Of a stretch of DNA of 64,000 nucleotides, positions 1 through 64,000 are shown piece by piece. Position 1 is the stretch's first letter. Each line of letters starts with the position of its first letter. Location of the stretch: the NCBI GenBank assembly GCA_028288305.1, contig JAQBOA010000053.1, positions 62,001 to 126,000 of the forward strand, given 5' to 3'. The notes beneath the pieces are model-generated. The model made no database searches. It had not been told where the DNA came from and saw only the letters and a list, made by a program, of their open reading frames with translations. The stretch is from Mucilaginibacter sp. (GTDB lineage: Bacteria; Bacteroidota; Bacteroidia; Sphingobacteriales; Sphingobacteriaceae). Position numbers and translations under genes: made by a program.

Positions 1-849
1 TATACGTTTGCCTAACAGGCGTATTGAATAAACATACTTAAATGCTTTATTAATTTTGCCGGTTTTGTCTTCGCCCATATTTGGCGATACAGCCGCAGCC
101 ATAATAAACCAGCCAAAAAACTTGTTCCATGCGCGGCCAAATACGGTTTTTACAGGCCGTTCAATGTCACAAAATAATATAATGCGATCAGTGTCAGTCT
201 TGTTTTCGGCATAATGAACATAAGTCTCATCAAAAATTACATCGTCGCCATCTTTCCATGCATAGCTTTGCCCGTCCACCACAATATGGCATTGTTCAGA
301 ATTAGGAGTTATAAGCCCAAGATGATATCGTAACGATCCGGCATATGGATCGCGGTGCTGTAATAGTTCACTACCGGCAGGCAGCACAGCAAACATAGCA
401 GCTTTTACTTCCGGTATCTCTTTAATTAATTCTATAGTTTGCGGACAATATTTTTTTGCGGAAGGATGAAAATCATTATACCACTTTAAATAAAAACGTT
501 TCCAGCCACGCCTAAAAAATGAGTTAAAACCTGCATCGTTATACTGATTTGATCCTTTTATCAATTCTTCGCGTTCCAGTTGCAGCGCCTCATCACGTAT
601 AATTTGCCAGTTATTTTTAAGCAGGCTAAGCTGCGGGAAATAGGATGAATTGATGTATGGCTTGTTTTCTACGTTAGATAAAGCATACATAGGAATATTA
701 ATAGGCGCCATAAAGGTGGAGTGATCTGTAAGCTGCCTGAAAAATTTATAGCGCACTTTGCCTCTGTAATGAACAATTATTGTAGAGATAATCAGGACAT
801 AGAAGAAAATGAATTTTCCTGATAATAGTTGGGTAGCTATTTGGTGCAT
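1..849 (-). CDS. Aspartyl/asparaginyl beta-hydroxylase family protein (LpxO-like), C-terminus cut by window edge
   Basis: Reading the minus strand from the ATG at 849 gives 283 codons without a stop up to the window edge, so the gene is partial. The start is a hydrophobic segment (LLSGKFIFFYVLIISTIIV) that probably anchors the protein in the membrane. Later come an HRDPYAG motif and an HYAENKTDTDRIILFCDIERP stretch. These fit the iron-binding HxD...H and the 2-oxoglutarate-binding Arg of the Asp/Asn beta-hydroxylase family. Members such as LpxO hydroxylate lipid A acyl chains at the inner membrane. That substrate is only an inference here; peptide hydroxylation is an alternative. The family call is fairly sure. 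Confidence 0.85.
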   Translation of the reverse strand, partial: MHQIATQLLSGKFIFFYVLIISTIIVHYRGKVRYKFFRQLTDHSTFMAPINIPMYALSNVENKPYINSSYFPQLSLLKNNWQIIRDEALQLEREELIKGSNQYNDAGFNSFFRRGWKRFYLKWYNDFHPSAKKYCPQTIELIKEIPEVKAAMFAVLPAGSELLQHRDPYAGSLRYHLGLITPNSEQCHIVVDGQSYAWKDGDDVIFDETYVHYAENKTDTDRIILFCDIERPVKTVFGRAWNKFFGWFIMAAAVSPNMGEDKTGKINKAFKYVYSIRLLGKRI

Positions 850-1031
850 AATGCCCTCCTTTTATTATACACAAGGTAAGCACTTAGATAATGACTTAGT
901 TTAGTTACCCCTGATTTTTACAAAATTCTGATGATTTGTCCCAACAAGTTAGATTTTCATAAGAACGAGAGTATTGGTGTCCGTCCGTTTTTGAATAGGG
1001 TTTCCCGGACAAATATGAGACAGTACTTTGG

Positions 1032-1132
1032 CTTCACCTAAATCCTCTCCAAAGGAGAGGACTTTGAATAGCGAGTTGGCTGGTTTTATGTCTTTTAAAC
1101 TCCCTCTCCAAAGGAGAGGGCCGGGGTGAGGC
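1032..1132. repeat. Palindromic repeat element, same family as the insert in leuS
   Basis: Two perfect hairpins, CCTCTCC-AAA-GGAGAGG at 1044-1060 and CCCTCTCC-AAA-GGAGAGGG at 1102-1120, sit in the 314-base gap 850-1163. The outer ends read cttcacctaaat and gccggggtgaggc. The same ends and hairpins occur in reverse orientation inside leuS at 7828-7913. A partial match to the 11353-11402 inverted repeat (ggtgtccgtccgt) lies just upstream near 974. Nothing else was recognised in this gap. Confidence 0.8.
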
Positions 1133-1163
1133 GAATATTGGCTTAAGCCGAACTCACAGTACT

Positions 1164-1637
1164 TTATTGATGATGATAGGGTTCACCCTTTATAATGGTA
1201 AATGCGCGGTAAAGTTGTTCAACAAAAAACAGGCGTACCATTTGATGTGAAAACGTCATAGCTGATAATGATAATTTGTCGTTTGCCCTTTCACAAACAG
1301 ATGGGTCAAAGCCATAAGGGCCTCCAACAATAAAAACTACATTGGCAACTGATCCCAATGCTTTTTTATTAATATATGCTGCAAATTGCTGTGAGGACAA
1401 TTCCATCCCGTTTTCATCCAGTAAGATCACATGGTCTAACGGAAATATTTTTTTTAGGATCAACTCGGCTTCTTTGGCTTTTTGCTGATCAGGCGTCAAT
1501 GCTTTGGTGTTTTTTAGCTCATCAATTTCAACAATAATTAGTTTGGTATAGTGTTTTAGCCGTTTAACATACTTTTCTATGCCTTCCTTTAAATAAGCAT
1601 CTTCTGTTTTGCCAACGGTTAAAAAAGTTATCTTCAT
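1164..1637 (-). CDS. rlmH: 23S rRNA (pseudouridine1915-N3)-methyltransferase RlmH
   Basis: The 157-residue product has the whole SPOUT-methyltransferase layout of RlmH: N-terminal MKITFLTVGKT, the SAM-site FIVGGPYGFDPSV, the SLSAMTFSHQMVRLFFVEQLYRA helix region and the C-terminal GEPYHH. RlmH methylates pseudouridine 1915 in helix 69 of 23S rRNA in assembled 70S ribosomes. The length is typical of the family. It is divergent from the MutS-like gene, and the gap between them carries an inverted word repeat and no obvious promoter box. Confidence 0.97.
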   Translation of the reverse strand: MKITFLTVGKTEDAYLKEGIEKYVKRLKHYTKLIIVEIDELKNTKALTPDQQKAKEAELILKKIFPLDHVILLDENGMELSSQQFAAYINKKALGSVANVVFIVGGPYGFDPSVCERANDKLSLSAMTFSHQMVRLFFVEQLYRAFTIIKGEPYHHQ

Positions 1638-1645
1638 TTTTTAAG

Positions 1646-1797
1646 AAGTTGAAATGTTGGAAGGTTGAAATGTTGTAAAGTTATAAAGTTGTTGTAATGT
1701 TGCAACGTTTAAGGTTGTAAAGTTAACTAGTAGTTTATAAAGCCAATTATTTAAAAACCTTGCAACTTTACAACATTTCAACCTTTCAACAAAATAA
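1646..1797. repeat. Inverted word repeat between rlmH and the MutS-like gene
   Basis: The words gttgaaatgttg and gttgtaaagtt are repeated directly on the left. They return as a reverse complement on the right (aactttacaacatttcaacc). The two arms match over 22 bases, about 80 bases apart. The element fills nearly the whole divergent intergenic gap. Confidence 0.85.
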
Positions 1798-1800
1798 CAA

Positions 1801-3600
1801 ATGGATATAATAAATGATTACCGGCAAAGAATAGCTTTTGCACAACAGGAAGCAGATAAATATAAAAAGCTGGCTAATGCCTATTCACTGCTGAGGTTGG
1901 GCATTTTTGCTCTAATTGTTTTATCCGTTTACTTTGCTATAGTTCGTAACGACTTTACCATTTTAGCCGTAGCTTTTGTTATACTGGTTTTTGGTTTTAT
2001 GTGGCTTGTTTCCCGACAAGGATTGTATGAAAGGCAGAAGAAATATTTTCTTGATTTAATATCAGTAAATGAAAATGAGATAGGAAGCATATTAAGCAGC
2101 ACTAATATTTATAATGACGGAAGTCAATTTAGTGATGAAAAACATTACTACAGCGCCGATCTTGATATTTTTGGCAAAGCATCTTTATTTCAATTGGTTA
2201 ATCGTGCAGCTACTTCAACAGGAATTGTGAAGCTTGCTAACCAGTTGGATGCCCCTTCAAACAGAGAAATTATTTTATTAAGGCAAAACGCGGTTGAAGA
2301 ACTCTCACTGAAAAATAATTGGAAGCTTGAAATGCAGGCCCTGCTTTTATTCGCGAATAAAGAGGAGTTAAACCAACTGCAAAATCTTTTCAGATACTTA
2401 CGTATACCATTAAACCTACCCGGAGAAAAATGGTTAAGTAAGTACACTAAAATTGCTCCTTTACTATTGTTAGTGACTATTTTACTGGCATTTTTTTATC
2501 CGGTATTTAATTCCATTTCTATTTTAATCGGTTTAGTCAATTTAGGAATAGTGTTTTCAAAAGCTTTATACATAAAAAAAGCTGATCTTATTGCAGGTAA
2601 AATTGGGAGTACCCTTAACAATTACGCTACTGTTTTTGAAAAAATTGAACTTGAAAAATGGGAATCAACCTATTGCAACAACCTGCTTCAAGAGTTAAAG
2701 TCAGGGCACACATCCCAAAAGATTAAAGAACTTTCTATTTTAATTAATAAGCTTAATTACCATTTAAATATAATAGTTGGGTTCTTTTTAAATGTTTTTT
2801 TCCTTTGGGATATCCGGCAGATCATTGCTATTGAAAACTGGAAACGTGATAACCAGCAAAGCCTTGAAGATGCCTTTGACGTAATAGCCGAATTTGAGTC
2901 GCTTATAAGCCTTGCAAGTTTAAATATTAATTATCCTGAGTGGTGCTTTCCTGAAATCGCTGAAGACCCTGGTTACACTTTAATAGCAAAAGGATTGGCT
3001 CATCCGCTAATCAACAGCCAAAAAAGAGTTGATAATGATTATGAACTTGATGATACCTTTAAAATAGATATCATTACCGGATCAAACATGGCGGGTAAAA
3101 GTACTTTTTTACGTACCATAGGCATAAATACCGTGTTAGCATTAAGTGGTGCACCTGTTTGTGCAAAGGAAATGAAGGTATCAGTAATGACCATCATCAG
3201 CTATATGCGTATTAAAGATTCATTAAATGAAAGCACTTCAACTTTTAAAGCAGAGCTTGATAGGCTGCAAATGCTATTGGCCGCTGTTGAGAAGGATGGT
3301 AAAGTTTTCTTTTTAATCGATGAGATGCTGCGTGGTACCAATTCCGTTGATAAATACCTGGGCTCAAAAGCGGTAATTGAACGACTGATCACCAAAAAAG
3401 CTGTAGGTATGGTAGCAACACATGATTTACAAATAGCCGAATTAGAAAAAAGTCATCCCGATTATGTACGCAATTTTTATTTTGATATACAGGTTAAAGA
3501 CGGTGAAATGCTTTTCGATTATAAAATTAAACACGGTGAATGCAAAACCTTTAATGCTTCGTTACTGCTAAAGCAGATAGGGATTGATATAGAAGCTTGA
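1801..3600 (+). CDS. MutS-family ATPase with membrane segments (MutS-related protein)
   Basis: The 599-residue protein starts with two hydrophobic segments (about residues 30-70) and has two more around 218-250. A MutS domain V ATPase fills the last third. Walker A is GSNMAGKST at 427-435 and Walker B is FFLIDE at 503-508, followed by the MutS-type LRGTNS. There is no mismatch-recognition domain I and no MutS2 Smr or KOW part, so a role in mismatch repair is doubtful. Bacteroidota commonly carry these membrane-bound MutS-like proteins and their function is not established. The ATPase assignment is secure; the biological role is open. Confidence 0.85.
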   Translation: MDIINDYRQRIAFAQQEADKYKKLANAYSLLRLGIFALIVLSVYFAIVRNDFTILAVAFVILVFGFMWLVSRQGLYERQKKYFLDLISVNENEIGSILSSTNIYNDGSQFSDEKHYYSADLDIFGKASLFQLVNRAATSTGIVKLANQLDAPSNREIILLRQNAVEELSLKNNWKLEMQALLLFANKEELNQLQNLFRYLRIPLNLPGEKWLSKYTKIAPLLLLVTILLAFFYPVFNSISILIGLVNLGIVFSKALYIKKADLIAGKIGSTLNNYATVFEKIELEKWESTYCNNLLQELKSGHTSQKIKELSILINKLNYHLNIIVGFFLNVFFLWDIRQIIAIENWKRDNQQSLEDAFDVIAEFESLISLASLNINYPEWCFPEIAEDPGYTLIAKGLAHPLINSQKRVDNDYELDDTFKIDIITGSNMAGKSTFLRTIGINTVLALSGAPVCAKEMKVSVMTIISYMRIKDSLNESTSTFKAELDRLQMLLAAVEKDGKVFFLIDEMLRGTNSVDKYLGSKAVIERLITKKAVGMVATHDLQIAELEKSHPDYVRNFYFDIQVKDGEMLFDYKIKHGECKTFNASLLLKQIGIDIEA

Positions 3601-3776
3601 TAGATGTGCAAATGTGCAAATGTGCAGATGTGCAGATGGTCAAATTGATCAATCCAATCTGATAAATGTGGAAATATGCAGATTTTAAATGTTTAAATTG
3701 ATCAATCAATCCGCACATTTGAAATCTGCACATCTATTCTATCTGCACATCTGAAATCCGCACATTTGCACATCAA
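3601..3776. repeat. Inverted word repeat (gatgtgcaaat family) after the MutS-like gene
   Basis: The words gatgtgcaaatgtgc and agatgtgcagat repeat directly right after the stop codon. They return inverted just before the end of the convergent TonB receptor gene (atctgcacatc, gcacatttgcacatc). A second internal pair (caaattgatcaatc) is also duplicated. The element lies between two convergent genes and could form a long hairpin serving as a bidirectional terminator, but there is no clean T-tract. Confidence 0.8.
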
Positions 3777-3779
3777 ATC

Positions 3780-6296
3780 TTATCTTCCGCCACCGCCAAC
3801 GCCGCCTTGCTGATCACCTTGTTTCAGGTCATCATTGTTAACACCTTTCTTCTGTTGCTGCGGGTTGCTAAAGGTTGTTTTACCAAATGTGTAACTAAAT
3901 GTTAAACCAACAGAGCGGAATGGGAATTGAAACCTGCTGGTTTGTATAAAACCCGGGCTTGATATGTTTGAATTGAAGTTTTTGTACTTGTTAAATGGTT
4001 CGAGAGTATTAATTCCAATAGAAGCTTTTTTCTTCATTATTTGCTTCCTTACACCAGCACCAAATATGCTAAATGACGGACTGGTACCCTGTATGGTATG
4101 GCGCGGAGAGTTCTCAACTGCGAAGGTTTCAGCAATAAAGCCGTTTTTCAAAGTTACCGATGCGCTTAAAAAGGCATTGTATTGTACATATGTGCCTGTA
4201 TGTGAAAAGAATTGTTCATACTGACCATATGGAGTCGGATCATAAGTATAAACATTAATGCTTGTACGTATGGTTAATATTTTAATTGGACTTATTGAAC
4301 CAAAAAAGCTTGCACCAATAGAATTATTTACCCCCGCGTTATGAAAATCACTTAGAGTACCAGGCTGCCCATTAACAGTTATTTGCGTATAAAGACCCTC
4401 AATTAAACCTTCGGTATGCTTGTAATAAACAGACATATTAAAAACAGAAGATTTTACAAAAGTGTTGTAATTTAATTCCACAGTTTGTGAAACCTCCGGA
4501 GCTAAATATGGATTGCCCTCTGTTTGCGCCAATATATTATTCGTGTTTTTAACGGGATTTAAAAACTGTAAACTTGGCCTTGTAATACGTTTGCTATAGC
4601 TCAATTTAACAGTTTGAGTAGGTGTAAGTTGTTTCTGTAAAGTTAAACTGGGAATAAAAGTCAGATAACTATTATCAAAAGGCTGTAAAGTAAGTTGTCC
4701 TGGGCTTACCGGGTCACCATGTATAGATGTGTTTTCCAGCCTGGCGCCTGCAAGTATCGAATAACTTTTAGGTAAAGTAAAGGTTAATACCGAATAGCCT
4801 GCTGTGACATTCTGATTGTAGTCATATTTACTTGAATTAATAGGATCGTAAACAAAAGAACTCTGACCTAAAGTGTCATATTCAGCCGAAGTACTGGTGA
4901 TCCTCCTGATAATTTCCTTGCCTCCTGCTTCAAATTTTAAGATCTTGCTAATTGGCAGCGTATAATCGGCCTGGATGGTGTATTCATTGTTTATAGCATT
5001 GATAAAGTTCTGCTGGTTTGTCTCATCTTCAGGTGTAAACAGGGTAGTATAATCTGTTACAATTTTACTACGGCTCCATTGCGCAGAAATAATAATATTA
5101 TGCTCACCATCCTTCGAAAATTTATGGGTATAATCCATGCTCCAGTCAAACCCGCCAAATGAATTATGACCTGTTGAGTTTGCCATGTACATAAATGTTG
5201 AGTCGGGTTTAGGCGGTGCAAAATAGGTTGTTTTGGTAGTGGTTGTTTTTCCAACAGTATTAAAGCCCCCTTTATTAAAGCGGAAAGTTGATGAAATGCT
5301 GTTAAAAGCATTAAATTCATAATTTGCTGTAGCAGAGCTTATAGTACCATAACGTTTTACCAGGCTGGTGCCTTTTACATCCTGAGAAGTATGAGAGGAT
5401 CCACTATTGAAATCCTGGTAAAAATCAGTTAAGGAAGTTTGAGGCCATGTAAAGTTACCACCGGCATTTAGCGATAAACTAAAGCGGTTTTTATTATAAT
5501 TAAAATTTGCATTGCCGTTATTTTGCCTGGTACCAAAACCGCCGCTTATAGTACCGCTGATGCCAGAAATGTTTTTCTGTTTGGTTACGATATTTATAAT
5601 ACCTGCCGAGCCTTCGGCATCATACTTTGCCGATGGTGAAGTGATCACTTCAATGCTTTTAATTTGATCGGCTGGAATGGTCTTCAATACATCAGATAAG
5701 CTTGCCGATGTTGCACCTGATGGCTTACCATTGATCAATACTTTTACATTTTGGTCGCCTCTGATTGCGACGTTACCATTAATATCAACAGATACTAATG
5801 GCACCTTTTGTAGAACATCACTGGCATTACCTCCTGCGGCAGTGAGGTCCTTTTCGGCGTTGTATACAATTTTATCAATATGGTTTTCTACTAAAGCTGC
5901 CTGGCCGGTAACAGTTACTTCTTTTAATGCTTTCGCACTTGGAGATATTAAAACTGATCCTAAATTTTTATCGGGTTTTGAATCTGTAGTAGTAATGTTA
6001 TCAATAGTTTTAGTAGGATAGCCTATAAAGGTTATAGTTATTTTATAACTGCCCGGATGTATATTATCCAGCCTGAAGTTGCCTTTTGGATCGGTTATCA
6101 CACCTGTAATAGGGCTTTTTCCTCCGGCCCTGTAAAGGCTGACAGAAGCATAATCCATTGGTTTCCTGTTGATTGAATCAATAATAGTACCGGATATTTT
6201 GCCAACAGTTGTTGATCCGCCTCCACCAACACCCATTTGTGCTTTGGCAGCGATAAAAGAACATAAAATTGCAATAAGTATATAAAAACGTTTCAT
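3780..6296 (-). CDS. TonB-dependent receptor, outer-membrane beta-barrel family
   Basis: This 838-residue protein has a signal peptide (MKRFYILIAILCSFIAAKA|Q). A carboxypeptidase-regulatory-like beta-sandwich covers about residues 33-115 (KISGTIIDSINRKPMDYASV). A plug domain follows (about 130-240, with DVLQKVPLVSVDINGNVAIRG) and then a large beta-barrel of the OMP_b-brl_3 type ending FSYTFGK. It sits in the outer membrane and probably moves or senses a substrate using TonB energy; the substrate cannot be told. Oddities are glycine-rich stretches both right after the signal peptide (GVGGGG) and at the extreme C-terminus (GGVGGGGR), where barrels usually end in an aromatic residue. No SusD partner is adjacent. 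Confidence 0.88.
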   Translation of the reverse strand: MKRFYILIAILCSFIAAKAQMGVGGGGSTTVGKISGTIIDSINRKPMDYASVSLYRAGGKSPITGVITDPKGNFRLDNIHPGSYKITITFIGYPTKTIDNITTTDSKPDKNLGSVLISPSAKALKEVTVTGQAALVENHIDKIVYNAEKDLTAAGGNASDVLQKVPLVSVDINGNVAIRGDQNVKVLINGKPSGATSASLSDVLKTIPADQIKSIEVITSPSAKYDAEGSAGIINIVTKQKNISGISGTISGGFGTRQNNGNANFNYNKNRFSLSLNAGGNFTWPQTSLTDFYQDFNSGSSHTSQDVKGTSLVKRYGTISSATANYEFNAFNSISSTFRFNKGGFNTVGKTTTTKTTYFAPPKPDSTFMYMANSTGHNSFGGFDWSMDYTHKFSKDGEHNIIISAQWSRSKIVTDYTTLFTPEDETNQQNFINAINNEYTIQADYTLPISKILKFEAGGKEIIRRITSTSAEYDTLGQSSFVYDPINSSKYDYNQNVTAGYSVLTFTLPKSYSILAGARLENTSIHGDPVSPGQLTLQPFDNSYLTFIPSLTLQKQLTPTQTVKLSYSKRITRPSLQFLNPVKNTNNILAQTEGNPYLAPEVSQTVELNYNTFVKSSVFNMSVYYKHTEGLIEGLYTQITVNGQPGTLSDFHNAGVNNSIGASFFGSISPIKILTIRTSINVYTYDPTPYGQYEQFFSHTGTYVQYNAFLSASVTLKNGFIAETFAVENSPRHTIQGTSPSFSIFGAGVRKQIMKKKASIGINTLEPFNKYKNFNSNISSPGFIQTSRFQFPFRSVGLTFSYTFGKTTFSNPQQQKKGVNNDDLKQGDQQGGVGGGGR

Positions 6297-6644
6297 TCCT
6301 AATGATTTTTCTAATTGGAGGTTTAAATGCTTGAAATGTTACACGCTAAAGTGGATAATTTGTAATAAACCCGCTATGTCATCAATTCGTTACATTGATA
6401 ACACAATAAAAGGGGTTGTATCAAAAATTTAAACATGAAAAACAAGGGCAAAATATATTTTGAGCTAAAAATCTTTGTGCCGCTTTGTGCATTCTCTTAG
6501 CGCCCTTCGTGGTAAAAATTAAACACAAAGGAGCCAAGGAGTCACTAAGAACACTAAGGCCGAATATTATTTTGTACTCCTTTATCTCGAAAGGTTTTTG
6601 ATACAGTCTTAAGTTAGAAAACAATCAGAATAATAAGGAACTCT
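6297..6644. other. Intergenic region with a degenerate cttagtg/cacaaag word repeat
   Basis: The 348 bases between two minus-strand genes hold a stretch (about 6420-6600) built of short related words: ctttgtgccgctttgtgc, cttcgtggt, cacaaaggagccaaggag, cactaagaacactaagg. It resembles the acgaag/ctaagg word repeats seen between genes in many bacteria. The repeated gtatcaaaaa / tttttgatac near 6419 and 6604 forms short outer inverted ends. No gene was recognised. Confidence 0.55.
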
Positions 6645-9581
6645 CTACAACACAATATTCACTATCCTGCCTTTTACTACAATTACTTTTTTGGGTGCCT
6701 TGCCATCAAGATATTTCTGCACATCGGCATTAGCTAAAACAAAAGCTTCAATATCCTTTGACTCAAGGCTTAATGAAATATTGAGGTTAATTTTAGTTTT
6801 TCCGTTGATAGAAATGGGGTAGGCAAACTCATCCTCAATTAAGTAAGCAGCATTGAATTTTGGATAGGGTGTATAAGATAGTGTTCCGGCGGGGTTACCC
6901 AGCAATACCCACAACTCTTCACAAATATGCGGTGCATATGGCGAAAGAATGATAACCATATCCTGCAGAATAGCCCGCTTATTACATTTAAGATCGGTTA
7001 ACTCATTTACCGCTATCATAAAACTTGAAACTGAAGTATTGAAAGAAAAGCGGTCTACGTCTTCTTCTACCTTGCGGATAATTTTATGCAATGATTTGAG
7101 CTCAGCTTTGGTTGGTTCTTCATCTGATACATTAAAATTCCAGGCATCGTCATGAAATAAACGCCAAAACTTACGCAGAAATTTAAATACACCTTCAATA
7201 CCGTTAGTGTTCCATGGTTTGCTTTGCTCTAAAGGCCCTAAAAACATTTCGTACATACGAAGGGTATCGGCGCCGTAACGCTCTATGAGGTTGTCGGGGT
7301 TTACAACGTTGAACTTGGATTTTGACATCTTTTCGATCTCAACACCGCATACATATTTCCCGTTCTCAAGGATAAATTCTGCGTTTTTATATTCAGGGCG
7401 CCAAACCTTAAATTTGTTGATATCTAAAATATCATTTTCTACAATATTCACATCAACATGTATTGGTGATGTTTTATATTGTTTAATTAAGCCATGCGAA
7501 ATAAAAGTATTGGTGCCCTGGCCCGCATCATCAATTAATCTATACACAAAGTTCGACCGCCCCTGAATGTGCCCCTGGTTAATCAGCTTTTTAAACGGCT
7601 CTTCCTCAATCACCAGGTCCAAATCTTTCATAAACTTATTCCAGAAACGGCTGTATAGCAAATGCCCGGTTGCATGCTCACTGCCGCCTATATACAGGTC
7701 AACATTCTTCCAGTATTCAACGGCCTGTTTTGACGCAAACTCTTTATCATTATGCGCATCCATATACCGGTACCAGTACCAGCTTGAGCCGGCCCAGCCA
7801 GGCATGGTGCTGAGTTCATATTCATACGCCTCACCCCGGCCCTCTCCAAAGGAGAGGGAGGCAGCTTCACCTTCTTTTAAAGTCCTCTCCTTTGGAGAGG
7901 ATTTAGGTGAGGCTTGATATTTCCAATTAGAAGCTCTCGCCAATGGCGGCTCCCCACTTTCCGTAGGCAAATATTTATCAACCTCAGGCAATACTAATGG
8001 CAAATCTTTTTCTTCAATTAAGTGCGGTAAACCATCTTTAAAATAAACAGGAACCGGCTCTCCCCAATAACGCTGACGGCCAAATATGGCATCGCGCATG
8101 CGGTAGTTTACTTTTGCCTTGCCTGCGCCTAATTCTTCCAGTTTGGCAATAACAGTTGCAGCGGCCTCTTTATAGGTTAGTCCATTTATAAAGCCAGAAT
8201 TTATATAGCGGCCTTCCTTGGTAGGGTCAGCTTCGGTTTCAATGTTTTGTATGTCGATGATGGGTATTATCGGCAAATTATACTGCTTGGCAAATAGATA
8301 ATCGCGCTGATCACCGGAAGGTACAGCCATAACCGCGCCGGTGCCATATCCGGCAAGCACATAGTCAGCAATCCATATCTGTATTTTTTCGCCGTTAACC
8401 GGATTTATAGCATAGCTGCCGGTAAATGCGCCCGAAACGGTTTTGGCCTCAGCCATGCGCTCTAATTCCGATTTCTTTTTTGTTTGATTGATATATGCTT
8501 CAATAGTCGTCTTCTGTCCAGGCGTAGTTAAAGGTTCAACCAGCTCATGCTCAGGTGCTATAACCAAAAAGGTAGTACCGAAAATAGTATCGGCACGGGT
8601 GGTGAAAACCTCTATAGCCCCCTCTAAATCTCCCCCGGTAGGGGAGACTTTAGCAGCACTCTCTTCTGAAGCCCTCCCTACCGGGGAGGGTTTGGGTGGG
8701 GCTATAATCCGAAATTTAACAAGGGCTCCCACACTTTTCCCTATCCAGTTGCGTTGCATTTCTTTTAGCGGTTCGGGCCAGTCAATGGTGTCGAGGCCTT
8801 TTAGCAGACGGTCGGCATAGGCTGTTATGCGCATGCTCCACTGCATCATTTTCTTTTGCTCAACCGGGTAACCGCCACGTTCGCTAAAGCCATCCTTTAC
8901 CTCATCATTGGCCAGTACGGTGCCTAAAGCAGCGCACCAGTTTACTGTGCTTTCGCGCAGATAGGTAAGGCGGTATTTTAACAATTCGGCTTGCTTATCA
9001 TTATCGCTCAAGGCTCGCCATTCATCCGCTGTGAAGCTTAAAACTTCTTCATCACAAACAGCGTCAATGCCTGTCGATCCATATTTCTCAAAGTGTTCAA
9101 CCAGTTTACTGATAGGTTCAGCTTTATCTGCAGTTTTATTATACCAGGAGTTAAACAGCTGTATAAATATCCATTGCGTCCACTTATAATAATCCGGTGA
9201 ACTGGTACGCACTTCGCGACTCCAATCGAACGAAAAACCAATCTGATCAAGCTGACGGCGGTAGGTGGCAATATTAGCTTCGGTAGTTATAGCGGGGTGC
9301 TGCCCGGTTTGTATGGCATATTGTTCGGCAGGTAAACCAAAGCTGTCATAACCCATAGGGTGCAGCACATTAAAGCCTTTCAGCCTTTTATAACGTGCAA
9401 AAATATCAGAAGCAATATAGCCCAGTGGATGTCCAACATGTAGGCCCGCACCTGATGGATAAGGAAACATATCAAGCACATAATACTTGGGTTTGGTGGT
9501 TTTGTCTTCGGCTTTAAACGTTTGATGCTCTGCCCAAAACTTTTGCCATTTTTTTTCTATAGCTGCAAATTGATAGTCCAT
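6645..9581 (-). CDS. leuS: Leucine--tRNA ligase with two in-frame repeat insertions
   Basis: LeuRS charges tRNA-Leu and edits mischarged products. The class I signatures are HVGH at residues 48-51 and KMSKS at 751-755. The editing domain carries [10 protein letters not shown] and the C-terminal anticodon-binding region is complete. At 978 residues it is longer than usual. The excess matches two insertions built from palindromic DNA repeats. Residues 293-323 ([15 protein letters not shown]...) lie where the editing domain begins. Residues 557-585 ([15 protein letters not shown]...) lie just before the conserved [15 protein letters not shown]. Both keep the reading frame and contain no stop, so the enzyme is probably active with surface loops. 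As an essential single-copy gene it should be under strong selection. Confidence 0.97.
7828..7913. repeat. Palindromic element inserted in frame in leuS (copy 2)
   Basis: The DNA carries gcctcaccccgg at one end and atttaggtgaggc at the other. The two hairpins are CCCTCTCC-AAA-GGAGAGGG and CCTCTCC-TTT-GGAGAGG. This is the reverse complement of the intergenic element at 1032-1132, with a different middle. It encodes residues 557-585 of LeuRS. Confidence 0.9.
8615..8704. repeat. Palindromic element inserted in frame in leuS (copy 1)
   Basis: This 90-base element has ends TAGCCCC and GGGGCTA (the flanking bases extend the match to TATAGCCCC/GGGGCTATA). Its hairpins are CTCCCCCGGTAGGGGAG and CCCTCCCTACCGGGGAGGG. 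It is a sister type of the 7828-7913 element with the same architecture. It encodes LeuRS residues 293-323; a length of 90 bases keeps the frame. Confidence 0.9.
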
Positions 9582-9629
9582 TGGTTAATTTCCGCGTGTG
9601 AGGTTGCGAAATTAAGAAAATCTCTATTA

Positions 9630-9750
9630 GTATGATAGTATATTGGTGAATAGTTGATTGGGTTGAGTGGTTGATTAAGTTGCAATAAGTGTCTGCCCGG
9701 TTTGATGTTGTTTTAACCAATCAACTTAATCTAACCTAATCAACCTATAA
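9630..9750. repeat. Inverted word repeat (ggttgattaag family) upstream of leuS
   Basis: The left part reads gttgattgggttgagtggttgattaagttg. The right part (aaccaatcaacttaatc, aacctaatcaacc) is its imperfect reverse complement. The repeat fills the gap between leuS and the phosphatase gene. Confidence 0.65.
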
Positions 9751-10212
9751 CTAAGTCAAGCCATTTAAAAAATCAAGGCCATCTTCAATAAATAATTGCC
9801 ATACCTGGTCAGGATTCCATACTTCCTCAATAAAATCCTGCATTTCCTGTTCGTTCAGTTTATCTATAGCAAAAAGATATAAGCCGGTAAAAACCGATGC
9901 CCTGTAATTGGCAGCACAATGAACAAATGTTTTTTCATTCGCGTGTTTATTCATTAACGCTATAAAGGATGCCAGGTCATCTATTTGCGGGTTTTCAAAT
10001 ACAACCGGGATGTGGTGATATTCCATTCCAAATTTCTTTACAGATGCAGCTTCATCTTTTAAAGCGTATTTGCCATTGGACAAACCTAAATTGATAATTG
10101 CCTTATAACCTTCGCTGGCTATAGATGATAATTGCTCTTCTTTTGGTTGACCTGCACACGACAGCAAATCAGATACTTTGTGAAAATTGAAGATTGCACT
10201 CATAAGAGGCAA
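9751..10212 (-). CDS. DUF442-type protein tyrosine phosphatase-like protein
   Basis: The 153-residue protein has the fold signature of the beta-lactamase-hydrolase-like / DUF442 phosphatases: an early SCAGQP segment, then INLGL, a conserved HHIPVVFENP strand and the phosphate loop HCAANYRAS. The loop has Cys99 and Arg104, a CX4R spacing as in DUF442 rather than the CX5R of classical tyrosine phosphatases. It is probably a cytosolic dual-specificity-like phosphatase whose substrate is unknown. A start at Met4 (MSAIFNF) is equally possible. It lies upstream of leuS on the same strand. Confidence 0.75.
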   Translation of the reverse strand: MPLMSAIFNFHKVSDLLSCAGQPKEEQLSSIASEGYKAIINLGLSNGKYALKDEAASVKKFGMEYHHIPVVFENPQIDDLASFIALMNKHANEKTFVHCAANYRASVFTGLYLFAIDKLNEQEMQDFIEEVWNPDQVWQLFIEDGLDFLNGLT

Positions 10213-10392
10213 ACTTATTAATATAATGGGTATTAATGGTGATTTTAAATATAAGATGTGCTTGCAGATTCCCCGTATTGAGTAAAATACGCGCGGATAT
10301 AATTGCCTGAGTTTAACTTTTTTAGAAAAAATAATATCTATTAGTTAATATGTGCTGATTATTAGGTATTTTAAGGCTTTAAATTATAAAAA

Positions 10393-10425
10393 TTTGTTAA
10401 ACGGTATTATTATTGTCTATATTTA
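10393..10425 (+). promoter_or_regulatory. Probable Bacteroidota-type promoter
   Basis: TTTG at 10393-10396 is followed after 21 bases by TATATTTA at 10418-10425. This is close to the TTTG-N19/21-TAnnTTTG consensus with one mismatch. It would give a leader of about 45 bases to the lipoprotein ATG at 10476. Only weak evidence. Confidence 0.4.
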
Positions 10426-10475
10426 ACGTGTTATTTTATCTCTTAAATCTTATTTAATAACTTAAATCCGAACTT

Positions 10476-11264
10476 ATGAAACTAACTTTTAAAAGTCTTG
10501 CTATATTGATGATCAGTATAGTAGTATTTTATACAGCATGTAAAAATAATAATACTCCGCAACCAGCCTCACAAGCAGTAACTGCTGATATGGTAAGCAG
10601 CCAGGTTGCTTTAAACATTGCTCAATCATTATCGGGCTCATATGGCGGGGTTAGTTTACAAAGCGGAATGAGCGCCCCTGCTTTTGCCACAAAAGGCGCT
10701 AATCATACCGTAACCGGAAGATTCAATTCATTAAATAGCGTAAATACACTTTGCGGTTTTACTGTTGATACAGTTTTAAATTTCAACAGCAGCATAGATA
10801 CAATTCAATCACATACAGGCGGAAGTATATATTTCTATTTTAATTGCACCAATGGTGTATCAACAGGTTATACAGCTAAAGATTCAATAAGAACAGCCGG
10901 AACTACTCCATCAACCTCTTTCAATTATACCATAGTTCAGAATTACCAGATCACCAGCAATACCGCTATTACACTCCTTTCGGTTAATGGAAACTTAAGA
11001 TCGGAAATTAATATTGCTTATAATAACACTAAGATAAAACCAACTTTGGTACACAATTATTATGTTTTAAACGGGATAGTTGTCGACTTGACTAAGGGCG
11101 GAGATATGACAGGTGGTACAGCAACTTTTACATCCACAGGGCATAATAATTATGGATCATGGACCTATAATGGGGTTATCACCTTCTTAGGCAACCATAT
11201 GGCTGATATCCTGATCAATGGTAAAACCTATCATGCTAATTTGCTTACAGGCGTGGTATCTTAA
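10476..11264 (+). CDS. Predicted lipoprotein of unknown function
   Basis: The 262-residue protein begins with a lipoprotein signal whose lipobox FYTAC puts the lipidated Cys at residue 22. A Pro/Gln/Ala-rich linker follows. The rest is rich in Ser, Thr, Asn and Gly with repeated beta-strand-like patterns (GGSIYFYFNCTNG, TATFTSTGHNNYGSWTYNG), suggesting a surface or periplasmic beta-fold. I do not recognise a family. It stands alone between its own promoter-like sequence and a strong terminator, so it is probably monocistronic. Confidence 0.75.
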   Translation: MKLTFKSLAILMISIVVFYTACKNNNTPQPASQAVTADMVSSQVALNIAQSLSGSYGGVSLQSGMSAPAFATKGANHTVTGRFNSLNSVNTLCGFTVDTVLNFNSSIDTIQSHTGGSIYFYFNCTNGVSTGYTAKDSIRTAGTTPSTSFNYTIVQNYQITSNTAITLLSVNGNLRSEINIAYNNTKIKPTLVHNYYVLNGIVVDLTKGGDMTGGTATFTSTGHNNYGSWTYNGVITFLGNHMADILINGKTYHANLLTGVVS

Positions 11265-11292
11265 AACAAAAATAAAAATTATTGATAAGCCG

Positions 11293-11327
11293 GCCTTCTT
11301 TTGGATTTTTCTGAAGAAGGCTTTTTT
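11293..11327 (+). terminator. Rho-independent terminator of the lipoprotein gene
   Basis: The perfect arms GCCTTCTT and AAGAAGGC flank a 13-base loop and are followed by six T. It begins 28 bases after the stop codon. Confidence 0.9.
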
Positions 11328-11352
11328 ATGTCTAACAAATAGGATCTTTAAT

Positions 11353-11402
11353 AAGTGTCCGTCCGTCCAGGTGTGCAAGTACATGTAGACGGACGGACAC
11401 TT
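11353..11402. repeat. 15-bp perfect inverted repeat (aagtgtccgtccgtc)
   Basis: Arms AAGTGTCCGTCCGTC and GACGGACGGACACTT surround a 20-base loop. A half copy (gtgtccgtccgt) occurs near 976, so this is a dispersed element. It lies directly downstream of the terminator. Confidence 0.75.
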
Positions 11403-11419
11403 TGCATTTATAAATCCTA

Positions 11420-11567
11420 TGCCCCTGTAAGGGGCTAACCGTTTGTAGAACTTAATTCAAATCATCCTTTTTGCCCCGTCAGGGGTTACCAAATTCGCTA
11501 AGGGTAGCCCCTAACGGGGCAAATTTGTTTTTTTTATTTTCTACAAACGGGTAACCCCTACGGGGCA
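11420..11567. mobile_element. 148-bp MITE-like element with nested inverted repeats, copy 1
   Basis: The outer ends (TGCCCCTGTAAGGGG...GTTTGTAGAA and TTCTACAAAC...CCCCTACGGGGCA) are inverted repeats. In the middle lies a second inverted repeat (TTGCCCCGTCAGGGGTTACC against a diverged GGTAGCCCCTAACGGGGCAA). A second copy of the same length lies inverted at 36432-36579. No coding capacity is visible, so it would be moved in trans. Confidence 0.75.
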
Positions 11568-11654
11568 TTTAGTCATATGATGTCTTTTAGATTGAAATTT
11601 AGCAAGACATTTAATCCTTTAATTATTTGCCGGATAAGTGTATACTTGTTTTGC

Positions 11655-12905
11655 ATGAAGAAACTTTTAACCAACCTCAATTTCCAGGTAATTCTCGGCA
11701 TTTTATTAGGCGTTGTAGTCGGCTTTTGCTTTAAATCATTCGGGCCGACTGCAAAACTCATCAGTCAGACTTTTATCAGTTTAATCACCATGCTGATAGC
11801 GCCTATCATCTTTTTTACGATTGTATTGGGCATTGCCGGTATGAGCGATATAAAAAAGGTGGGTAGGGTAGGCGGTAAAGCTTTATTGTATTTTGAGATT
11901 GTAAGCACCTTTGCGCTGATCATAGGTATTATAGTTGCCAATATATTAACACCAGGCGCGGGGTTTGTAAGCAAAATAGCTGCTGATTCCTCTAAACTTG
12001 CAACCTATCAAAAGGCTGCATCCGAAATGCATTGGGGCGATTTTTTAGCACATATTGTACCGGGCAACGTATTTGATGCTTTTGCTAAAGGTGATATTTT
12101 ACAAATCTTATTTTTCGCCATTTTATTTGGTTTCGGATTAAGTCGTATGGGCGAAACGGGCAAACCTGTTATTTCATTATTTGAAAAGCTAAGCCAGGTA
12201 TTTTTTAACATCATGCGTATGGTTATGCGGGTTGCCCCGATTGGCGCGTTCGGCGGTATGGCCTATACTATCAGCACTTATGGCATCAAAACATTGCAGC
12301 CATTGGCTATGCTGATGGGCTCGGTTTATCTCACTTCAATCTTTTTCATATTTGGCGTATTAAACCTCATTTGTTACCTGTATAAATTCAGCCTTTGGGA
12401 GTATCTGAAATTTATAAAAGAGGAAATACTGATTGTTTTTGGAACATCGTCCTCCGAATCGGTATTGCCTGCCATGATGGAGAAGATGGAGAAATTTGGC
12501 TGTTCCAAATCGGTTGTTGGGCTGGTAATCCCGGCAGGTTACTCTTTTAACCTGGATGGCACCACTATATATTTATCCATGTCGGTCATCTTCCTGGCGC
12601 AGGTGTTCCACATCCCGCTAACGCTGATGCAGCAGGTTACCATCATAGGCATATTAATGATCACCTCGAAAGGTGCAGCAGGAGTAACCGGCAGCGGCTT
12701 TATTATATTGACCTCAACCCTGGCAGCCATTAAAATAATCCCCGCCGAGGGTGTAGCCATATTATTAGGAGTCGACAGGTTTATGTCTGAAGCGAGGGCT
12801 ATTACCAATATGATTGGCAATGGGATTGCTACCATTGTGATTGCAAAGAGTGAAGGAGAGTTTGCCCCCCGGCCCCCTGAAGGGGAAGTTTTGATTAGCT
12901 ATTAG
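11655..12905 (+). CDS. Dicarboxylate/amino acid:cation symporter (DAACS, DctA/GltP family)
   Basis: The start chosen is the ATG at 11655 (MKKLLTNLNFQV), because the upstream in-frame extension is not hydrophobic and not typical. The product has about 416 residues and eight hydrophobic segments. It has the family signatures: the serine-rich SSSESVLPAMMEKME re-entrant loop and GYSFNLDGTTIY, the substrate and sodium site. It imports C4-dicarboxylates or Glu/Asp with Na+ or H+. The C-terminus (EFAPRPPEGEVLISY) is written in a palindromic repeat (gccccc...aggggaag), so the original tail seems replaced. It converges with the next gene with an 11-base overlap. Confidence 0.9.
   Translation: MKKLLTNLNFQVILGILLGVVVGFCFKSFGPTAKLISQTFISLITMLIAPIIFFTIVLGIAGMSDIKKVGRVGGKALLYFEIVSTFALIIGIIVANILTPGAGFVSKIAADSSKLATYQKAASEMHWGDFLAHIVPGNVFDAFAKGDILQILFFAILFGFGLSRMGETGKPVISLFEKLSQVFFNIMRMVMRVAPIGAFGGMAYTISTYGIKTLQPLAMLMGSVYLTSIFFIFGVLNLICYLYKFSLWEYLKFIKEEILIVFGTSSSESVLPAMMEKMEKFGCSKSVVGLVIPAGYSFNLDGTTIYLSMSVIFLAQVFHIPLTLMQQVTIIGILMITSKGAAGVTGSGFIILTSTLAAIKIIPAEGVAILLGVDRFMSEARAITNMIGNGIATIVIAKSEGEFAPRPPEGEVLISY
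12868..12888. repeat. Palindromic repeat fragment forming the tail of the symporter gene
   Basis: The sequence ccccggccccctgaagggga is a half element of the GC-rich palindrome class also seen inside leuS and at 53398. It encodes the APRPPEG part of the symporter C-terminus. Confidence 0.55.
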
Positions 12906-13338
12906 AACTTCTTTCTTCAAGTAGAACCCTTAATGGTTTTACAACGTCCGTACCCATGAAGTTTTTTATTATTTCGTTCGGAGTTAACGAAAAATATACT
13001 TTTTTACCATCCTTAAATTCAATATAACACACAAATGGCAATATTGTCAGATCAATAGCATTAAAGTCAGAAATGGGCTTTCTTTTTGTTCCAATAATTT
13101 TTTTCATAATGAGGGTATTACCTGAAAGGTAAATGTCCGAGTATATTAAAGGTAATACTGCAAATAGTACTGCAGCAGCGATTAATAAAACTACAAAGCA
13201 AACCCCATCAAAATCCAAGAGACGAAAGGGTATAATTAATATTATTATTGTAATAAATATTATGCAGAAAAACATCATGAATCCTTGCACGTAAACCGAC
13301 GCACCTCCACTCACTTCTTTAAGTTCTTTATCTTCCAT
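12895..13338 (-). CDS. Small membrane protein of unknown function, PH-like C-terminal part
   Basis: The 147-residue product has two strong hydrophobic segments (about 18-40 and 46-66). The soluble tail (IYLSGNTLIMKKIIGTKRKPISDFNAIDL...) looks like the small beta-rich PH-like domains found in bacterial membrane proteins. I cannot name a family. The first residues MEDKELKEVSGG resemble a double-glycine bacteriocin leader, probably by chance. It overlaps the convergent symporter gene by 11 bases at the 3' end. Confidence 0.6.
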   Translation of the reverse strand: MEDKELKEVSGGASVYVQGFMMFFCIIFITIIILIIPFRLLDFDGVCFVVLLIAAAVLFAVLPLIYSDIYLSGNTLIMKKIIGTKRKPISDFNAIDLTILPFVCYIEFKDGKKVYFSLTPNEIIKNFMGTDVVKPLRVLLEERSSNS

Positions 13339-13624
13339 ATTTGAACTGATTTATTTAGAGTCACTAAGGTACTTAATGTTTTTAACTCCATCTTAATTAA
13401 GAAAAATCTTAATTTAAAGTCATTGAAGCTTTTTAATGTCTTTTATTCAACCGTCACATAAAACGGAACGGCAATGATTAAAAATCATCACAGTGTATTT
13501 CATAGCCGTTGGTTTCAACCAACGGATAAAAGGCATAAATCAAAGCGGCTTTAGCCTAATTTAGCGGAGATGTTGAATGAACTGGACCAAATGTAAAATT
13601 ATTCTGCCTTTCTGGGTCAGGGGG
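13339..13624. other. Intergenic region upstream of sucD with a CCGTTGG palindrome
   Basis: The perfect palindrome CCGTTGG-TTTCAA-CCAACGG lies at 13506-13525. After it come the related words gcggctttagccta and tttagcgg, as in dispersed Bacteroidota repeats. An AT-rich part with ttaattaagaaaaatcttaatttaa lies before it. I see no gene. Confidence 0.5.
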
Positions 13625-13654
13625 TTTGACATTCCAGCAAAAACTTTAGCTTTG
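13625..13654 (+). promoter_or_regulatory. Promoter of sucD
   Basis: TTTG at 13625-13628 and an exact TAnnTTTG box (TAGCTTTG, 13647-13654) are separated by 18 bases. This is the sigma-ABfr type promoter of Bacteroidota. Transcription would begin near 13661, leaving a leader of about 14 bases. Confidence 0.7.
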
Positions 13655-13674
13655 CTCAACAAAATTTAAAATCA

Positions 13675-14556
13675 ATGAGTGTACTCGTAAATAAAGATTC
13701 TAAAGTTATAGTTCAGGGTTTTACAGGTAATGAAGGTACCTACCATGCTTCGCAAATGATTGCTTACGGTACACAGCTTGTTGGCGGTGTTACTCCGGGT
13801 AAAGGCGGTCAGCAGCATTTGGAAAGACCAGTATTTAATACAGTACAAGACGCGGTTAAGGAAACCGGCGCTGATGTATCTATCATTTTTGTACCTCCTG
13901 CGTTTGCTGCCGATGCCATTATGGAAGCTGCCGAAGCCGGAATTAAAGTTATTGTGTGTATCACCGAAGGTATCCCTACAAAGGATATGATCATGGTTAA
14001 AGAATATTTAGTTGGCCGAGACTCACGCTTGATCGGTCCTAATTGCCCGGGCATTATCACTGCTGACGAAAGTAAGATTGGTATTATGCCAGGCTTTATT
14101 TTCAAAAAAGGTAACGTAGGTGTAGTTTCAAAATCAGGAACTTTAACTTATGAAGCGGTTGACCAGGTGGTAAAAGCCGGTTTAGGCATCACCACAGCAA
14201 TAGGCATAGGCGGTGACCCGATAATCGGTACACCAACCAAAGAAGCAGTTGAACTATTGATGAACGACCCTGAAACTCACGGTATCATTATGATTGGTGA
14301 AATTGGTGGTAGCATGGAAGCCGAAGCTGCACGCTGGATAAAAGCGAATGGAACTAAACCAGTTGTAGGCTTTATTGCAGGGCAGACAGCGCCTCCGGGT
14401 CGTCGTATGGGTCATGCCGGTGCAATTGTGGGCGGTGCCGACGACACAGCAGCAGCAAAAATGAAAATTATGCGCGAATGCGGTATCCGTGTTGTAGAAT
14501 CACCTGCTGAAATTGGTGCTGCTATGGCAGAGGAACTTTTGAAGGTGAAAGCTTAA
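13675..14556 (+). CDS. sucD: Succinate--CoA ligase alpha subunit
   Basis: This TCA-cycle enzyme subunit (293 residues, normal length) binds CoA and carries the phosphorylated histidine. The CoA-binding Rossmann part begins [20 protein letters not shown]. The catalytic histidine is His247 in [20 protein letters not shown] and the [17 protein letters not shown] phosphohistidine loop are typical. It would pair with SucC, which is not in this window, so the two subunits are encoded apart, as is common in Bacteroidota. It has its own promoter and a terminator 60 bases downstream. Confidence 0.97.
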
Positions 14557-14597
14557 AGGCGAAAGCTGAAAGGTTTTTTCTATTCAATAAATCAGTC

Positions 14598-14653
14598 ATT
14601 CAATAAATCAATAATTAAAATCCTGGTTTTGCCGGGATTTTTTGTTTGAATAA
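14598..14653 (+). terminator. sucD terminator (copy of the one at 16544)
   Basis: The hairpin ATCCTGG-ttttg-CCGGGAT (about 14619-14639) is followed by a T-tract. About 50 bases around it (aaatcaataattaaa...gggattttttgtttgaa) are nearly identical to 16525-16580. The terminator and its flank are therefore duplicated on both sides of the serine hydrolase pseudogene. Confidence 0.85.
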
Positions 14654-14710
14654 AATAACCTTTTTCTAAGGAGCAATGGAGCAAATCATATTGTCGAATA
14701 AAGAAACGAA

Positions 14711-14805
14711 TTTGTCATCCTGAACGCAGTGAAGTATCTTCTCGAACAGAAAAGTCGCCATCTTGCAAGGTGCAGAAGATGCTTCACTGCGTTCAGCATG
14801 ACAAA
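14711..14805. repeat. Dispersed palindromic repeat (gtcatcctgaacgcagtgaag), copy 1
   Basis: The ends TTGTCATCCTGAACGCAGTGAAG and CTTCACTGCGTTCAGCATGACAA are inverted. The inside has atcttctc...gcagaagat. A second, inverted copy lies at 52921-53013. This fills most of the 374-base gap between sucD and the next gene; nothing else is seen there. Confidence 0.85.
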
Positions 14806-14930
14806 GTAGAAAAAGAAAAATGTTGTGGTAATACAAACAATGGCTGTATAGAACAATTTGAATTTCACCCGTAAGTAATCAATAATTCAATAATTAATTT
14901 GTATTTATGTAACATATCAATCCCGTACTT

Positions 14931-16471
14931 ATGCTTATTAAAAATTTACCCCATTTTATTGCATCTATTACATTGTTGACATTTTGCTTAGTTGCAAATG
15001 CCCAAACCTATAAACCACCTGTTTTTACTGATGCAGATCGGTTGAAAAAGATTGAAGCCACCTACACAATCATTGACCAGATCTATAAAGATTATGCCGA
15101 AAAGAATCATTGGCCGGGAATGGTGTACGGAATAGTCGTTGATGGAAAATTAGTACATACCAGCAGTGTTGGATATACCGATATCGCCAATAAAATACCT
15201 GCCGATTCAAAATCCGATTTCCGGATTGCTTCTATGACCAAAAGTCTTACCGCCATGGCTATATTAAAACTTCGGGATGAAGGTAAGTTAAAACTTGATG
15301 ACCCTATTTACTTATACATTCCGGAAGCTGAAGGAATGAAGCCTTTAACTAAAGATGCTACGCCCATTACAATAAAAAATTTACTTACGCACAGTGCCGG
15401 GTTTCCGGAAGATAATCCCTGGGGCGACAGGCAGCTTGCCGACAGCGATGACGAATTGATTGCGATGTATAAAAAAGGTGTTGCCTTTTCTAATGATCCT
15501 GGTTTGGGTTATGAGTATAGCAACCTCGGTTTTGCTACACTGGGCTATATAATTAAAAAAGTCTCTGGCAAAACATACGAGGAATATATTACTGAAAATA
15601 TTTTAAAGCCTTTAGGTATGACACATACTTACTGGGAATACGATAAGGTGCCGGCTGATAAGCTTGCACATGGCTACCGCTGGTTAGATAACAACTGGGC
15701 AGAACAACCGTTGCTGCATGATGGTTCATATGGAGCCATGGGCGGATTGATCACCACGATAGAAGATTTTACTAAATACATGGCTGTGCATCTGGACGCC
15801 TGGCCACCTCGTGACGATGCCGAAACCGGGCCGGTTAAAAGGAGTTCGGTGCGCGAAATGCAATATCCATGGGATTTTAATAGCCTGCTGCGAATGCAAA
15901 AAATCTTGCCGGTAAGCCTTGCCCCGCAGTCGGCGCTTACTGCTATGGACTGGGATGGAAGAGAGATTGCGATGGCCATGTTTATATTGGACATTCCGGC
16001 GGTTTGCCCGGCTTTGGCAGCAATTGGAGCATACTGCCCGAATATGGAATCGGCATTGTTAGTTTTGCTAACCTTACTTATGCCCGGGCCGGTTCTCCCA
16101 ACAGCCATGCTTTGGATACCTTGCTTATCCTTTCGGGGATAAAGCCACGGTTATTGCCCCCTTCCGAAATCCTTGATCAGCGTAAAAGTGAATTAATGAA
16201 AGTAATAGCCGACTGGAGCACTGCCAAGGCCAGCGGTATTTTTGCCGTAAACTTTTTCATGGATTACTTTCCGGATAAGTTAAAAATTGAGGCGGCAGAT
16301 GCATTTGCCAAAGCAGGTAAAATAATCAATGTTGACCAGCTGGTAGCTGAAAACCAGTTAAGGGGATATTTTATTATACATTGCGAAAATGCAAACATCA
16401 GGGTAACCTTTACCTTAACACCTGAAAACAAGTCCTTAATACAGGCGTATCATTTGGATTTGATGGGATAG
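14931..16471 (+). pseudogene. Serine hydrolase (class C beta-lactamase family), broken by a 1-base frameshift
   Basis: The first part has a signal peptide (MLIKNLPHFIASITLLTFCLVANA|Q) and the active-site motifs SMTK (nucleophile Ser and general base Lys) and YSN. After WDFNSL near 15885 the frame is lost. The natural continuation is in another frame: ANAKNLAGKPCPAVG, then CYGLGWKRDCDG, then the third motif GHSGGLPGFGSNW and a complete C-terminal part ending at 16471. Removal of one base near 15885-15887 explains it. A TAG at 15881 in the second frame blocks any upstream alternative. It is a secreted esterase/peptidase-like enzyme that is either recently inactivated or affected by a sequencing error. 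The substrate is unknown. Confidence 0.85.
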
Positions 16472-16524
16472 GAAGGTGAATGGTTAAAGGTAAAGGGTGA
16501 AAGGTTTGTCACACATAATTAAGG

Positions 16525-16580
16525 CATTTAAATCAATAATTAAACTCCTGGCTTTGCCGGGATTTTTTGTTTGAACAAGC
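16525..16580 (+). terminator. Terminator after the serine hydrolase pseudogene
   Basis: TCCTGG-cttt-GCCGGGA (about 16545-16561) precedes a T-tract. The whole block of about 50 bases duplicates the sucD terminator region at 14598-14653. Confidence 0.85.
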
Positions 16581-17011
16581 TGGGTGTCATGCTGGAGTTC
16601 TCGAAGCATGTGCGTAAAGGCCTGCCCGCATGCTTCGACTATGCTACCCATGACATGTTTGTTGAGTTGGACAAAAAAAAGGTGTCATTGGCAGGCCCTC
16701 GAACCATGTGCGCAAAGGCCTTGCCGCCGTGCATTAACGCCTTGCCTATGGATTATACCACCATTGCAGATCCGTCAGCCACCCGCACGTACTTCGAGTC
16801 CCTCAGTATGACAGCGCTCTTTTGTCATTTCTCCTTCAAAGTTTTCCTAATTTTACCATTCAGCATGACACCCAATTTTACAATATATTTATGGTCAAAT
16901 CTATGTCAATATCCTTTCTCAAAACAAATTAAACCGGCTAATTGTCGTATATTTATATAAGCCGGGAAGAAAAAATCGGTGAAATCAAAACATAATCAGT
17001 GGAATCAAAAA
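16581..17011. repeat. Repeat-filled intergenic region including an inverted copy of the ctcgaagtacgtgc element
   Basis: Bases 16673-16846 are the reverse complement of 46962-47127 with few differences. The shared parts are aaggagaaatgacaaaagag, gctgtcatactgagg, ctcgaagtacgtgcgggtgg and ggatctgcaatg. A related unit (ctcgaagcatgtgcg... gcatgcttcga) lies at 16585-16660. The apparent open frames here are repeat sequence, not genes. A short AT-rich part (16850-17000) follows, in which TATATTTA at about 16952 could be a promoter -7 box for msrB. Confidence 0.75.
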
Positions 17012-17374
17012 ATGAATTATAATCAATTAACACCCGAAGAAGAAAGAGTAATATTATATAAAGGAACAGAACGGCCATTTACCGGATCGTTACTAAATAA
17101 CCATGCGCAGGGTTTATATGTATGTAAAAGATGCGACACCCCGTTGTATACTTCCGAAACTAAATTTGAGTCGCATTGCGGCTGGCCAAGTTTTGATGAT
17201 GAGATACCAGGAGCAGTAAAACGGGTACCCGACGCAGACGGACACCGTGTAGAAATAGTGTGCGCTAACTGCGGGGCTCATTTAGGTCACGTTTTTGAGG
17301 GCGAATATTTAACGCCTAAAAATACACGTCATTGCGTAAATTCAGTATCATTAAAGTTTGTGCCTGTCGGGTAA
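17012..17374 (+). CDS. msrB: Peptide-methionine (R)-S-oxide reductase MsrB
   Basis: MsrB reduces the R-epimer of methionine sulfoxide in proteins. The start chosen is the ATG at 17012 ([13 protein letters not shown]); an upstream GTG at 16979 would add eleven atypical residues. Zinc is bound by two CxxC pairs (CKRC and CANC). GWPSF and GHVFEG are conserved, and the catalytic Cys is in [11 protein letters not shown]. The product is about 120 residues, a stand-alone MsrB domain without MsrA fusion. Confidence 0.95.
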
Positions 17375-17756
17375 TTGATCGGCTTTCTTAATGGTTTGTT
17401 AATTTTACTTTAACAATTAAGAGATATAGCGTATATTTAACTCAGGCTTAATTATCAAAATTAATTGTGTATAACTTATAGGGGATGTTAGAAACTTAAA
17501 CTAACATCCTAAAATCACTTCTCCTATATTTACATTATAAGTTTTCAACGCTATCAAAATTACCGGACACTTAACGGTAATGAAAACGGGGGCCATGGGA
17601 ATCATGGACTTATGTGCAAAATAAAAAGTAGTTTGATTTGACCAGCAGAGATAAAATTTAGTTTACTCTACGGCAATTTTATCTGCCAATTGCCCGTAAC
17701 AAATTCGTTGTTGATGAGTTGATATTAACTAATGCTATAAAAGGTTAAAGAATTGA
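17375..17756. other. 382-base intergenic region upstream of nrdB with a 9-bp hairpin
   Basis: GGATGTTAG (17483-17491) and CTAACATCC (17501-17509) form a perfect hairpin with a 9-base loop. Outside it, ataacttata and tataagttt make a second imperfect pair. This nested dyad could be a leader structure or operator for the ribonucleotide reductase genes. I see no NrdR-box match that convinces me and no open frame. Confidence 0.45.
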
Positions 17757-18728
17757 ATGAAAGAGGAAACAGAATTATTGCTAAAAGAAAACAAAGACCG
17801 CTTTGTAATTTTACCTATTAAATACCCCGCTATTTGGGAAATGTATAAGAAATGCGAGGCAAGCTTCTGGACAGCGGAGGAGATAGATCTTTCTGATGAC
17901 ATGAAGCATTGGGAGAATTTGAATAAGGGCGAAAAGCATTTCGTATCACACATACTGGCATTTTTCGCAGCAAGTGATGGTATTGTGAACGAGAACCTTG
18001 CAGTAAACTTTATGAGCGAGGTGCAGTTGCCTGAGGCACGTTGTTTCTATGGTTTCCAGATTATGATGGAAAACATTCACTCCGAAACTTATGCACTGCT
18101 AATTGATACCTATATAAAGGACCCTGCCGAAAAGGACCGCCTTTTCCACGCTATTGATACAGTACCTTGTGTAGGTAAAAAAGCGGAATGGGCTTTGCGG
18201 TGGATTAATAACGGTTCATTTGCGGAGAGGCTGATTGCCTTTGCAGCTGTGGAAGGCATATTTTTCTCAGGTAGTTTTTGCTCTATCTTCTGGCTTAAAA
18301 AGCGCGGCCTTATGCCAGGTTTAACATTCAGCAATGAACTGATATCACGTGACGAAGGCATGCATTGTGAATTTGCCTGCCTGTTGTACAGTATGCTTGA
18401 AAACAAACTTTCAAAAGAAGCAGCTACAGCAATTATTACTGATGCAGTAGAAATAGAAAAGGAATTTGTAACTGATGCATTACCAGTTAACCTGATAGGG
18501 ATGAATGCAAAAATGATGAGTCAGTATATTGAGTTTGTGGCTGACAGGTGGTTAGATCAGTTAGGATACGATAAAGTGTATGGCGTATCAAATCCGTTTG
18601 ATTTTATGGAGATGATCTCCCTGCAGGGCAAAACAAATTTCTTTGAAAAAAGGGTAGGAGATTATCAAAAAAGCGGAGTGTTAAATAGTCAGGAAAGCAA
18701 GTCGTTTTCTTTGGACGAGGATTTTTGA
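17757..18728 (+). CDS. nrdB: Ribonucleoside-diphosphate reductase class I, beta subunit
   Basis: The small R2 subunit generates the radical for deoxyribonucleotide synthesis. The 323-residue length is usual. Diiron ligands and the radical tyrosine are visible in [13 protein letters not shown]: Glu105, His108 and Tyr112. A second ligand set follows in EGIFFSGSF and [10 protein letters not shown]. The presence of the tyrosine supports class Ia-type chemistry. nrdB precedes nrdA by 185 bases, with a word repeat between them. It probably shares regulation with nrdA. Confidence 0.96.
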
Positions 18729-18895
18729 GAAGAGTATCAAGTAGCTAGTATCAAGTATCAAGATTTTTGATTATTTGATAGATAAGTTAAAAGTACAGCT
18801 ACTTGATATTGCAACAAGACATTAATAAAAAGGGAATATTAACAAAGGTTAGTTAAAAGTCTTGCTACTTGATACTAGCTACTAAATACTAAATT
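18729..18895. repeat. Inverted word repeat (agtatcaagtagc family) between nrdB and nrdA
   Basis: The left words agtatcaagtagctagtatc and aagtatcaag return inverted as gctacttgatattgc and, closer to nrdA, as cttgctacttgatactagct. The element separates two genes whose products act in one complex. It may change their relative expression. Confidence 0.75.
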
Positions 18896-18913
18896 AAAAA
18901 TAAGGGGGTCAAC

Positions 18914-21292
18914 ATGTTTGTAATAAAAAGAGACGGAAAAAGAGAAACGGTAAAATTTGATAAAATTACCGCACGCGTAGAAAAATTGTGCTACGGTTTA
19001 AATCCGGCATTGGTTGACCCGATAGATGTTGCCAAAAAGGTAATTGAAGGGTTGTTTGATGGAGTAACCACATCCGAGCTTGATAACCTTGCTGCCGAAA
19101 CAGCTGCCTCGTTAACCACCAAGCACCCGGATTATGCTTTGCTGGCATCGCGCATAGCGGTATCAAACCTGCACAAAAACACTACTAAATCGTTTTCAGA
19201 AACGATGCGTAGATTACATGTATATATAGACCCCAAAACTGGTAAGGACGCTTCCCTGATAGCTAATGATGTTTGGAAAATAATAGAAGATAACGCTGAA
19301 CTTTTAGACAGTACCATCATTTACGACCGGGATTTTGGTTTTGATTATTTCGGTTTTAAAACTCTTGAAAAATCGTACCTGCTAAAGCTTGACGGTAAAA
19401 TTGCTGAACGTCCCCAGCATTTATTTATGCGGGTATCCATTGGCATCCATAAAGAGGATATAGACAGCGCTATTAAAACATATAATTTAATGAGTGAGCG
19501 CTGGTTTACACATGCTACTCCAACGCTTTTCAATTCAGGGACACCGAAACCTCAAATGTCTTCCTGCTTTTTGTTGACCATGAAGGATGACAGCATTGAA
19601 GGTATATATGATACATTGAAACAAACCGCTAAAATATCACAGAGCGCTGGTGGTATTGGCTTAAGTATCCATAATGTAAGGGCTACAGGCTCGTACATCA
19701 GCGGTACTAATGGTACCAGTAACGGAATTATTCCTATGCTGCGTGTGTTTAATGATACCGCCCGTTATGTTGACCAGGGTGGCGGCAAGCGTAAAGGAGC
19801 CTTCGCAATTTACCTTGAACCATGGCATGCCGATGTATTTGAGTTTTTAGACCTTCGTAAAAATCACGGTAAAGAAGAGATGCGTGCCCGCGACCTATTC
19901 TATGCCCTTTGGGTATCCGACTTGTTTATGGAACGCGTAGAAGCTAACGAAGACTGGAGTTTGTTTTGTCCACATGAAGCACCAGGCTTAGCTGATTGCT
20001 GGGGTAAAGAATTTGTAGATTTATATACCAAATATGAGAGAGAAGGCCGTGCCCGTAAAGTTGTAAAAGCACAAGAACTTTGGTTTGCCATACTTGATTC
20101 ACAGGTAGAAACCGGTACACCTTACCTGTTATACAAAGATGCTGCTAACGGTAAATCGAACCAGCAAAATTTAGGTACTATAAAAAGCTCAAACTTATGT
20201 ACCGAAATTATTGAATATACCGATGCTAACGAAATAGCCGTTTGTAACCTGGCGTCAATTGCGTTACCGCGGTTTATCAGGGAAGGTGTATTTGATCATG
20301 TTAAATTGTATGATGTTGCCTACCAGGCAACCGTCAATCTGAATAAGATCATTGATAATAACTATTACCCGGTAGAAGAGGCACGTACATCTAATTTAAG
20401 GCACCGTCCGGTTGGTTTGGGTGTTCAGGGTTTGGCTGATGCTTTTATCCTGTTACGTCTGCCTTTTGAAAGCGACAAAGCAAAGCAGCTTAACAAAGAG
20501 ATATTTGAAACCATTTATTTTGCTGCAATGACCGCTTCGAAAGACCTCGCAATTAAAGAAGGGCCTTACGAAACTTTTAAAGGTTCACCTCTGTCAAAAG
20601 GGAAGTTCCAGTTTGATTTGTGGAATGTGAAGCCTGATAGCGGTCGCTGGGATTGGGAAAACCTTCGTTTAGATGTGATGAATCATGGCGTGCGTAACTC
20701 TTTATTAGTTGCGCCTATGCCTACCGCTTCAACATCACAGATATTAGGGAATAACGAGTGCTTTGAGCCTTATACTTCAAATATCTACACCAGGAGAGTT
20801 TTAAGCGGTGAGTTTATCATCGTAAATAAATATCTACTGCGCGATTTGGTTAATCTTGGTTTATGGAACTCTGCTATGAAGGATAAGATCATCACTGCTA
20901 ATGGTTCGATACAGGATATAGCAGAGATTCCACAAGAGATAAAGGACCTGTACAAAACTGTTTGGGAAATAAAGATGCGTAACATCATTGATATGGCTGC
21001 CGATAGGGGTGCATACATTTGTCAGTCGCAATCATTGAACCTGTTCATTAACTCGCCGAATGCTTCCAAACTAACTTCTATGCATTTTTACGCCTGGAAG
21101 AAAGGCCTGAAAACCGGAATGTATTACCTGCGTACACAGGCAGCATCGCAAGCGGTTAAATTCACCGTTGAAAACCAGGGCGGTAAAAACATGGAACCTG
21201 TTATACCTGAATTGGTAGACCAGATAAATGACGAAATACCAGCCGGTCCATCTTGCTCAATGGAAGAAGGTTGTGTGACATGCTCGGCGTAA
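18914..21292 (+). CDS. nrdA: Ribonucleoside-diphosphate reductase class I, alpha subunit
   Basis: The large R1 subunit (792 residues) reduces NDPs to dNDPs. It starts with an ATP-cone (about residues 1-90, [16 protein letters not shown]), so it should respond to dATP. The catalytic parts include [22 protein letters not shown] and [19 protein letters not shown]. The C-terminal tail ends CVTCSA, the shuttle cysteine pair that is re-reduced by thioredoxin. The start is preceded by a purine-rich aaggggg, unusually Shine-Dalgarno-like for this phylum. It follows nrdB. Confidence 0.97.
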
Positions 21293-21346
21293 GTCGGTAA
21301 AGTCCGGAAAGTCAGTAAAGTCCGAAAGTAAAAAATGAAAATTATG

Positions 21347-21380
21347 GTAGAGACGCCCCGATTTGTCGGGGCGTCTCTAC
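21347..21380. terminator. Strong hairpin after nrdA (gtagagacgccccg)
   Basis: Perfect 14-base arms GTAGAGACGCCCCG and CGGGGCGTCTCTAC surround the loop atttgt. There is no U-tract, so it may be a dispersed repeat rather than a classical terminator. A direct word repeat (aaagtccggaaagtcagt) precedes it at 21293-21328. Confidence 0.6.
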
Positions 21381-21398
21381 GCATTTAGGCCTATTTTA

Positions 21399-21572
21399 AT
21401 GGAAACGAAACACGAGATAATCCGTTGCGAGCGATGCGCCACCAGCATGGAGTGTAAGGCAAACGCTTATACCAAATGCCAATGCAGCACGGTGCAATTG
21501 AATTTGAACGAGGTGCAGTATGTCAGTGAGAATTATGAGGGATGTATGTGTGCGGGTGTTTGCTGGAATTGA
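21399..21572 (+). CDS. Cysteine-rich CWC family protein
   Basis: The 57-residue product starting at METKHEIIRCERC has eight cysteines, spaced like CxxC...C...CxC...CxC...CWN. It ends in the CxCxGVCWN motif after which the cysteine-rich CWC family is named. The cysteines probably bind metal; the cellular role is unknown. An in-frame upstream start at 21363 would read through the hairpin arm and is rejected. Confidence 0.8.
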   Translation: METKHEIIRCERCATSMECKANAYTKCQCSTVQLNLNEVQYVSENYEGCMCAGVCWN

Positions 21573-21636
21573 AGGAGGAGTATAGGTTGTCTATTTCAGC
21601 ATAATAATGTTTGTTCCAATAGATCGACTGGCTGAG

Positions 21637-21924
21637 TCAATCTTCAATTCCTCCGCTTGGATCGCCAGATTCTTTGATTATCTCATCATTAAATCCATCA
21701 AGGATTTCCTTGAGCATTTCCAGCTCATCCATTTTGAAACGCTCTGCATATAATTTCGAAGCATGTAATGCTAACTCTGCTAACAAAAATCCAAAGCTTT
21801 TTGCATTTCCATTAAGTCCAGAGTGAATTGTCACATGCTGCTGTTCAAATGCTGCCCAAACTCTGAGTATTTCAAAAGCTTCTTTGTCTTTTAGTGCTTC
21901 CTCTGGAATTTTTAACTCATTCAT
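21637..21924 (-). CDS. DUF5076-like small protein
   Basis: The 95-residue product starts at MNELKIPEEALKDKEAFEILRVWAA. Its core FEILRVWAAFEQQHVTIHSG followed by an Ala/His/Leu helix (LLAELALHASKLY) resembles DUF5076. The function is unknown. A longer frame from 21993 exists, but its extra N-terminus (LVITPT) is a translation of the REP palindrome, so the inner start is chosen. It lies just downstream of the RAYT gene on the same strand. Confidence 0.6.
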   Translation of the reverse strand: MNELKIPEEALKDKEAFEILRVWAAFEQQHVTIHSGLNGNAKSFGFLLAELALHASKLYAERFKMDELEMLKEILDGFNDEIIKESGDPSGGIED

Positions 21925-21971
21925 TATTTTATTATGGATTTTTAGTTTTGTATTGGCTATTATTTCCGCCT

Positions 21972-21993
21972 TTGTTGGTGTTATCACCAACAA
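21972..21993. repeat. REP palindrome (TTGTTGGTG...CACCAACAA), next to RAYT 3' end
   Basis: Nine-base arms TTGTTGGTG and CACCAACAA surround the core TTAT. It is ten bases from the stop codon of the RAYT gene. The flanks are gcctt and accgccatg, shared with the 23625 copy. Confidence 0.9.
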
Positions 21994-22002
21994 ACCGCCA
22001 TG

Positions 22003-22524
22003 CTAGTACGACGTAAGTATTCCAAACTTATCATATCCCGTTTCATAGAATTTTGCTGATGAATATTTATAATCTTCCGGAAACTCAGCCAAGTGCCATT
22101 TTTCCTGTAGCGGATTGTGATGAATATATTCCAGTTTTTGCATAAACACATCCGGACTCCATAAATCAATGCTTAAAGCGTTTCTTTCCCAAAATTGATA
22201 TTCCCTGTCTTTGGCATTTACCCTGTATTGCTCAAGCTTTAACTTATCCGTTTCCAAAAGCTTGAATTTCATTTGCTGTGCGGTAAATCTCAGGAAACGT
22301 AATTGTATTTTATCTTGTTTAAAACCATCCTGTATCTGCCATATCAAATGGATATGATTAGGCATAATTACAAACGCATAAACCACCACACTTTTTTCAT
22401 TTGTTAAAAATTGCAGACTCTTTATAATGATGTCCTTAAAATCATCATTTTTTAAGAGGTGTTTCCATTCCAATATTGTTGCAGTGAAAAATTGAGGGTG
22501 GAGGTCAAAATTTATATCGGCCAT
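22003..22524 (-). CDS. REP-associated tyrosine transposase (RAYT, Y1_Tnp/IS200-like)
   Basis: The 173-residue protein carries the HUH nuclease motif as His57-x-His59 in MPNHIHLIWQ, and the catalytic tyrosine as Tyr133 in EYIHHNP. This layout is that of RAYT proteins, single-copy relatives of the IS200/IS605 transposases that nick and may spread REP palindromes. The context supports it: TTGTTGGTG palindromes lie within about 30 bases of each end of the gene, with five more between 22.6 and 23.8 kb and three at 46.4-46.6 kb. The gene looks intact. The palindrome as its substrate is an inference. Confidence 0.93.
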   Translation of the reverse strand: MADINFDLHPQFFTATILEWKHLLKNDDFKDIIIKSLQFLTNEKSVVVYAFVIMPNHIHLIWQIQDGFKQDKIQLRFLRFTAQQMKFKLLETDKLKLEQYRVNAKDREYQFWERNALSIDLWSPDVFMQKLEYIHHNPLQEKWHLAEFPEDYKYSSAKFYETGYDKFGILTSY

Positions 22525-22550
22525 TAGGCTAAGTTATAAAATATTGGTAA

Positions 22551-22805
22551 TTGTTGGTGTTAACACCACAAAACCACAGCCTTCTTAGCGATATACCCAA
22601 ATAGCAATCGGCATTGTACTAACTTACAAGATAGGGATACTTGTTGGTGATAACACCAACAAGGGCGGAAAATCGTGAAAACCACAATCTTCTTGGCAAT
22701 AGACCCAAATAGCAATCGGCATTGTACTAACTTACAAGACAGGGGTACTTGTTGGTGATAACACCAACAATGGCGGAAAAATAATATTTGTTAATCACCA
22801 ACAAG
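22551..22805. repeat. REP cluster upstream of RAYT: tandem ~107-bp units
   Basis: Palindromes lie at 22551-22569 (imperfect), 22641-22662 and 22749-22770; a half copy follows at about 22787. The DNA from about 22572 to 22790 is two direct units of about 107 bases (ccacagccttcttagc..., ccacaatcttcttggc...). Each contains atagcaatcggcattgtac, acttacaaga, then the palindrome, then gggcgga or tggcgga. Confidence 0.9.
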
Positions 22806-22870
22806 GACAAAAAATTTAGCTAAAAGTTGTTTTTAACATTAATAATTTGTTAACTTTATGTAAACCAAAA

Positions 22871-23599
22871 GTGAACAAATTGTTAATTACCGGGTTATTG
22901 ATTTTCAATTCTCTGAATTGTTTTTCAACCTGTATTGCCATTTATGTTGCTGAAAACGGACACATATATGTTGCAGCGGATAGCCGGAGGACTTTTTTCT
23001 TCGATGATGCCAATGGACAGAAATTTGAAACGGTTTGTAAAATTCATAACGTAGGGTCTAACTACTTCGCCGTTTCAGGCATTGACGACAGTGGCTTGTC
23101 GAAGGCAGCTACCAAAGCGCTGCAACAAAACGCCAATATCTATATTGCCGTTAAATCCTTCGCGCATGCTATGGAAAAACGGTATAAACAACTGATGGAT
23201 GACACCAGATTATTTTATCCCAATAAGTTCCCTAAATTTTTAAAAGACGGTCTGGCAAGCGTAAGCTTCTTTGGATATTATTGCGGGATGCCCAATGTAT
23301 ATAACATTGAATTTCTTTGCAGTTTGGATAAAAACGGGGAAGTTGTAATAAAGTACAGGATAAACAGGATTTTTGTTATAAATGTAATCGGAATTTCCAG
23401 GGATATTGCGAACGCTCAACCTGGTGATATTCCTCCAGTATCTACCATAGACCAGAACCCTGAATTATATGTGGAAGCATTGGTTAAGATAGAAGCAAAA
23501 ATGCACCCCCTTTCCGTAAGCGAACCAATAGACTTACTGGAACTGGGGCCAGACGGTGCAAACTGGATCAGGAAAAACGAAAACGTTGTTTCTTATTAA
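22871..23599 (+). CDS. Predicted exported Ntn-hydrolase-like (proteasome beta-like) protein
   Basis: The start is taken as GTG 22871 (MNKLLITGLLIFNSLNCFS), which gives a plain signal peptide. A TTG at 22847 is an alternative. After predicted cleavage the mature protein would begin TCIAIYVAENGHIYVAADSRRT. This has the look of the N-terminal strand of proteasome-type Ntn hydrolases, with a free N-terminal Thr or Cys and the AADSR motif. KIHNVGSNYFAVSGI matches the next hairpin in the fold. The rest is about 200 residues. It is probably a periplasmic amidohydrolase or peptidase with unknown substrate. It lies between two REP clusters, divergent from the RAYT gene. The family call rests on motifs only. 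Confidence 0.6.
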   Translation: MNKLLITGLLIFNSLNCFSTCIAIYVAENGHIYVAADSRRTFFFDDANGQKFETVCKIHNVGSNYFAVSGIDDSGLSKAATKALQQNANIYIAVKSFAHAMEKRYKQLMDDTRLFYPNKFPKFLKDGLASVSFFGYYCGMPNVYNIEFLCSLDKNGEVVIKYRINRIFVINVIGISRDIANAQPGDIPPVSTIDQNPELYVEALVKIEAKMHPLSVSEPIDLLELGPDGANWIRKNENVVSY

Positions 23600-23624
23600 T
23601 CGATAAGCGTATTTGTTTTTGCCT

Positions 23625-23811
23625 TTGTTGGTGTTATCACCAACAAACCGCCATGCTAAAATAGCAATTGGCATTGTACCAACTTATAAGACAGGGGTAC
23701 TTGTTGGTGAAAACACCAACAAGGGCGGAGAACCGCCATGTTAAAATAGCAATCGGCATTGTACCAACCTATAAGACAGGGGTACTTGTTGGTGAAAACA
23801 CCAACAAGGGC
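23625..23811. repeat. REP cluster downstream of the Ntn-hydrolase-like gene
   Basis: Palindromes lie at 23625-23646 (core TTAT), 23701-23722 and 23786-23807 (core AAAA). The spacer unit (ccgccatg, taaaatagcaatyggcattgtaccaac, agacaggggtac) is the same as in the 22.6 kb cluster. The arms stay perfect while the core varies. Confidence 0.9.
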
Positions 23812-23837
23812 GGAAAAACAACCAATGACTAATGACG

Positions 23838-25097
23838 TTATTCATTAAACCCTGTATCTCGTAATCTTATATAATCATCCAGCGTATTCACTTTAACACC
23901 TTTATCTCTCATCTTTTTAATAAAATCTGCTGTTACGCCATGATCTATTAACTCTTGGGCCTTATCCAATGTAAGGTCTTTAAATCCAAGTGCGTAAATG
24001 CTTTTTATAAAATTGGTGTTTACACCATGATCAATTAATTCCTGAGCCCTATCCAGTGTCACATCTTTATATCCCATTTTTTGCATGCTATAAATAAACT
24101 CAGGATTTACTCCATGATCTCTTAATTCTACAGCCTTGTCAAGTGATATTTTTTCATACCCCATCTTTTGTATACTGGTTATAAACTCAGGACTTACACC
24201 ATGATCACGTAATTCCAATGCTTTATCTAATGGGATGTTCTCTTTATATCCCATTTGGTGAAAACTATTTACAAAACGTGCATTTACGCCATGCTCCCTT
24301 AATTCCACAATTTTATTTAGTGATGGATGTCCCCAGCTTTCGGTTTTAAAAAGGCTAAAATAATCTTCCATTACCTTGCGGTTTAGGTCTTGTTGGGCAA
24401 GATCTTTTAGCTGTTCGTTTGAAACCGCGGCATAACCGTTTACTTTTAAAAACTCGAAGTAGCTTTTATTTATATCGGTAAAGAAAATATCCAGCATTAA
24501 CTGCTTATTAAGGCCCGAATAACCCTTTTGTTCCAAGTATGATTTGAAAGTTGGGCTCTCGGCAAACGTATAAAAGCCATGTCCTTTGCCGGCGGTAAAT
24601 ATGCCTTTAAATGTAACAGTTCCGGCTTCCCTGGTTACTTTGAAAGTGCCTTCATTGCCATTTGGTAGAGTACCAAGTTCTGGTAATAGAAATGATCTGC
24701 CGGTATCCCAGTCTTCACCTGTAAACTGGATATAAACCTTTTCATTTTCAATATAGGCTGTCCATGTACCGGGCACATGACGGCCACTAAAATTTGTCCA
24801 CCCAGCGTTTGCATTAACCACGACAGGCGTAACCACCGGATGTACGTTTGCAGTTACCACAACAGGGTCTACAACCGGATGTACGTTTGCAGTTACCATG
24901 ACAGGATTTACAACCGGATGGACATTTGCTGTAATCACAGGATTAACAACCGGACTGGCGTTTACAGTAACAACCGGGACAGGGTTAACTACCGGCGTTA
25001 CAACTACCTGGCCGTAGGAGTGATAGGTAACACAGCCCATCAACAGCAGCAGGAAGAAATGCTTCCAACTACCCATATTTAATTTTTTTAGGTTCAT
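23838..25097 (-). CDS. Exported repeat protein, paralogue of the BlaR1 sensor part
   Basis: The 419-residue protein has a signal peptide (up to YHSYGQ). A Val/Pro/Asn-rich low-complexity region follows (about 30-105, repeats of NVHPVVNPVVVTA type). Then comes a globular part (GTWTAYIENEKVYIQF...GTFKVTREAGTVTFKG) that is clearly homologous to the region after the peptidase in the neighbouring BlaR1-like protein. It ends in four to five 29-residue repeats (xELRDHGVxPEFIxSxQKMGYKx). It lacks any peptidase motif. It is downstream of blaR1 on the same strand after about 100 bases. It may act as a decoy, ligand binder or partner of BlaR1; this is inference. Confidence 0.7.
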   Translation of the reverse strand: MNLKKLNMGSWKHFFLLLLMGCVTYHSYGQVVVTPVVNPVPVVTVNASPVVNPVITANVHPVVNPVMVTANVHPVVDPVVVTANVHPVVTPVVVNANAGWTNFSGRHVPGTWTAYIENEKVYIQFTGEDWDTGRSFLLPELGTLPNGNEGTFKVTREAGTVTFKGIFTAGKGHGFYTFAESPTFKSYLEQKGYSGLNKQLMLDIFFTDINKSYFEFLKVNGYAAVSNEQLKDLAQQDLNRKVMEDYFSLFKTESWGHPSLNKIVELREHGVNARFVNSFHQMGYKENIPLDKALELRDHGVSPEFITSIQKMGYEKISLDKAVELRDHGVNPEFIYSMQKMGYKDVTLDRAQELIDHGVNTNFIKSIYALGFKDLTLDKAQELIDHGVTADFIKKMRDKGVKVNTLDDYIRLRDTGFNE

Positions 25098-25198
25098 AAT
25101 TGGTTATTTTTATTGGTAATTGGTCATTGATTTTTACACTTTACATTTTATCCATTATTCAGTAATGACTAATGACTCAATGACCAATGACAAGAGGT

Positions 25199-27889
25199 TT
25201 ATTCATTAAAAGCGTTCTTCAGTTCAATATACTTATTAAGATCCTGTGATTTAAAGCCTTTATCCCTCATCTTACTCACATATTCGGGAGTAATACCTGT
25301 TGCTTTTAAAGAGGTAGCTTCATTTAAGGATATATTATTGTAGCCTATTTTTTTGAACCCTTCCAAAAATTCGGGTGTAACACCTGTTGCTTTTAGTCCT
25401 GAAAATTCGTTGATCGAAATATCCTTATAACCCGCATCCTGAAAGCTTTTAATATATTCAGGGGTAATGTCCAATGCTTTTAAGCTTGTTAATTCATTTA
25501 GAGGAATATTTTTATAACCAACACTTTCATAGCTTTTTGCAAACTCAGGTGTAATACCCAATGATTTTAATGAAACCAAATCATTTAACGGCACATTTTT
25601 ATACCCGGCAGTTTTGAAACTTTCGGCAAATTCGGGTGTTACGCCAACAGCCTTCATGCTTACCAATTCATTTGCAGGAATATTTTTATAACCCAGACTT
25701 GTGAAGCCTTTTGCAAACGCGGGTGTTGCACCTACCGATTTCATGGATACCAATTCGCTAGCCCTAATGTTGGTATAGCCTGAAGCTTTTAAACCTGCAA
25801 CATATTCTGCAGTTACACCAGTTGCTTTCATGCTGGTCAATTCTTCTGCTGAGATATTTTTATAACCTATAGCAGCAAGGCTTTTTACATACGCCGGAGT
25901 TACACCAACGGATTTCATAGATACTAATTCATTGGCTGGAATATTTTTATAACCTGCTAAACTGAACTCTTCAATAAATTGAGGTGTAACACCAACCGCC
26001 TTCATGCTGGTTAATTCATTGAGTGGGATATTAGTATAGCCAGCTTTTTCAAGGGAGTTGATATATGCAGCATCAACATTAAGCGCTTTTACTGAAACCA
26101 CATCTTCGGCAGGCATATTTTCGGCAACTACTGTTCCCGGTTTGCCGGCTTTGGTATTGGCGCCATGCAAGTTGTTGATAAATTTGGCGGTAACCCCGGT
26201 TGCTTTAAAACTTACCAATTGATCGAACGATAAATGATTATAACCAGCTTTGCGTATCTCACTAACATAATCCGCGTTTATCCCCAAAGCTTTTCCGGAT
26301 ACTAACTGATCAGGTGTTAAGTCGGAATATCCTGCCTCTTTCCAAAAATTGATATAAGGTTCATCAACTTTAAGGGCACCCATTGCAATCAGGTTGTTTT
26401 TTGAAATACCCTTGTATCCGTTATTTTCAAGCATTGTCACATAATCCTTTTTTATGTTAATCACAAAGAAGGCAAAGTCATCTCCGTCTTCAATATCAGT
26501 TATGCCATGTTGCGCCAGGAAGGCTTTGAAGTTAGGGTCGGCAGTGAATTTATAGTGCCCATAACCCTGGTCGCCATCAAACTTGCCGTTGAACAGGATA
26601 GTTCCGGCTTCTCTTGTTAAGGTAAAGTCGCCTTTTTTGTCCCTTGGCAGTGATGAAAATTCGCTGACCTTAAAATCCGAGTTGCTCGACCAGTTGTGAT
26701 CATCCGAGTCGCTCCTGAATTCAATTCTTATTTTATCGGTCTTAATTGTTGCAAACCAGGTACCTTCTTTCCCCTGGTTATTCGACCAATGTCCGCGGGT
26801 GTGACTATGAACGCTCGCTTTAACTACCTGGCTATAAGCGGCTGGATCATTAAGCGCACATGCCAGTATCCCTAATAGCGGAACAAGGAAAAAATACTTC
26901 CACATAATATGGATGTTTGATTTTTTAGCATTCATCATAACAATCCGTCTTTTTAATAGCGATTGATTATAATTTGTAGTGATACCAAGCGATAGGTGAG
27001 GGGCTGATACTTTTAAAAGGCTCATCTGGTAGCTTGATCTTTCCACTTCTTTGTGCTCCAGAACTGCATCGTCGGTTAAAAATTCAAGATTGCTTTCCAG
27101 TTCGGTACGGTAAAGCCATGCGAAAGGGTTAAACCATTGCAATACCAATACAAGTTCGGCAATTAAAATATCAAGACTGTGTCTTTGCTGGATGTGTATT
27201 TTTTCGTGAAGCAATATCTGGCTGTATGTCTCCCAATCATATTTTTCGGGATTAATAAAAATATTGTTCCCGAAAGAACAAGGTGCTTTATCACCGCTAA
27301 GCTCAACGATGCGGAACTTACCATCCCTGATAAAGGGTTTAGTATAAGCCTGGTAGAGCAATACTACCAATTGCAATAAAAGATTTAAACCGAATGCAGC
27401 AACACCTATCCAGTATATATAGAATAACCATTTTATAACACGCTGTAATAATGGTGTTGTTGTTGCAGCATTTGGTGTGGTACTTTTTATGGTTAATACC
27501 CGAACAGTACTGGATATGTTGGAAACAGTTTTTGCTAAAACGGGGCTGGCGGCTTTTTGTGTTACCGAAGGGACAGCCTTTACTTTTGGGGTTGCATTGG
27601 CTTTTGCATTTGCGGTAATGGTGGCCTTAATATCTGCCTGCTTTTGTGCTGCTATATTTTGCTCGAAATTATTAACAGTTTGAGCAGGTGTTGCCTTAAC
27701 AGTTGGGGCGCTTTCTCTCAGGGTCCATTGCTGGGGTACCGGGATAAGCGGCAATGCAAATGATAAGGCCAGGCAAAATATCAATACCAGCCGGTTTAAG
27801 CGGTAAAAAGTTTCCTTTTGTAATAATAGCTTATAAAACAAAAGACAAACCGATATAAGCAACGCGACATGCAAAATGTATGGTATCAT
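25199..27889 (-). CDS. blaR1: BlaR1-type M56 metallopeptidase sensor with C-terminal 29-residue repeats
   Basis: The 896-residue membrane protein has N-terminal hydrophobic helices and the zinc peptidase motif HEKIH at 228-232. The M56 core continues with FNPFAWLYRTELESNLEFLTDDAVL. After a further membrane segment comes a WTAxI-type globular module. About eleven copies of a 29-residue repeat follow (GYKNIPLNELVSMKAVGVTPEF is the typical first part, shown here in general form). The classical penicillin-binding sensor domain is absent, so the signal is not obviously a beta-lactam. The start codon overlaps the blaI stop (ATGA), so the two are translationally coupled. Confidence 0.85.
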   Translation of the reverse strand: MIPYILHVALLISVCLLFYKLLLQKETFYRLNRLVLIFCLALSFALPLIPVPQQWTLRESAPTVKATPAQTVNNFEQNIAAQKQADIKATITANAKANATPKVKAVPSVTQKAASPVLAKTVSNISSTVRVLTIKSTTPNAATTTPLLQRVIKWLFYIYWIGVAAFGLNLLLQLVVLLYQAYTKPFIRDGKFRIVELSGDKAPCSFGNNIFINPEKYDWETYSQILLHEKIHIQQRHSLDILIAELVLVLQWFNPFAWLYRTELESNLEFLTDDAVLEHKEVERSSYQMSLLKVSAPHLSLGITTNYNQSLLKRRIVMMNAKKSNIHIMWKYFFLVPLLGILACALNDPAAYSQVVKASVHSHTRGHWSNNQGKEGTWFATIKTDKIRIEFRSDSDDHNWSSNSDFKVSEFSSLPRDKKGDFTLTREAGTILFNGKFDGDQGYGHYKFTADPNFKAFLAQHGITDIEDGDDFAFFVINIKKDYVTMLENNGYKGISKNNLIAMGALKVDEPYINFWKEAGYSDLTPDQLVSGKALGINADYVSEIRKAGYNHLSFDQLVSFKATGVTAKFINNLHGANTKAGKPGTVVAENMPAEDVVSVKALNVDAAYINSLEKAGYTNIPLNELTSMKAVGVTPQFIEEFSLAGYKNIPANELVSMKSVGVTPAYVKSLAAIGYKNISAEELTSMKATGVTAEYVAGLKASGYTNIRASELVSMKSVGATPAFAKGFTSLGYKNIPANELVSMKAVGVTPEFAESFKTAGYKNVPLNDLVSLKSLGITPEFAKSYESVGYKNIPLNELTSLKALDITPEYIKSFQDAGYKDISINEFSGLKATGVTPEFLEGFKKIGYNNISLNEATSLKATGITPEYVSKMRDKGFKSQDLNKYIELKNAFNE

Positions 27890-28248
27890 TTTTTTTGCGA
27901 TTTAATGAGGTTTACAATTTCATTTAATTCTTCTTCTGATATTTTTTGCTCTTTGGCAAAAAACATCAGCATGTTTGGATATGAATTATCAAAATACTGA
28001 TTGACTATATCTGTCATGGCATGCTTTTGATATTGCTCTTTTGATATGACTGGATAATAGCGGAAAACGTTACCAATACATTCATGTGAAAGGAAACCTT
28101 TTTCTTCCAAAATCTTAACCATGGTGGCAATGGTGTTATAATGCGGCTTTGGATCGGGCATTTCCTGTATTATTTCTTTTATAAATGCATTTTCCAATTG
28201 CCAGCAGGCCTGCATTATTTGTTCTTCTCGTTTCGCCAGTTTTTGCAT
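27886..28248 (-). CDS. blaI: BlaI/MecI/CopY family transcriptional repressor
   Basis: The 120-residue winged-helix protein (KREEQIMQACWQLENAFIKEI, then PKPHYNTIATMVKILEEKGFLSHE) has the usual BlaI layout with a C-terminal dimerisation part. It should bind a dyad operator and be cleaved when the BlaR1-like peptidase is activated. The likely operators are the twin dyads at 28276-28309, 30-60 bases upstream of its start, which implies autoregulation of the blaI-blaR1-paralogue operon. Confidence 0.92.
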   Translation of the reverse strand: MQKLAKREEQIMQACWQLENAFIKEIIQEMPDPKPHYNTIATMVKILEEKGFLSHECIGNVFRYYPVISKEQYQKHAMTDIVNQYFDNSYPNMLMFFAKEQKISEEELNEIVNLIKSQKK

Positions 28249-28275
28249 AACATTCTAATTTTTTATAAAGTTGAT

Positions 28276-28309
28276 ACTAATTTATTAGTAATGCAACTAA
28301 TTGATTAGT
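28276..28309. promoter_or_regulatory. Twin BlaI operator
   Basis: Two perfect dyads, ACTAAT-TT-ATTAGT (28276-28289) and ACTAAT-TG-ATTAGT (28296-28309), are spaced exactly 20 bases centre to centre, two helical turns. They lie between blaI and the divergent permease gene. A half site (ggattagtattt) recurs near 28502. Confidence 0.75.
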
Positions 28310-28364
28310 ATTTGTATGGGTGTTTTTGTAAGTTATTGATTTACAGTTGATAAATTTACTTTTT

Positions 28365-28454
28365 GTCTGAACTAAGATTCGTAAGATTTAAGGATATTAG
28401 GATGAAAGCCCCTATATCTTATAATCCTCTAATCCTACGAATCTTAGTTCAGAC
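28365..28454. repeat. Inverted word repeat (gtctgaactaagattcgta)
   Basis: The 19-base arm GTCTGAACTAAGATTCGTA returns perfectly inverted at 28436-28454. Inside, the words aggatattaggat and aatcctctaatcct also pair. It lies between the operator and the permease gene. Confidence 0.85.
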
Positions 28455-28598
28455 CAATTACAACCGTCCGCATCCGAACAGTCGCTATATTAAATCCGAA
28501 CGGATTAGTATTTGATAAATAAGCATAATTATCTAAAAATCAATAACTTATAAAAATGGCACAATCTTAGTATAGGCGCTTGCATAACCTTTTGCATC

Positions 28599-31007
28599 AT
28601 GATCAAAAATTATTTCCTCATCGCATTCAGAAACTTATCAAAAAATAAGGCCTTCTCATTTATAAATATTACCGGGCTTGCTATCGGGATGGCTGCCGGT
28701 CTGTTGATTATTCAATATGTAGCCTTTGAGCTGAGTTATGATAACTTCCACGTAAAAAAGGACAGGGTATTCCGTGTAAGTCAGGACAGGTACGACCGCG
28801 GCAAACTGAGTACCCAATGGGCAGGAGGCGCATTTGCTGCAGGCAATGCGTTTAAAAACAATTTCCCCGAAGTAGAAGATTATGTAAAGCTTGTTGATGC
28901 CGGCCCTATACTTGCTGTTAATAATGATAAAAGGCTTACCCTTCAAAAAACATACTTTGCAGGACAATCCTTCTTCAATATTTTTAGCTATCCCCTCATC
29001 AGCGGCGACCCAAAAACTGCTTTGAAGGATGTTTTTTCGGCAGTAATAACAGAGAGCGGTGCTAAAAAACTTTTTGGTACCGTTAATGCGGTAGGGAAGA
29101 CGTTTAAATATGACGTACAACTTTTAAAAGTTACCGGGGTAATAAAAGATTTTCCGGCAAATACACATTTTAGATGTGATCTGTTAATTTCCTATAGCAC
29201 ATTACTGAAGTTTGCTGGTCCCAAAAACGACCTGGACAATGCATGGCTTAATGATGGCTGCTTAACCTACCTGCTGCTTAAACCTGGCGTTAATCCTAAA
29301 GTTTTGGAAGCCAAATTTGTGCCTTTTGTAAATAAAGTTTACGCTAAACTAAATTGGTCGGGCGCGGGTGCTAAATATCATTTACAACCCCTTGAAAGTA
29401 TACACCTTCAATCACATTTAATGATAGAAGCTGAACCGAATGGCGACGGTAAATCGGTTTACTTATTAGCGGGCATAGCCATATTTGTAATTATTATTGC
29501 CTGGATAAACTATATTAACCTGGCTACCGCAAGGGGTATTAGCAGAGCTAAAGAAGTTGGGGTGCGCAAAACACTTGGTTCAAATAAAAGCCAGTTGCTC
29601 TCACAATTTATGCTGGAAGCCATGCTGCTGAACGGTTTGGCAATTTTACTCGCTATTGTGCTGATTATTGTTTTTTTACCAATTTTTTCGGCGATATCAG
29701 GCCAATACATAACCCTTACCTTATTGTTAAAACCGGTTTTCTGGATAGCGGTAATCTGCCTGTTTTTAGTAGGTTCATTTTTCTCTGGTTTCTACCCGGC
29801 TATTGTTCTCTCAAACTTTAAACCTGTAGAAGTAATGAAAGGGAAACTGTCTGCTTCGCCAAGGGGTATTTTGCTGCGTAAAATAATGGTAGTTTTCCAG
29901 TTCGCGGCATCTATCTTTTTATTGATTGGGTCACTTACCGTTTACAGACAGGTACTGTTTATGGAGAAACAAAAACTGGGAATCAATATTGATCAAACCC
30001 TGGTTATAAAGCAGCCTTTAGCACATGTGGATTCCTTTTACCGCAGCATGAGTGCTTTTAAAAATGAAAGCCTGCGAAATGCGGCTGTCAAAAGCGTAAC
30101 GGTATCAACTTCAATACCGGGCGAGCCAGTACAATGGAACGCTGGCGGTATTAAATTGACCGGGACGGATCAATCCACAGGTAAGCAATACCGTATAATT
30201 GGCGGCGATTATGATTACCTTAAAGCTTATGGCGCTAAGTTAGTTGCAGGACGACTGTTCTCGAAAGACTTCAGTACCGACCCACATGCTGTTGTATTTA
30301 ATAGGAAAGCAGTGCAGCAAATAGGTTTTGATAAGCCTGAACAGGCGATTGGAAAACAAATTGATTTTTGGGGACAGGTTTATACCATTGTTGGTGTAGT
30401 TGATAATTACCACCAGCAATCATTACACGATGCTTACGACGCGCTCATTTTCCGTTGCATACCTGATGTGAGGGGGAATGTATCGGTAAAAGTAAGTACT
30501 GCTAATTTACCTCAAACTATAGCCACCTTAAGAAGCAACTGGAAAACTTTCTTTCCGGGCGACCAGTTTGACTACTTTTTCCTCGATCAGCATTTTAATG
30601 AACAATACCACGCCGACAGGCAATTTGGGGCGGTGTTTGCAGCTTTTACCGGGATTGGTATTTTCGTTGCCTGTTTGGGCTTGTTTGGCCTGGTATCTTA
30701 TACTATTGTTCAGCGTACCAAAGAAATAGGTATCCGTAAAGTGCTTGGTGCATCTGTTAGCGGAATACTGCAATTATTATATGCAGATTTTGCAAGGCTG
30801 GTACTCATTGCATTTGTGGTATCTGCGCCCTTAGCCTGGTATGCCGGCAACAAATGGCTGGAAACCTATGCATTCAGGATAGGTATTAACTGGAGTCTTT
30901 TTGTTATCCCTTTTATAGCAGTGATAATTGTCGCCTTTGCTACAGTTTCGTATTTAAGCATAAAAGCCGCTTTGATGAACCCGGTTAAGAGTTTGAAGAC
31001 GGAATAA
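28599..31007 (+). CDS. ABC transporter permease, FtsX/MacB-like
   Basis: The 802-residue protein has two MacB_PCD-FtsX modules. Each has a membrane helix, a periplasmic domain and a group of three helices (first module with ARGISRAKEVGVRKTLG, second with QRTKEIGIRKVLGA). These big Bacteroidota permeases work with a separate ATPase, for peptide or lipoprotein export or mechanotransmission; no ATPase gene is nearby. It is a paralogue of the frameshifted permease at 34052-36414. It starts MIKNYFLIAFRNLSKNKAFS, the usual start of the group. Confidence 0.88.
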   Translation: MIKNYFLIAFRNLSKNKAFSFINITGLAIGMAAGLLIIQYVAFELSYDNFHVKKDRVFRVSQDRYDRGKLSTQWAGGAFAAGNAFKNNFPEVEDYVKLVDAGPILAVNNDKRLTLQKTYFAGQSFFNIFSYPLISGDPKTALKDVFSAVITESGAKKLFGTVNAVGKTFKYDVQLLKVTGVIKDFPANTHFRCDLLISYSTLLKFAGPKNDLDNAWLNDGCLTYLLLKPGVNPKVLEAKFVPFVNKVYAKLNWSGAGAKYHLQPLESIHLQSHLMIEAEPNGDGKSVYLLAGIAIFVIIIAWINYINLATARGISRAKEVGVRKTLGSNKSQLLSQFMLEAMLLNGLAILLAIVLIIVFLPIFSAISGQYITLTLLLKPVFWIAVICLFLVGSFFSGFYPAIVLSNFKPVEVMKGKLSASPRGILLRKIMVVFQFAASIFLLIGSLTVYRQVLFMEKQKLGINIDQTLVIKQPLAHVDSFYRSMSAFKNESLRNAAVKSVTVSTSIPGEPVQWNAGGIKLTGTDQSTGKQYRIIGGDYDYLKAYGAKLVAGRLFSKDFSTDPHAVVFNRKAVQQIGFDKPEQAIGKQIDFWGQVYTIVGVVDNYHQQSLHDAYDALIFRCIPDVRGNVSVKVSTANLPQTIATLRSNWKTFFPGDQFDYFFLDQHFNEQYHADRQFGAVFAAFTGIGIFVACLGLFGLVSYTIVQRTKEIGIRKVLGASVSGILQLLYADFARLVLIAFVVSAPLAWYAGNKWLETYAFRIGINWSLFVIPFIAVIIVAFATVSYLSIKAALMNPVKSLKTE

Positions 31008-31477
31008 ATTGCGCCTTTTGTCTGAATCAGGATTTTTCACCTTTTGTCTATTTTCAATGGTGTTCAAGAGGGGGCTACGCCGTTTTCAGGATTTTAGGAT
31101 TTACAAGATATAAAATGTTTTATTTCTCATTGACAATCTGTATCTTTAGATATTAAAACCCTGCTGATCCTGATCAGAAACTTAGCAAGGTGGCTATTTT
31201 ATCTTTTTAGCTCCTTCCTCTTATGCTGCCGCTAACGTGAATATAGGTTTGTGCCCAGCCCAAGTTAAATTAATATCAATACGCATTCAAAAAATTACAA
31301 GCTTGTAAAAGCAGGGCCTGTATTTTTTTGTTTAAAAGATGATTGTCACAAGATTACTGACTTTTTTAGTCAATTGGTAAATATTACAATTGTATGAAAT
31401 TAGATTCAGCAAAATTTTTTTTCTTCGTATATAATTAATGTCATTGTATTTTTTAATGCATTACAAGCTTGTCACAA
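31008..31477. other. 470-base intergenic region with aggatttaggattt words and twin ttacaagcttgtaa dyads
   Basis: The first part (31015-31170) holds gtctgaatcaggattttt, caggattttaggattt and the inverted gatcctgatcag. This is a degenerate word repeat related to the 28365 element. Two copies of a dyad, TTACAAGCTTGTAA (31295-31308) and TTACAAGCTTGTCA (31461-31474), lie 166 bases apart. The second is four bases before the next ATG. No gene is seen. Confidence 0.5.
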
Positions 31478-32512
31478 ATGAGAAATAAAATATTGTTCAT
31501 AACCGGTTCAATGAATCAAACCTGGCAAATGCACGAAATATCAAAGCATTTGTCTGATTATGATTGTTGGTTTAGCCAGTTTTTCACTGATTCTCCCTTT
31601 CTGAACTGGATGATTAAACATACACCTTTAGCAAAGAATACTATATTTTCTGGCCAATTTAAAGAAAACTCTGAAAGATATTTATTGTCAAAAGGATTAC
31701 AAATTGATTACCAGGCTAAAAAAAATAAATATGATTTGGTTGTTTATTGCTCCGATCTTCATATTCCCAAACGGTTGCGCGAATCGAAATTGATATGGGT
31801 GCAAGAAGGGATGACAGATAAATATAATTTATTAAGTAAGATTGTTAAAGCCCTTAAACTTCCTGTTGGTTCAACAGGAAACACCTCATTAAACGGAACA
31901 TCCAACATTTGTGATATTTATTGTGCCGGATCAGAAGGTTACAAAGAGCAATTTTCAAAGCTTGGTACCGATCCTGATAAGATAGTTGTTACGGGAATCC
32001 CGAATTACGATAATATCTGGCAATTTTTTAACAATGATTTTCCTTACAAGGATTATGTGATGGTGGCAACTACTGATATGCGTGAAACGTTTCGTTATGA
32101 AAACAGGCCTGCGTTTATCAAAAAAGCTGTAAAAATTGCTGATGGAAGAAAGCTTCTTTTCAAACTTCACCCCAATGAAAAATTTGAACGGGCCGAAGCA
32201 GAAATCAGGAAACATGCTCCTGCCGGAACATTAATATATCGTACCGGGAATACCAACCATATGATTGCAAATTGCAGTGAACTGATCACCCAGTATTCTA
32301 CTGTGGTTTATGTAGGTTTGGCACTCGGCAAAAAGGTGCATTCTTATTTTGATCTTGAGCAATTAAAAAGATTGGCGCCTTTACAAAATGGCGGTGCATC
32401 AGCAATTAATATTGCTAATATTTGCAGAGACGTATTTGAGTCACAAACAAAAGAAAAACAACCTCAGGAATATTACTTACAAGATTATTTTGATCTGGAA
32501 CAGCATGCTTAA
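31478..32512 (+). CDS. GT-B-like glycosyl/glycerophosphotransferase family protein
   Basis: The start chosen is the ATG at 31478 (MRNKILFITGSMNQT). The 344-residue protein looks like a two-Rossmann-domain GT-B enzyme of the CDP-glycerol glycerophosphotransferase / UDP-GlcNAc 2-epimerase-like group. The C-terminal half has KLLFKLHPNEKFERAE and a QYSTVVYVGLALGKKVHSYFD segment, typical of the nucleotide-binding side. The partner domain has DLVVYCSDL and WVQEGMTDKYN. Donor and acceptor are unknown. No polysaccharide cluster is adjacent. It is followed by a perfect terminator. Confidence 0.65.
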   Translation: MRNKILFITGSMNQTWQMHEISKHLSDYDCWFSQFFTDSPFLNWMIKHTPLAKNTIFSGQFKENSERYLLSKGLQIDYQAKKNKYDLVVYCSDLHIPKRLRESKLIWVQEGMTDKYNLLSKIVKALKLPVGSTGNTSLNGTSNICDIYCAGSEGYKEQFSKLGTDPDKIVVTGIPNYDNIWQFFNNDFPYKDYVMVATTDMRETFRYENRPAFIKKAVKIADGRKLLFKLHPNEKFERAEAEIRKHAPAGTLIYRTGNTNHMIANCSELITQYSTVVYVGLALGKKVHSYFDLEQLKRLAPLQNGGASAINIANICRDVFESQTKEKQPQEYYLQDYFDLEQHA

Positions 32513-32555
32513 AATTATACTTAGTGCTTGATCAATAGATTACTTTTATCCTATT

Positions 32556-32605
32556 AAAACCAGGTCGTTAGATTTTACTTTAATTAAATCTAATCACCTG
32601 GTTTT
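32556..32605. terminator. Bipartite perfect terminator hairpin
   Basis: AAAACCAGGT pairs with ACCTGGTTTT, and inside TTAGATTT pairs with AAATCTAA. A and T tracts at both ends allow termination from either side. Confidence 0.85.
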
Positions 32606-32618
32606 CTGTTAATAGGTA

Positions 32619-33881
32619 ATGAAATTATTTTTAAAGCTTGTTTTAATTATCATCACGATATTATTAGCAGACAAACTTTACGCCCAACATAGACGTGTTC
32701 CTATTTCAACTATTCCTATAAAACCAAAAAAGAAAGGTAAAAAGGATACGGTAGTTGCAAAGGATACAGCATTTGTGAAAAAGGAGGAAGAAAATCAAAA
32801 AGATGTTACTGATATTTATGCAAAGTTGTTTCATAAAAAGGTAAGTAAGGAAGTTGAATCTATCACATCCAAACCTTCATTTACAATAGTTCCGGCATTG
32901 GGTTATACCCTTGTTTCAAAACTTGCTCTTGTGGTAGCCGGCAATGTGGCTTTTAGAACTGCACCACAATCAAGAATTTCAACAATTGTTGCCAGTTCAT
33001 CTTTGTCGCAAAGAAGGCAGTTTACTTTTCCAATCGAAAGCAATATATGGAGCCCGGATAATAATTACAATTTTGTTGGTGATTTTAGATTTTACCGGTA
33101 TCCGCAAAGCACTTATGGCTTGGGCAGCAACTCAAATATTAATCACGAGGATCCGATGAATTATTCTTATATCCGCCTCTACGAAACGGTATTAAGGCTT
33201 ATTTCAGAAAATTTATACGCTGGGGCCGGATATATATTTGATGACCATTGGAATATTTCTGATAAAGGATATTTTAGTGATTATGCTTCCTATGGTAAAC
33301 TGGTGCGTTCTGTTGCAACAGGGATTACTTTAAATGGCTTATTAGATTCGAGAGATAATGCTATTAATCCTTACAAAGGAGCTTTTATTTCGGTGCAGTT
33401 CCGAAATAATTCTAAATTTTTAGGGAGCACAAGCAGTTGGCAATCGCTCATTATTGATGTACGAAAATATATAAATTTTCCCAGGGGATCAGATAATGTA
33501 CTTGCCTTATGGAGTTTTGACTGGCTGATTTTAAATGGCAGACCTGGCTATCTTGATTTACCAAGCACGCAATGGGATACTTATTCGGCCACAGGTAGGG
33601 GATACATACAAGGGCGGTTCAGGGGCGCTCATATGATATACGCTGAAAGTGAATACAGGTATAAAATAACAGAAAATGGCCTCTTTGGTGGCGTGTTCTT
33701 TTTAAATGCGGAGTCATTTTCTGCGGCGCCGGGTTCAAAGTTGCAGAGCATACAGCCGGGGTTTGGCCCTGGCCTCCGGGTAAAGCTCAATAAAGCATCA
33801 AAAACAAATATTTGTATTGATTATGGTTTTGGCCGGCAGGGATCGAATGGTTTGTTTATTGATGTAGGTGAGATTTTTTGA
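32619..33881 (+). CDS. Omp85-superfamily outer membrane beta-barrel protein without POTRA domains
   Basis: The 420-residue protein has a signal peptide (ending LLADKLYA|Q) and a basic KKKGKKDT stretch. A 16-strand-type barrel follows, with a GRGYIQGRFRG segment that matches the conserved RGY/F...GR loop-6 motif of BamA/TamA proteins. It ends in Phe, as outer-membrane barrels do. No POTRA repeats fit in the short N-terminus, so it is not a complete BamA. The role is unknown: lipid or protein insertion, or patatin-like partner transport. It is monocistronic between two hairpins. Confidence 0.75.
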   Translation: MKLFLKLVLIIITILLADKLYAQHRRVPISTIPIKPKKKGKKDTVVAKDTAFVKKEEENQKDVTDIYAKLFHKKVSKEVESITSKPSFTIVPALGYTLVSKLALVVAGNVAFRTAPQSRISTIVASSSLSQRRQFTFPIESNIWSPDNNYNFVGDFRFYRYPQSTYGLGSNSNINHEDPMNYSYIRLYETVLRLISENLYAGAGYIFDDHWNISDKGYFSDYASYGKLVRSVATGITLNGLLDSRDNAINPYKGAFISVQFRNNSKFLGSTSSWQSLIIDVRKYINFPRGSDNVLALWSFDWLILNGRPGYLDLPSTQWDTYSATGRGYIQGRFRGAHMIYAESEYRYKITENGLFGGVFFLNAESFSAAPGSKLQSIQPGFGPGLRVKLNKASKTNICIDYGFGRQGSNGLFIDVGEIF

Positions 33882-33916
33882 CACTAATGCTATTTTATAT
33901 TTTAATTCAATGTTCA

Positions 33917-33947
33917 GATTTAAGAGGTTTTCAAAACTTCTTAAATC
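33917..33947. terminator. Hairpin after the Omp85-like gene
   Basis: GATTTAAGA-GGTTTT and AAAACT-TCTTAAATC pair almost completely over 31 bases around a central C. There is no clear U-tract, so the terminator call is moderate. Confidence 0.55.
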
Positions 33948-34051
33948 TTATATACAGATGTTAAATTTTGTTAAATATCTGTTAATCAGTTGTTAATATA
34001 ATCATTTTGTAATTTAAATGATTTACTTTCGGATATATTAATAGCTGCATT

Positions 34052-36414
34052 ATGATAAAAAATTATTTAAAAATTGCCTGGCGAAACCTGATCCGTCATA
34101 AAGGTTTTTCCCTTATCAATATTGGTGGGCTTTCTATAGGTATTGCTGCCTGTTTGCTTATTTCGCTGTATGTGAATTATGAATTAAGCTATGATGGCTA
34201 CCATGTTAAAAAAGACAGAATTGTCCGTATTACCAATGTAATGCGCACACCCGAAAATGATAATGTCACTATTGCGCTAACACCTACACTTTTAGCTACA
34301 ACTTTAAATCATAACTATCCTGAGGTTGAGGCTGCCGTACGTTTTGAGCCTAATGCAGCAGTTATTAAGGTGAACAATCAATTATTTAAAGAGGATTTTG
34401 TATATAAAGCCGATGCAAATGTATTTGATGTTTTTAGTTATCGCCTGGCTGAAGGAAACCCTAAAACGGCTTTAAGTGATCCGCATGGCATGGTTATAAC
34501 AACACACCTGGCGAAAAAATATTTTGGCAGCAATAACGCTATCGGCAAAAGTATTACCTGCAATAAAAATCTGTATCATATAAGCGGTGTATTAGCTGAT
34601 CTGCCAGAAAATTCCGACCTGAAGATCGACGCCTTATTGCCGGGAGAGTTTTCCAAAGTAACCAACTGGCTGAGCGATGACTTTCAAGTATATACGTTTG
34701 TGCTTTTCAAGCAAAAGCCCAACTATGCGGGTTTTGCAAAGAAGCTTGCTTTAATATCAAAAAGAGATATTCAGCCCGAATTAAATAAAATGGGCGCTGT
34801 AAAATATTCATTGAAATTTGATATGAACCTTTAAAGGATGTTCATTTTGTCACAAGAAACATGGGCGATACCGTTAAAGGTGATAAGCAACTGGTTTACA
34901 TTTTTTCAATATTGGCTATTATCATATTGGTTATTGCCTTATTAAATTATATCAACCTTTCAACCGCGCGGGCTACGGAAAGGGCTAAAGAAGTAGGCGT
35001 TCGAAAAGTAAATGGTGCGGTACAATCAAGCCTGATCAGGCAATTTTTATTTGAGTCGTTTTTTGTTACGGGTATTGCCCTTATGATAGCCATCGCGCTG
35101 ATGTTTATTATGCTGCCATTTTTGAACAGTCTGCTGCAAATTAAGATCTCACTATCATGGTCAACCTATAGCTTCTGGATTATTTGTGCCATAGTATTAG
35201 CATCGTCATTATTAACCGGCTTATATCCTGCATTTGTGTTGTCAAGTTTTCAGCCAATAACTGCTTTAAAGGGAAATTTGAAATATATTTCAAAAGGATT
35301 AACATTACGCAAAACAATTACCGTTATCCAGTTTGTAATTGCAACGGTTATGATCGCCGGCGCCTTTATCATGAACAAGCAAATCAATTTCATTCAGCAT
35401 AGGTCGCTTGGCTTTAATAATAACCAGGTTCTAAATATTTCACTGCCTGGTGACTCGGTTGCACTCCTTCGCGTTCAGCCTTTTAATATTGCCTTAAAGC
35501 AGATGAGCGCAGTAAAAGGCACATCAATTGGCCTCAGTTTTTCAATGAATAATGGTGAAACGCCTAAGGCTACCACCTTAGCTACTGTAAATGGCGTAAA
35601 AAGGGAAGTAATGTCTAATTATTTTATGATCGATGATCAATTTATTCCACTATTGAACATGAAACTTATAGCAGGAAGAAATCTTTCAGAAGCAATAACC
35701 ACCGATAAAAAAGAGGGATTTATAGTAAACGAAGCATTTGTAAACCAAATGGGGTGGAAGAAACCCATTGGCCAGCCTATTGATGGGTTTGATCATAAGG
35801 GACATGTAACCGGCGTGGTTAAAAACTTTCATTATAGCTCTATGCATAATCCCATTGCACCATTAGTAATGGTTTATAGCTCTCCAAGGCCGACTTCAGT
35901 ATTTGTGAAGATCAGTCCGGATCAGTTAAAAATGGTTAAGGCGGCTTGGCAAAGCTATTTCCCCGATGTGCCGTTCAGTTATAATTTTTTGGATGACGGA
36001 TTTAATGCGATGTATCAAAAAGACATCACCAGCATCAAATTATTCAACTATTTTACCATCTTATCCATATTCATAGCATGTTTAGGTCTTTATGGATTGG
36101 CTTACCTGGTAGCTACGCAGCGTACAAAGGAGATTGGTATCCGTAAGGTATTAGGCGCGGCCCTAAGACAAATATTAGTGCTGCTGGCCAGGGATTTTGT
36201 GAAATTGATAGCTTTGGCGGCAATATTAGCGATACCTCTAACCTGGCTGATCATGAATAAATGGCTTACATCATATGCTTATCATATCAGTATTAGCTGG
36301 TGGTTGCTGACACTGCCTGTATTTGCAATTTTAATAATTTCCATTTTAGTTATAAGTTATCAAACCATAAAAGTAGCTATAGCAAATCCTGTTAAGAGTT
36401 TAAAAAGTGAATAA
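34052..36414 (+). pseudogene. ABC transporter permease (FtsX/MacB-like), broken by a 1-base frameshift
   Basis: The first part (260 codons, MIKNYLKIAWRNLIRHKGFS...) stops at TAA 34832. One base later in frame the text continues naturally as PLKDVHFVTRNMGDTVKGDKQ, then a complete second part through QRTKEIGIRKVLGAALRQ to 36414. Loss of one base in the aacctttaaagg stretch near 34826-34830 explains it. Both halves are otherwise intact and close to the 28599 permease. It may be newly dead, or the base may be a sequencing error. Confidence 0.85.
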
Positions 36415-36431
36415 ATTGCCTAACCTTTAGA

Positions 36432-36579
36432 TACCCGTATGGATTACCCATTTGTAGAAAAATAAGAAAGAAAAAATTGCCCCGTCAGGGGTTACCCATT
36501 TGCTAGAGGTAGCCCCTGACGAGGCAAAAAAGATGATTTGAATTAAATTCTACAAACGGGTAGTACCCCTATAGGGACA
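36432..36579. mobile_element. 148-bp MITE-like element, copy 2 (inverted relative to 11420)
   Basis: The ends are accc...tttgtagaaaa and ttctacaaacgggt...gtaccccta. The central inverted repeat is ttgccccgtcaggggttacc against ggtagcccctgacgaggcaa. It matches copy 1 over its length in reverse orientation, including aaatcatc...ttttgcc. Confidence 0.75.
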
Positions 36580-36977
36580 TAAAGATTTAACGGATGACGA
36601 GTTTAAGTCACTTGAGCACCTTTCTGTTGTGTGCATCCAATTTGAGCCTTACACCAAAGTAAATTTGAGCCTTACAGCAAACCTCGGCTTTTGTTTTAAT
36701 GCGACCTTTGATTCGTAAATGAGAACAATCAGGACAAGGAAATCTTTAAAACAAAAGAAATGGAAAACATAAAAAAAGTAATTTTAGTTACCGGCGCATC
36801 TGCAGGTATGGGAAAGGAATTTGCCAAACACCTTTGTTCCTGAACATTCCATGGGTTATATTATTTCAGGGGAAATCAATCTGCAAACAAATGTGCGATT
36901 GTGTCATTGTTGTTTGAAATTTGAAAAAAGGAAAGGGAAAAAATATTCCCCCTCCCCATTCAACTAAATTCAAACGG
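36580..36977. other. Remainder of the 36.4-37.0 kb gap
   Basis: Apart from the SDR remnant at 36760-36843, the segment has a short repeated phrase (caaatttgagccttacacc, aaatttgagccttacagc; 36648-36678). A trailing phrase reads EHSMGYIISGEINLQTN in one frame (about 36844-36894), like a cupin or AraC N-terminal sequence. It is probably decayed gene material. Confidence 0.4.
36760..36843 (+). pseudogene. Remnant of a short-chain dehydrogenase N-terminus
   Basis: The 27-codon frame MENIKKVILVTGASAGMGKE... contains the TGxxxGxG nucleotide-binding motif of SDR enzymes, then stops at TGA 36841. The following bases resemble the start of an unrelated cupin-like protein. A deletion probably fused two gene starts. 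SDR genes often neighbour AraC regulators in Bacteroidota, which fits. Confidence 0.6.
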
Positions 36978-37358
36978 TTATTTCTTAATCCTATCTGCAA
37001 GTGCGTCAAACATACCCATCAGGCTGCCGGTTGCATGATCGTCATCCTTTTTTGCTAAAGTCAGGTTTACATCGTAACTCTGTATCGTAAAAAAAAGGGT
37101 GATCTTGTCGGTTGCATTCTCAATATTGGTCACAGGTATATCCTTGTGGGCTGCAGTTGTATCCAGCAACACGCCTTTTAAATGCCCGGCAGAATCAGCA
37201 ATGTTAAACTTTAAATGCGCATCACCTTGTGGCGTGCCTTTTACCAATACATCCCATTTGCCTATAAAATAATTGGGGGCTTCAGTTTGCGCATAGGTTT
37301 TGCCAGCGAATATTGTAAGGGCAATTACGCCTGTTAACAAGAATTTGAATTTTTTCAT
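36978..37358 (-). CDS. Small exported protein of unknown function
   Basis: The 126-residue protein has a signal peptide (MKKFKFLLTGVIALTIFAGKTYA|Q). A short beta-rich body follows (NYFIGKWDVLVKGTPQGDAHLKFNI..., LKGVLLD, ITLFFTIQSYDVNLTL) that resembles a small lipocalin-like or DUF barrel. It lies 52 bases downstream of the GH3 gene on the same strand and is probably cotranscribed. A role in binding the sugar or product is a guess. Confidence 0.65.
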   Translation of the reverse strand: MKKFKFLLTGVIALTIFAGKTYAQTEAPNYFIGKWDVLVKGTPQGDAHLKFNIADSAGHLKGVLLDTTAAHKDIPVTNIENATDKITLFFTIQSYDVNLTLAKKDDDHATGSLMGMFDALADRIKK

Positions 37359-37410
37359 TTTGAATTAGTTTAAAATTTGTTTTAGGAATAGATCAGTATA
37401 ATTTTATTAA

Positions 37411-39357
37411 TTAATAGCTTAAACCGTAACCGAATTTGTATAGCGGATCTTTGGAGTCGTAGGGCATATCTTCCTTTTGGTTACGAACGGCTTCCATTGA
37501 TGAGGGCATTTCGATGGGCAAATGGCCTCCTGGTTTATATTTACCAAAAACAACATCAAGCAGTGCTGCGTCACTAGAGCCGAAACTGGCAAAAAGACCT
37601 TTTGCATATTGGCTGATTTGAGGAATAACAGCCCCTCTATCCAAATAAATGTCGACTACTGTCGGCACAGTTTTTTCGAGGGTAAGGATGTCTTCTAATT
37701 GCTGGCCTTTAAAATCAAGATCACCCCAATGGAACATCGCAGCTATGAAGTTACCTTTTGCTTCGGGAATCGGGTAGTTTGGGGTTTGTAATCTTATGAT
37801 CGCGATATCTGCCTGCTTTGGATCGTCAACAATTGTACCGTATGCGGCTGCAATTTTTGGATTAATATTTTTGATATAAATTTTCAGCTTATTAGGTGCC
37901 AATGGCAAAGTATGATTTTCATTTTTTAACAAGGTGAGCGACCTGCGCTGAGCGTCCAGTCCAGCTTTCATAAATTCAGGGCTTCCTACAATATCAGCCG
38001 CCTTTTTCTCATCAACAAAGGGATTGTCGAATAAGCCTAACTGAAATTTTAAACGCAGCAATCTTACAACAGATACATCGATACGCTTCTCGCTTATCTT
38101 TCCTTCTTTCACCAGCTTTACAATAATTTCCGGCAGGTTTTCGCCACCAAACTGATCTACACCCGCATCAATTATTCTTTGTACCCGTTCTTCGGTATTT
38201 AGTTTCTGGACACCCCAGGCCCTTGCCTCAAAGTTAACCGGACCAAGTTTAGTATCAGATACCAGCCCCCAATCGGTACAAACCACGCCATCGTAGTGGT
38301 ATTTGTTGCGTAAAAGCTCCGTGATAATAGCTTTATTGTAAGAAAATCCTACTTCTTCTACATTTTTTTGTCCCATCGGTACGCCATAATAAGGCATGAT
38401 GGCTGCGGTATGAGCCTTGAAAGCGGCTTCGAATGGAATAAGGTGGTATTTAAAATTGTTACCAGGGTAAACCTGGCCCTTTTGAAATGCAAAGTGCGGA
38501 TCGAGGCCTTCTTTTTGCGGCCCACCACCGGGAAAATGCTTAGTCATCATGGCAACGCTGTTAGCGCCGAGCTTTTCGCCCTGGTAACCTTTTATATAGG
38601 CGGTTGTCATGCGCGAGGATAGTGCTGCATCTTCACCAAAGGTCCCTTGAATGCGCGGCCAGCGTGGTTCAGTTGACAGGTCGACCTGCGGATGTAAGCC
38701 CTGCCGTATACCAACCGCGAGGTATTCCTGCCGTGAAATATCAGCAAACTGTTCCATGTACTTTTCATCACCAATTGCGGCTAAGCCAAGTGGGTCGGGC
38801 CACATGGAAAAGGTTTTGGCCGACATCGCGAAAATACCTGCGCCGCCCTGATTACGGGGATCAGAGGCGATGGTAAGGGGAATACCCAAGCGTGTTTTTT
38901 CGGCGTATTGCTGTATCAGGTTGTACCATATGGCTAAAGTATCGGGGGCAGGTACGGCAAACAGGTTAAAATGGGTGATATGATGTTTGTCGATTTCCTT
39001 AATGCCTACCGGTGATATACTTGACAGGAAATCCTTAGCCGGCTGTTCTTCAATTGATCCGTCCTTATTCACCCTCACCGGGGAGTAAAACATCATCCCG
39101 GCCTTTTCTTCAAGGGTCATTTGTTTAAGTAGGTCCTGAACCCGCTTTTCAATAGGTTGCCTCGAATCCTCGTAAACATCCATCTTCCCGTTTTTATTCA
39201 GGTCGCGGTAGGTGACGTCCCCATCTGTCCGGATAGAACCGGATTTAGCAGTGACTACCGGTGGTAAGTTGTTTTTGGGCCGGATTTTAGTAAAGGCGAA
39301 TACCGCTAACAGTGCCCCGGCCCCTGCTGCGTAAGTAAGTGATCTGTTGATTCTCAT
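37411..39357 (-). CDS. Glycoside hydrolase family 3 protein
   Basis: The 648-residue protein has an N-terminal signal/anchor. Next is an EF-hand-like DLNKNGKMDVYED loop (about 52-64), typical of this GH3 subgroup, then the TIM-barrel domain with MMTKHFPGGGP. The catalytic nucleophile Asp is in YDGVVCTDWG. A C-terminal alpha/beta sandwich completes it, with no fibronectin III domain. GH3 enzymes remove terminal glucose, xylose, arabinose or GlcNAc units. The substrate here is unknown; the divergent Nudix-type regulator hints at pentose or plant polysaccharide use. It is controlled by the twin operators at 39460-39524. Confidence 0.9.
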   Translation of the reverse strand: MRINRSLTYAAGAGALLAVFAFTKIRPKNNLPPVVTAKSGSIRTDGDVTYRDLNKNGKMDVYEDSRQPIEKRVQDLLKQMTLEEKAGMMFYSPVRVNKDGSIEEQPAKDFLSSISPVGIKEIDKHHITHFNLFAVPAPDTLAIWYNLIQQYAEKTRLGIPLTIASDPRNQGGAGIFAMSAKTFSMWPDPLGLAAIGDEKYMEQFADISRQEYLAVGIRQGLHPQVDLSTEPRWPRIQGTFGEDAALSSRMTTAYIKGYQGEKLGANSVAMMTKHFPGGGPQKEGLDPHFAFQKGQVYPGNNFKYHLIPFEAAFKAHTAAIMPYYGVPMGQKNVEEVGFSYNKAIITELLRNKYHYDGVVCTDWGLVSDTKLGPVNFEARAWGVQKLNTEERVQRIIDAGVDQFGGENLPEIIVKLVKEGKISEKRIDVSVVRLLRLKFQLGLFDNPFVDEKKAADIVGSPEFMKAGLDAQRRSLTLLKNENHTLPLAPNKLKIYIKNINPKIAAAYGTIVDDPKQADIAIIRLQTPNYPIPEAKGNFIAAMFHWGDLDFKGQQLEDILTLEKTVPTVVDIYLDRGAVIPQISQYAKGLFASFGSSDAALLDVVFGKYKPGGHLPIEMPSSMEAVRNQKEDMPYDSKDPLYKFGYGLSY

Positions 39358-39459
39358 TTTGGATATAATTTGGTTTATATGGAATTAAAAAATTTCTTAT
39401 TGTTTGGTTTACAATCGTTAAAGATTTCCTGGCTATATTAAGTCGACTGCAGTAATCTC

Positions 39460-39524
39460 ATTTATTAAAATTTAATAAATAAAGGTATGTAAATTTTTAT
39501 TACATTTATTAAATTTTAATAAAT
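39460..39524. promoter_or_regulatory. Twin operators of the Nudix-type regulator
   Basis: ATTTATTAAA-A-TTTAATAAAT (39460-39480) and its exact reverse complement, ATTTATTAAA-T-TTTAATAAAT (39504-39524), are 21-base perfect palindromes 44 bases apart centre to centre. They fill the divergent gap between the GH3 gene and the regulator. They are the only strong dyads there. Confidence 0.75.
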
Positions 39525-39545
39525 AATTCGATCATCGTAAAAAAG

Positions 39546-40325
39546 ATGGAAAGCTTGCAGGAAATACAGCATTTTTTTAATGAAGGTTATTTAGATTACC
39601 GGCCCTGCCTTACGGTAGATTGCGCGATTTTTGGCTATCACGACGGCGAGCTCCAGTTATTGTTAGTGAAGAATAAGCTCATTACGATGTGGTGTTTGCC
39701 GGGTGGATTTGTAAGGAAAGATGAAAGCCTGGACCAGGCCGCCACCAGGATAACGGCAGAGCGGACAGGCATTGACAATTTGTTTTTGAAACAGTTTAAA
39801 GCCTTTGGCGATCCGGGAAGAAACGATCCGCGGGGAGCTTTTGAACTCGAAAAGCTTTTTGAGTTGGCTGGCGTACGACTGGTTGAAGATACTTGGCTTA
39901 CCGGCGAAACGGTGTCGGTTGGGTTTTATGCTATAACCGATATTGTCAATGCAAAGCCGCAAGCGGACTATCTGTCCAGCGAATGCCAGTGGTTTTCGGT
40001 AAACAAATTGCCCAAATTAGGATTTGACCATGACGAAATGGTTCGCGAAGCTCTGTTTACGATGAGGATGCATTTGTATCATTTCCCAATAGGTCAAAAT
40101 TTTTTACAGCAGAAATTTACTTTGAAGGAAATTAAGCATTTTTATGAGGTAATGTCGGGTAAAGAGCTCAATGCTTCTAACTTTCCCAATAAATTAATTT
40201 CGCTCGGGCTCATTGTAAAACTGGATGAAAAAAGAAAAATAGGCGCTCATCGCTCACCTGCTTATTACAAATTTGACGAGGAGAGTTATCAGAAAGCATT
40301 ACAGGAAGGTTTGGTATTGGCTTAA
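39546..40325 (+). CDS. Nudix-type transcriptional regulator (NrtR/AraR-like)
   Basis: The 259-residue protein has an N-terminal Nudix domain and a C-terminal winged helix (FTLKEIKHFYEVMSGKELNASNFPNKLISLGLIVKLDEKR). The Nudix box (54-76) is degenerate: Arg68 and Glu72 remain, but the catalytic Glu positions are Ile69 and Arg73. It should therefore bind a ligand without hydrolysing it. Bacteroidota regulators of this family (AraR) control arabinose and other sugar genes. It is divergent from the GH3 gene, and the two matched palindromes between them are its probable sites. Confidence 0.85.
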   Translation: MESLQEIQHFFNEGYLDYRPCLTVDCAIFGYHDGELQLLLVKNKLITMWCLPGGFVRKDESLDQAATRITAERTGIDNLFLKQFKAFGDPGRNDPRGAFELEKLFELAGVRLVEDTWLTGETVSVGFYAITDIVNAKPQADYLSSECQWFSVNKLPKLGFDHDEMVREALFTMRMHLYHFPIGQNFLQQKFTLKEIKHFYEVMSGKELNASNFPNKLISLGLIVKLDEKRKIGAHRSPAYYKFDEESYQKALQEGLVLA

Positions 40326-40686
40326 TCGCAATAATACATCAAAAGCACTTATTAGCTGATAATATCCTCCATCTGCGAAATCTATAAGGTATCAGATAAT
40401 GTGTAAGCATAGACTTATGTCGGAATGATGCTTGTACTTTCTGTTTTAACTAACGTCTAATTATTGATATTATTAAAAACCTACTGTAAGATACGTTGTT
40501 ATAATTCAACATTGTTAATATCTATCCCATCGTTGCTGTCAAATACTGTTTGAAATAGCCCAACCACTCATTTCGGTTACATACCCAATAGGATTAATTT
40601 AAATCAAGAATTGATTTTTATGCCGAATACTATTTTTAGGTTAAAAATTTTAATTCAATTTTTTATTTCTCCAAATCTCAACCACA
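40326..40686. other. 361-base intergenic region, no feature recognised
   Basis: This is AT-rich DNA between the Nudix-type regulator and the porin gene. There is a weak dyad (cttattagctgataatatcc / ggtatcagataat), but no open frame, promoter consensus or strong repeat was seen. Confidence 0.4.
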
Positions 40687-42111
40687 ATGAAAAGGTATAC
40701 AATCATTTTTGGAACAAAAAAACGGGAGATCCAATTGTTCCGGATCATGCTGAAATGCATTGCTGTATTAATGCTTTTTAATTTCATTTTATCAACCAAT
40801 TTATTAGCCCAGGAAGACACAAGTGCTAAAAAGAAGGATATTAATGAAATTAGGCTAAAGCTAAATGAAGACGGAAGCCATTACCTCAAACTTACTCTAC
40901 TTGGCCAGTTTTGGTTTCGTTACAATCAGAGCAATCCCGGCACTACTGTTTTGAAAGACCCCACCGCTGAAACTTATGACATTGGAATACGGAGGGCACG
41001 ATTTCAATTTTATGGGCAACTTACAGACCATGCTTTTTTTTATTTCTATTTTGGACAGGATAACTTCAACTATCTTGCACCAAGAAAATTTACGCCTTTC
41101 ATACAAGATGCCCTGGCCGAATACAAGGTTAAGAAAGGAAGTGAGGCATTGATTTTTGGGGGTGGTCTCAGTATTATTAGCGGGTTATCACGCTTTTCCC
41201 AGCCCCAGGTTGCCAATATTATGTCGATGGATATACCCCTTTTTACACAGTCAACCTTTGACCTCACCGACCAGGCCGGACGCAAATTAAGTGTATATGC
41301 ACGGGGCCAGGTTGGCAAACTGGATTACCGTTTAATTCTCAGCAATCCATTTCCTATAACTACAAGCGGTACAGTTCTTCCAACCGGAAATCCTACTACC
41401 TCAAATTCTAATTTCGCTCAACAAGGAAATCATATACAATATCAAGGCCTTTTAATCTGGAATTTCTTTGACAGGGAAACTCACGTAGTAGCTTATATGC
41501 CGGGAACCTACTATGGCGAAAAAAAGGTTTTGAACCTGGAAGCAGGGTTTATTGAACAAAAAAACGCAACATGGTCTAGCCCGGATGGCGGCCAAACTGT
41601 TAATTATCATCCGCTAAATTGCTGGTCGGTTGCTATCTTTTACGACGCTCCCTTAAATAAAAGAAAGGGAACAGCCTTAAATGCATATCTCGGATACTTT
41701 GATACCCAATATGGCCCTGGTTATTTGCGTTATGTTGGGATAATGCCCGTAGCCGACGGGCTGGTTGCATCATCCCCTTATCTTGCCGGAAGCCAGGGCA
41801 ATGCTTTCCCAACATTTGGTACCGGGCACGTCGTTTATTCGCAGTTTGGCTATTTATTAGATAAGGATTTATTTGGAACGGGTAACGGCACTCTTATGCC
41901 TTATGCCACTTTGCAAACCGCAAGTTACGATCGCCTTGATAAACAAATGACATTATTTGATCTGGGTATTAATTGGCTTATCAATGGAAATACAAGCAAA
42001 CTGACCCTTGATTATCAAAACAGGCCGGTTTACTCTTTGGCCGGCAATAGTTTGATAAGAAATTCTTCCAGGGAAGCACAAGTGGTATTACAATACCAGG
42101 TTTCCTTTTAA
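40687..42111 (+). CDS. Phosphate-selective porin O/P-like outer membrane protein
   Basis: The 474-residue protein has a signal peptide ending STNLLA|Q. Its barrel begins LTLLGQFWFRYNQ and has RRARFQFYGQLTDHAFFYFYFGQDN, the hallmark of the OprO/P-like family. It ends in Phe. It is likely a general or anion-selective outer membrane channel. The ATG at 40687 gives a long charged N-region; the inner Met at 40747 (MLKCIAVLMLFNF) may be the real start. It is not linked to phosphate genes here. Confidence 0.75.
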   Translation: MKRYTIIFGTKKREIQLFRIMLKCIAVLMLFNFILSTNLLAQEDTSAKKKDINEIRLKLNEDGSHYLKLTLLGQFWFRYNQSNPGTTVLKDPTAETYDIGIRRARFQFYGQLTDHAFFYFYFGQDNFNYLAPRKFTPFIQDALAEYKVKKGSEALIFGGGLSIISGLSRFSQPQVANIMSMDIPLFTQSTFDLTDQAGRKLSVYARGQVGKLDYRLILSNPFPITTSGTVLPTGNPTTSNSNFAQQGNHIQYQGLLIWNFFDRETHVVAYMPGTYYGEKKVLNLEAGFIEQKNATWSSPDGGQTVNYHPLNCWSVAIFYDAPLNKRKGTALNAYLGYFDTQYGPGYLRYVGIMPVADGLVASSPYLAGSQGNAFPTFGTGHVVYSQFGYLLDKDLFGTGNGTLMPYATLQTASYDRLDKQMTLFDLGINWLINGNTSKLTLDYQNRPVYSLAGNSLIRNSSREAQVVLQYQVSF

Positions 42112-42329
42112 CAATATCGGGGAAACGATGAAAGTGTAAGATCAATGAATGATAAAATCAGCCACTTTAATTTATGATGTGCAAACTGTAGTTTTAAACT
42201 ACATTATGCCATGCGGAGCTGCTGAAAATCCCTAGTTAGCATTCACACCAAAATAAAAATCTGATATATCATCAGTAAATATTACCATACAAACCGCTTA
42301 AACTACCACACATTAAAGTCTTTTCCCTC

Positions 42330-42337
42330 TACCTTTG
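42330..42337 (+). promoter_or_regulatory. Possible -7 box giving a nearly leaderless AraC mRNA
   Basis: TACCTTTG matches TAnnTTTG exactly and ends four bases before the ATG at 42342. No clear TTTG -33 element is seen at the right distance. If used, transcription would start at about the first codon. Confidence 0.35.
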
Positions 42338-42341
42338 AGGT

Positions 42342-43226
42342 ATGAAAAATGAATTTCCGGTATATGATATCTGCAATCTGTCGGAGTTTAAACAGGAAGA
42401 TATTTTAATCAGCCGGTTTGCGCCATATCTGCAAGTTCATAAAAATCTTCATCGGCCGCACCGGCATACATTTTACCATTTGGTTTTATTCACACAAGGA
42501 GCAGGAACTCATACTATTGATTTTGAAAACTTTCCAGTTAAGCCATTTCAGATCTACTTTATGATTCCTGGCCAGGTTCATAGCTGGAATTTTGATGGGA
42601 AGGTGAATGGCTATGTCATTAATTTTTCGGTTAGTTTTTTTCAGTCGTTTTTGTTGAAATCTGATTACCTGCAAAATTTCTCTTTTTTCAGCGGTACACC
42701 AGTAGATGCCGTTATTGAACTTCCGGATAGCTTAAAGCCTGAAATAATTGACTTATTTGAAAAGCTGATTGAAGTAAGTGAAGATAGCCGGTGGATGGGC
42801 GTTGATTTGGCCAAAACGATTATGCTTCATATTTTTATATTGATAAATATGGAAAGATTAACCTACCATCCGCCAAATGTCACTTCTTATAACTATACCT
42901 TGCTTAAAAATTTTCAGAAGTTGATCGATACTAATTTCGCAACCCTGAAGCTGCCTAAGGAATATGCCGAAATGCTGTTCATAACACCTAACCATCTGAA
43001 CGCACTGTGCAAAGAAGCGCTCAACATACCGGCGGGCGAAGTAATACGTAACCGTGTTGCGCTGGAGGCTAAAAGGCTACTAATTAATCTTGACGTTACC
43101 ATCACCGAGATTGCTTACCGGTTAGGCTTTGCCGATAACTCTTATTTTACCAAGTTTTTTAAAAAACAAACCAATACAACACCTGAGGATTTCAGAAAGA
43201 AAATATTAACAGTCAAAACATCATGA
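42342..43226 (+). CDS. AraC family transcriptional regulator
   Basis: The 294-residue protein has an N-terminal cupin sensor (NLHRPHRHTFYHLVLFTQGAGTH) and two C-terminal helix-turn-helix motifs. The second is LDVTITEIAYRLGFADNSYFTKFFKKQTNTTPEDFRKK. It overlaps the next gene by four bases (ATGA), so the DUF983 gene is cotranslated. The target and ligand are unknown. Confidence 0.92.
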   Translation: MKNEFPVYDICNLSEFKQEDILISRFAPYLQVHKNLHRPHRHTFYHLVLFTQGAGTHTIDFENFPVKPFQIYFMIPGQVHSWNFDGKVNGYVINFSVSFFQSFLLKSDYLQNFSFFSGTPVDAVIELPDSLKPEIIDLFEKLIEVSEDSRWMGVDLAKTIMLHIFILINMERLTYHPPNVTSYNYTLLKNFQKLIDTNFATLKLPKEYAEMLFITPNHLNALCKEALNIPAGEVIRNRVALEAKRLLINLDVTITEIAYRLGFADNSYFTKFFKKQTNTTPEDFRKKILTVKTS

Positions 43227-43696
43227 ATACAACAGAGATAGCAAAAAACGGAATCCATCTTTCGGCCTTTAACGCAGCTTTACATGCCAAATGCCCCAAA
43301 TGCAGGCGGGGCGATATGTTTGTGAATAACATGTACGGCTTAAGCGGACAAAAAATGTATGATAAATGCCCACATTGCGGTTTTACTTTTGAAATTGAGC
43401 CTGGCTATTTTTATGTGGCCATGTTTGTAAGTTACGCAATGAGCGTAGCCGAAATGGTTACCATGGCAGTGGGAACCAGTATCCTGACCGGCAGTAGGTC
43501 GCCATGGCTATATGTCTGCATCCTGCTGGGTGTAGTGTTTATTCTGTCTCCTTTTAATTTTCGTTACTCACGCGTGATTCTTTTATATTGGTTAACGCCC
43601 GGCATACACTTTGATCCTAAAAGAGCATTAGATCACGAAGTGGTTTTAAACGCCGATTTGCAATCAAAGCAGGATTTGGAGAATCAGCAACGCTAA
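43223..43696 (+). CDS. DUF983 family membrane protein
   Basis: The 157-residue protein has two CxxC zinc-ribbon-like pairs (CPKCRRGD and CPHCGF). The conserved EPGYFYVAMFVSY and two or three membrane helices follow. DUF983 proteins are widespread in Bacteroidota and often lie near cytochrome oxidase or regulator genes; the function is unknown. It is translationally coupled to the AraC regulator upstream. Confidence 0.9.
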   Translation: MNTTEIAKNGIHLSAFNAALHAKCPKCRRGDMFVNNMYGLSGQKMYDKCPHCGFTFEIEPGYFYVAMFVSYAMSVAEMVTMAVGTSILTGSRSPWLYVCILLGVVFILSPFNFRYSRVILLYWLTPGIHFDPKRALDHEVVLNADLQSKQDLENQQR

Positions 43697-43772
43697 ATAA
43701 ATGTACTTTTTGAAAATAAGGGATCTGTTTTACAGGCTATTTTAATACGGATGTGTGGTATATTTTTTTTGA

Positions 43773-44168
43773 TTACTTATTGTACTGCTCATCGGTCACT
43801 TTTTCCATCCAGTCAACAGGCGAATCGTTCAACTTTTCCTGGATGGCAATATGGCTCATCGCGGTGGTAGCCGTAGCGCCATGCCAGTGCTTTTCGCCGG
43901 GTGAAAAGTAGATGACGTCGCCCGGGTGGATTTCTTCTTTTTCACCGTCTTCGCGCTGCACCCAACCGCAGCCTGCCGTAACGATTAATGTTTGACCAAG
44001 CGGATGGGTATGCCAGGCCGTGCGTGCGCCCGGTTCAAAGGTGACCAGGGCCATCCCAACACGAGCCGGTTCCGGCGGATTATTTAATGGATCAATCCTT
44101 ACTGTTCCTGTAAAATATGCGGCCGGGCCTTTGCCTGAAGGCTGCGAGCCTATGCGTTTAATTTCCAT
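43773..44168 (-). CDS. Cupin domain protein, mandelonitrile-lyase-like
   Basis: The 131-residue single-domain cupin has motif 1 as [20 protein letters not shown], with the usual Glu replaced by Gln. Motif 2 is [16 protein letters not shown]. Three His and the Gln could bind a metal. Close relatives are annotated as quercetin-dioxygenase-like or (R)-mandelonitrile-lyase-like cupins. The reaction is unknown. Confidence 0.8.
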
Positions 44169-44469
44169 GGTATTTCCTTTTATGCTTAACCTTTATATTC
44201 GCTGATGGTATTCAGCTTTAATATATTATCCATGTGAATATGCTGAATTGTAAGTCAAATTTACCTCATAATTTGATTATTAATGATGATGACACCGCCA
44301 ATCAGTGAATTTGGTAGATAATACCGTGATCTGTATACCAAATAGCAGAAAATCGTCAGGATATTTGTATAAGTAACAGATACAATCATAATCGATATGG
44401 AGGCCAATGCAATAACCTGCAACGAATTTGTTTGTTTGCCTGTGCGGGAAGATAGCACAACCCATTTAA
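44169..44469. other. Divergent intergenic region, no feature recognised
   Basis: Between the cupin and the monooxygenase-like gene I see no promoter consensus, repeat or small gene. An antisense open frame running across it into the next gene has no plausible product. Confidence 0.4.
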
Positions 44470-44919
44470 ATGAAAACCAATAAAATGAAAAACAATAAAA
44501 GGCACGAATTGCCGATCGATTTGACCCTTCGCCGCGGACTGTTCCTGATACTTGCTGCAGGCATGTTGATATTATGCTCTTATAAAAACGCTTCTGCCCA
44601 GCAGACAAACCGGGTAGTGCATTTGGCAAAACTTCAAATAGATTCCGCTCAATTGGAAAGTTATAAAGCTTTGTTAAAGGAAGGTATTGAAACAGCTGTA
44701 CGCGTTGAGCCGGGTGTGCTGACTTTATATGCTGTATATGAAAAAGACCGCCCCACTCACGTAACAGTTTTTGAAATATATGCTGATACAGCTGCATATA
44801 AGGCGCACTTACAAATGCCTCATTTTAAAAAATATAAAAGCGCTACCAGGGATATGGTGAAGTCGCTGGAGCTGGTGGATGTTATGCCTATTGCGTTGGG
44901 GGCGAAAAAGAAGTTGTGA
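44470..44919 (+). CDS. Exported antibiotic biosynthesis monooxygenase (ABM) domain protein
   Basis: The 149-residue protein has a long N-region and a signal peptide ending NASA|Q. A dimeric ferredoxin-like ABM domain follows (VHLAKLQIDSAQLESYKALLKEGIETAVRVEPGVLTLYAV..., VTVFEIYADTAAYKAHLQMPHF). ABM proteins include quinol monooxygenases and heme-degrading enzymes. A periplasmic location is unusual but seen in Bacteroidota. It may start at Met6 (44485). Confidence 0.85.
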   Translation: MKTNKMKNNKRHELPIDLTLRRGLFLILAAGMLILCSYKNASAQQTNRVVHLAKLQIDSAQLESYKALLKEGIETAVRVEPGVLTLYAVYEKDRPTHVTVFEIYADTAAYKAHLQMPHFKKYKSATRDMVKSLELVDVMPIALGAKKKL

Positions 44920-45027
44920 TGTGAGTTTGTTGCAGAAACATCGCTGCAAACCACTCACTGAAAAATTCCAAAAAATATGCACTTTTGCGAACGTCTCTTT
45001 TAGAAAACACTATCGCAACCTGGTAAA

Positions 45028-46245
45028 ATGGAATCAACTTTAATAGAAACCCCAAAGCAAATAGCTCAAAAAACCGTTTTCGGCGTTTTATTTGCCATCA
45101 GTATCGGCCATATGCTGAATGATATGATCCAATCGGTCATCACCTCAGCTTATCCCTTATTAAAGCAAAACTACCGTTTAAGCTTTTCGCAGATCGGACT
45201 CATTACCTTTACTTTCCAGGTAACGGCGTCTTTACTACAGCCATTCGTAGGTTCCTTTACCGACCGTAAGCCGCGGCCGTATTCATTGCCTGTAGGCATG
45301 GGGATTACCCTTGCAGGTTTGTTAATGCTATCATGGGCGCCGGGCTTTACGGCGATACTTGGAGCTGTGGCCTTAATGGGTATCGGTTCCTCTATTTTTC
45401 ACCCCGAATCGTCGCGGTTGGCGCATGTGGCCGCCGGCGGACAAAAAGGTCTGGCCCAGTCAATTTTCCAGTTAGGCGGTAATTCTGGAAGCGCCATTGG
45501 TCCACTGCTGGTGGCGCTGATTGTTGCCCCCTATGGCCAGCATTATATTGCCTGGTTTGCTGTGGTCGCACTTTTGGGTATTATCGTATTATCATGGGTT
45601 GGCCGCTGGTATAAGGCCCATTTGAATAGCAGGGCAAAAAATACGGTTTTAAAACAAACGGTTCAGTCCGGTTTATCCAAAACAAAAATAATTTTTTCGC
45701 TGTCGGTGCTGATGCTGTTAATATTCTCCAAATTCTTTTACCTGGCCAGCATGACCAATTATTTTACCTTTTTCCTCATCGGTAAATTCCATGTTTCCAT
45801 ACAACAATCGCAGTTATTCTTATTTGTGTTTTTAGCCTCGGTAGCCGCGGGCACGCTTATTGGCGGCTTCCTGGGCGACCGTTTCGGGCGGAAATACGTT
45901 ATCTGGTTTTCCATACTTGGCGTAGCGCCTTTTACATTGATGCTCCCGTACGCCAATTTATTTTGGACCATTTGGCTGGCAGTTATCATAGGCGTTATTC
46001 TCTCTTCTGCATTTTCGGCAATCGTTGTGTACGCTCACGAACTGTTACCCGGTAAGGTGGGCATGGTATCGGGCTTGTTTTTCGGCCTGGCGTTTGGCAT
46101 GGGCGGCTTAGGCTCGGCCCTGTTGGGCAGGCTGGCAGATAGTACCAGCATCATGTACGTTTTTCAAGTATGCTCTTTTCTTCCGCTCATTGGCTTATTA
46201 ACCGGGTTTTTGCCAAATATTGAGGGGAAGTTAAAAGAAGTTTAG
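45028..46245 (+). CDS. fsr: MFS exporter, fosmidomycin resistance (Fsr) type
   Basis: The 405-residue transporter has twelve hydrophobic segments and the Fsr features SIGHMLNDMIQS near the start, QPFVGSFTDRKPRPYSLPVGMG and GIGSSIFHPESSRLAHVAAGG. Fsr proteins expel fosmidomycin and possibly native compounds. No regulator is adjacent. A word-repeat element starts right after the stop. Confidence 0.9.
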   Translation: MESTLIETPKQIAQKTVFGVLFAISIGHMLNDMIQSVITSAYPLLKQNYRLSFSQIGLITFTFQVTASLLQPFVGSFTDRKPRPYSLPVGMGITLAGLLMLSWAPGFTAILGAVALMGIGSSIFHPESSRLAHVAAGGQKGLAQSIFQLGGNSGSAIGPLLVALIVAPYGQHYIAWFAVVALLGIIVLSWVGRWYKAHLNSRAKNTVLKQTVQSGLSKTKIIFSLSVLMLLIFSKFFYLASMTNYFTFFLIGKFHVSIQQSQLFLFVFLASVAAGTLIGGFLGDRFGRKYVIWFSILGVAPFTLMLPYANLFWTIWLAVIIGVILSSAFSAIVVYAHELLPGKVGMVSGLFFGLAFGMGGLGSALLGRLADSTSIMYVFQVCSFLPLIGLLTGFLPNIEGKLKEV

Positions 46246-46345
46246 TCTTGAGTCGAAAGTCTTGAGTCTTGAGTCAGAAAAGTACAAAATTGACTTAAGA
46301 CTCCCGATAGCTATCGGGACGACTAAAGACTGTTGACTTGACACT
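46241..46345. repeat. Inverted word repeat (agtcttgagtc family)
   Basis: The direct words agtcttgagtc / gaaagtcttgagtc sit on the left. On the right are gacttaagactc and actaaagactgttgactt, with the perfect palindrome TCCCGATAG-CTATCGGGA between. It lies after the fsr gene. Confidence 0.75.
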
Positions 46346-46355
46346 GGGGATACTT

Positions 46356-46640
46356 CTGCCCTTGTTGGTGTTGTCACCAACAAGTACCGGTATATTTATA
46401 TATTTTAGAATAGTGCCGTTTTTATGTTCGGTGCTCCGTGCGTAACCAAGTTGTAGTTACAGGTTTATTCTCTGCCCTTGTTGGTGTTGTCACCAACAAG
46501 TACCGGTATGTTTATACTATTTAGAATAGTACCGTTTTTATGTTCGGTGCTCCGTGCGTAACCAAGTTGTAATTACAGGTTTATTCTCTAATTCAAAGAT
46601 CAACCTGATTTGTTGGTGATAACACCAACAAAGGCTAAAG
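46356..46640. repeat. Distant REP cluster with the RAYT-locus palindrome on a different body
   Basis: Palindromes lie at 46362-46383 and 46478-46499 (core TTGT) and 46610-46631 (core ATAA). The first two are parts of direct 116-base units (ctgccc + palindrome + gtaccggtat..., gttcggtgctccgtgcgtaaccaagttgta). That body is unrelated to the 22-24 kb units; only the palindrome is shared. Confidence 0.9.
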
Positions 46641-46754
46641 GATTCGGACAGCATGGGTTGCGTTTGCGCACTTGTCAGGGGGGCAGAGCTGTACTTTGAA
46701 TTTCAAACATAGCGAATTATAATCGGCAATTATCTTTCGTTCGGAGTTGTACAG

Positions 46755-46961
46755 AGAATCTCCAATTGCGTTATTTAACCAAAATATGGCATTGTTCTGC
46801 GCAGGGGTGTCTGTGACAGATAATTGTTAGCGTGGATGCTGACAATTATTGAAAGTCAAGCGAAACACGCTTGACTTGGCGGGGAATCTCCAATTGCGTT
46901 ATTTAACCAAAATACGGCATTGTTCTGCGCAGGGTCGTCTGCGACAGACCCTGCGGGGACG
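46755..46961. repeat. Direct ~52-bp repeat ending in a gcagggtc hairpin
   Basis: The sequence gaatctccaattgcgttatt...cattgttctgcgcaggg occurs at 46757-46807 and 46886-46934. The second ends in a hairpin, GCAGGGTC-gtctgcgacaga-ccctgc, which is the left end of the 49084/52459 elements in reverse orientation. The stretch 46640-46755 has no recognised feature. Confidence 0.75.
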
Positions 46962-47127
46962 GAAAATTCTAAAGGAGAAATAACAAAAGAGCGCTGTCAT
47001 ACTGAGGCCCTCGAAGTACGTGCGGGTGGCTGGCGGATCTGCAATGATTGTATAATCAAGGCGTTAATGCACGACGGCAAGGCCTTTGCGCGCATGGCTC
47101 GAGGGGCCTGCCATGACATCCTTTTTT
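46962..47127. repeat. 166-bp dispersed element (ctcgaagtacgtgc), copy B
   Basis: It starts gaaaattctaaaggagaaataacaaaagag and ends gccatgacatccttttttgc, with ctcgaagtacgtgc...gcgcatggctcgag as an inner inverted pair. Reverse complement copy at 16673-16846, diverged copy at 52752-52903. The open frame across it is not a gene. Confidence 0.8.
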
Positions 47128-47138
47128 GCAAACATATA

Positions 47139-47453
47139 TCAGACCGTTAAACTTTCCCGGCTTTCCATATTTGCATTTAACCAATTAATTGCTTTAAAGT
47201 TCTGATCCAGGTTGGTGAAAATATTGTTTAATACCTCGGATTGATTGGCATCAAGTTCCCTGGTGTAATCTTCCAATGTGTCGGCAGTATTTTGAAGTTT
47301 TAAGTCTTCAATTATTTGCATAATGTCGTCGGGAATAGAAAAAATAGTTCTTAGCTCAGCCGGACTGGCGTAACTTAATATCCTGCCTGTACATTTTCCG
47401 TAGCAAGGGTTATGAGGTTTGAAGGGATATTTTGAGCAATTACAATCTATCAT
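47139..47453 (-). CDS. Small hypothetical protein with cysteine-rich N-terminus
   Basis: The start at 47453 (MIDCNCSKYPFKPHNPCYGKC) gives 104 residues. Four cysteines lie in the first 25 residues, the rest is an acidic helical part. The short cysteine cluster could bind a metal. The gene lies eleven bases downstream of the next membrane-protein gene on the same strand, so it is probably cotranscribed with it. No family was recognised. Confidence 0.5.
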   Translation of the reverse strand: MIDCNCSKYPFKPHNPCYGKCTGRILSYASPAELRTIFSIPDDIMQIIEDLKLQNTADTLEDYTRELDANQSEVLNNIFTNLDQNFKAINWLNANMESRESLTV

Positions 47454-47464
47454 ATTTTTAAGTT

Positions 47465-47962
47465 TTAAGGATTGGTGATCGCGACACAATTGAAAATCCA
47501 AAGCGTTAAAAAAATAATCATCCAGGCAGCAAAGATGATAACACCGGCCATAAACCAGCTAAGCTGTTTTGCAAACTGTATATTAACCTTTTCACTAACG
47601 CTGTCTAACAAGTCCGGCGTAACAAACAGGCTTGCTAAATAGCCCCTGGTTACGATCTGGCCCCAATAAATAGATAAACATAAAGACAGCCAGCCGAGAA
47701 TGTAGATGAAATACAGCCATTTATCTTCCTCTAATTTTAAATAGTCTTTATGCAGAATAGCAAGTATGGAACCACCAATAATTAATAAACACCAGCCGCT
47801 AATCCTGTTCGATTCTTCATTTACAATTTTTAAGGCTTCAACAAGCGGAGTTTTTGTAGGTTTTGTACCAGGTTCTGTTTCGGCCGGGGCATTTTTATTT
47901 GCACCTGACCTGAAGAAAGGCAGGTTGAATATTTTCCAACGACTTAATGGACGGTTATCCAT
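47465..47962 (-). CDS. Hypothetical membrane protein
   Basis: The 165-residue protein has a charged, Pro/Lys-rich cytosolic N-terminus (about 1-55). Three hydrophobic segments follow (WCLLIIGGSILAIL, LYFIYILGWLSLCLSIYW, WFMAGVIIFAAWMIIFLTLWIF). It is not recognised. Its neighbour downstream is the cysteine-rich small protein. It belongs to an accessory block of unknown genes. Confidence 0.6.
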   Translation of the reverse strand: MDNRPLSRWKIFNLPFFRSGANKNAPAETEPGTKPTKTPLVEALKIVNEESNRISGWCLLIIGGSILAILHKDYLKLEEDKWLYFIYILGWLSLCLSIYWGQIVTRGYLASLFVTPDLLDSVSEKVNIQFAKQLSWFMAGVIIFAAWMIIFLTLWIFNCVAITNP

Positions 47963-48177
47963 TGGTAAATATTTATAGGTTGAAAAAGGTTTAATTTATA
48001 TCAATAATAAAAATAAAAATTTGTACTTCCTAATGTGTTGTGGAAAATGAAATATTGGGGCTTTGTTTATTCTGTAGTTACAAACTACATGCATAGTGAA
48101 TCCGAAATCGGAGACTCGGACAGCGGTTGAAAAAAGAAAAAAGGTTCTTACACTTAAGTGTTGTAATTATATCGAAA

Positions 48178-48981
48178 CTAATGTGGAACAACTTCTGGTT
48201 TATATTCTGGTTTATATATTGTTATAATTGACACATCTTTTATAGGATATATAGTTGATGTTTTATATTTAATATTATAGTAGAAAATGTATCCCCTAGT
48301 TCTACCTATATAATACGAGGTATCGGAAGAAAAAATCAACTCTTTACCGAATTTAAAATTCATAAAAATAGGGTGCTGTTCGTTTGTTTCACAAATTTTA
48401 AATAATCCACTGCAAATACTTAATTCTATTAATAAGAAGCTAAAAAGAATGAAAAATAAAATATAAGTTTTATTCTTACTTGAATTAGCATAATATTTCT
48501 CAATAAAATTAACAAAAAGGAAGACGGAAATTATTGAAACTAAACTAGATATTTCAAAATATATGTCATATATGTCATAAAAACTTCCCTTCAAATATTG
48601 AACGGTAATTGTACAAGACATTAAAATAAAAAAGCCAAATGCCAGCCACTTAATGAAAGGCTCAAATTTATTCAAATTAGATGTAGTCGAATAAGCTTCT
48701 TTCTGCTTCTTATATTTAACAAAACGGTATATTCCATAAACTATAATAAGGAATACAAAAACAGATGGTAGTACAATATAGATAAAATCTTGAAAAGCAA
48801 TTATGATAATTTCATTTAATTCTGCATAAGCAAAAATGTCAATGTGGTAATACGAATAAAAAGTAGTCGCATTGATTAAACTATAACCAAGTGCTAAAAC
48901 ACTTATTAATGGTATATATTTTGTGATAAAATATACTATGTCTTTTTTGGGTTCTTCATTTTCAATAACAATATCATCCAT
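48178..48981 (-). CDS. AT-rich hypothetical membrane protein
   Basis: The 267-residue protein has about five hydrophobic segments and a C-terminal soluble part with FGKELIFSSDTSYYIGRTRGYIFYYN and IYPIKDVSIITI. The DNA is markedly more AT-rich than its neighbours (about 70 % by eye), a sign of transfer. I do not recognise it. Similar proteins with a membrane part and a short beta tail occur in mobile islands, but no function is known. Confidence 0.6.
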   Translation of the reverse strand: MDDIVIENEEPKKDIVYFITKYIPLISVLALGYSLINATTFYSYYHIDIFAYAELNEIIIIAFQDFIYIVLPSVFVFLIIVYGIYRFVKYKKQKEAYSTTSNLNKFEPFIKWLAFGFFILMSCTITVQYLKGSFYDIYDIYFEISSLVSIISVFLFVNFIEKYYANSSKNKTYILFFILFSFLLIELSICSGLFKICETNEQHPIFMNFKFGKELIFSSDTSYYIGRTRGYIFYYNIKYKTSTIYPIKDVSIITIYKPEYKPEVVPH

Positions 48982-49083
48982 ACACCAAATATAAAAATTA
49001 ATAATCCTGTATTGTCTTTACTTTTACACAAGCTAATATGAAGAACCGCACTTCAATTAAACGAAAAACTGCATTTACTATTA

Positions 49084-49233
49084 CTTTTTGTCCTCGCAGG
49101 GTCTGTCGCAGACGACCCTGCGCAGAACCAATTAATAAGATGAATTTTCATTTTCACCAAGCAAGACATATTATTTCTCAAAGGAGCTTCCCAGCGCAGG
49201 GTCCTTTTCAAGAAACTCTGCGGGAACAAAAAG
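49084..49233. mobile_element. 150-bp MITE-like element with terminal hairpins, copy 1
   Basis: The left end is CTTTTTGTCC-TCGCAGGGTC, with hairpin GCAGGGTC-TGTCGCAGAC-GACCCTGC. The right end is a hairpin ending CTGCGGGAACAAAAAG. The two ends are inverted copies of each other. A second, direct copy is at 52459-52614. It ends eleven bases from the DUF5131 stop codon. Confidence 0.8.
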
Positions 49234-49243
49234 TGGCTTCAAA

Positions 49244-50017
49244 TTAATTATAATGATGGGAAGTAATTTGAGGAAGCTCTCTAAAAGTTTGGCCGTTTAA
49301 TTCACATCCGCCTTTTGCATGTTTTGGATGGTCAGCGTCGATCGTTGGATCTGATGGATTAACATTAAATTTGGTCTTCCCCCATTGTTTGAAGAAAAAC
49401 GGCGTATTGGTTTGCAGACACTTTTCCTGTACAAATTCTATCCATACCTTTTTAATTGGTCTGGCCCGATGTCCGGATTCGCCGCCAACAATTACCCAAT
49501 GTATGTCATCAAGGATTAATGTTTTTACCGGCCCGATAAGTGGCTCAATAGACAAAAATTTCACTTTGGCGCCAGTTGCCCTTAAGTCGTCGATACGGAA
49601 CGTATATTTTTCGTTTTCCACGGAAACCCCCATCCAGATGTTGGACGTCCAATCTAATTGGCCAGATAACTCAAGAAGACGATCAGAGCGCTTGGTGAGC
49701 ACTTGATATGTATGGTTTGGAGTTTGGTTCATCACTGCAAATACAGCCTTAATAAAGCTTAAAGGTACTTCAGGGTGAAACAGATCACTCATCGAATTTA
49801 CAAAAACAACTTTCGGTTTTTTCCACGTAAACGGAATATTAAGTGCATCTGAATGTGTTCTTATCTGAAATCCATCTTTATATTTTTCAATGCCCATCGC
49901 TTTTAGACGTTTAGACATGACTTCTGCATAGCAGTATTTACACCCTGGACTTATTTTATTGCAACCAGTAACAGGGTTCCACGTTAATTCAGTCCATTCA
50001 ATATTTGATTTTGACAT
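49244..50017 (-). CDS. DUF5131 (phage Gp37/Gp68) three-Cys-motif protein
   Basis: The 257-residue protein has the invariant start SNIEWTELTWNPVTGCNKISPGCKYCYAE, with Cys19, Cys26 and Cys29 (CX6CX2C), which resembles an iron-sulphur binding radical-SAM site. It also has NSMSDLFHPEVP, VLTKRSDRL, LSIEPLIGP and VGGESGHRARP, which mark the family. Such genes are found in phages and islands, coupled to TcmP. The upstream gene here is that partner, 66 bases away on the same strand. The enzyme reaction is unknown. It sits in a repeat-rich accessory region. Confidence 0.88.
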   Translation of the reverse strand: MSKSNIEWTELTWNPVTGCNKISPGCKYCYAEVMSKRLKAMGIEKYKDGFQIRTHSDALNIPFTWKKPKVVFVNSMSDLFHPEVPLSFIKAVFAVMNQTPNHTYQVLTKRSDRLLELSGQLDWTSNIWMGVSVENEKYTFRIDDLRATGAKVKFLSIEPLIGPVKTLILDDIHWVIVGGESGHRARPIKKVWIEFVQEKCLQTNTPFFFKQWGKTKFNVNPSDPTIDADHPKHAKGGCELNGQTFRELPQITSHHYN

Positions 50018-50083
50018 TTTAAAAAGCTTTAATCCATATTAGATACTAACAAATTTAGCATTTAGTCGCCAAACATAAAAAAA

Positions 50084-51205
50084 TCATTTCTTTGACAAGA
50101 CAATATATTCCAATAATCGCGGCTTTTTGTAAACATTGTCATAATTTGCCAGTGGCGAAGTGCAATCATAACTTATTTCTTTTCTTGTTTTCATCTGCTT
50201 TAAAATTTCAACTGTGTGCGTACTGATATGCCCTTCTCCTAAAGTAAAATCATAAAGCTGTGCATTATTAGTTATCTCACCATTTAATATCTTTGTCCTT
50301 ACAATATCCTGAAACGCTTCCACACGTTTTTTAATTTTTCCTTTAAACAGGTCCAACTGATCTTTTAAAGCGTCATCATCTATATCAAAATTTGCCTGGC
50401 CGTTAACTGTATTTTTTGCCCAAGCAACTCCCAAAAACTTATCTACAGCCCTTGGGTGAGAGGCACCAAAAATTATCCCGTGTATATTTTGATCGCGTTT
50501 TAACGAAAAAGGATATAGCTTTAATTTGGTTCTTGGAGGTAGCTTATTTCTGATTTGAGAGATGACATTACGATGGATGAATTTATAAGGGTCTTTTTTG
50601 GCTTCATCCATGTCAATTTCAAGATGCATTGTAAATTCCCTTTTTTTTCCAAACCGCCAAAAATAAGATGATGAAATAAAATACAGAAAGTCAGTTTGAT
50701 ATGTTTTCTCAAGCTCCAAAAAGTATTTCTCCGAGGTAAATTTAATACCATTTTGGTCTAGAAACACCAATGATGGAAATTTTTTGATTTCGGGCAATAA
50801 CACAGGAAACAGTCCTTCAAAATCCTCATTGTAATATTTTATTTCTACAACGTGTTTGAGGTTAGCATTCGCTGTCATAAAAATATCACAGGCAGTTCTT
50901 AAAGCTTCAAATTTATCTTGTGTCTTTTTATTTGGCTCAAACTCGTTTAAAAATAGGGTAATATGAACTTTTTTTTGAAATATATTGCCTTGCTGTTCTT
51001 TTATCTTATGAAGAAGACGGATTGGACTCCCCGGCACACCCGCCATATCGTAACCTGTCCCAGCAAAGAAATCAAAAATGCACAAATTTGGCTTTCCCTG
51101 CATAATAAAAGTAGGTAGCCATTCTTGTGCATAGTTTTCAAATATTTCGAGTTTAGTTATAGTTTCTTCATCAAAAGGCTTACTGTGTAGATTCTTTGCG
51201 GCCAT
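50084..51205 (-). CDS. tcmP: Three-Cys-motif partner protein TcmP
   Basis: The 373-residue protein starts with a helical part (KPFDEETITKLEIFENYAQEWLPTF) and then a methyltransferase-like Rossmann motif, DFFAGTG at 45-51. GVPGSPIRLL and a VFLDQNG motif (a possible catalytic loop) follow. Then come the family part FYFISSSYFWRFGKKREF and a winged-helix-like C-terminus. The name reflects constant pairing with the three-Cys-motif protein, which follows it here. It may modify nucleic acid or protein with SAM. Phage defence or phage modification is a guess. Confidence 0.82.
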   Translation of the reverse strand: MAAKNLHSKPFDEETITKLEIFENYAQEWLPTFIMQGKPNLCIFDFFAGTGYDMAGVPGSPIRLLHKIKEQQGNIFQKKVHITLFLNEFEPNKKTQDKFEALRTACDIFMTANANLKHVVEIKYYNEDFEGLFPVLLPEIKKFPSLVFLDQNGIKFTSEKYFLELEKTYQTDFLYFISSSYFWRFGKKREFTMHLEIDMDEAKKDPYKFIHRNVISQIRNKLPPRTKLKLYPFSLKRDQNIHGIIFGASHPRAVDKFLGVAWAKNTVNGQANFDIDDDALKDQLDLFKGKIKKRVEAFQDIVRTKILNGEITNNAQLYDFTLGEGHISTHTVEILKQMKTRKEISYDCTSPLANYDNVYKKPRLLEYIVLSKK

Positions 51206-51497
51206 GAAAGTGTTAGTTTAGGTTTGGTAATAAATTGATATATACAAAGTTAATAAAGTTTTTGAGACTCCTATAAATTACTTCCCGCTGTTTATGACTT
51301 CGGACGGCTATGTGTCTCTGACTACAGCGCATAAAACAAACAATCAACATCAATTATCCTGATCCAAAGCGGCATAATTTGAAGCGCTTGAATAAATGTA
51401 ATCTTCGGCACGATGACAACGGGGTACTTTTAAATTTGACTGGAAAGGCGAATAATTAGTATATTTGGCTTAGTCGGCCGACGACCTGCTTACAGCC
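51206..51497. other. Divergent region between tcmP and the NTF2-like gene, nothing recognised
   Basis: It is AT-rich near tcmP and more GC-rich toward 51470. I see no promoter consensus of the Bacteroidota type and no dyad worth reporting. Confidence 0.35.
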
Positions 51498-52001
51498 ATG
51501 CAGAACGACGAATTTAGATACATGCAGGCAGTACAGCAGAATTATTTAACAAATTTTCCCGCTATCACCAAAGCCATACTTGCAATGGACGGGAAAACCA
51601 AACGACTGGAGCGGTCCATGGAAGAAGAACAAATACGTGAAGCCCTGAATGTGCACTGGCACGCGTCGGCAGTCGGCGATGCAAATGCGGAACATGATAT
51701 TTACGATGATGATGCCATCTGTGATTATCCCCAGTCGGGCGAGCGAATCTTCGGACGAAGCAATTTGCAGGCCTTGCGAAGTCATCATCCCGGTAAGCCG
51801 TCAGGCTTCAATGTGAGGCGAATGCTCGGGAAAGGTGATCTCTGGATCACGGAATACACCATCACCTACCAGGGGCGACCAGCATACACAGTGAGCATTA
51901 TGGAGTTCCGCAACGGTAAAGTGGTGCACGAGACACAGTATTTCGCAGATCCCTTCGAGGCACCGGCCTGGCGAAGTCAATGGGTTCAGCAGATGGCGTG
52001 A
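51498..52001 (+). CDS. NTF2/SnoaL-like fold protein
   Basis: The 167-residue protein has a cone-shaped NTF2-like domain from about residue 41 (EEEQIREALNVHWHASAVGDANAEHDIYDDDAICDYPQSGERIFGR). PAYTVSIMEFRNGKVVHETQYFADPF closes it. The first forty residues are not part of the fold, so the true start may be Met41 (51618). The coding sequence is more GC-rich than its neighbours, suggesting transfer. Members are isomerases, hydratases or binding proteins; the substrate is unknown. Confidence 0.75.
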   Translation: MQNDEFRYMQAVQQNYLTNFPAITKAILAMDGKTKRLERSMEEEQIREALNVHWHASAVGDANAEHDIYDDDAICDYPQSGERIFGRSNLQALRSHHPGKPSGFNVRRMLGKGDLWITEYTITYQGRPAYTVSIMEFRNGKVVHETQYFADPFEAPAWRSQWVQQMA

Positions 52002-52275
52002 CGCCGCATTGAGGCAAGATTGACGAACGTCTGCCCATCTGGTCGAAGTTTAGTGCAGCGTAACTTCGACCTAAAATAGGTTAAGCTTTAAGCTTAACAA
52101 TATAACAGGCAATAAGCTCTTCTGCTCCGTGTAATAGTCCCATGCACTGCTGTTATTCGGGCGGGTAATCAACCAGACAAAGCATATTATGTTTCAAAAG
52201 GAGCATCCTGCGCAGGGTCCCTTCAAGAGACCCTCAATGCTATTAAGTTAAGATGTCAGACCCGTATCGGGGTCT

Positions 52276-52418
52276 AATATTGGTAGAAAAAAAATCCAGT
52301 AAGATATTCCGTGCCATCCGGTACGGAACCTATACGTAATGAATTAGCGCTAATGCCGCTTTATTAGTTGCGTGCGATGGCACGCTTTTCTTTTATTATT
52401 TATTTTTCTACCAATATT
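52276..52418. mobile_element. 143-bp MITE-like element with 16-bp terminal inverted repeats
   Basis: AATATTGGTAGAAAAA (52276-52291) is exactly inverted as TTTTTCTACCAATATT (52403-52418). Inside are gtgccatccggtacgg and cgtgcgatggcacg. Just outside on the left is the hairpin AGACCC-gtatc-GGGGTCT (52256-52275). Confidence 0.8.
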
Positions 52419-52458
52419 TTGCACCTGGCGGCGCAATCAAAACAATATAATGCATTAA

Positions 52459-52614
52459 CTTTTTGTCCCAGCAGGGTCTGTCGCAGACGACCCTTCGCAG
52501 AACCATCTCGTTAATAAGATAATTTTCATTTTCACCAGGCAAAAGCATATTATGTTTCAAAAGGAGCATCCTGCGCAGGGTCCTTTTTCAAGAGACCCTG
52601 CGGGAACAAAAAAG
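52459..52614. mobile_element. MITE-like element with terminal hairpins, copy 2 (direct repeat of 49084)
   Basis: It shares with copy 1 the ends CTTTTTGTCC...GCAGGGTCTGTCGCAGACGA and ...GCGGGAACAAAAA. It also shares the middle ttaataaga, attttcattttcacca and aaggagcatcc. Both copies have the same orientation and bracket the tcmP locus. Confidence 0.8.
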
Positions 52615-52751
52615 CACATATGTTTCAAAAGGCGCATCTCTGCGCAGGGCTCTTTTTAAGGGGTGCAATTCAAATTATCGCTTATAGTCCTTGTTTGTAG
52701 TCGCTAACAATTTTCTTTTTTCCACTTTGTCATGTTGAGTGGTGAAATTAG

Positions 52752-52903
52752 GAAAATTCTGAAGGAGAAATGACAAAAGAGGGGTGTCATGGTGAGGTAC
52801 TCGAACCATGTGAGGTGGCCTGAACGAAATGCATTAGCGCCAGTGCATTAGCGTTTTGCTTTTGCGCACATGGTTCGAGTACCTCACCATGACACCCTTT
52901 TTT
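52752..52903. repeat. Dispersed element (gaaaattctgaaggagaaatgac), copy C
   Basis: It shares its start and its ctcgaaccatgtg inner arm with 46962 and (inverted) 16673. Its two halves form a long hairpin (ggtgtcatggtgaggtactcgaaccatgtg against cacatggttcgagtacctcaccatgacacc). Confidence 0.8.
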
Positions 52904-52920
52904 ATTCAGATCAACAAACA

Positions 52921-53013
52921 TGTCATGGGTAACGCAGTGAAGCATCTTCTAAGCCATGCAGGTGGGCGACTTTTCTGTTTGAGAAGATCCTTCACTGCGT
53001 TCAGGATGACAAA
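52921..53013. repeat. Dispersed palindromic repeat (gcagtgaagcatcttct), copy 2, inverted
   Basis: It is the reverse complement of 14711-14805. Its left end is replaced by tgtcatgggta, which suggests a hybrid with the neighbouring element. Confidence 0.8.
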
Positions 53014-53062
53014 TTCGTTTTTTTATATTTATGCGAGAAATTGAATTGCATACTTTTTTTGT

Positions 53063-53095
53063 GCCAGCGTCTATCGAAGACGACGCTGCGCAGAA
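53063..53095. repeat. Hairpin of the gcagggtc family, diverged
   Basis: gccagcgtc-tatcgaa-gacgacgctgc. It is a mutated left end of the 49084/52459 element. Confidence 0.5.
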
Positions 53096-53394
53096 GGAAT
53101 GACACCCTTTTTTATTCAGATCAACAAACATGTGAGTCAACTAATGAAGCGACATTAGCCTAATGCACTGGCGTCGCGACTCACCCCAGCATCGCTTCGC
53201 TTGCTGACCCTCTCTTTTGCAGACAAAAAAGAGGGTAAAACAAAGTAAATTCTCTTAACTTAATGACATTAGAAAGGAACAGGCAGTGGTTTAGCGAACT
53301 ATTTTGTCCAATGCTGCAGTTTTCCAAATTGAAAACACAGGTATTATGCGTGCAATAGCGGCGAAACCCCTCCCCGCCAATTCACAGCCTGTCG

Positions 53395-53470
53395 CACCCC
53401 TCCCATGGGAGGGAGTTTTTAAGACAATTTCTGTCGCAGACGACCCTGCGCAGAACCATGTCGTTAATAA
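53395..53470. repeat. Composite: CCTCCCATGGGAGG palindrome plus gcagacgaccctgc end
   Basis: The palindrome at about 53399-53412 is of the GC-rich family seen in the leuS elements. It runs into ctgtcgcagacgaccctgcgcagaacc, the left end of the 150-bp element. One repeat appears inserted in, or recombined with, another. Confidence 0.6.
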
Positions 53471-53823
53471 GATAAATTCTCAATCTTATCAGTCAACTGT
53501 AAACTAACTACAGGATTATTCACCAAAAGTGTCAACTTTTTTCAGGGATAGACAACACACCAGCCGTTCACCAATTGTTCATTTTGAACGCAAATGAACG
53601 CTTACAGGGATAATTAATAACAAAACTTGATTTTTTACAAACTAAAACCTACATATTTCTGCATATTCCTGCATATTTACACCCACATTATGCGTTTTAT
53701 TCCCACTGCTGGTATCTTTATTGCATATAATATAATTAATTGATTATCAAACATTTGTGACTAAGCAAAAAGATAAAAAATTACATCAGTCTGATTATCA
53801 GCGACTAACAAATTTTCATGAGT

Positions 53824-53850
53824 GTGTTCACGTGAAATGAACGTGAACAC
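53824..53850. repeat. 10-bp inverted repeat GTGTTCACGT
   Basis: GTGTTCACGT-gaaatga-ACGTGAACAC is perfect. Related words tgttcattttgaacg and aatgaacgc lie near 53570-53600. Together they look like recombinase arm sites near an attachment site; this is inference. Confidence 0.5.
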
Positions 53851-53888
53851 CTGCCAGATAGCCCAACCGGCTCAAACGCCAGCCACAA

Positions 53889-53923
53889 AAAAAAAGCGGA
53901 CAACAACCTGTCACCCGCTTTTT
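53889..53923. terminator. Hairpin terminator beside the tRNA fragment
   Basis: AAAAGCGG pairs with CCGCTTTT across a 15-base loop, with A and T tracts on the two sides. Confidence 0.7.
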
Positions 53924-53924
53924 C

Positions 53925-53954
53925 AGTGCACTCAAGGGATTCAAACCCCATCAT
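53925..53954 (-). pseudogene. Decayed copy of the 3' part of tRNA-Arg
   Basis: The bases agtgcactc-aagggattc-aaaccccatcat match the 3' part of the tRNA-Arg at 54815-54846 except for one substitution and two single-base losses. The orientation is the same. A diverged copy of a tRNA 3' end at about 860 bases from the gene is the usual trace of site-specific integration. Confidence 0.7.
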
Positions 53955-54052
53955 TGGTATGTTCAGAATATTTGCGCAGGTGAAGAGGTTGTCAAGACTA
54001 CTTCAAGACAACCTCTTTCTGTTTAAATTAAATTAGGCACCTATTAAGATTA

Positions 54053-54601
54053 CTATTTTACAGCATAGTTATAACATTCGCTTGTTAACACAGGCGTTAA
54101 GCTTGCAGAATCTACCACTTGAAAGTGAATGTGAAAAGCTGTACCCGATGGAATTGCTGTAACGTTTCGCCATAATTTTGCTTCCCCATTACCATCAGCA
54201 TTAGTATGAATTGCATGTGGAGTTGGCCCATATCCAAGCGTAAGCCATGTGGTGCTTGAGCAACCTGTTGGGTCTGCTATAGGATTTACTGCCCGTTGGA
54301 GCACATAAGCATGGTTTGGCATAAGATCGAAAACCTTCGTATCAAGCGTGATAATCTTGGCGGTGTCCGGTTCCTGACGGAACTTAATAGTACCAGACAT
54401 TTTTGAATTTTTTTCCGGCCCATTAAGAGTTACGTTTAAATAAACGGCAGGCTTCGAAGATGCATCGTTAAGGGAATTATTGATAGCTGGCTTCGAATAC
54501 CCATTGTTGGTGACATCCTTTTTGCAGCTAAAAATCGGAGAAATTAAGGTTATGATTAAAACTATTTTAATCATAGTTGCTGTTGTGAGTTTTGTTTTCA
54601 T
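54053..54601 (-). CDS. Predicted lipoprotein of unknown function
   Basis: The 182-residue protein has a lipoprotein signal with lipobox IFSC (lipidated Cys about 26). The body has AVYLNVTLNGPEKNSKMSGTIKFRQEP, HAYVLQRAVNPIADPTGCSSTTWLTLG and FHIHFQVVDSASL. These read like beta strands of a small sandwich. I do not recognise a family. It is the only gene between the tRNA-Arg and its fossil 3' copy, so it may be cargo of a lost element. Confidence 0.65.
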   Translation of the reverse strand: MKTKLTTATMIKIVLIITLISPIFSCKKDVTNNGYSKPAINNSLNDASSKPAVYLNVTLNGPEKNSKMSGTIKFRQEPDTAKIITLDTKVFDLMPNHAYVLQRAVNPIADPTGCSSTTWLTLGYGPTPHAIHTNADGNGEAKLWRNVTAIPSGTAFHIHFQVVDSASLTPVLTSECYNYAVK

Positions 54602-54816
54602 AAAAAGTTTGTTTAAAGTGAAAAATTTATATTGAAATAAAATTTTATATCAAACTTGAAGCATTTGTTATGACAAAACGTTTGTATTTCTATAGATAGC
54701 CAATTATAGAAAGTATAGACAAGTATTCGGGATACTGATAAAACTGAGGATTAGTAGCTTGTAAGCAAAGAAGGGAACTGCAAAGGTTTATTTCTACAGG
54801 GGTAATAATTTTTTAG

Positions 54817-54888
54817 TGCACTCGAAGGGATTCGAACCCCCATCATCAGAACCGGAATCTGACATTCTATCCATTGAACTACGAATGC
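54817..54888 (-). tRNA. tRNA-Arg (anticodon CCG)
   Basis: On the minus strand GCATTCG pairs with CGAGTGC in the acceptor stem. The D-arm region is TAGTTCAATGGATAGAA. The anticodon stem TCAGA/TCTGA encloses TTCCGGT, giving anticodon CCG. The T-arm is GGGGG-TTCGAAT-CCC(T). The discriminator base is A and CCA is not encoded. Confidence 0.93.
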
Positions 54889-54896
54889 GATAATAT

Positions 54897-55018
54897 TAAA
54901 ATCAAGAGTCAGGATATTAGAGTCAAGACTCAAGATAAAAAGTGGCAATGATTTCTTTTTAATGAAATTTCTTCGTCATGCTGCTATTTCCTGACTCTTG
55001 GCTCTTGCCTCTTGATTC
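54897..55018. repeat. Inverted word repeat (aatcaagagtcagg family) upstream of tRNA-Arg
   Basis: aatcaagagtcaggatatt and agagtcaagactcaaga on the left meet cctgactcttggctcttgc and ctcttgattc on the right. The vocabulary is the same as at 46241 and 56922. Confidence 0.75.
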
Positions 55019-55183
55019 AAATTATTGTGCAAATATATAATTTCTATGTTTAGGGATTTGTATTTAATATCGAATAATGAATGAATATCGAAGTTACTTA
55101 GTTAATCAATATTTCATTATTATATGGACGACACAATTTTTTATTTAAATTTATTGAGTTAGCTAAAATCAGTAATTTGCGTA

Positions 55184-55744
55184 ATGACTTTTCAATTTAA
55201 AATACAGCTTAATAATATATTAAAGCCACCTGTTTGGCGGCGGGTACTGGTTCCTGCCCAATTTAGTTTTGTAAAATATCATTTAGTAATACAGAGTGCG
55301 TTTGGCTGGGAGAATTATCATATGTTCCAATTTTCACCTAATGGGTTTGGCAGCCATCCCGTTATTAGAGCGCCGTTTGATGATGGAGAAGACGACGACT
55401 TTATAGATGCAGCAAAAATTAAAGTTGAAAAAATATTTAAAGAAGAAGGCCAAAAGTTTACTTATATCTATGACTTTGGAGACGGCTGGGAACATAAAAT
55501 TATACTGGAAAAAATACTTGCTGACAAAACAATGAATGCAAATTGTATCGCCGGCAAAGGCGCATGTCCGCCTGAAGACTGTGGAGGCCCGTGGGGGTAC
55601 TCAAACATGCTTGAAGTTTTAAAGGACCCTACAAATCCTGAATATGAAGAAATGAAGGAATGGCTTGGATTGGATAATGAAGAAGAATGGAGCGTTAATA
55701 ACTTTGACTTGAAAGGAACGAGTGAAATTGTACGATCAATCTAA
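55184..55744 (+). CDS. Plasmid pRiA4b ORF-3 family protein
   Basis: The 186-residue protein is built of the family's elements: FKIQLNNILKPPVWRRVLVPA, FGWENYHMFQF, YIYDFGDGWEHKIILEKIL and GKGACPPEDCGGPWGY. It is near the usual length. The function is unknown; relatives occur as passengers of IS1096-type elements and as chromosomal genes. No transposon ends are seen here. Confidence 0.88.
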   Translation: MTFQFKIQLNNILKPPVWRRVLVPAQFSFVKYHLVIQSAFGWENYHMFQFSPNGFGSHPVIRAPFDDGEDDDFIDAAKIKVEKIFKEEGQKFTYIYDFGDGWEHKIILEKILADKTMNANCIAGKGACPPEDCGGPWGYSNMLEVLKDPTNPEYEEMKEWLGLDNEEEWSVNNFDLKGTSEIVRSI

Positions 55745-55802
55745 ACCTCGTTCCCTATAAATTAAATGTTAGATATTAACTCTTTATTCCTGGCTCTTTC
55801 CT

Positions 55803-56906
55803 CTAAACGTTAAATCTAAAATGCATAACATCGCCATCCTGCACTATATAGGTTTTACCTTCGATGCTTAGCTTGCCATTTTCTTTAATTGCTGCTTCTG
55901 AGCCATTGAATTTTACGAAATCTTCATATTTAATTACTTCAGCACGTATAAAGCCTTTTTCAAAATCTGTGTGGATAACACCCGCGGCCTGGGGGGCGGT
56001 AAAGCCTTTGGTGATTGTCCAGGCCCGTACTTCCTGTACACCGGCGGTAAAATATGTAGCCAGGTTTAGCAATTTATAAGCCGCCTTTATCAGTTTGTTT
56101 ACCCCTGATTCAGTTAAGCCCAGGTCATCCAAAAATAGCTGGCGTTCTTCATAAGTTTCCAGCTGTGCAATTTCTGATTCTATTTGTGCCGATATGACAA
56201 GTACCTCGGCATTTTCTTCTTTTACAGATGCTTTTACTTTTTCGACATAAGCATTCCCGGTGTTTACCGAAGCTTCGTCCACATTACAAACGTACATTAC
56301 AGGCTTTGCGGTAAGCAGCCAGATATCGGCAATGTATTCCTTATCTTCCTCAGCCACCGGGGCAGTACGCGCCGATTTGCCTGAGAGCAGATGGTTTTTG
56401 TAAATTGTTAAAACATCAAAAGTCTTTTTTGCTTCTTTATCGCCGCCGGTCTTAGCCATTTTCTCCACTTTCTGGATCTTTTTTTCTATTGAGTCCAGAT
56501 CTTTTAATTGTAGTTCTGTATCGATGATCTCTTTATCTCGGATAGGGTCAACAGAACCATCAACGTGGATCACATTATCATTATCAAAGCAACGCAGCAC
56601 ATGGATAATGGCATTGGTGGAGCGTATATTAGCTAAAAACTGGTTGCCCAACCCTTCACCTTTACTGGCCCCTTTAACAAGTCCGGCTATATCGACAATC
56701 TCAATAACATTCGGCACCACATTTTTAGGGTTCACTATTTCGGTAAGCTTGGTTAAACGCTCATCCGGAACAGTAATAACACCCACATTTGGCTCTATCG
56801 TACAAAACGGAAAATTTGCCGCCTGTGCTTTGGCGTTTGATAAGCAATTAAAAAGTGTTGATTTCCCCACATTTGGTAAACCCACTATACCACATTGTAA
56901 ACCCAT
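55803..56906 (-). CDS. ychF: Redox-regulated ATPase/GTPase YchF (OLA1)
   Basis: The 367-residue protein has the P-loop GLPNVGKST at 9-17, then switch parts and DIAGLVKGASKGEGLGN. A coiled coil follows and a TGS-like C-terminal domain (VRAWTITKGFTAPQAAGVIHTDFEKGFIRAEV). YchF hydrolyses ATP rather than GTP and interacts with ribosomes. The leader contains an inverted word repeat and the probable -7 box lies at 57010-57017. Confidence 0.97.
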   Translation of the reverse strand: MGLQCGIVGLPNVGKSTLFNCLSNAKAQAANFPFCTIEPNVGVITVPDERLTKLTEIVNPKNVVPNVIEIVDIAGLVKGASKGEGLGNQFLANIRSTNAIIHVLRCFDNDNVIHVDGSVDPIRDKEIIDTELQLKDLDSIEKKIQKVEKMAKTGGDKEAKKTFDVLTIYKNHLLSGKSARTAPVAEEDKEYIADIWLLTAKPVMYVCNVDEASVNTGNAYVEKVKASVKEENAEVLVISAQIESEIAQLETYEERQLFLDDLGLTESGVNKLIKAAYKLLNLATYFTAGVQEVRAWTITKGFTAPQAAGVIHTDFEKGFIRAEVIKYEDFVKFNGSEAAIKENGKLSIEGKTYIVQDGDVMHFRFNV

Positions 56907-56921
56907 TTGTTTTATATTTAA

Positions 56922-56998
56922 GAATCAAGATTAAAGAGCCAGGAATCAAGAAACAAAAACAATCTTTACTCCTGATTCTTGCTTCTTGACTCTTTTCC
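56922..56998. repeat. Inverted word repeat in the ychF leader
   Basis: agaatcaagattaaagagcc / aggaatcaagaaac against cctgattcttgcttcttgactcttt. If transcription starts at about 57003, this would be a stem in the 5' UTR. Confidence 0.7.
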
Positions 56999-57009
56999 CG
57001 TAAATCGCG

Positions 57010-57017
57010 CAAAGATA
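57010..57017 (-). promoter_or_regulatory. Probable -7 box of ychF
   Basis: TATCTTTG on the minus strand is an exact TAnnTTTG match. A clear TTTG at -33 is missing. The leader to the ATG would be about 95 bases. Confidence 0.5.
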
Positions 57018-57162
57018 GCAGAAAAAATTGCCTGTGATTTGAAAATTTACCTTATTTAATCTGGCTGCCGATCATAAACAAACTTATCGTTTACAAAGAA
57101 TAGTAAATAAAAAAACCTACCGAAGCAGGTTTGATTAAAATAATATAGTTTAAGTTGTTAGG

Positions 57163-57492
57163 TTATATTTCGAAAGAAAAGTCTTCGTCAGCTGTTTTAG
57201 CAATTTCAGGTGCTTCACTATATTCGTATCGTTTTTCAACAACTTCCTGGTTTGCTTTGATATACTCTATTGTATCCTTTAAGCCTTCTGCAAATTTTTC
57301 AAAATCCTCTTTGTATAAAAAAATCTTGTGTTTAATAAAAACCCCGTCTTCCAGGCGTTTTTTGCTTTCGGTTATAGTAACATAGTAATCGTTTGACCTG
57401 GTAGCTTTTACATCAAAAAAATAAGTCCTCTTCCCGGCTCTTACCTTCTTCGAAAAAACTTCTTCGCGCTCTCTGTTTTCAAAATCTCCCAT
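57163..57492 (-). CDS. DUF3276 / PUR-alpha-like single-strand nucleic acid binding protein
   Basis: The 109-residue protein contains one PUR-like repeat (EEVFSKKVRAGKRTYFFDVKATRSNDYYVTITESKKR..., FIKHKIFLYKEDFEKFAEGL) and an acidic tail. This family is conserved in Bacteroidota and in Borrelia (Bpur) and forms dimers that bind ssDNA or RNA. The gene is monocistronic. Confidence 0.92.
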   Translation of the reverse strand: MGDFENREREEVFSKKVRAGKRTYFFDVKATRSNDYYVTITESKKRLEDGVFIKHKIFLYKEDFEKFAEGLKDTIEYIKANQEVVEKRYEYSEAPEIAKTADEDFSFEI

Positions 57493-57613
57493 ATATAAAA
57501 TTTGTGTAAAATAGTTTTGGTTGGCATAAATATAAATAATTTTTCAAAGTACAACTATTAAATAAAATATAATTGAACTTTTTATAAATTTCATTGTAGT
57601 ATTTGGTGATTTT

Positions 57614-59401
57614 TCAGGCATTTTCTTCTTCTTCCAACAATTGTTTTTCATACAATTCAAAGTATGCGCCTTTTTGAGCCATTAAATAATTGTGATTTCC
57701 ATGCTCTACAATTTCACCATTTTCCAGTACTAATATTTTGTCGGCATTTTTTATAGTCGATATACGATGGGAGATAATAATACTTGTTTTACCCCGCATA
57801 TTGCGTCCGAGGTTATTTAAAATTTCCTCCTCAGTGCGCGTATCAACTGCCGAAAGACAATCATCAAAAATAAGTATCTGCGGATGCTTAACAATGGCTC
57901 TTGCTATTGAAACACGTTGTTTTTGCCCTCCCGAAAGGGTGATGCCACGTTCACCTATCAAAGTTTCAAATCCATTTTCAAGTTCCATTATATTGTTATA
58001 AACGGCTGCATCTTTTGCTGCGCGCTCCACAAGGGGCATATCGAGCGTATCTGCGCTGAACGCGATGTTATTGGCTATAGTATCTGAAAATAAGAAAACT
58101 TCTTGAGGCACAAAGCCAATTTGCGAACGGTAGCCTTCCAGGTTAAACTGCTTAACAGATTGATCATCAATTAAAATGCCGCCGCCTGTACAATCATACA
58201 TCCGCATAATTAAATTAGCAATTGTTGATTTTCCAGACCCAGTGCGGCCAATAATAGCAACCATTTCGCCGGGTTTTGCGGTGAATGAAATATTTTTTAA
58301 AGCCTTGATCCCGGTATCGGGATAAGTAAAAGACACATTATTAAATTCAATGTTACCTTTAATAGTTTGTTTGGCAACATTAGGGGATATGATTTCAGGT
58401 TGCTGGTGCAAAAATTCATTGATCCGTTTTTGTGATGCTGCTGCCCGCTGTATAAGGGAGGTAACCCAACCCAACGATATAACAGGGAAGGTAAGTAAAT
58501 TAAGGTATACAATAAATTCAGCGATGTTGCCTGATGTAATATTGCCCTTCATTACCTCAACACCACCAATATAAATGGTAATAACATTGCTTAAACCAAC
58601 CAATAGCAACATTAACGGATAAAATAAAGCCTGCACTTTTACCAGCTCCATTGAATGTGTTTTATAATTTTCACTTTCGTCGGCAAAGCTTTTTCTGACA
58701 AAATCTTCACGGACATATGATTTTATTACCCGTATGCCCGAAAAATTTTCCTGTACAAAACTTGAAAGCACCGATAAGCGCTGTTGTATTTTTTCGCTGC
58801 GAAAGTTTATAATATTATTTACGTAATATATAATTACCACTAAAATAGGTAAAGGCATTACTGAAAATATGGCAAGCCTTACATTAACAATAAGCATGGC
58901 ATAAATTACCATGATGAAAAGTACTACCGTATTTATGGTGTACATTATACCGGGCCCTAAGTACATTCGGACACGGCTAACATCTTCAGTCACACGGTTC
59001 ATCAAATCGCCAGTGTTGTTACGACGATAAAATGCAAGGGATAATTTTTGATAATGATCATATATCTCGTTTTTAAGATCATATTCAATATGGCGCGACA
59101 TAAGTATAAGCGTTTGCCGCATAAAAAATAAAAACAAGCCGCGCAATAAAGCAAGTGTTAATACCAGCATACCAAAAAATAACAGGCTTGTACCGAATAT
59201 TTTATAGGTTACTGATTGCCTGTTGAAACCTGAAAAAAGTTGATAAACACCAATGTTCTCGGTCACCAGGTCAAATGCTATCCGGACAACTTGTGCTGAT
59301 AGTACAGCAAAAACATTCGAAATTATTACGAACAGTACTCCGGGAATTAGCCGCCATTTATACTTATAGAAAAATTTATTAAGGTATACGAGGTGTTTCA
59401 T
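57614..59401 (-). CDS. ABC exporter with fused membrane and ATPase domains (MdlA-like)
   Basis: The 595-residue half transporter has six membrane helices (about 15-310) and an ATPase domain. Walker A GRTGSGKST is at about 384-392, followed by LSGGQKQR and IFDDCLSAVD. The residue after the Walker B Asp is Asp instead of Glu, as in the weak site of heterodimeric exporters such as MdlA or LmrC. A partner half is not next to it. Substrates could be lipids or drugs. It has a good promoter of its own. Confidence 0.92.
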   Translation of the reverse strand: MKHLVYLNKFFYKYKWRLIPGVLFVIISNVFAVLSAQVVRIAFDLVTENIGVYQLFSGFNRQSVTYKIFGTSLLFFGMLVLTLALLRGLFLFFMRQTLILMSRHIEYDLKNEIYDHYQKLSLAFYRRNNTGDLMNRVTEDVSRVRMYLGPGIMYTINTVVLFIMVIYAMLIVNVRLAIFSVMPLPILVVIIYYVNNIINFRSEKIQQRLSVLSSFVQENFSGIRVIKSYVREDFVRKSFADESENYKTHSMELVKVQALFYPLMLLLVGLSNVITIYIGGVEVMKGNITSGNIAEFIVYLNLLTFPVISLGWVTSLIQRAAASQKRINEFLHQQPEIISPNVAKQTIKGNIEFNNVSFTYPDTGIKALKNISFTAKPGEMVAIIGRTGSGKSTIANLIMRMYDCTGGGILIDDQSVKQFNLEGYRSQIGFVPQEVFLFSDTIANNIAFSADTLDMPLVERAAKDAAVYNNIMELENGFETLIGERGITLSGGQKQRVSIARAIVKHPQILIFDDCLSAVDTRTEEEILNNLGRNMRGKTSIIISHRISTIKNADKILVLENGEIVEHGNHNYLMAQKGAYFELYEKQLLEEEENA

Positions 59402-59412
59402 AATTACAACTT

Positions 59413-59440
59413 CAAAGGTAATATTTTAAGCTAAGACAAA
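59413..59440 (-). promoter_or_regulatory. Probable promoter of the ABC exporter gene
   Basis: On the minus strand TTTG (59440-59437) is followed after 16 bases by TACCTTTG (59420-59413), an exact TAnnTTTG box. The spacing is shorter than usual. Confidence 0.5.
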
Positions 59441-59518
59441 GTAAATATGATAATCAATGCGACCAAATTTTACAATATGCCGTTATCGTTTATTAAATTA
59501 TATTTATTAATTTCAAAA

Positions 59519-60157
59519 ATGATTGGTACAAAGACTGTTCGTTATATAGTTTATTTCTTACTGGGAATAATTGTTATTTGGAGTTTAAATGAAATGCTAA
59601 GCTCATATTATTCAATGAAGGCTGATATAAGTTTTCAGAATCTAAAAAAATCCATCAAAGAACAAAATCAAAAAAATAAAGATGATAGCATTTTTTACGT
59701 GAAAATAGATAGTTTATTAAGCCTTAAAAAGTATGATGACGCTATTGGAGGCCTCGAAAAAAGAGCGAAATTGTTCCCTCGCGAAAAATCAATTTTTATG
59801 GTTCAAATAGGAAATATTTATAAATTAAAAGGCGATCTAAATTTGGCATTTAATAGTTATAATGAAGCGATTATCATAGATACTGTTAACGTCAACGCTT
59901 ATATTAAAAGAGGTGAAATTAATTTGCAACTAAATAAACTGGATGATGCTATTAAAGATTACAAAAAAGCGGCAAGTGAAAATTTTGACTATTATTATTT
60001 TTTAGGAGTGCTACAGGAAAGAAAGGGGCTTTTAAAAGACGCAGAATCTTCAATTGATTCATGTTTAACTTATTATCCGAAAAGTAAAATGTGTAGATTG
60101 AAATTAGATTCACTGAAACTAAAAATATCGAGCAGGAACAATAAAATGCGTTTTTGA
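59519..60157 (+). CDS. Membrane-anchored TPR protein
   Basis: The start chosen is 59519 (MIGTKTVRYIVYFLLGIIVIWSLNEML), which gives a single membrane anchor. An upstream start at 59447 would add a second hydrophobic piece. The remaining part has three to four tetratricopeptide repeats (MVQIGNIYKLKGDLNLAFNS..., AYIKRGEINLQLNKLDDAIKDYKKA, YYFLGVLQERKGLLKDAESS). The role is protein-protein interaction at the membrane; partner unknown. Confidence 0.7.
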   Translation: MIGTKTVRYIVYFLLGIIVIWSLNEMLSSYYSMKADISFQNLKKSIKEQNQKNKDDSIFYVKIDSLLSLKKYDDAIGGLEKRAKLFPREKSIFMVQIGNIYKLKGDLNLAFNSYNEAIIIDTVNVNAYIKRGEINLQLNKLDDAIKDYKKAASENFDYYYFLGVLQERKGLLKDAESSIDSCLTYYPKSKMCRLKLDSLKLKISSRNNKMRF

Positions 60158-60255
60158 ATTGTCATGATCAATGCACTGCCCTTCTGCATTTTTAACCAAA
60201 AACAACAAAAAACTTCCCGACTTTCGGACTTTCCAGACTTTCGGACTAAAAACAC

Positions 60256-60286
60256 TTTGTCGCAATAAAAAAAACACATACTTTTG
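60256..60286 (+). promoter_or_regulatory. Promoter of leucine dehydrogenase gene
   Basis: TTTG (60256-60259), 19 bases, then TACTTTTG (60279-60286): a full consensus promoter. The start would be near 60293 with a leader of about 28 bases to the ATG at 60321. A word repeat (gactttcggactttcc) lies just upstream at 60215-60246. Confidence 0.75.
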
Positions 60287-60320
60287 TCAACGCCATAAAA
60301 CATTTACTTTGTCACTTCAG

Positions 60321-61406
60321 ATGTCTGAACCAAACCATGAAGAATCAATATTTAGCCAGCTTGAATCTTTCGGGCATAAGAAGGTTGTATTCTGCAGTGA
60401 TCCGGAAACTGGGTTAAAAGCAATTATCGCCATTCATGATACTACTCTTGGTCCGGCTTTGGGCGGCACACGCATGTGGGCCTATAAAACCGAAGCAGAT
60501 GCTTTGCATGATGTGTTGAGACTGTCAAAAAGTATGACCTATAAGGCATCTATAGCAGGGCTTAACCTTGGTGGTGGCAAAGCTGTTATTATTGGCGACT
60601 CACATAAGGATAAAACCGAGGCTTTGTTACGTAAATTTGGTCGTTTTATTAAAAATCTTAACGGCGAATTCATAACTGCAGAAGAAGTGGGCACCAACCC
60701 CAGAGATATGGAATATATAAGAATGGAGACCCAATATGTAACGGGTGTTCCTGAAACCATCGGCGGCACCGGTGATCCTTCTCCAATTACAGCATTAGGG
60801 GTTTTTATGGGTATAAAGGCATGTGTAAAGGAACTTTATGGAAATGATAGCTTAACCGGCAAATCGGTTATCGTACAAGGTATTGGGCACGTGGGCGAAA
60901 ACCTTGTAAAGCTGCTTCGCGATGAAAATGCTAAGGTTTATGCAAGCGATATTAACGAAGAGAGGGTAGGGCAGGTTGCAAAGAAATATGGAGCCGAAGC
61001 GATATCCAATAATACAATTTTTGATATTGATGCAGATATTTACGCGCCTTGCGCCCTTGGAGCTACCATCAATACTCAAACAATAAACAAGCTTAAATGT
61101 AGCATTATTGCCGGTTCAGCAAATAACCAGCTGGAGGATGAGCATATTCATGGACAAATGCTGCTGAAAAAGGGTGTTTTGTTTGCTCCTGATTATGTGA
61201 TTAATGCCGGTGGAATAATCAATTGTTACTCGGAGCTTATGGGCTTCAGTAAAAAGCGCACTTTGCAGTTAACAGAAAATATTTATGAGGCAACCCGCAA
61301 TGTTTTAAAACTTTCAAAAACCGAAAGTATTTCTACCATTGATGCTGCGAATAAAATAGCTGAAAAACGTATTGCTGACATTAAAAAAGTAAAATCATCG
61401 TACTAA
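60321..61406 (+). CDS. Leucine dehydrogenase (Glu/Leu/Phe/Val dehydrogenase family)
   Basis: The 361-residue start at 60321 (MSEPNHEESIFSQLESFGHKKVVF) is preferred because the promoter lies between it and an upstream in-frame start. The catalytic part has GPALGGTRMW and the lysine in GLNLGGGKAV, and EEVGTNPRDMEYI. A NAD-binding Rossmann part follows (IVQGIGHVGENLVKLL). It reversibly deaminates branched-chain amino acids. The length and motifs fit leucine dehydrogenase better than glutamate dehydrogenase. Confidence 0.92.
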   Translation: MSEPNHEESIFSQLESFGHKKVVFCSDPETGLKAIIAIHDTTLGPALGGTRMWAYKTEADALHDVLRLSKSMTYKASIAGLNLGGGKAVIIGDSHKDKTEALLRKFGRFIKNLNGEFITAEEVGTNPRDMEYIRMETQYVTGVPETIGGTGDPSPITALGVFMGIKACVKELYGNDSLTGKSVIVQGIGHVGENLVKLLRDENAKVYASDINEERVGQVAKKYGAEAISNNTIFDIDADIYAPCALGATINTQTINKLKCSIIAGSANNQLEDEHIHGQMLLKKGVLFAPDYVINAGGIINCYSELMGFSKKRTLQLTENIYEATRNVLKLSKTESISTIDAANKIAEKRIADIKKVKSSY

Positions 61407-61428
61407 ATAATAAATAGTTAAACATCTG

Positions 61429-61443
61429 TCCGCCTTTGGCGGA
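61429..61443. repeat. Short perfect hairpin tccgcctttggcgga
   Basis: TCCGCC-TTT-GGCGGA lies between the dehydrogenase and nusB, 20 bases before the nusB start codon. It could be a weak attenuator or a REP-like sequence. Confidence 0.5.
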
Positions 61444-61463
61444 ATAAAATCGTTCTTACCAAC

Positions 61464-62411
61464 ATGTTAAATCGCAGGCACCTACGGGTAAAAGTTCTAC
61501 AGTCGCTATATGCATATCATCAGTCAAATAGCGGCGACATTAAACAGCATGAAAAGAATATGCTGCAAAGTATAGATCAGGTATATGAAATGTATATCTG
61601 GATGCTATCACTAATTTCAGAGGTAGCTGCTTATGCTGCTAATGATGCCCAGGAAAGAGCAAATAAGCATTTACCTACTGCTGAAGACTTGAATGCTGAT
61701 GTTAAAATTTTAAGTAACAGGTTTATTCTTTCATTGCAAAAAAATAAAGAATTTATAGCTGCGTTAAAGAAATATAAGGTTAACTGGGATTTTGAACCTG
61801 AGTTAGCCAAATCATTGTTCATAATTCTGAAAAACTCAATAGAATATAAGGAGTATCTTCAAAAAACTGACGATACACTTCATTCAGATAAGGATATTAT
61901 AAAGTTTATTTTCAAAAAAGTAATTTTAAAATCGTCATTAGCTGAACAGGTTTTTGAAGACAAATTTATTTATTGGCCGGTAGATAAAGATGTGCTGCAG
62001 GCATTGATAGCAAAAACCTTTAAAAACTTTTCTTTTGATAATGCAGAGCTGAATAAACTGGCTGAAGTTACTGGTAATTGGGAAGAGGACAGGGAATTTA
62101 TTGTGAAACTTTTTGAAGACAGTATTAGATATAACCATGACTACCAGGAGCTGATCAGTAATAAAACCCAAAACTGGGAACCGGACCGCATCGCTATGAT
62201 GGATACTTTATTGATGAAGATGGCTATTGCTGAGTTTGTTAACTTTACTTCAATCCCGGTTAAAGTAACTATTAATGAGTACCTGGAGATATCTAAGGAG
62301 TTTAGTACACCTAAAAGTAATTCGTTTATTAACGGTATATTAGACAAAATTTTATCCGAACTAAAAGCTCAAAATAAAATAACAAAAACAGGCAGAGGAT
62401 TAATAGAATAA
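61464..62411 (+). CDS. nusB: Transcription antitermination factor NusB (long form)
   Basis: The protein has 315 residues, about twice the usual NusB. The first part (MLNRRHLRVKVLQSLYAYHQS) resembles the start of NusB and the C-terminal part (about 180-305) has the full helical bundle (WEPDRIAMMDTLLMKMAIAEF, TINEYLEISKEFSTPKSNSFINGILDKIL). The long form is normal in Bacteroidota. NusB joins NusE in rRNA antitermination. It leads a group with DUF1573, yajC and ybbR, on the same strand with small gaps. Confidence 0.95.
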   Translation: MLNRRHLRVKVLQSLYAYHQSNSGDIKQHEKNMLQSIDQVYEMYIWMLSLISEVAAYAANDAQERANKHLPTAEDLNADVKILSNRFILSLQKNKEFIAALKKYKVNWDFEPELAKSLFIILKNSIEYKEYLQKTDDTLHSDKDIIKFIFKKVILKSSLAEQVFEDKFIYWPVDKDVLQALIAKTFKNFSFDNAELNKLAEVTGNWEEDREFIVKLFEDSIRYNHDYQELISNKTQNWEPDRIAMMDTLLMKMAIAEFVNFTSIPVKVTINEYLEISKEFSTPKSNSFINGILDKILSELKAQNKITKTGRGLIE

Positions 62412-62467
62412 TTAAAGCCTAGCGCTCATGAGTGGCGTTGAAAAACAAATTATTAACGATTAATTAG

Positions 62468-62893
62468 ATGAAAACTCTTTTTTTAAGCTTAATAACTGCA
62501 GGTATGTTAATGTCAGCCTGTAATCAAGGTAATAGTAGTAATACAGCAAATAATACTACAACAGCAAACGCGGCAAATGCCCCGGTAATGAAGTTTGAAA
62601 AAGAAGCGCATGATTTCGGTAAGATCAAGGCTGGCGATAAGGTCACTTATGATTTTAAGTTTACTAATAACGGTAAATCACCGTTGATCATCACCGATGC
62701 GGTTGCAACCTGTGGGTGCACCAAGCCCGAATGGCCTCATACCCCTATTAAACCAGGAGACAGCGGAGCAATACATGTTACTTTTAATAGCGCCGGTAAA
62801 ATGGGTTTGCAGGATAAAATGATAACGATTACAGCCAATACAAATCCTGCTCAAAATATGGTACATCTGATTGGTGAGGTACTTATAAAATAA
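62468..62893 (+). CDS. DUF1573 lipoprotein
   Basis: The 141-residue protein has a lipoprotein signal (lipobox LMSAC, Cys18) and an Asn/Thr-rich linker. A single immunoglobulin-like DUF1573 domain follows (FEKEAHDFGKIKAGDKVTYDFKFTNNGKSPLIITDAVATCGCTKPEWP). The conserved CGC is present. It is a periplasmic or surface protein of unknown role, always beside yajC in this phylum. Confidence 0.92.
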   Translation: MKTLFLSLITAGMLMSACNQGNSSNTANNTTTANAANAPVMKFEKEAHDFGKIKAGDKVTYDFKFTNNGKSPLIITDAVATCGCTKPEWPHTPIKPGDSGAIHVTFNSAGKMGLQDKMITITANTNPAQNMVHLIGEVLIK

Positions 62894-62909
62894 AATATAT
62901 AAATTAAAA

Positions 62910-63236
62910 ATGATAACAACAATTTTATTACAAGCTTCTACGGGCTTTGGTACACAGCAAATAATCATGTTCGGCTTAATTGCCATTGTATTCTATTTCT
63001 TTATGATCCGTCCGCAAGTAAAAAAGCAAAAAGACCAAAAGAAATATGTTAATGAATTAAAAAAGGGCGATAAGGTAGTAACTACCGCAGGCATACATGG
63101 CAAGATTGCCGATATTGCAGAAACTACCTTTTTGGTTGAAGTGGATAATGGCGTTAAGATCAGGTTTGATAAATCGGCCATATCTTTAGAAGCTTCAAAG
63201 GTATTAAATACACCTCCTGCAGCTGCCAAATCATAA
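62910..63236 (+). CDS. yajC: Sec translocon accessory subunit YajC
   Basis: The 108-residue protein has one N-terminal membrane helix (QIIMFGLIAIVFYFFMIRPQ), the family motif MIRPQxKKQK and a small soluble domain (LKKGDKVVTTAGIHGKI). YajC binds SecDF at the inner membrane. It lies 16 bases after the DUF1573 gene. Confidence 0.96.
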   Translation: MITTILLQASTGFGTQQIIMFGLIAIVFYFFMIRPQVKKQKDQKKYVNELKKGDKVVTTAGIHGKIADIAETTFLVEVDNGVKIRFDKSAISLEASKVLNTPPAAAKS

Positions 63237-63325
63237 CCAGTAGGTAAAAGGTTAAAGGTGAAGGGCAAAAGGTATTAAATATCCCTTACCTTTCACCTTT
63301 TACCTTTCGCCTTTTACCTAAAAAA
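63236..63325. repeat. Inverted word repeat (aggtaaaaggtgaaagg family) between yajC and ybbR
   Basis: aggtaaaaggttaaaggtgaaggg / caaaagg on the left against cccttacctttcacctttt / cctttcgccttttacct on the right. It covers the entire gap between two operon genes. Related single-sided words follow sucD (14556) and the serine hydrolase (16472). Confidence 0.8.
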
Positions 63326-64000
63326 ATGGCAATAATAAAATTATCTGCAACCGAGCGAAGACGGGTATCAGCATTTTTTACATGCCTGGTATTGGCCATC
63401 GTCGCCTGGATGTTTACAGTTTTATCTAATCCTTACAAGTATACTGTTAAAGCGGTATTGAACTTCAAAAATGCTCCCCAAAAGCGTGCTTTTCATTCAT
63501 TGCAACCCGATACTGTAAATGTTATTATAAATGGCAGCGGCTGGGAAATGCTTTTTTCTAAAATGAGCATTCAAAATAAGTCTATTACGGTTGACCTACG
63601 CACACTTGAAAATAAAAACTATATAGTATTGAGTAATCAGCTTGATGCAATAAATAACAGAAAGGAAGTGAGCCAGCAAATAACGGGGTTTAGCCCGGAT
63701 ACACTTTATTTCGATTTTTCGAACCGTAAAGAAAAAAAGGTGCCCGTGCATTTAATGGCAGTTGTAAAGTATCGGCATCAGTTTTCTCAATCAGGTAATA
63801 TTACCATAAAACCATCGTATGTGATAGTAAATGGTCCCGGAGATGTTATTAATAAGATAACAGAATGGAAAACTGATACCTTGAGACTTGATAGTGTTGG
63901 TGAAACAGTTAATACATTTTTAAATTTACAACCTGTTAAAGAAGGGAATTTAAGTGTTTACCCTAAAAGTGTCCAGGTAACTATTCCTGTTGATGAGTTT
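63326..64000 (+). CDS. YbbR-like domain protein, cut by window edge
   Basis: The ATG at 63326 opens 225 codons to the end of the window without a stop. The protein begins with a basic region and one membrane helix (VSAFFTCLVLAIVAWMFTVLS). YbbR-like beta units follow (DTVNVIINGSGWEML, and later PSYVIVNGPGDVI). Bacteroidota ybbR genes follow yajC, as here. It may help cyclic-di-AMP or cell-wall control, as known for other YbbR proteins, though that is not shown for this phylum. Confidence 0.85.
   Translation, partial: MAIIKLSATERRRVSAFFTCLVLAIVAWMFTVLSNPYKYTVKAVLNFKNAPQKRAFHSLQPDTVNVIINGSGWEMLFSKMSIQNKSITVDLRTLENKNYIVLSNQLDAINNRKEVSQQITGFSPDTLYFDFSNRKEKKVPVHLMAVVKYRHQFSQSGNITIKPSYVIVNGPGDVINKITEWKTDTLRLDSVGETVNTFLNLQPVKEGNLSVYPKSVQVTIPVDEF

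Follow-up and report, generated by a model that had tools for sequence, protein, structure and literature searches.

Within the window, as we call the whole 64,000-nucleotide stretch of Mucilaginibacter sp. DNA analysed here, the leuS gene for leucyl-tRNA synthetase (LeuRS) carries two palindromic elements in its coding sequence, and a further copy of one of them is found in a spacer (Table 1). The two types, designated A (86 bp) and B (92 bp), share the same build, consisting of two inverted arms with a small GC-rich hairpin of its own within each arm. The reading frame is open throughout both LeuRS elements, with no stops. The first-pass annotation of this DNA had assigned LeuRS residues 293-323 and 557-585 to palindromes that keep the frame, and both the coordinates of the elements and the existence of a single frame of 978 aa agree with that assignment.

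Table 1. Location of leuS, of the palindromic elements and of their hairpins in the window
Feature	Position	Strand	Basis
leuS, leucyl-tRNA synthetase, 978 aa, host of both elements	6645..9581	-	Single open frame, Pfam match
Type A palindromic element, LeuRS site 2, residues 557-585, in frame, ends GCCTCACC/GGTGAGGC	7828..7913	-	
Hairpin, one type A arm, CCTCTCCAAAGGAGAGG	7841..7857	+	Hairpin pattern scan
Hairpin, other type A arm, CCTCTCCTTTGGAGAGG	7884..7900	+	Hairpin pattern scan
Type B palindromic element, LeuRS site 1, residues 293-323, in frame, ends ATAGCCCC/GGGGCTAT	8614..8705	-	
Hairpin, one type B arm, CTCCCCCGGTAGGGGAG	8630..8646	+	Read from sequence
Hairpin, other type B arm, CCCTCCCTACCGGGGAGGG	8672..8690	+	Read from sequence
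Spacer copy of type A element, orientation opposite to 7828-7913	1032..1132	+	

A scan of the window with the hairpin pattern CCTCTCCNNNGGAGAGG, allowing up to two mismatches, resulted in four matches, in comparison with 0.01 expected in shuffled sequences. Two of these matches lie in the LeuRS type A element and the other two in the spacer element, which is a type A copy in reverse orientation, as proposed earlier. Folding as single-stranded DNA gave z values, relative to shuffled sequences, of -6.3 for type A, -3.8 for type B, and -2.3 for the spacer element. In an AlphaFold model of the window LeuRS (mean pLDDT 80, 36 sequences), pLDDT values fell below 50 at residues 40-50, 297-319, and 561-582, the last two segments being the inserts. 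Both inserts were modelled without secondary structure, with strands around them at residues 282-293 and 322-327 (site 1) and at residues 554-556 and 585-588 (site 2). In this predicted structure the inserts are low-confidence loops, each located between two strands, in line with the loop positions given by the first-pass annotation.

Other repeats were also observed in the window. Repeats on TTGTTGGTGTTATCACCAACAA-like palindromes are present in several copies at 21960-23831 and 46350-46586, repeats around GCGCAGGGTCGTCTGCGACAGACCCTGCG occur in both orientations at 46914-46968, 49085-49128, 52457-52525, and 53430-53478, and a 56-base inverted pair (91%) is formed by segments 11435-11490 and 36508-36563, 25 kb apart.

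Dispersed copies and the two LeuRS sites in the genus

Copies of both types are dispersed in the genome to which the window belongs (4.9 Mb, 109 contigs, 90.7% complete). At least 61 matches were obtained for type A (best 40 of 92 candidates scored) and at least 40 for type B (best 40 of 42 candidates scored); these figures are matches and not element counts, with some matches missed, and the number of places is lower because palindromes match on both strands. Among 59 places fetched from this genome, some of which are arms of one element, nine, in six genes including leuS, are flanked on either side by an open frame of 90 codons or more, and the remaining 50 are not flanked in this way. In addition to LeuRS, the in-frame hosts are IcmF (three elements), AlaRS, a DUF255 protein, an AMP-binding protein, and one protein without a Pfam hit, five of the six host genes being supported by Pfam. 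Further coding insertions, which the first-pass annotation had suggested looking for, are present in the genome. In 24 type A elements, short direct repeats (2-5 bases) at the element ends were no more frequent than expected by chance, and no target-site duplication was detected in this set.

The occupancy of the LeuRS sites was studied in 61 genomes of the genus, with a readable LeuRS locus in 59 of them, including the genome of the window, and with site classes assigned by our own length, motif, and hairpin rules. Site 1, readable in 57 genomes, is empty in 27, has two arms in 12, one arm in four, other sequence in 14, and DUF559, a domain described below, in none. Site 2, readable in 56, is empty in 35 and holds DUF559 in five, two arms in five, one arm in seven, and other sequence in four. 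Empty sites, proposed earlier as a check on insertion, are thus found at both positions in many relatives. Conservation of the inserted residues in LeuRS proteins lacking the palindromes had been named as the finding that would speak against the first-pass reading; many relatives lack these residues at both sites, and the reading is therefore not refuted on this ground. Throughout the genus, both LeuRS sites behave as hot spots, and their content varies between close relatives. On a tree of 55 LeuRS genes from which the insert columns had been removed, at least 13 changes between filled and unfilled states were required at site 1 and at least 15 at site 2, and the states of site 2 required 18 changes vs a shuffled mean of 18.3, a clustering no greater than that of shuffled states.

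Named LeuRS records were also considered. The best four among the matches listed to the LeuRS of a congener (G033) were from Mucilaginibacter, with 84-89% identity over the best segment. On inspection by eye, site 1 of M. gilvus LeuRS carries type A peptides and its site 2 the remnant of a single arm, and in the LeuRS of M. polytrichastri palindrome peptides are seen at both sites.

Site 1 was also found to hold peptides resembling other repeats, such as RHPELVSGSQEMLKQVQHD, SQESRVRSQE, and ISDFQFRNSDKSEIENPKSEI (L227, L250, G009, G064, G014, and G078), and a site 1 stretch longer than 30 aa was recorded by a pattern of our own in 23 of 80 named LeuRS. Site 1 looks like a general landing loop. 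A different insert is present near site 2 in the LeuRS of genome G080 (L317), with 137 aa between markers, a few of which belong to LeuRS; it gave no extra Pfam hit and appeared nuclease-like by eye.

DUF559 domains between palindromic arms

In five genomes of the genus (G008, G023, G033, G061, and G068), LeuRS site 2 contains an insert of 159-193 aa in one frame, in which a DUF559 domain (a predicted Vsr-like nuclease) is preceded by a left arm and followed by a right arm, both of type B. The type B arms of the window were identical to those of G008, G023, and G033, the three of the five carriers compared, at 33-35 of 35-36 bases, and the same arms are therefore common to forms with and without the nuclease domain. 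Two carriers have an empty sister at site 2 (G064 for G061 and G077 for G008). No second strong LeuRS was found in the five carriers among the matches listed, one list extending to approximately E 1e-8. Misassembly is an unlikely source of DUF559 in LeuRS, because the arrangement recurs in five genomes of the genus, in another genus of the family (L329, site 2), and in other families.

A search with the DUF559 core matched 50 of the 61 genomes of the genus, and by our count at least 22 matches, in 19 genomes, fall in open frames of at least 900 aa. The hosts, read from the loci and with one example of each confirmed with Pfam or NCBIfam, are LeuRS, an IcmF-like fused mutase (MeaB and mutase domains), TruB, the Lhr helicase, and the N-terminus of HisF; HisH was identified as a host by reading only. 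In the 20 gene-embedded loci of LeuRS (five), TruB (four), IcmF (ten), and Lhr (one), a set that excludes HisF/HisH, an A or B hairpin was found within 250 nt of the domain in all cases, and on both sides in 16. The IcmF copies carry type A hairpins (one of them also B), the LeuRS and TruB copies type B, and the single Lhr copy A upstream and B downstream; the link of A arms to DUF559 in IcmF is based on hairpin patterns and peptide reading and not on a base-by-base count. Each arm type of the window LeuRS flanks DUF559 somewhere in the genus, but not at the LeuRS site where the window carries it: site 2 of the window is of type A and site 1 of type B, whereas the DUF559 of its congeners at site 2 has B arms. 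DUF559 was absent from site 1 in all 57 readable genomes of the genus, and its motif was absent from the 80 named LeuRS records.

More widely, DUF559 was present in 102 of 198 genomes of the class. Among the best 30 loci, a sample biased towards best matches, 19 are in frames of at least 600 aa. The hosts, identified with Pfam at nine loci and by sequence reading at the others, include LeuRS at site 1 (L188, L199, L202, L204, L214, L216, and G049) and at site 2 (L187, L196, and G050), and also MetH (two places), IleRS, Acs, RecJ, HsdR, and a PurL-like protein. In RecJ, Pfam places DUF559 inside the DHH domain, and in Acs it separates two AMP-binding pieces. DUF559 occupies these same two LeuRS positions in several families. 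DUF559 was also read in restriction-enzyme-like proteins (L330 and L331), with SGEVSEGRRGQ-like peptides adjoining it.

Conservation of the nuclease core and its flanking arms

The consensus of 37 embedded cores, a set that excludes L190, L197, and the HisF/HisH copies, was R..T.aE..lW..lr...RRQh.i...I.DFv.l...L..E.DG..H...D..RT..L...RF.N, where spacing is shortened, capitals are kept in at least 36 of the 37 cores, and small letters in at least 85%. At least 36 cores thus retain the residues E, D, E.DG, and H at these positions. The DUF559 profile (PF04480) was matched above its cut-off in embedded cores, PDB entry 3hrl, a DUF559 protein, matched the core at E 3.7e-16, and the DUF559 protein family PRK09767 of NCBIfam matched it at 5e-18, below the score cut-off of that family. 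Embedded DUF559 is predicted to be a nuclease of the Vsr/PD-(D/E)XK type. No in-frame ATG was found in the 45 codons preceding the first conserved Glu in 25 of 38 embedded cores (HisF/HisH copies excluded), vs 3 of 16 free cores. This count concerns ATG, and GTG or TTG may also serve as starts; many embedded cores may be made only within the host protein.

Comparison of cores G033 and G023 gave a dN of 0.025 and a dS of 0.717, and most other pairs were saturated. Synonymous differences between LeuRS cores are similar to those of LeuRS itself, mostly saturated, and amino acid differences are higher in the core. Recent spread is therefore not seen in these data, and recent horizontal homing into leuS is unsupported; a long-established presence, with repeated losses from LeuRS site 2, is the better fit. 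In a tree of 64 cores, in which L154 and L155 were not included, 40 embedded cores grouped together with modest support (SH-aLRT 82), with the cores of HsdR (L190) and HisF/HisH outside. In a second tree of 49 rows, which excludes HisF/HisH, L190, L197, L201, and most free-standing DUF559, 41 embedded cores grouped at 96, with the restriction-enzyme-like hosts L330 and L331 outside. The cores of the genus from LeuRS site 2, TruB, and IcmF form one clade (97 in the 64-core tree). Supported groups mix cores of different hosts, namely RecJ, Acs, and LeuRS site 1 in one case and LeuRS site 2 and Acs in another, indicating that the element has changed host genes.

The presence of arms was quantified at 64 DUF559 loci, which are best matches and not a random draw. 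With thresholds of our own (within 160 nt, either an inverted repeat score of at least 20 or a hairpin on each side), arms were detected at 47 of the 64 loci, vs none of 600 random positions of the window and 3 of 296 positions displaced within those loci; the other 17 loci fell below these thresholds. When a stricter alignment score was used, 51 of the 64 loci exceeded the maximum of 320 composition shuffles, and only 14 passed the 99% level when mispaired flanks served as the null, which is a poor control because the loci share family arms.

The arm located beside the DUF559 gene of contig 99 in the genome of the window differs from A and B and gave 12 matches in that genome. Six of these matches bracket, as inverted pairs, three free-standing DUF559 loci: that of contig 99, with an intact open frame, C107:42330, whose truncated domain covers 69 of 109 positions, and C107:44254, with two stops. 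The other six, at five loci, are on contigs without DUF559; by script, four of these loci have one arm and the fifth (L341) has two arms that point the same way, and a worn second arm was seen by eye in L339 and L340. The free-standing DUF559 loci of this genome have the layout of a REPIN with its partner gene, with DUF559 replacing RAYT. Arms of types A and B were found at none of the four DUF559 loci of this genome, so the cognate nuclease was not seen in the 90.7% complete assembly; A or B hairpins were likewise found at none of its seven Y1_Tnp loci. One of the Y1_Tnp genes (L090, contig 48) lies beside GTTGGCT..AGCCAAC hairpins, unrelated to A and B, as in an ordinary RAYT/REP pair.

Origin of the LeuRS inserts and comparison with known systems

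We consider it likely that the LeuRS inserts of the window belong to a family of DUF559 nuclease elements bounded by palindromes, of which they would be non-autonomous copies with arms only. In the full form, two arms would enclose a DUF559 nuclease of the Vsr/PD-(D/E)XK type. This nuclease would recognise or cut the arms or the target, leading to the spread of full and arms-only copies, and copies in genes would survive only if they lie in frame in a tolerant loop. No splicing domain was found, from which we infer that the protein retains the insert peptide. The variety of type B forms seen at LeuRS site 2 within the genus suggests as the likely order a full form that would lose its core and pass through two arms and one arm to an empty site. 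DUF559 would thus drive the spread, with arms-only forms resulting from core loss, and mobility and cleavage would both be activities of the element. With somewhat less assurance, we lean on balance towards a broader view, in which Bacteroidota hold an undescribed mobile element whose arm-bounded DUF559 would lie in frame in essential enzymes, be translated unspliced, and often be startless, and whose arms would also spread alone in a REPIN-like manner, littering spacers and proteins, including leuS.

Site-specific homing, in which embedded DUF559 would cut the empty host allele, as endonucleases of inteins and introns do, and repair would copy the element into it without splicing, arms-only copies being products of decay, appears unlikely. 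Cores of the genus do group largely by host site (TruB, LeuRS site 2, Lhr, and most of IcmF), the scatter of site 2 states on the LeuRS tree (18 changes vs 18.3) would be expected from homing, and so would the use of the same two LeuRS sites in several families. However, the supported groups that mix cores of different host genes require moves to new sites, the mostly saturated synonymous differences common to core and LeuRS show no recent spread, and arms-only copies are numerous, with 50 of the 59 fetched places without a 90-codon open frame on both sides. We regard as less probable still that the inserts are ordinary REP/REPIN- or Rickettsia-like palindromes moved by an HUH protein of the RAYT type, DUF559 being a passenger that tolerates the same loops: the hairpin pairs in REPIN layout, the seven Y1_Tnp matches in the genome, and the known occurrence of REPs inside genes (PMC3733652) are in favor of this explanation, but none of the seven Y1_Tnp loci has A or B hairpins, the hairpins of L090 being its own, and DUF559 is repeatedly found between arms that are unlike each other. 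A function of the inserts within LeuRS, favored by selection in this lineage, is very improbable; despite the retention of the frame and the frequent use of both sites, site 1 is empty in 27 of 57 and site 2 in 35 of 56 readable genomes, other sequence fills them in 14 and four genomes, respectively, and the inserts are disordered in the LeuRS model.

Placing DUF559 between arms as part of the element bears on a wider matter, since the spread of small palindromic repeats that carry no gene is an open question outside the cases attributed to RAYT. A second nuclease family, unrelated to RAYT, is here tied to such repeats by its position between arms, and many core enzymes of Bacteroidota (aminoacyl-tRNA synthetases, methionine synthase, and others) seem to hold the nuclease domain or its scars in their folds. 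These observations point to a little-known mobile element residing inside working proteins, which is of relevance to annotation and to how insertions arise in proteins.

Rickettsia palindromic elements, of about 150 bp, lie in frame inside protein genes (PMC10969869), and the first-pass annotation had likened the LeuRS inserts to them. This reading stands in that dispersed palindromes are found in frame in unrelated protein genes, including the loops of a tRNA synthetase, a likeness of layout and not of compared sequence. It is nevertheless incomplete, since in congeners the same arms surround in-frame DUF559 (B in LeuRS site 2 and TruB, A in IcmF), and it overlooked both the two LeuRS sites as genus-wide hot spots differing between close relatives and the in-frame copies in other core enzymes of the same genome, such as AlaRS and IcmF (three). 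The A and B elements also differ from those of Rickettsia in belonging to another phylum, in being somewhat shorter, and in having arms that bracket a nuclease domain.

With REPIN/RAYT systems, or REPtrons, the elements share dispersed inverted hairpin pairs and a single-domain nuclease gene bracketed by hairpins, and REPs within genes are also known (PMC3733652). The nuclease, in contrast, is here a Vsr-like DUF559 of the PD-(D/E)XK type instead of an HUH RAYT, it is often in frame within hosts, and a RAYT (Y1_Tnp) gene bracketed by A or B hairpins was found at none of seven loci in the genome. The elements are also distinguished from MITEs with target-site duplication, given that no duplication was found in the 24 type A elements. 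Inteins with homing endonucleases similarly place an endonuclease in frame in conserved proteins (PMC3943268), and an endonuclease-like domain within a conserved protein is the likeness between both. The ends of the elements are, unlike those of inteins, encoded by palindromes, and a scan of 20 proteins, 13 of them with DUF559, gave no Pfam hit to the intein/Hint family at E 0.001. Homing endonucleases of the EDxHD group, such as I-Bth0305I, are related to Vsr. These enzymes are phage-derived and mobile, with long DNA-binding regions, and palindromic arms are absent from the passages of PMC3943268 that describe them. The Caulobacter VsrA protein contains DUF559, as a separate gene in the account given in PMC12907096, whereas DUF559 is here found within host proteins. 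In open-licence papers we found no link of DUF559 to palindromes or to in-frame insertion, which is weak evidence of absence.

Altogether, the element has the layout of REPIN/RAYT systems and the place in proteins of an unspliced intein, but departs from both in a defining trait. Taken by themselves, the short inserts would belong to a kind already known, and the nuclease-bearing forms would be what is new.
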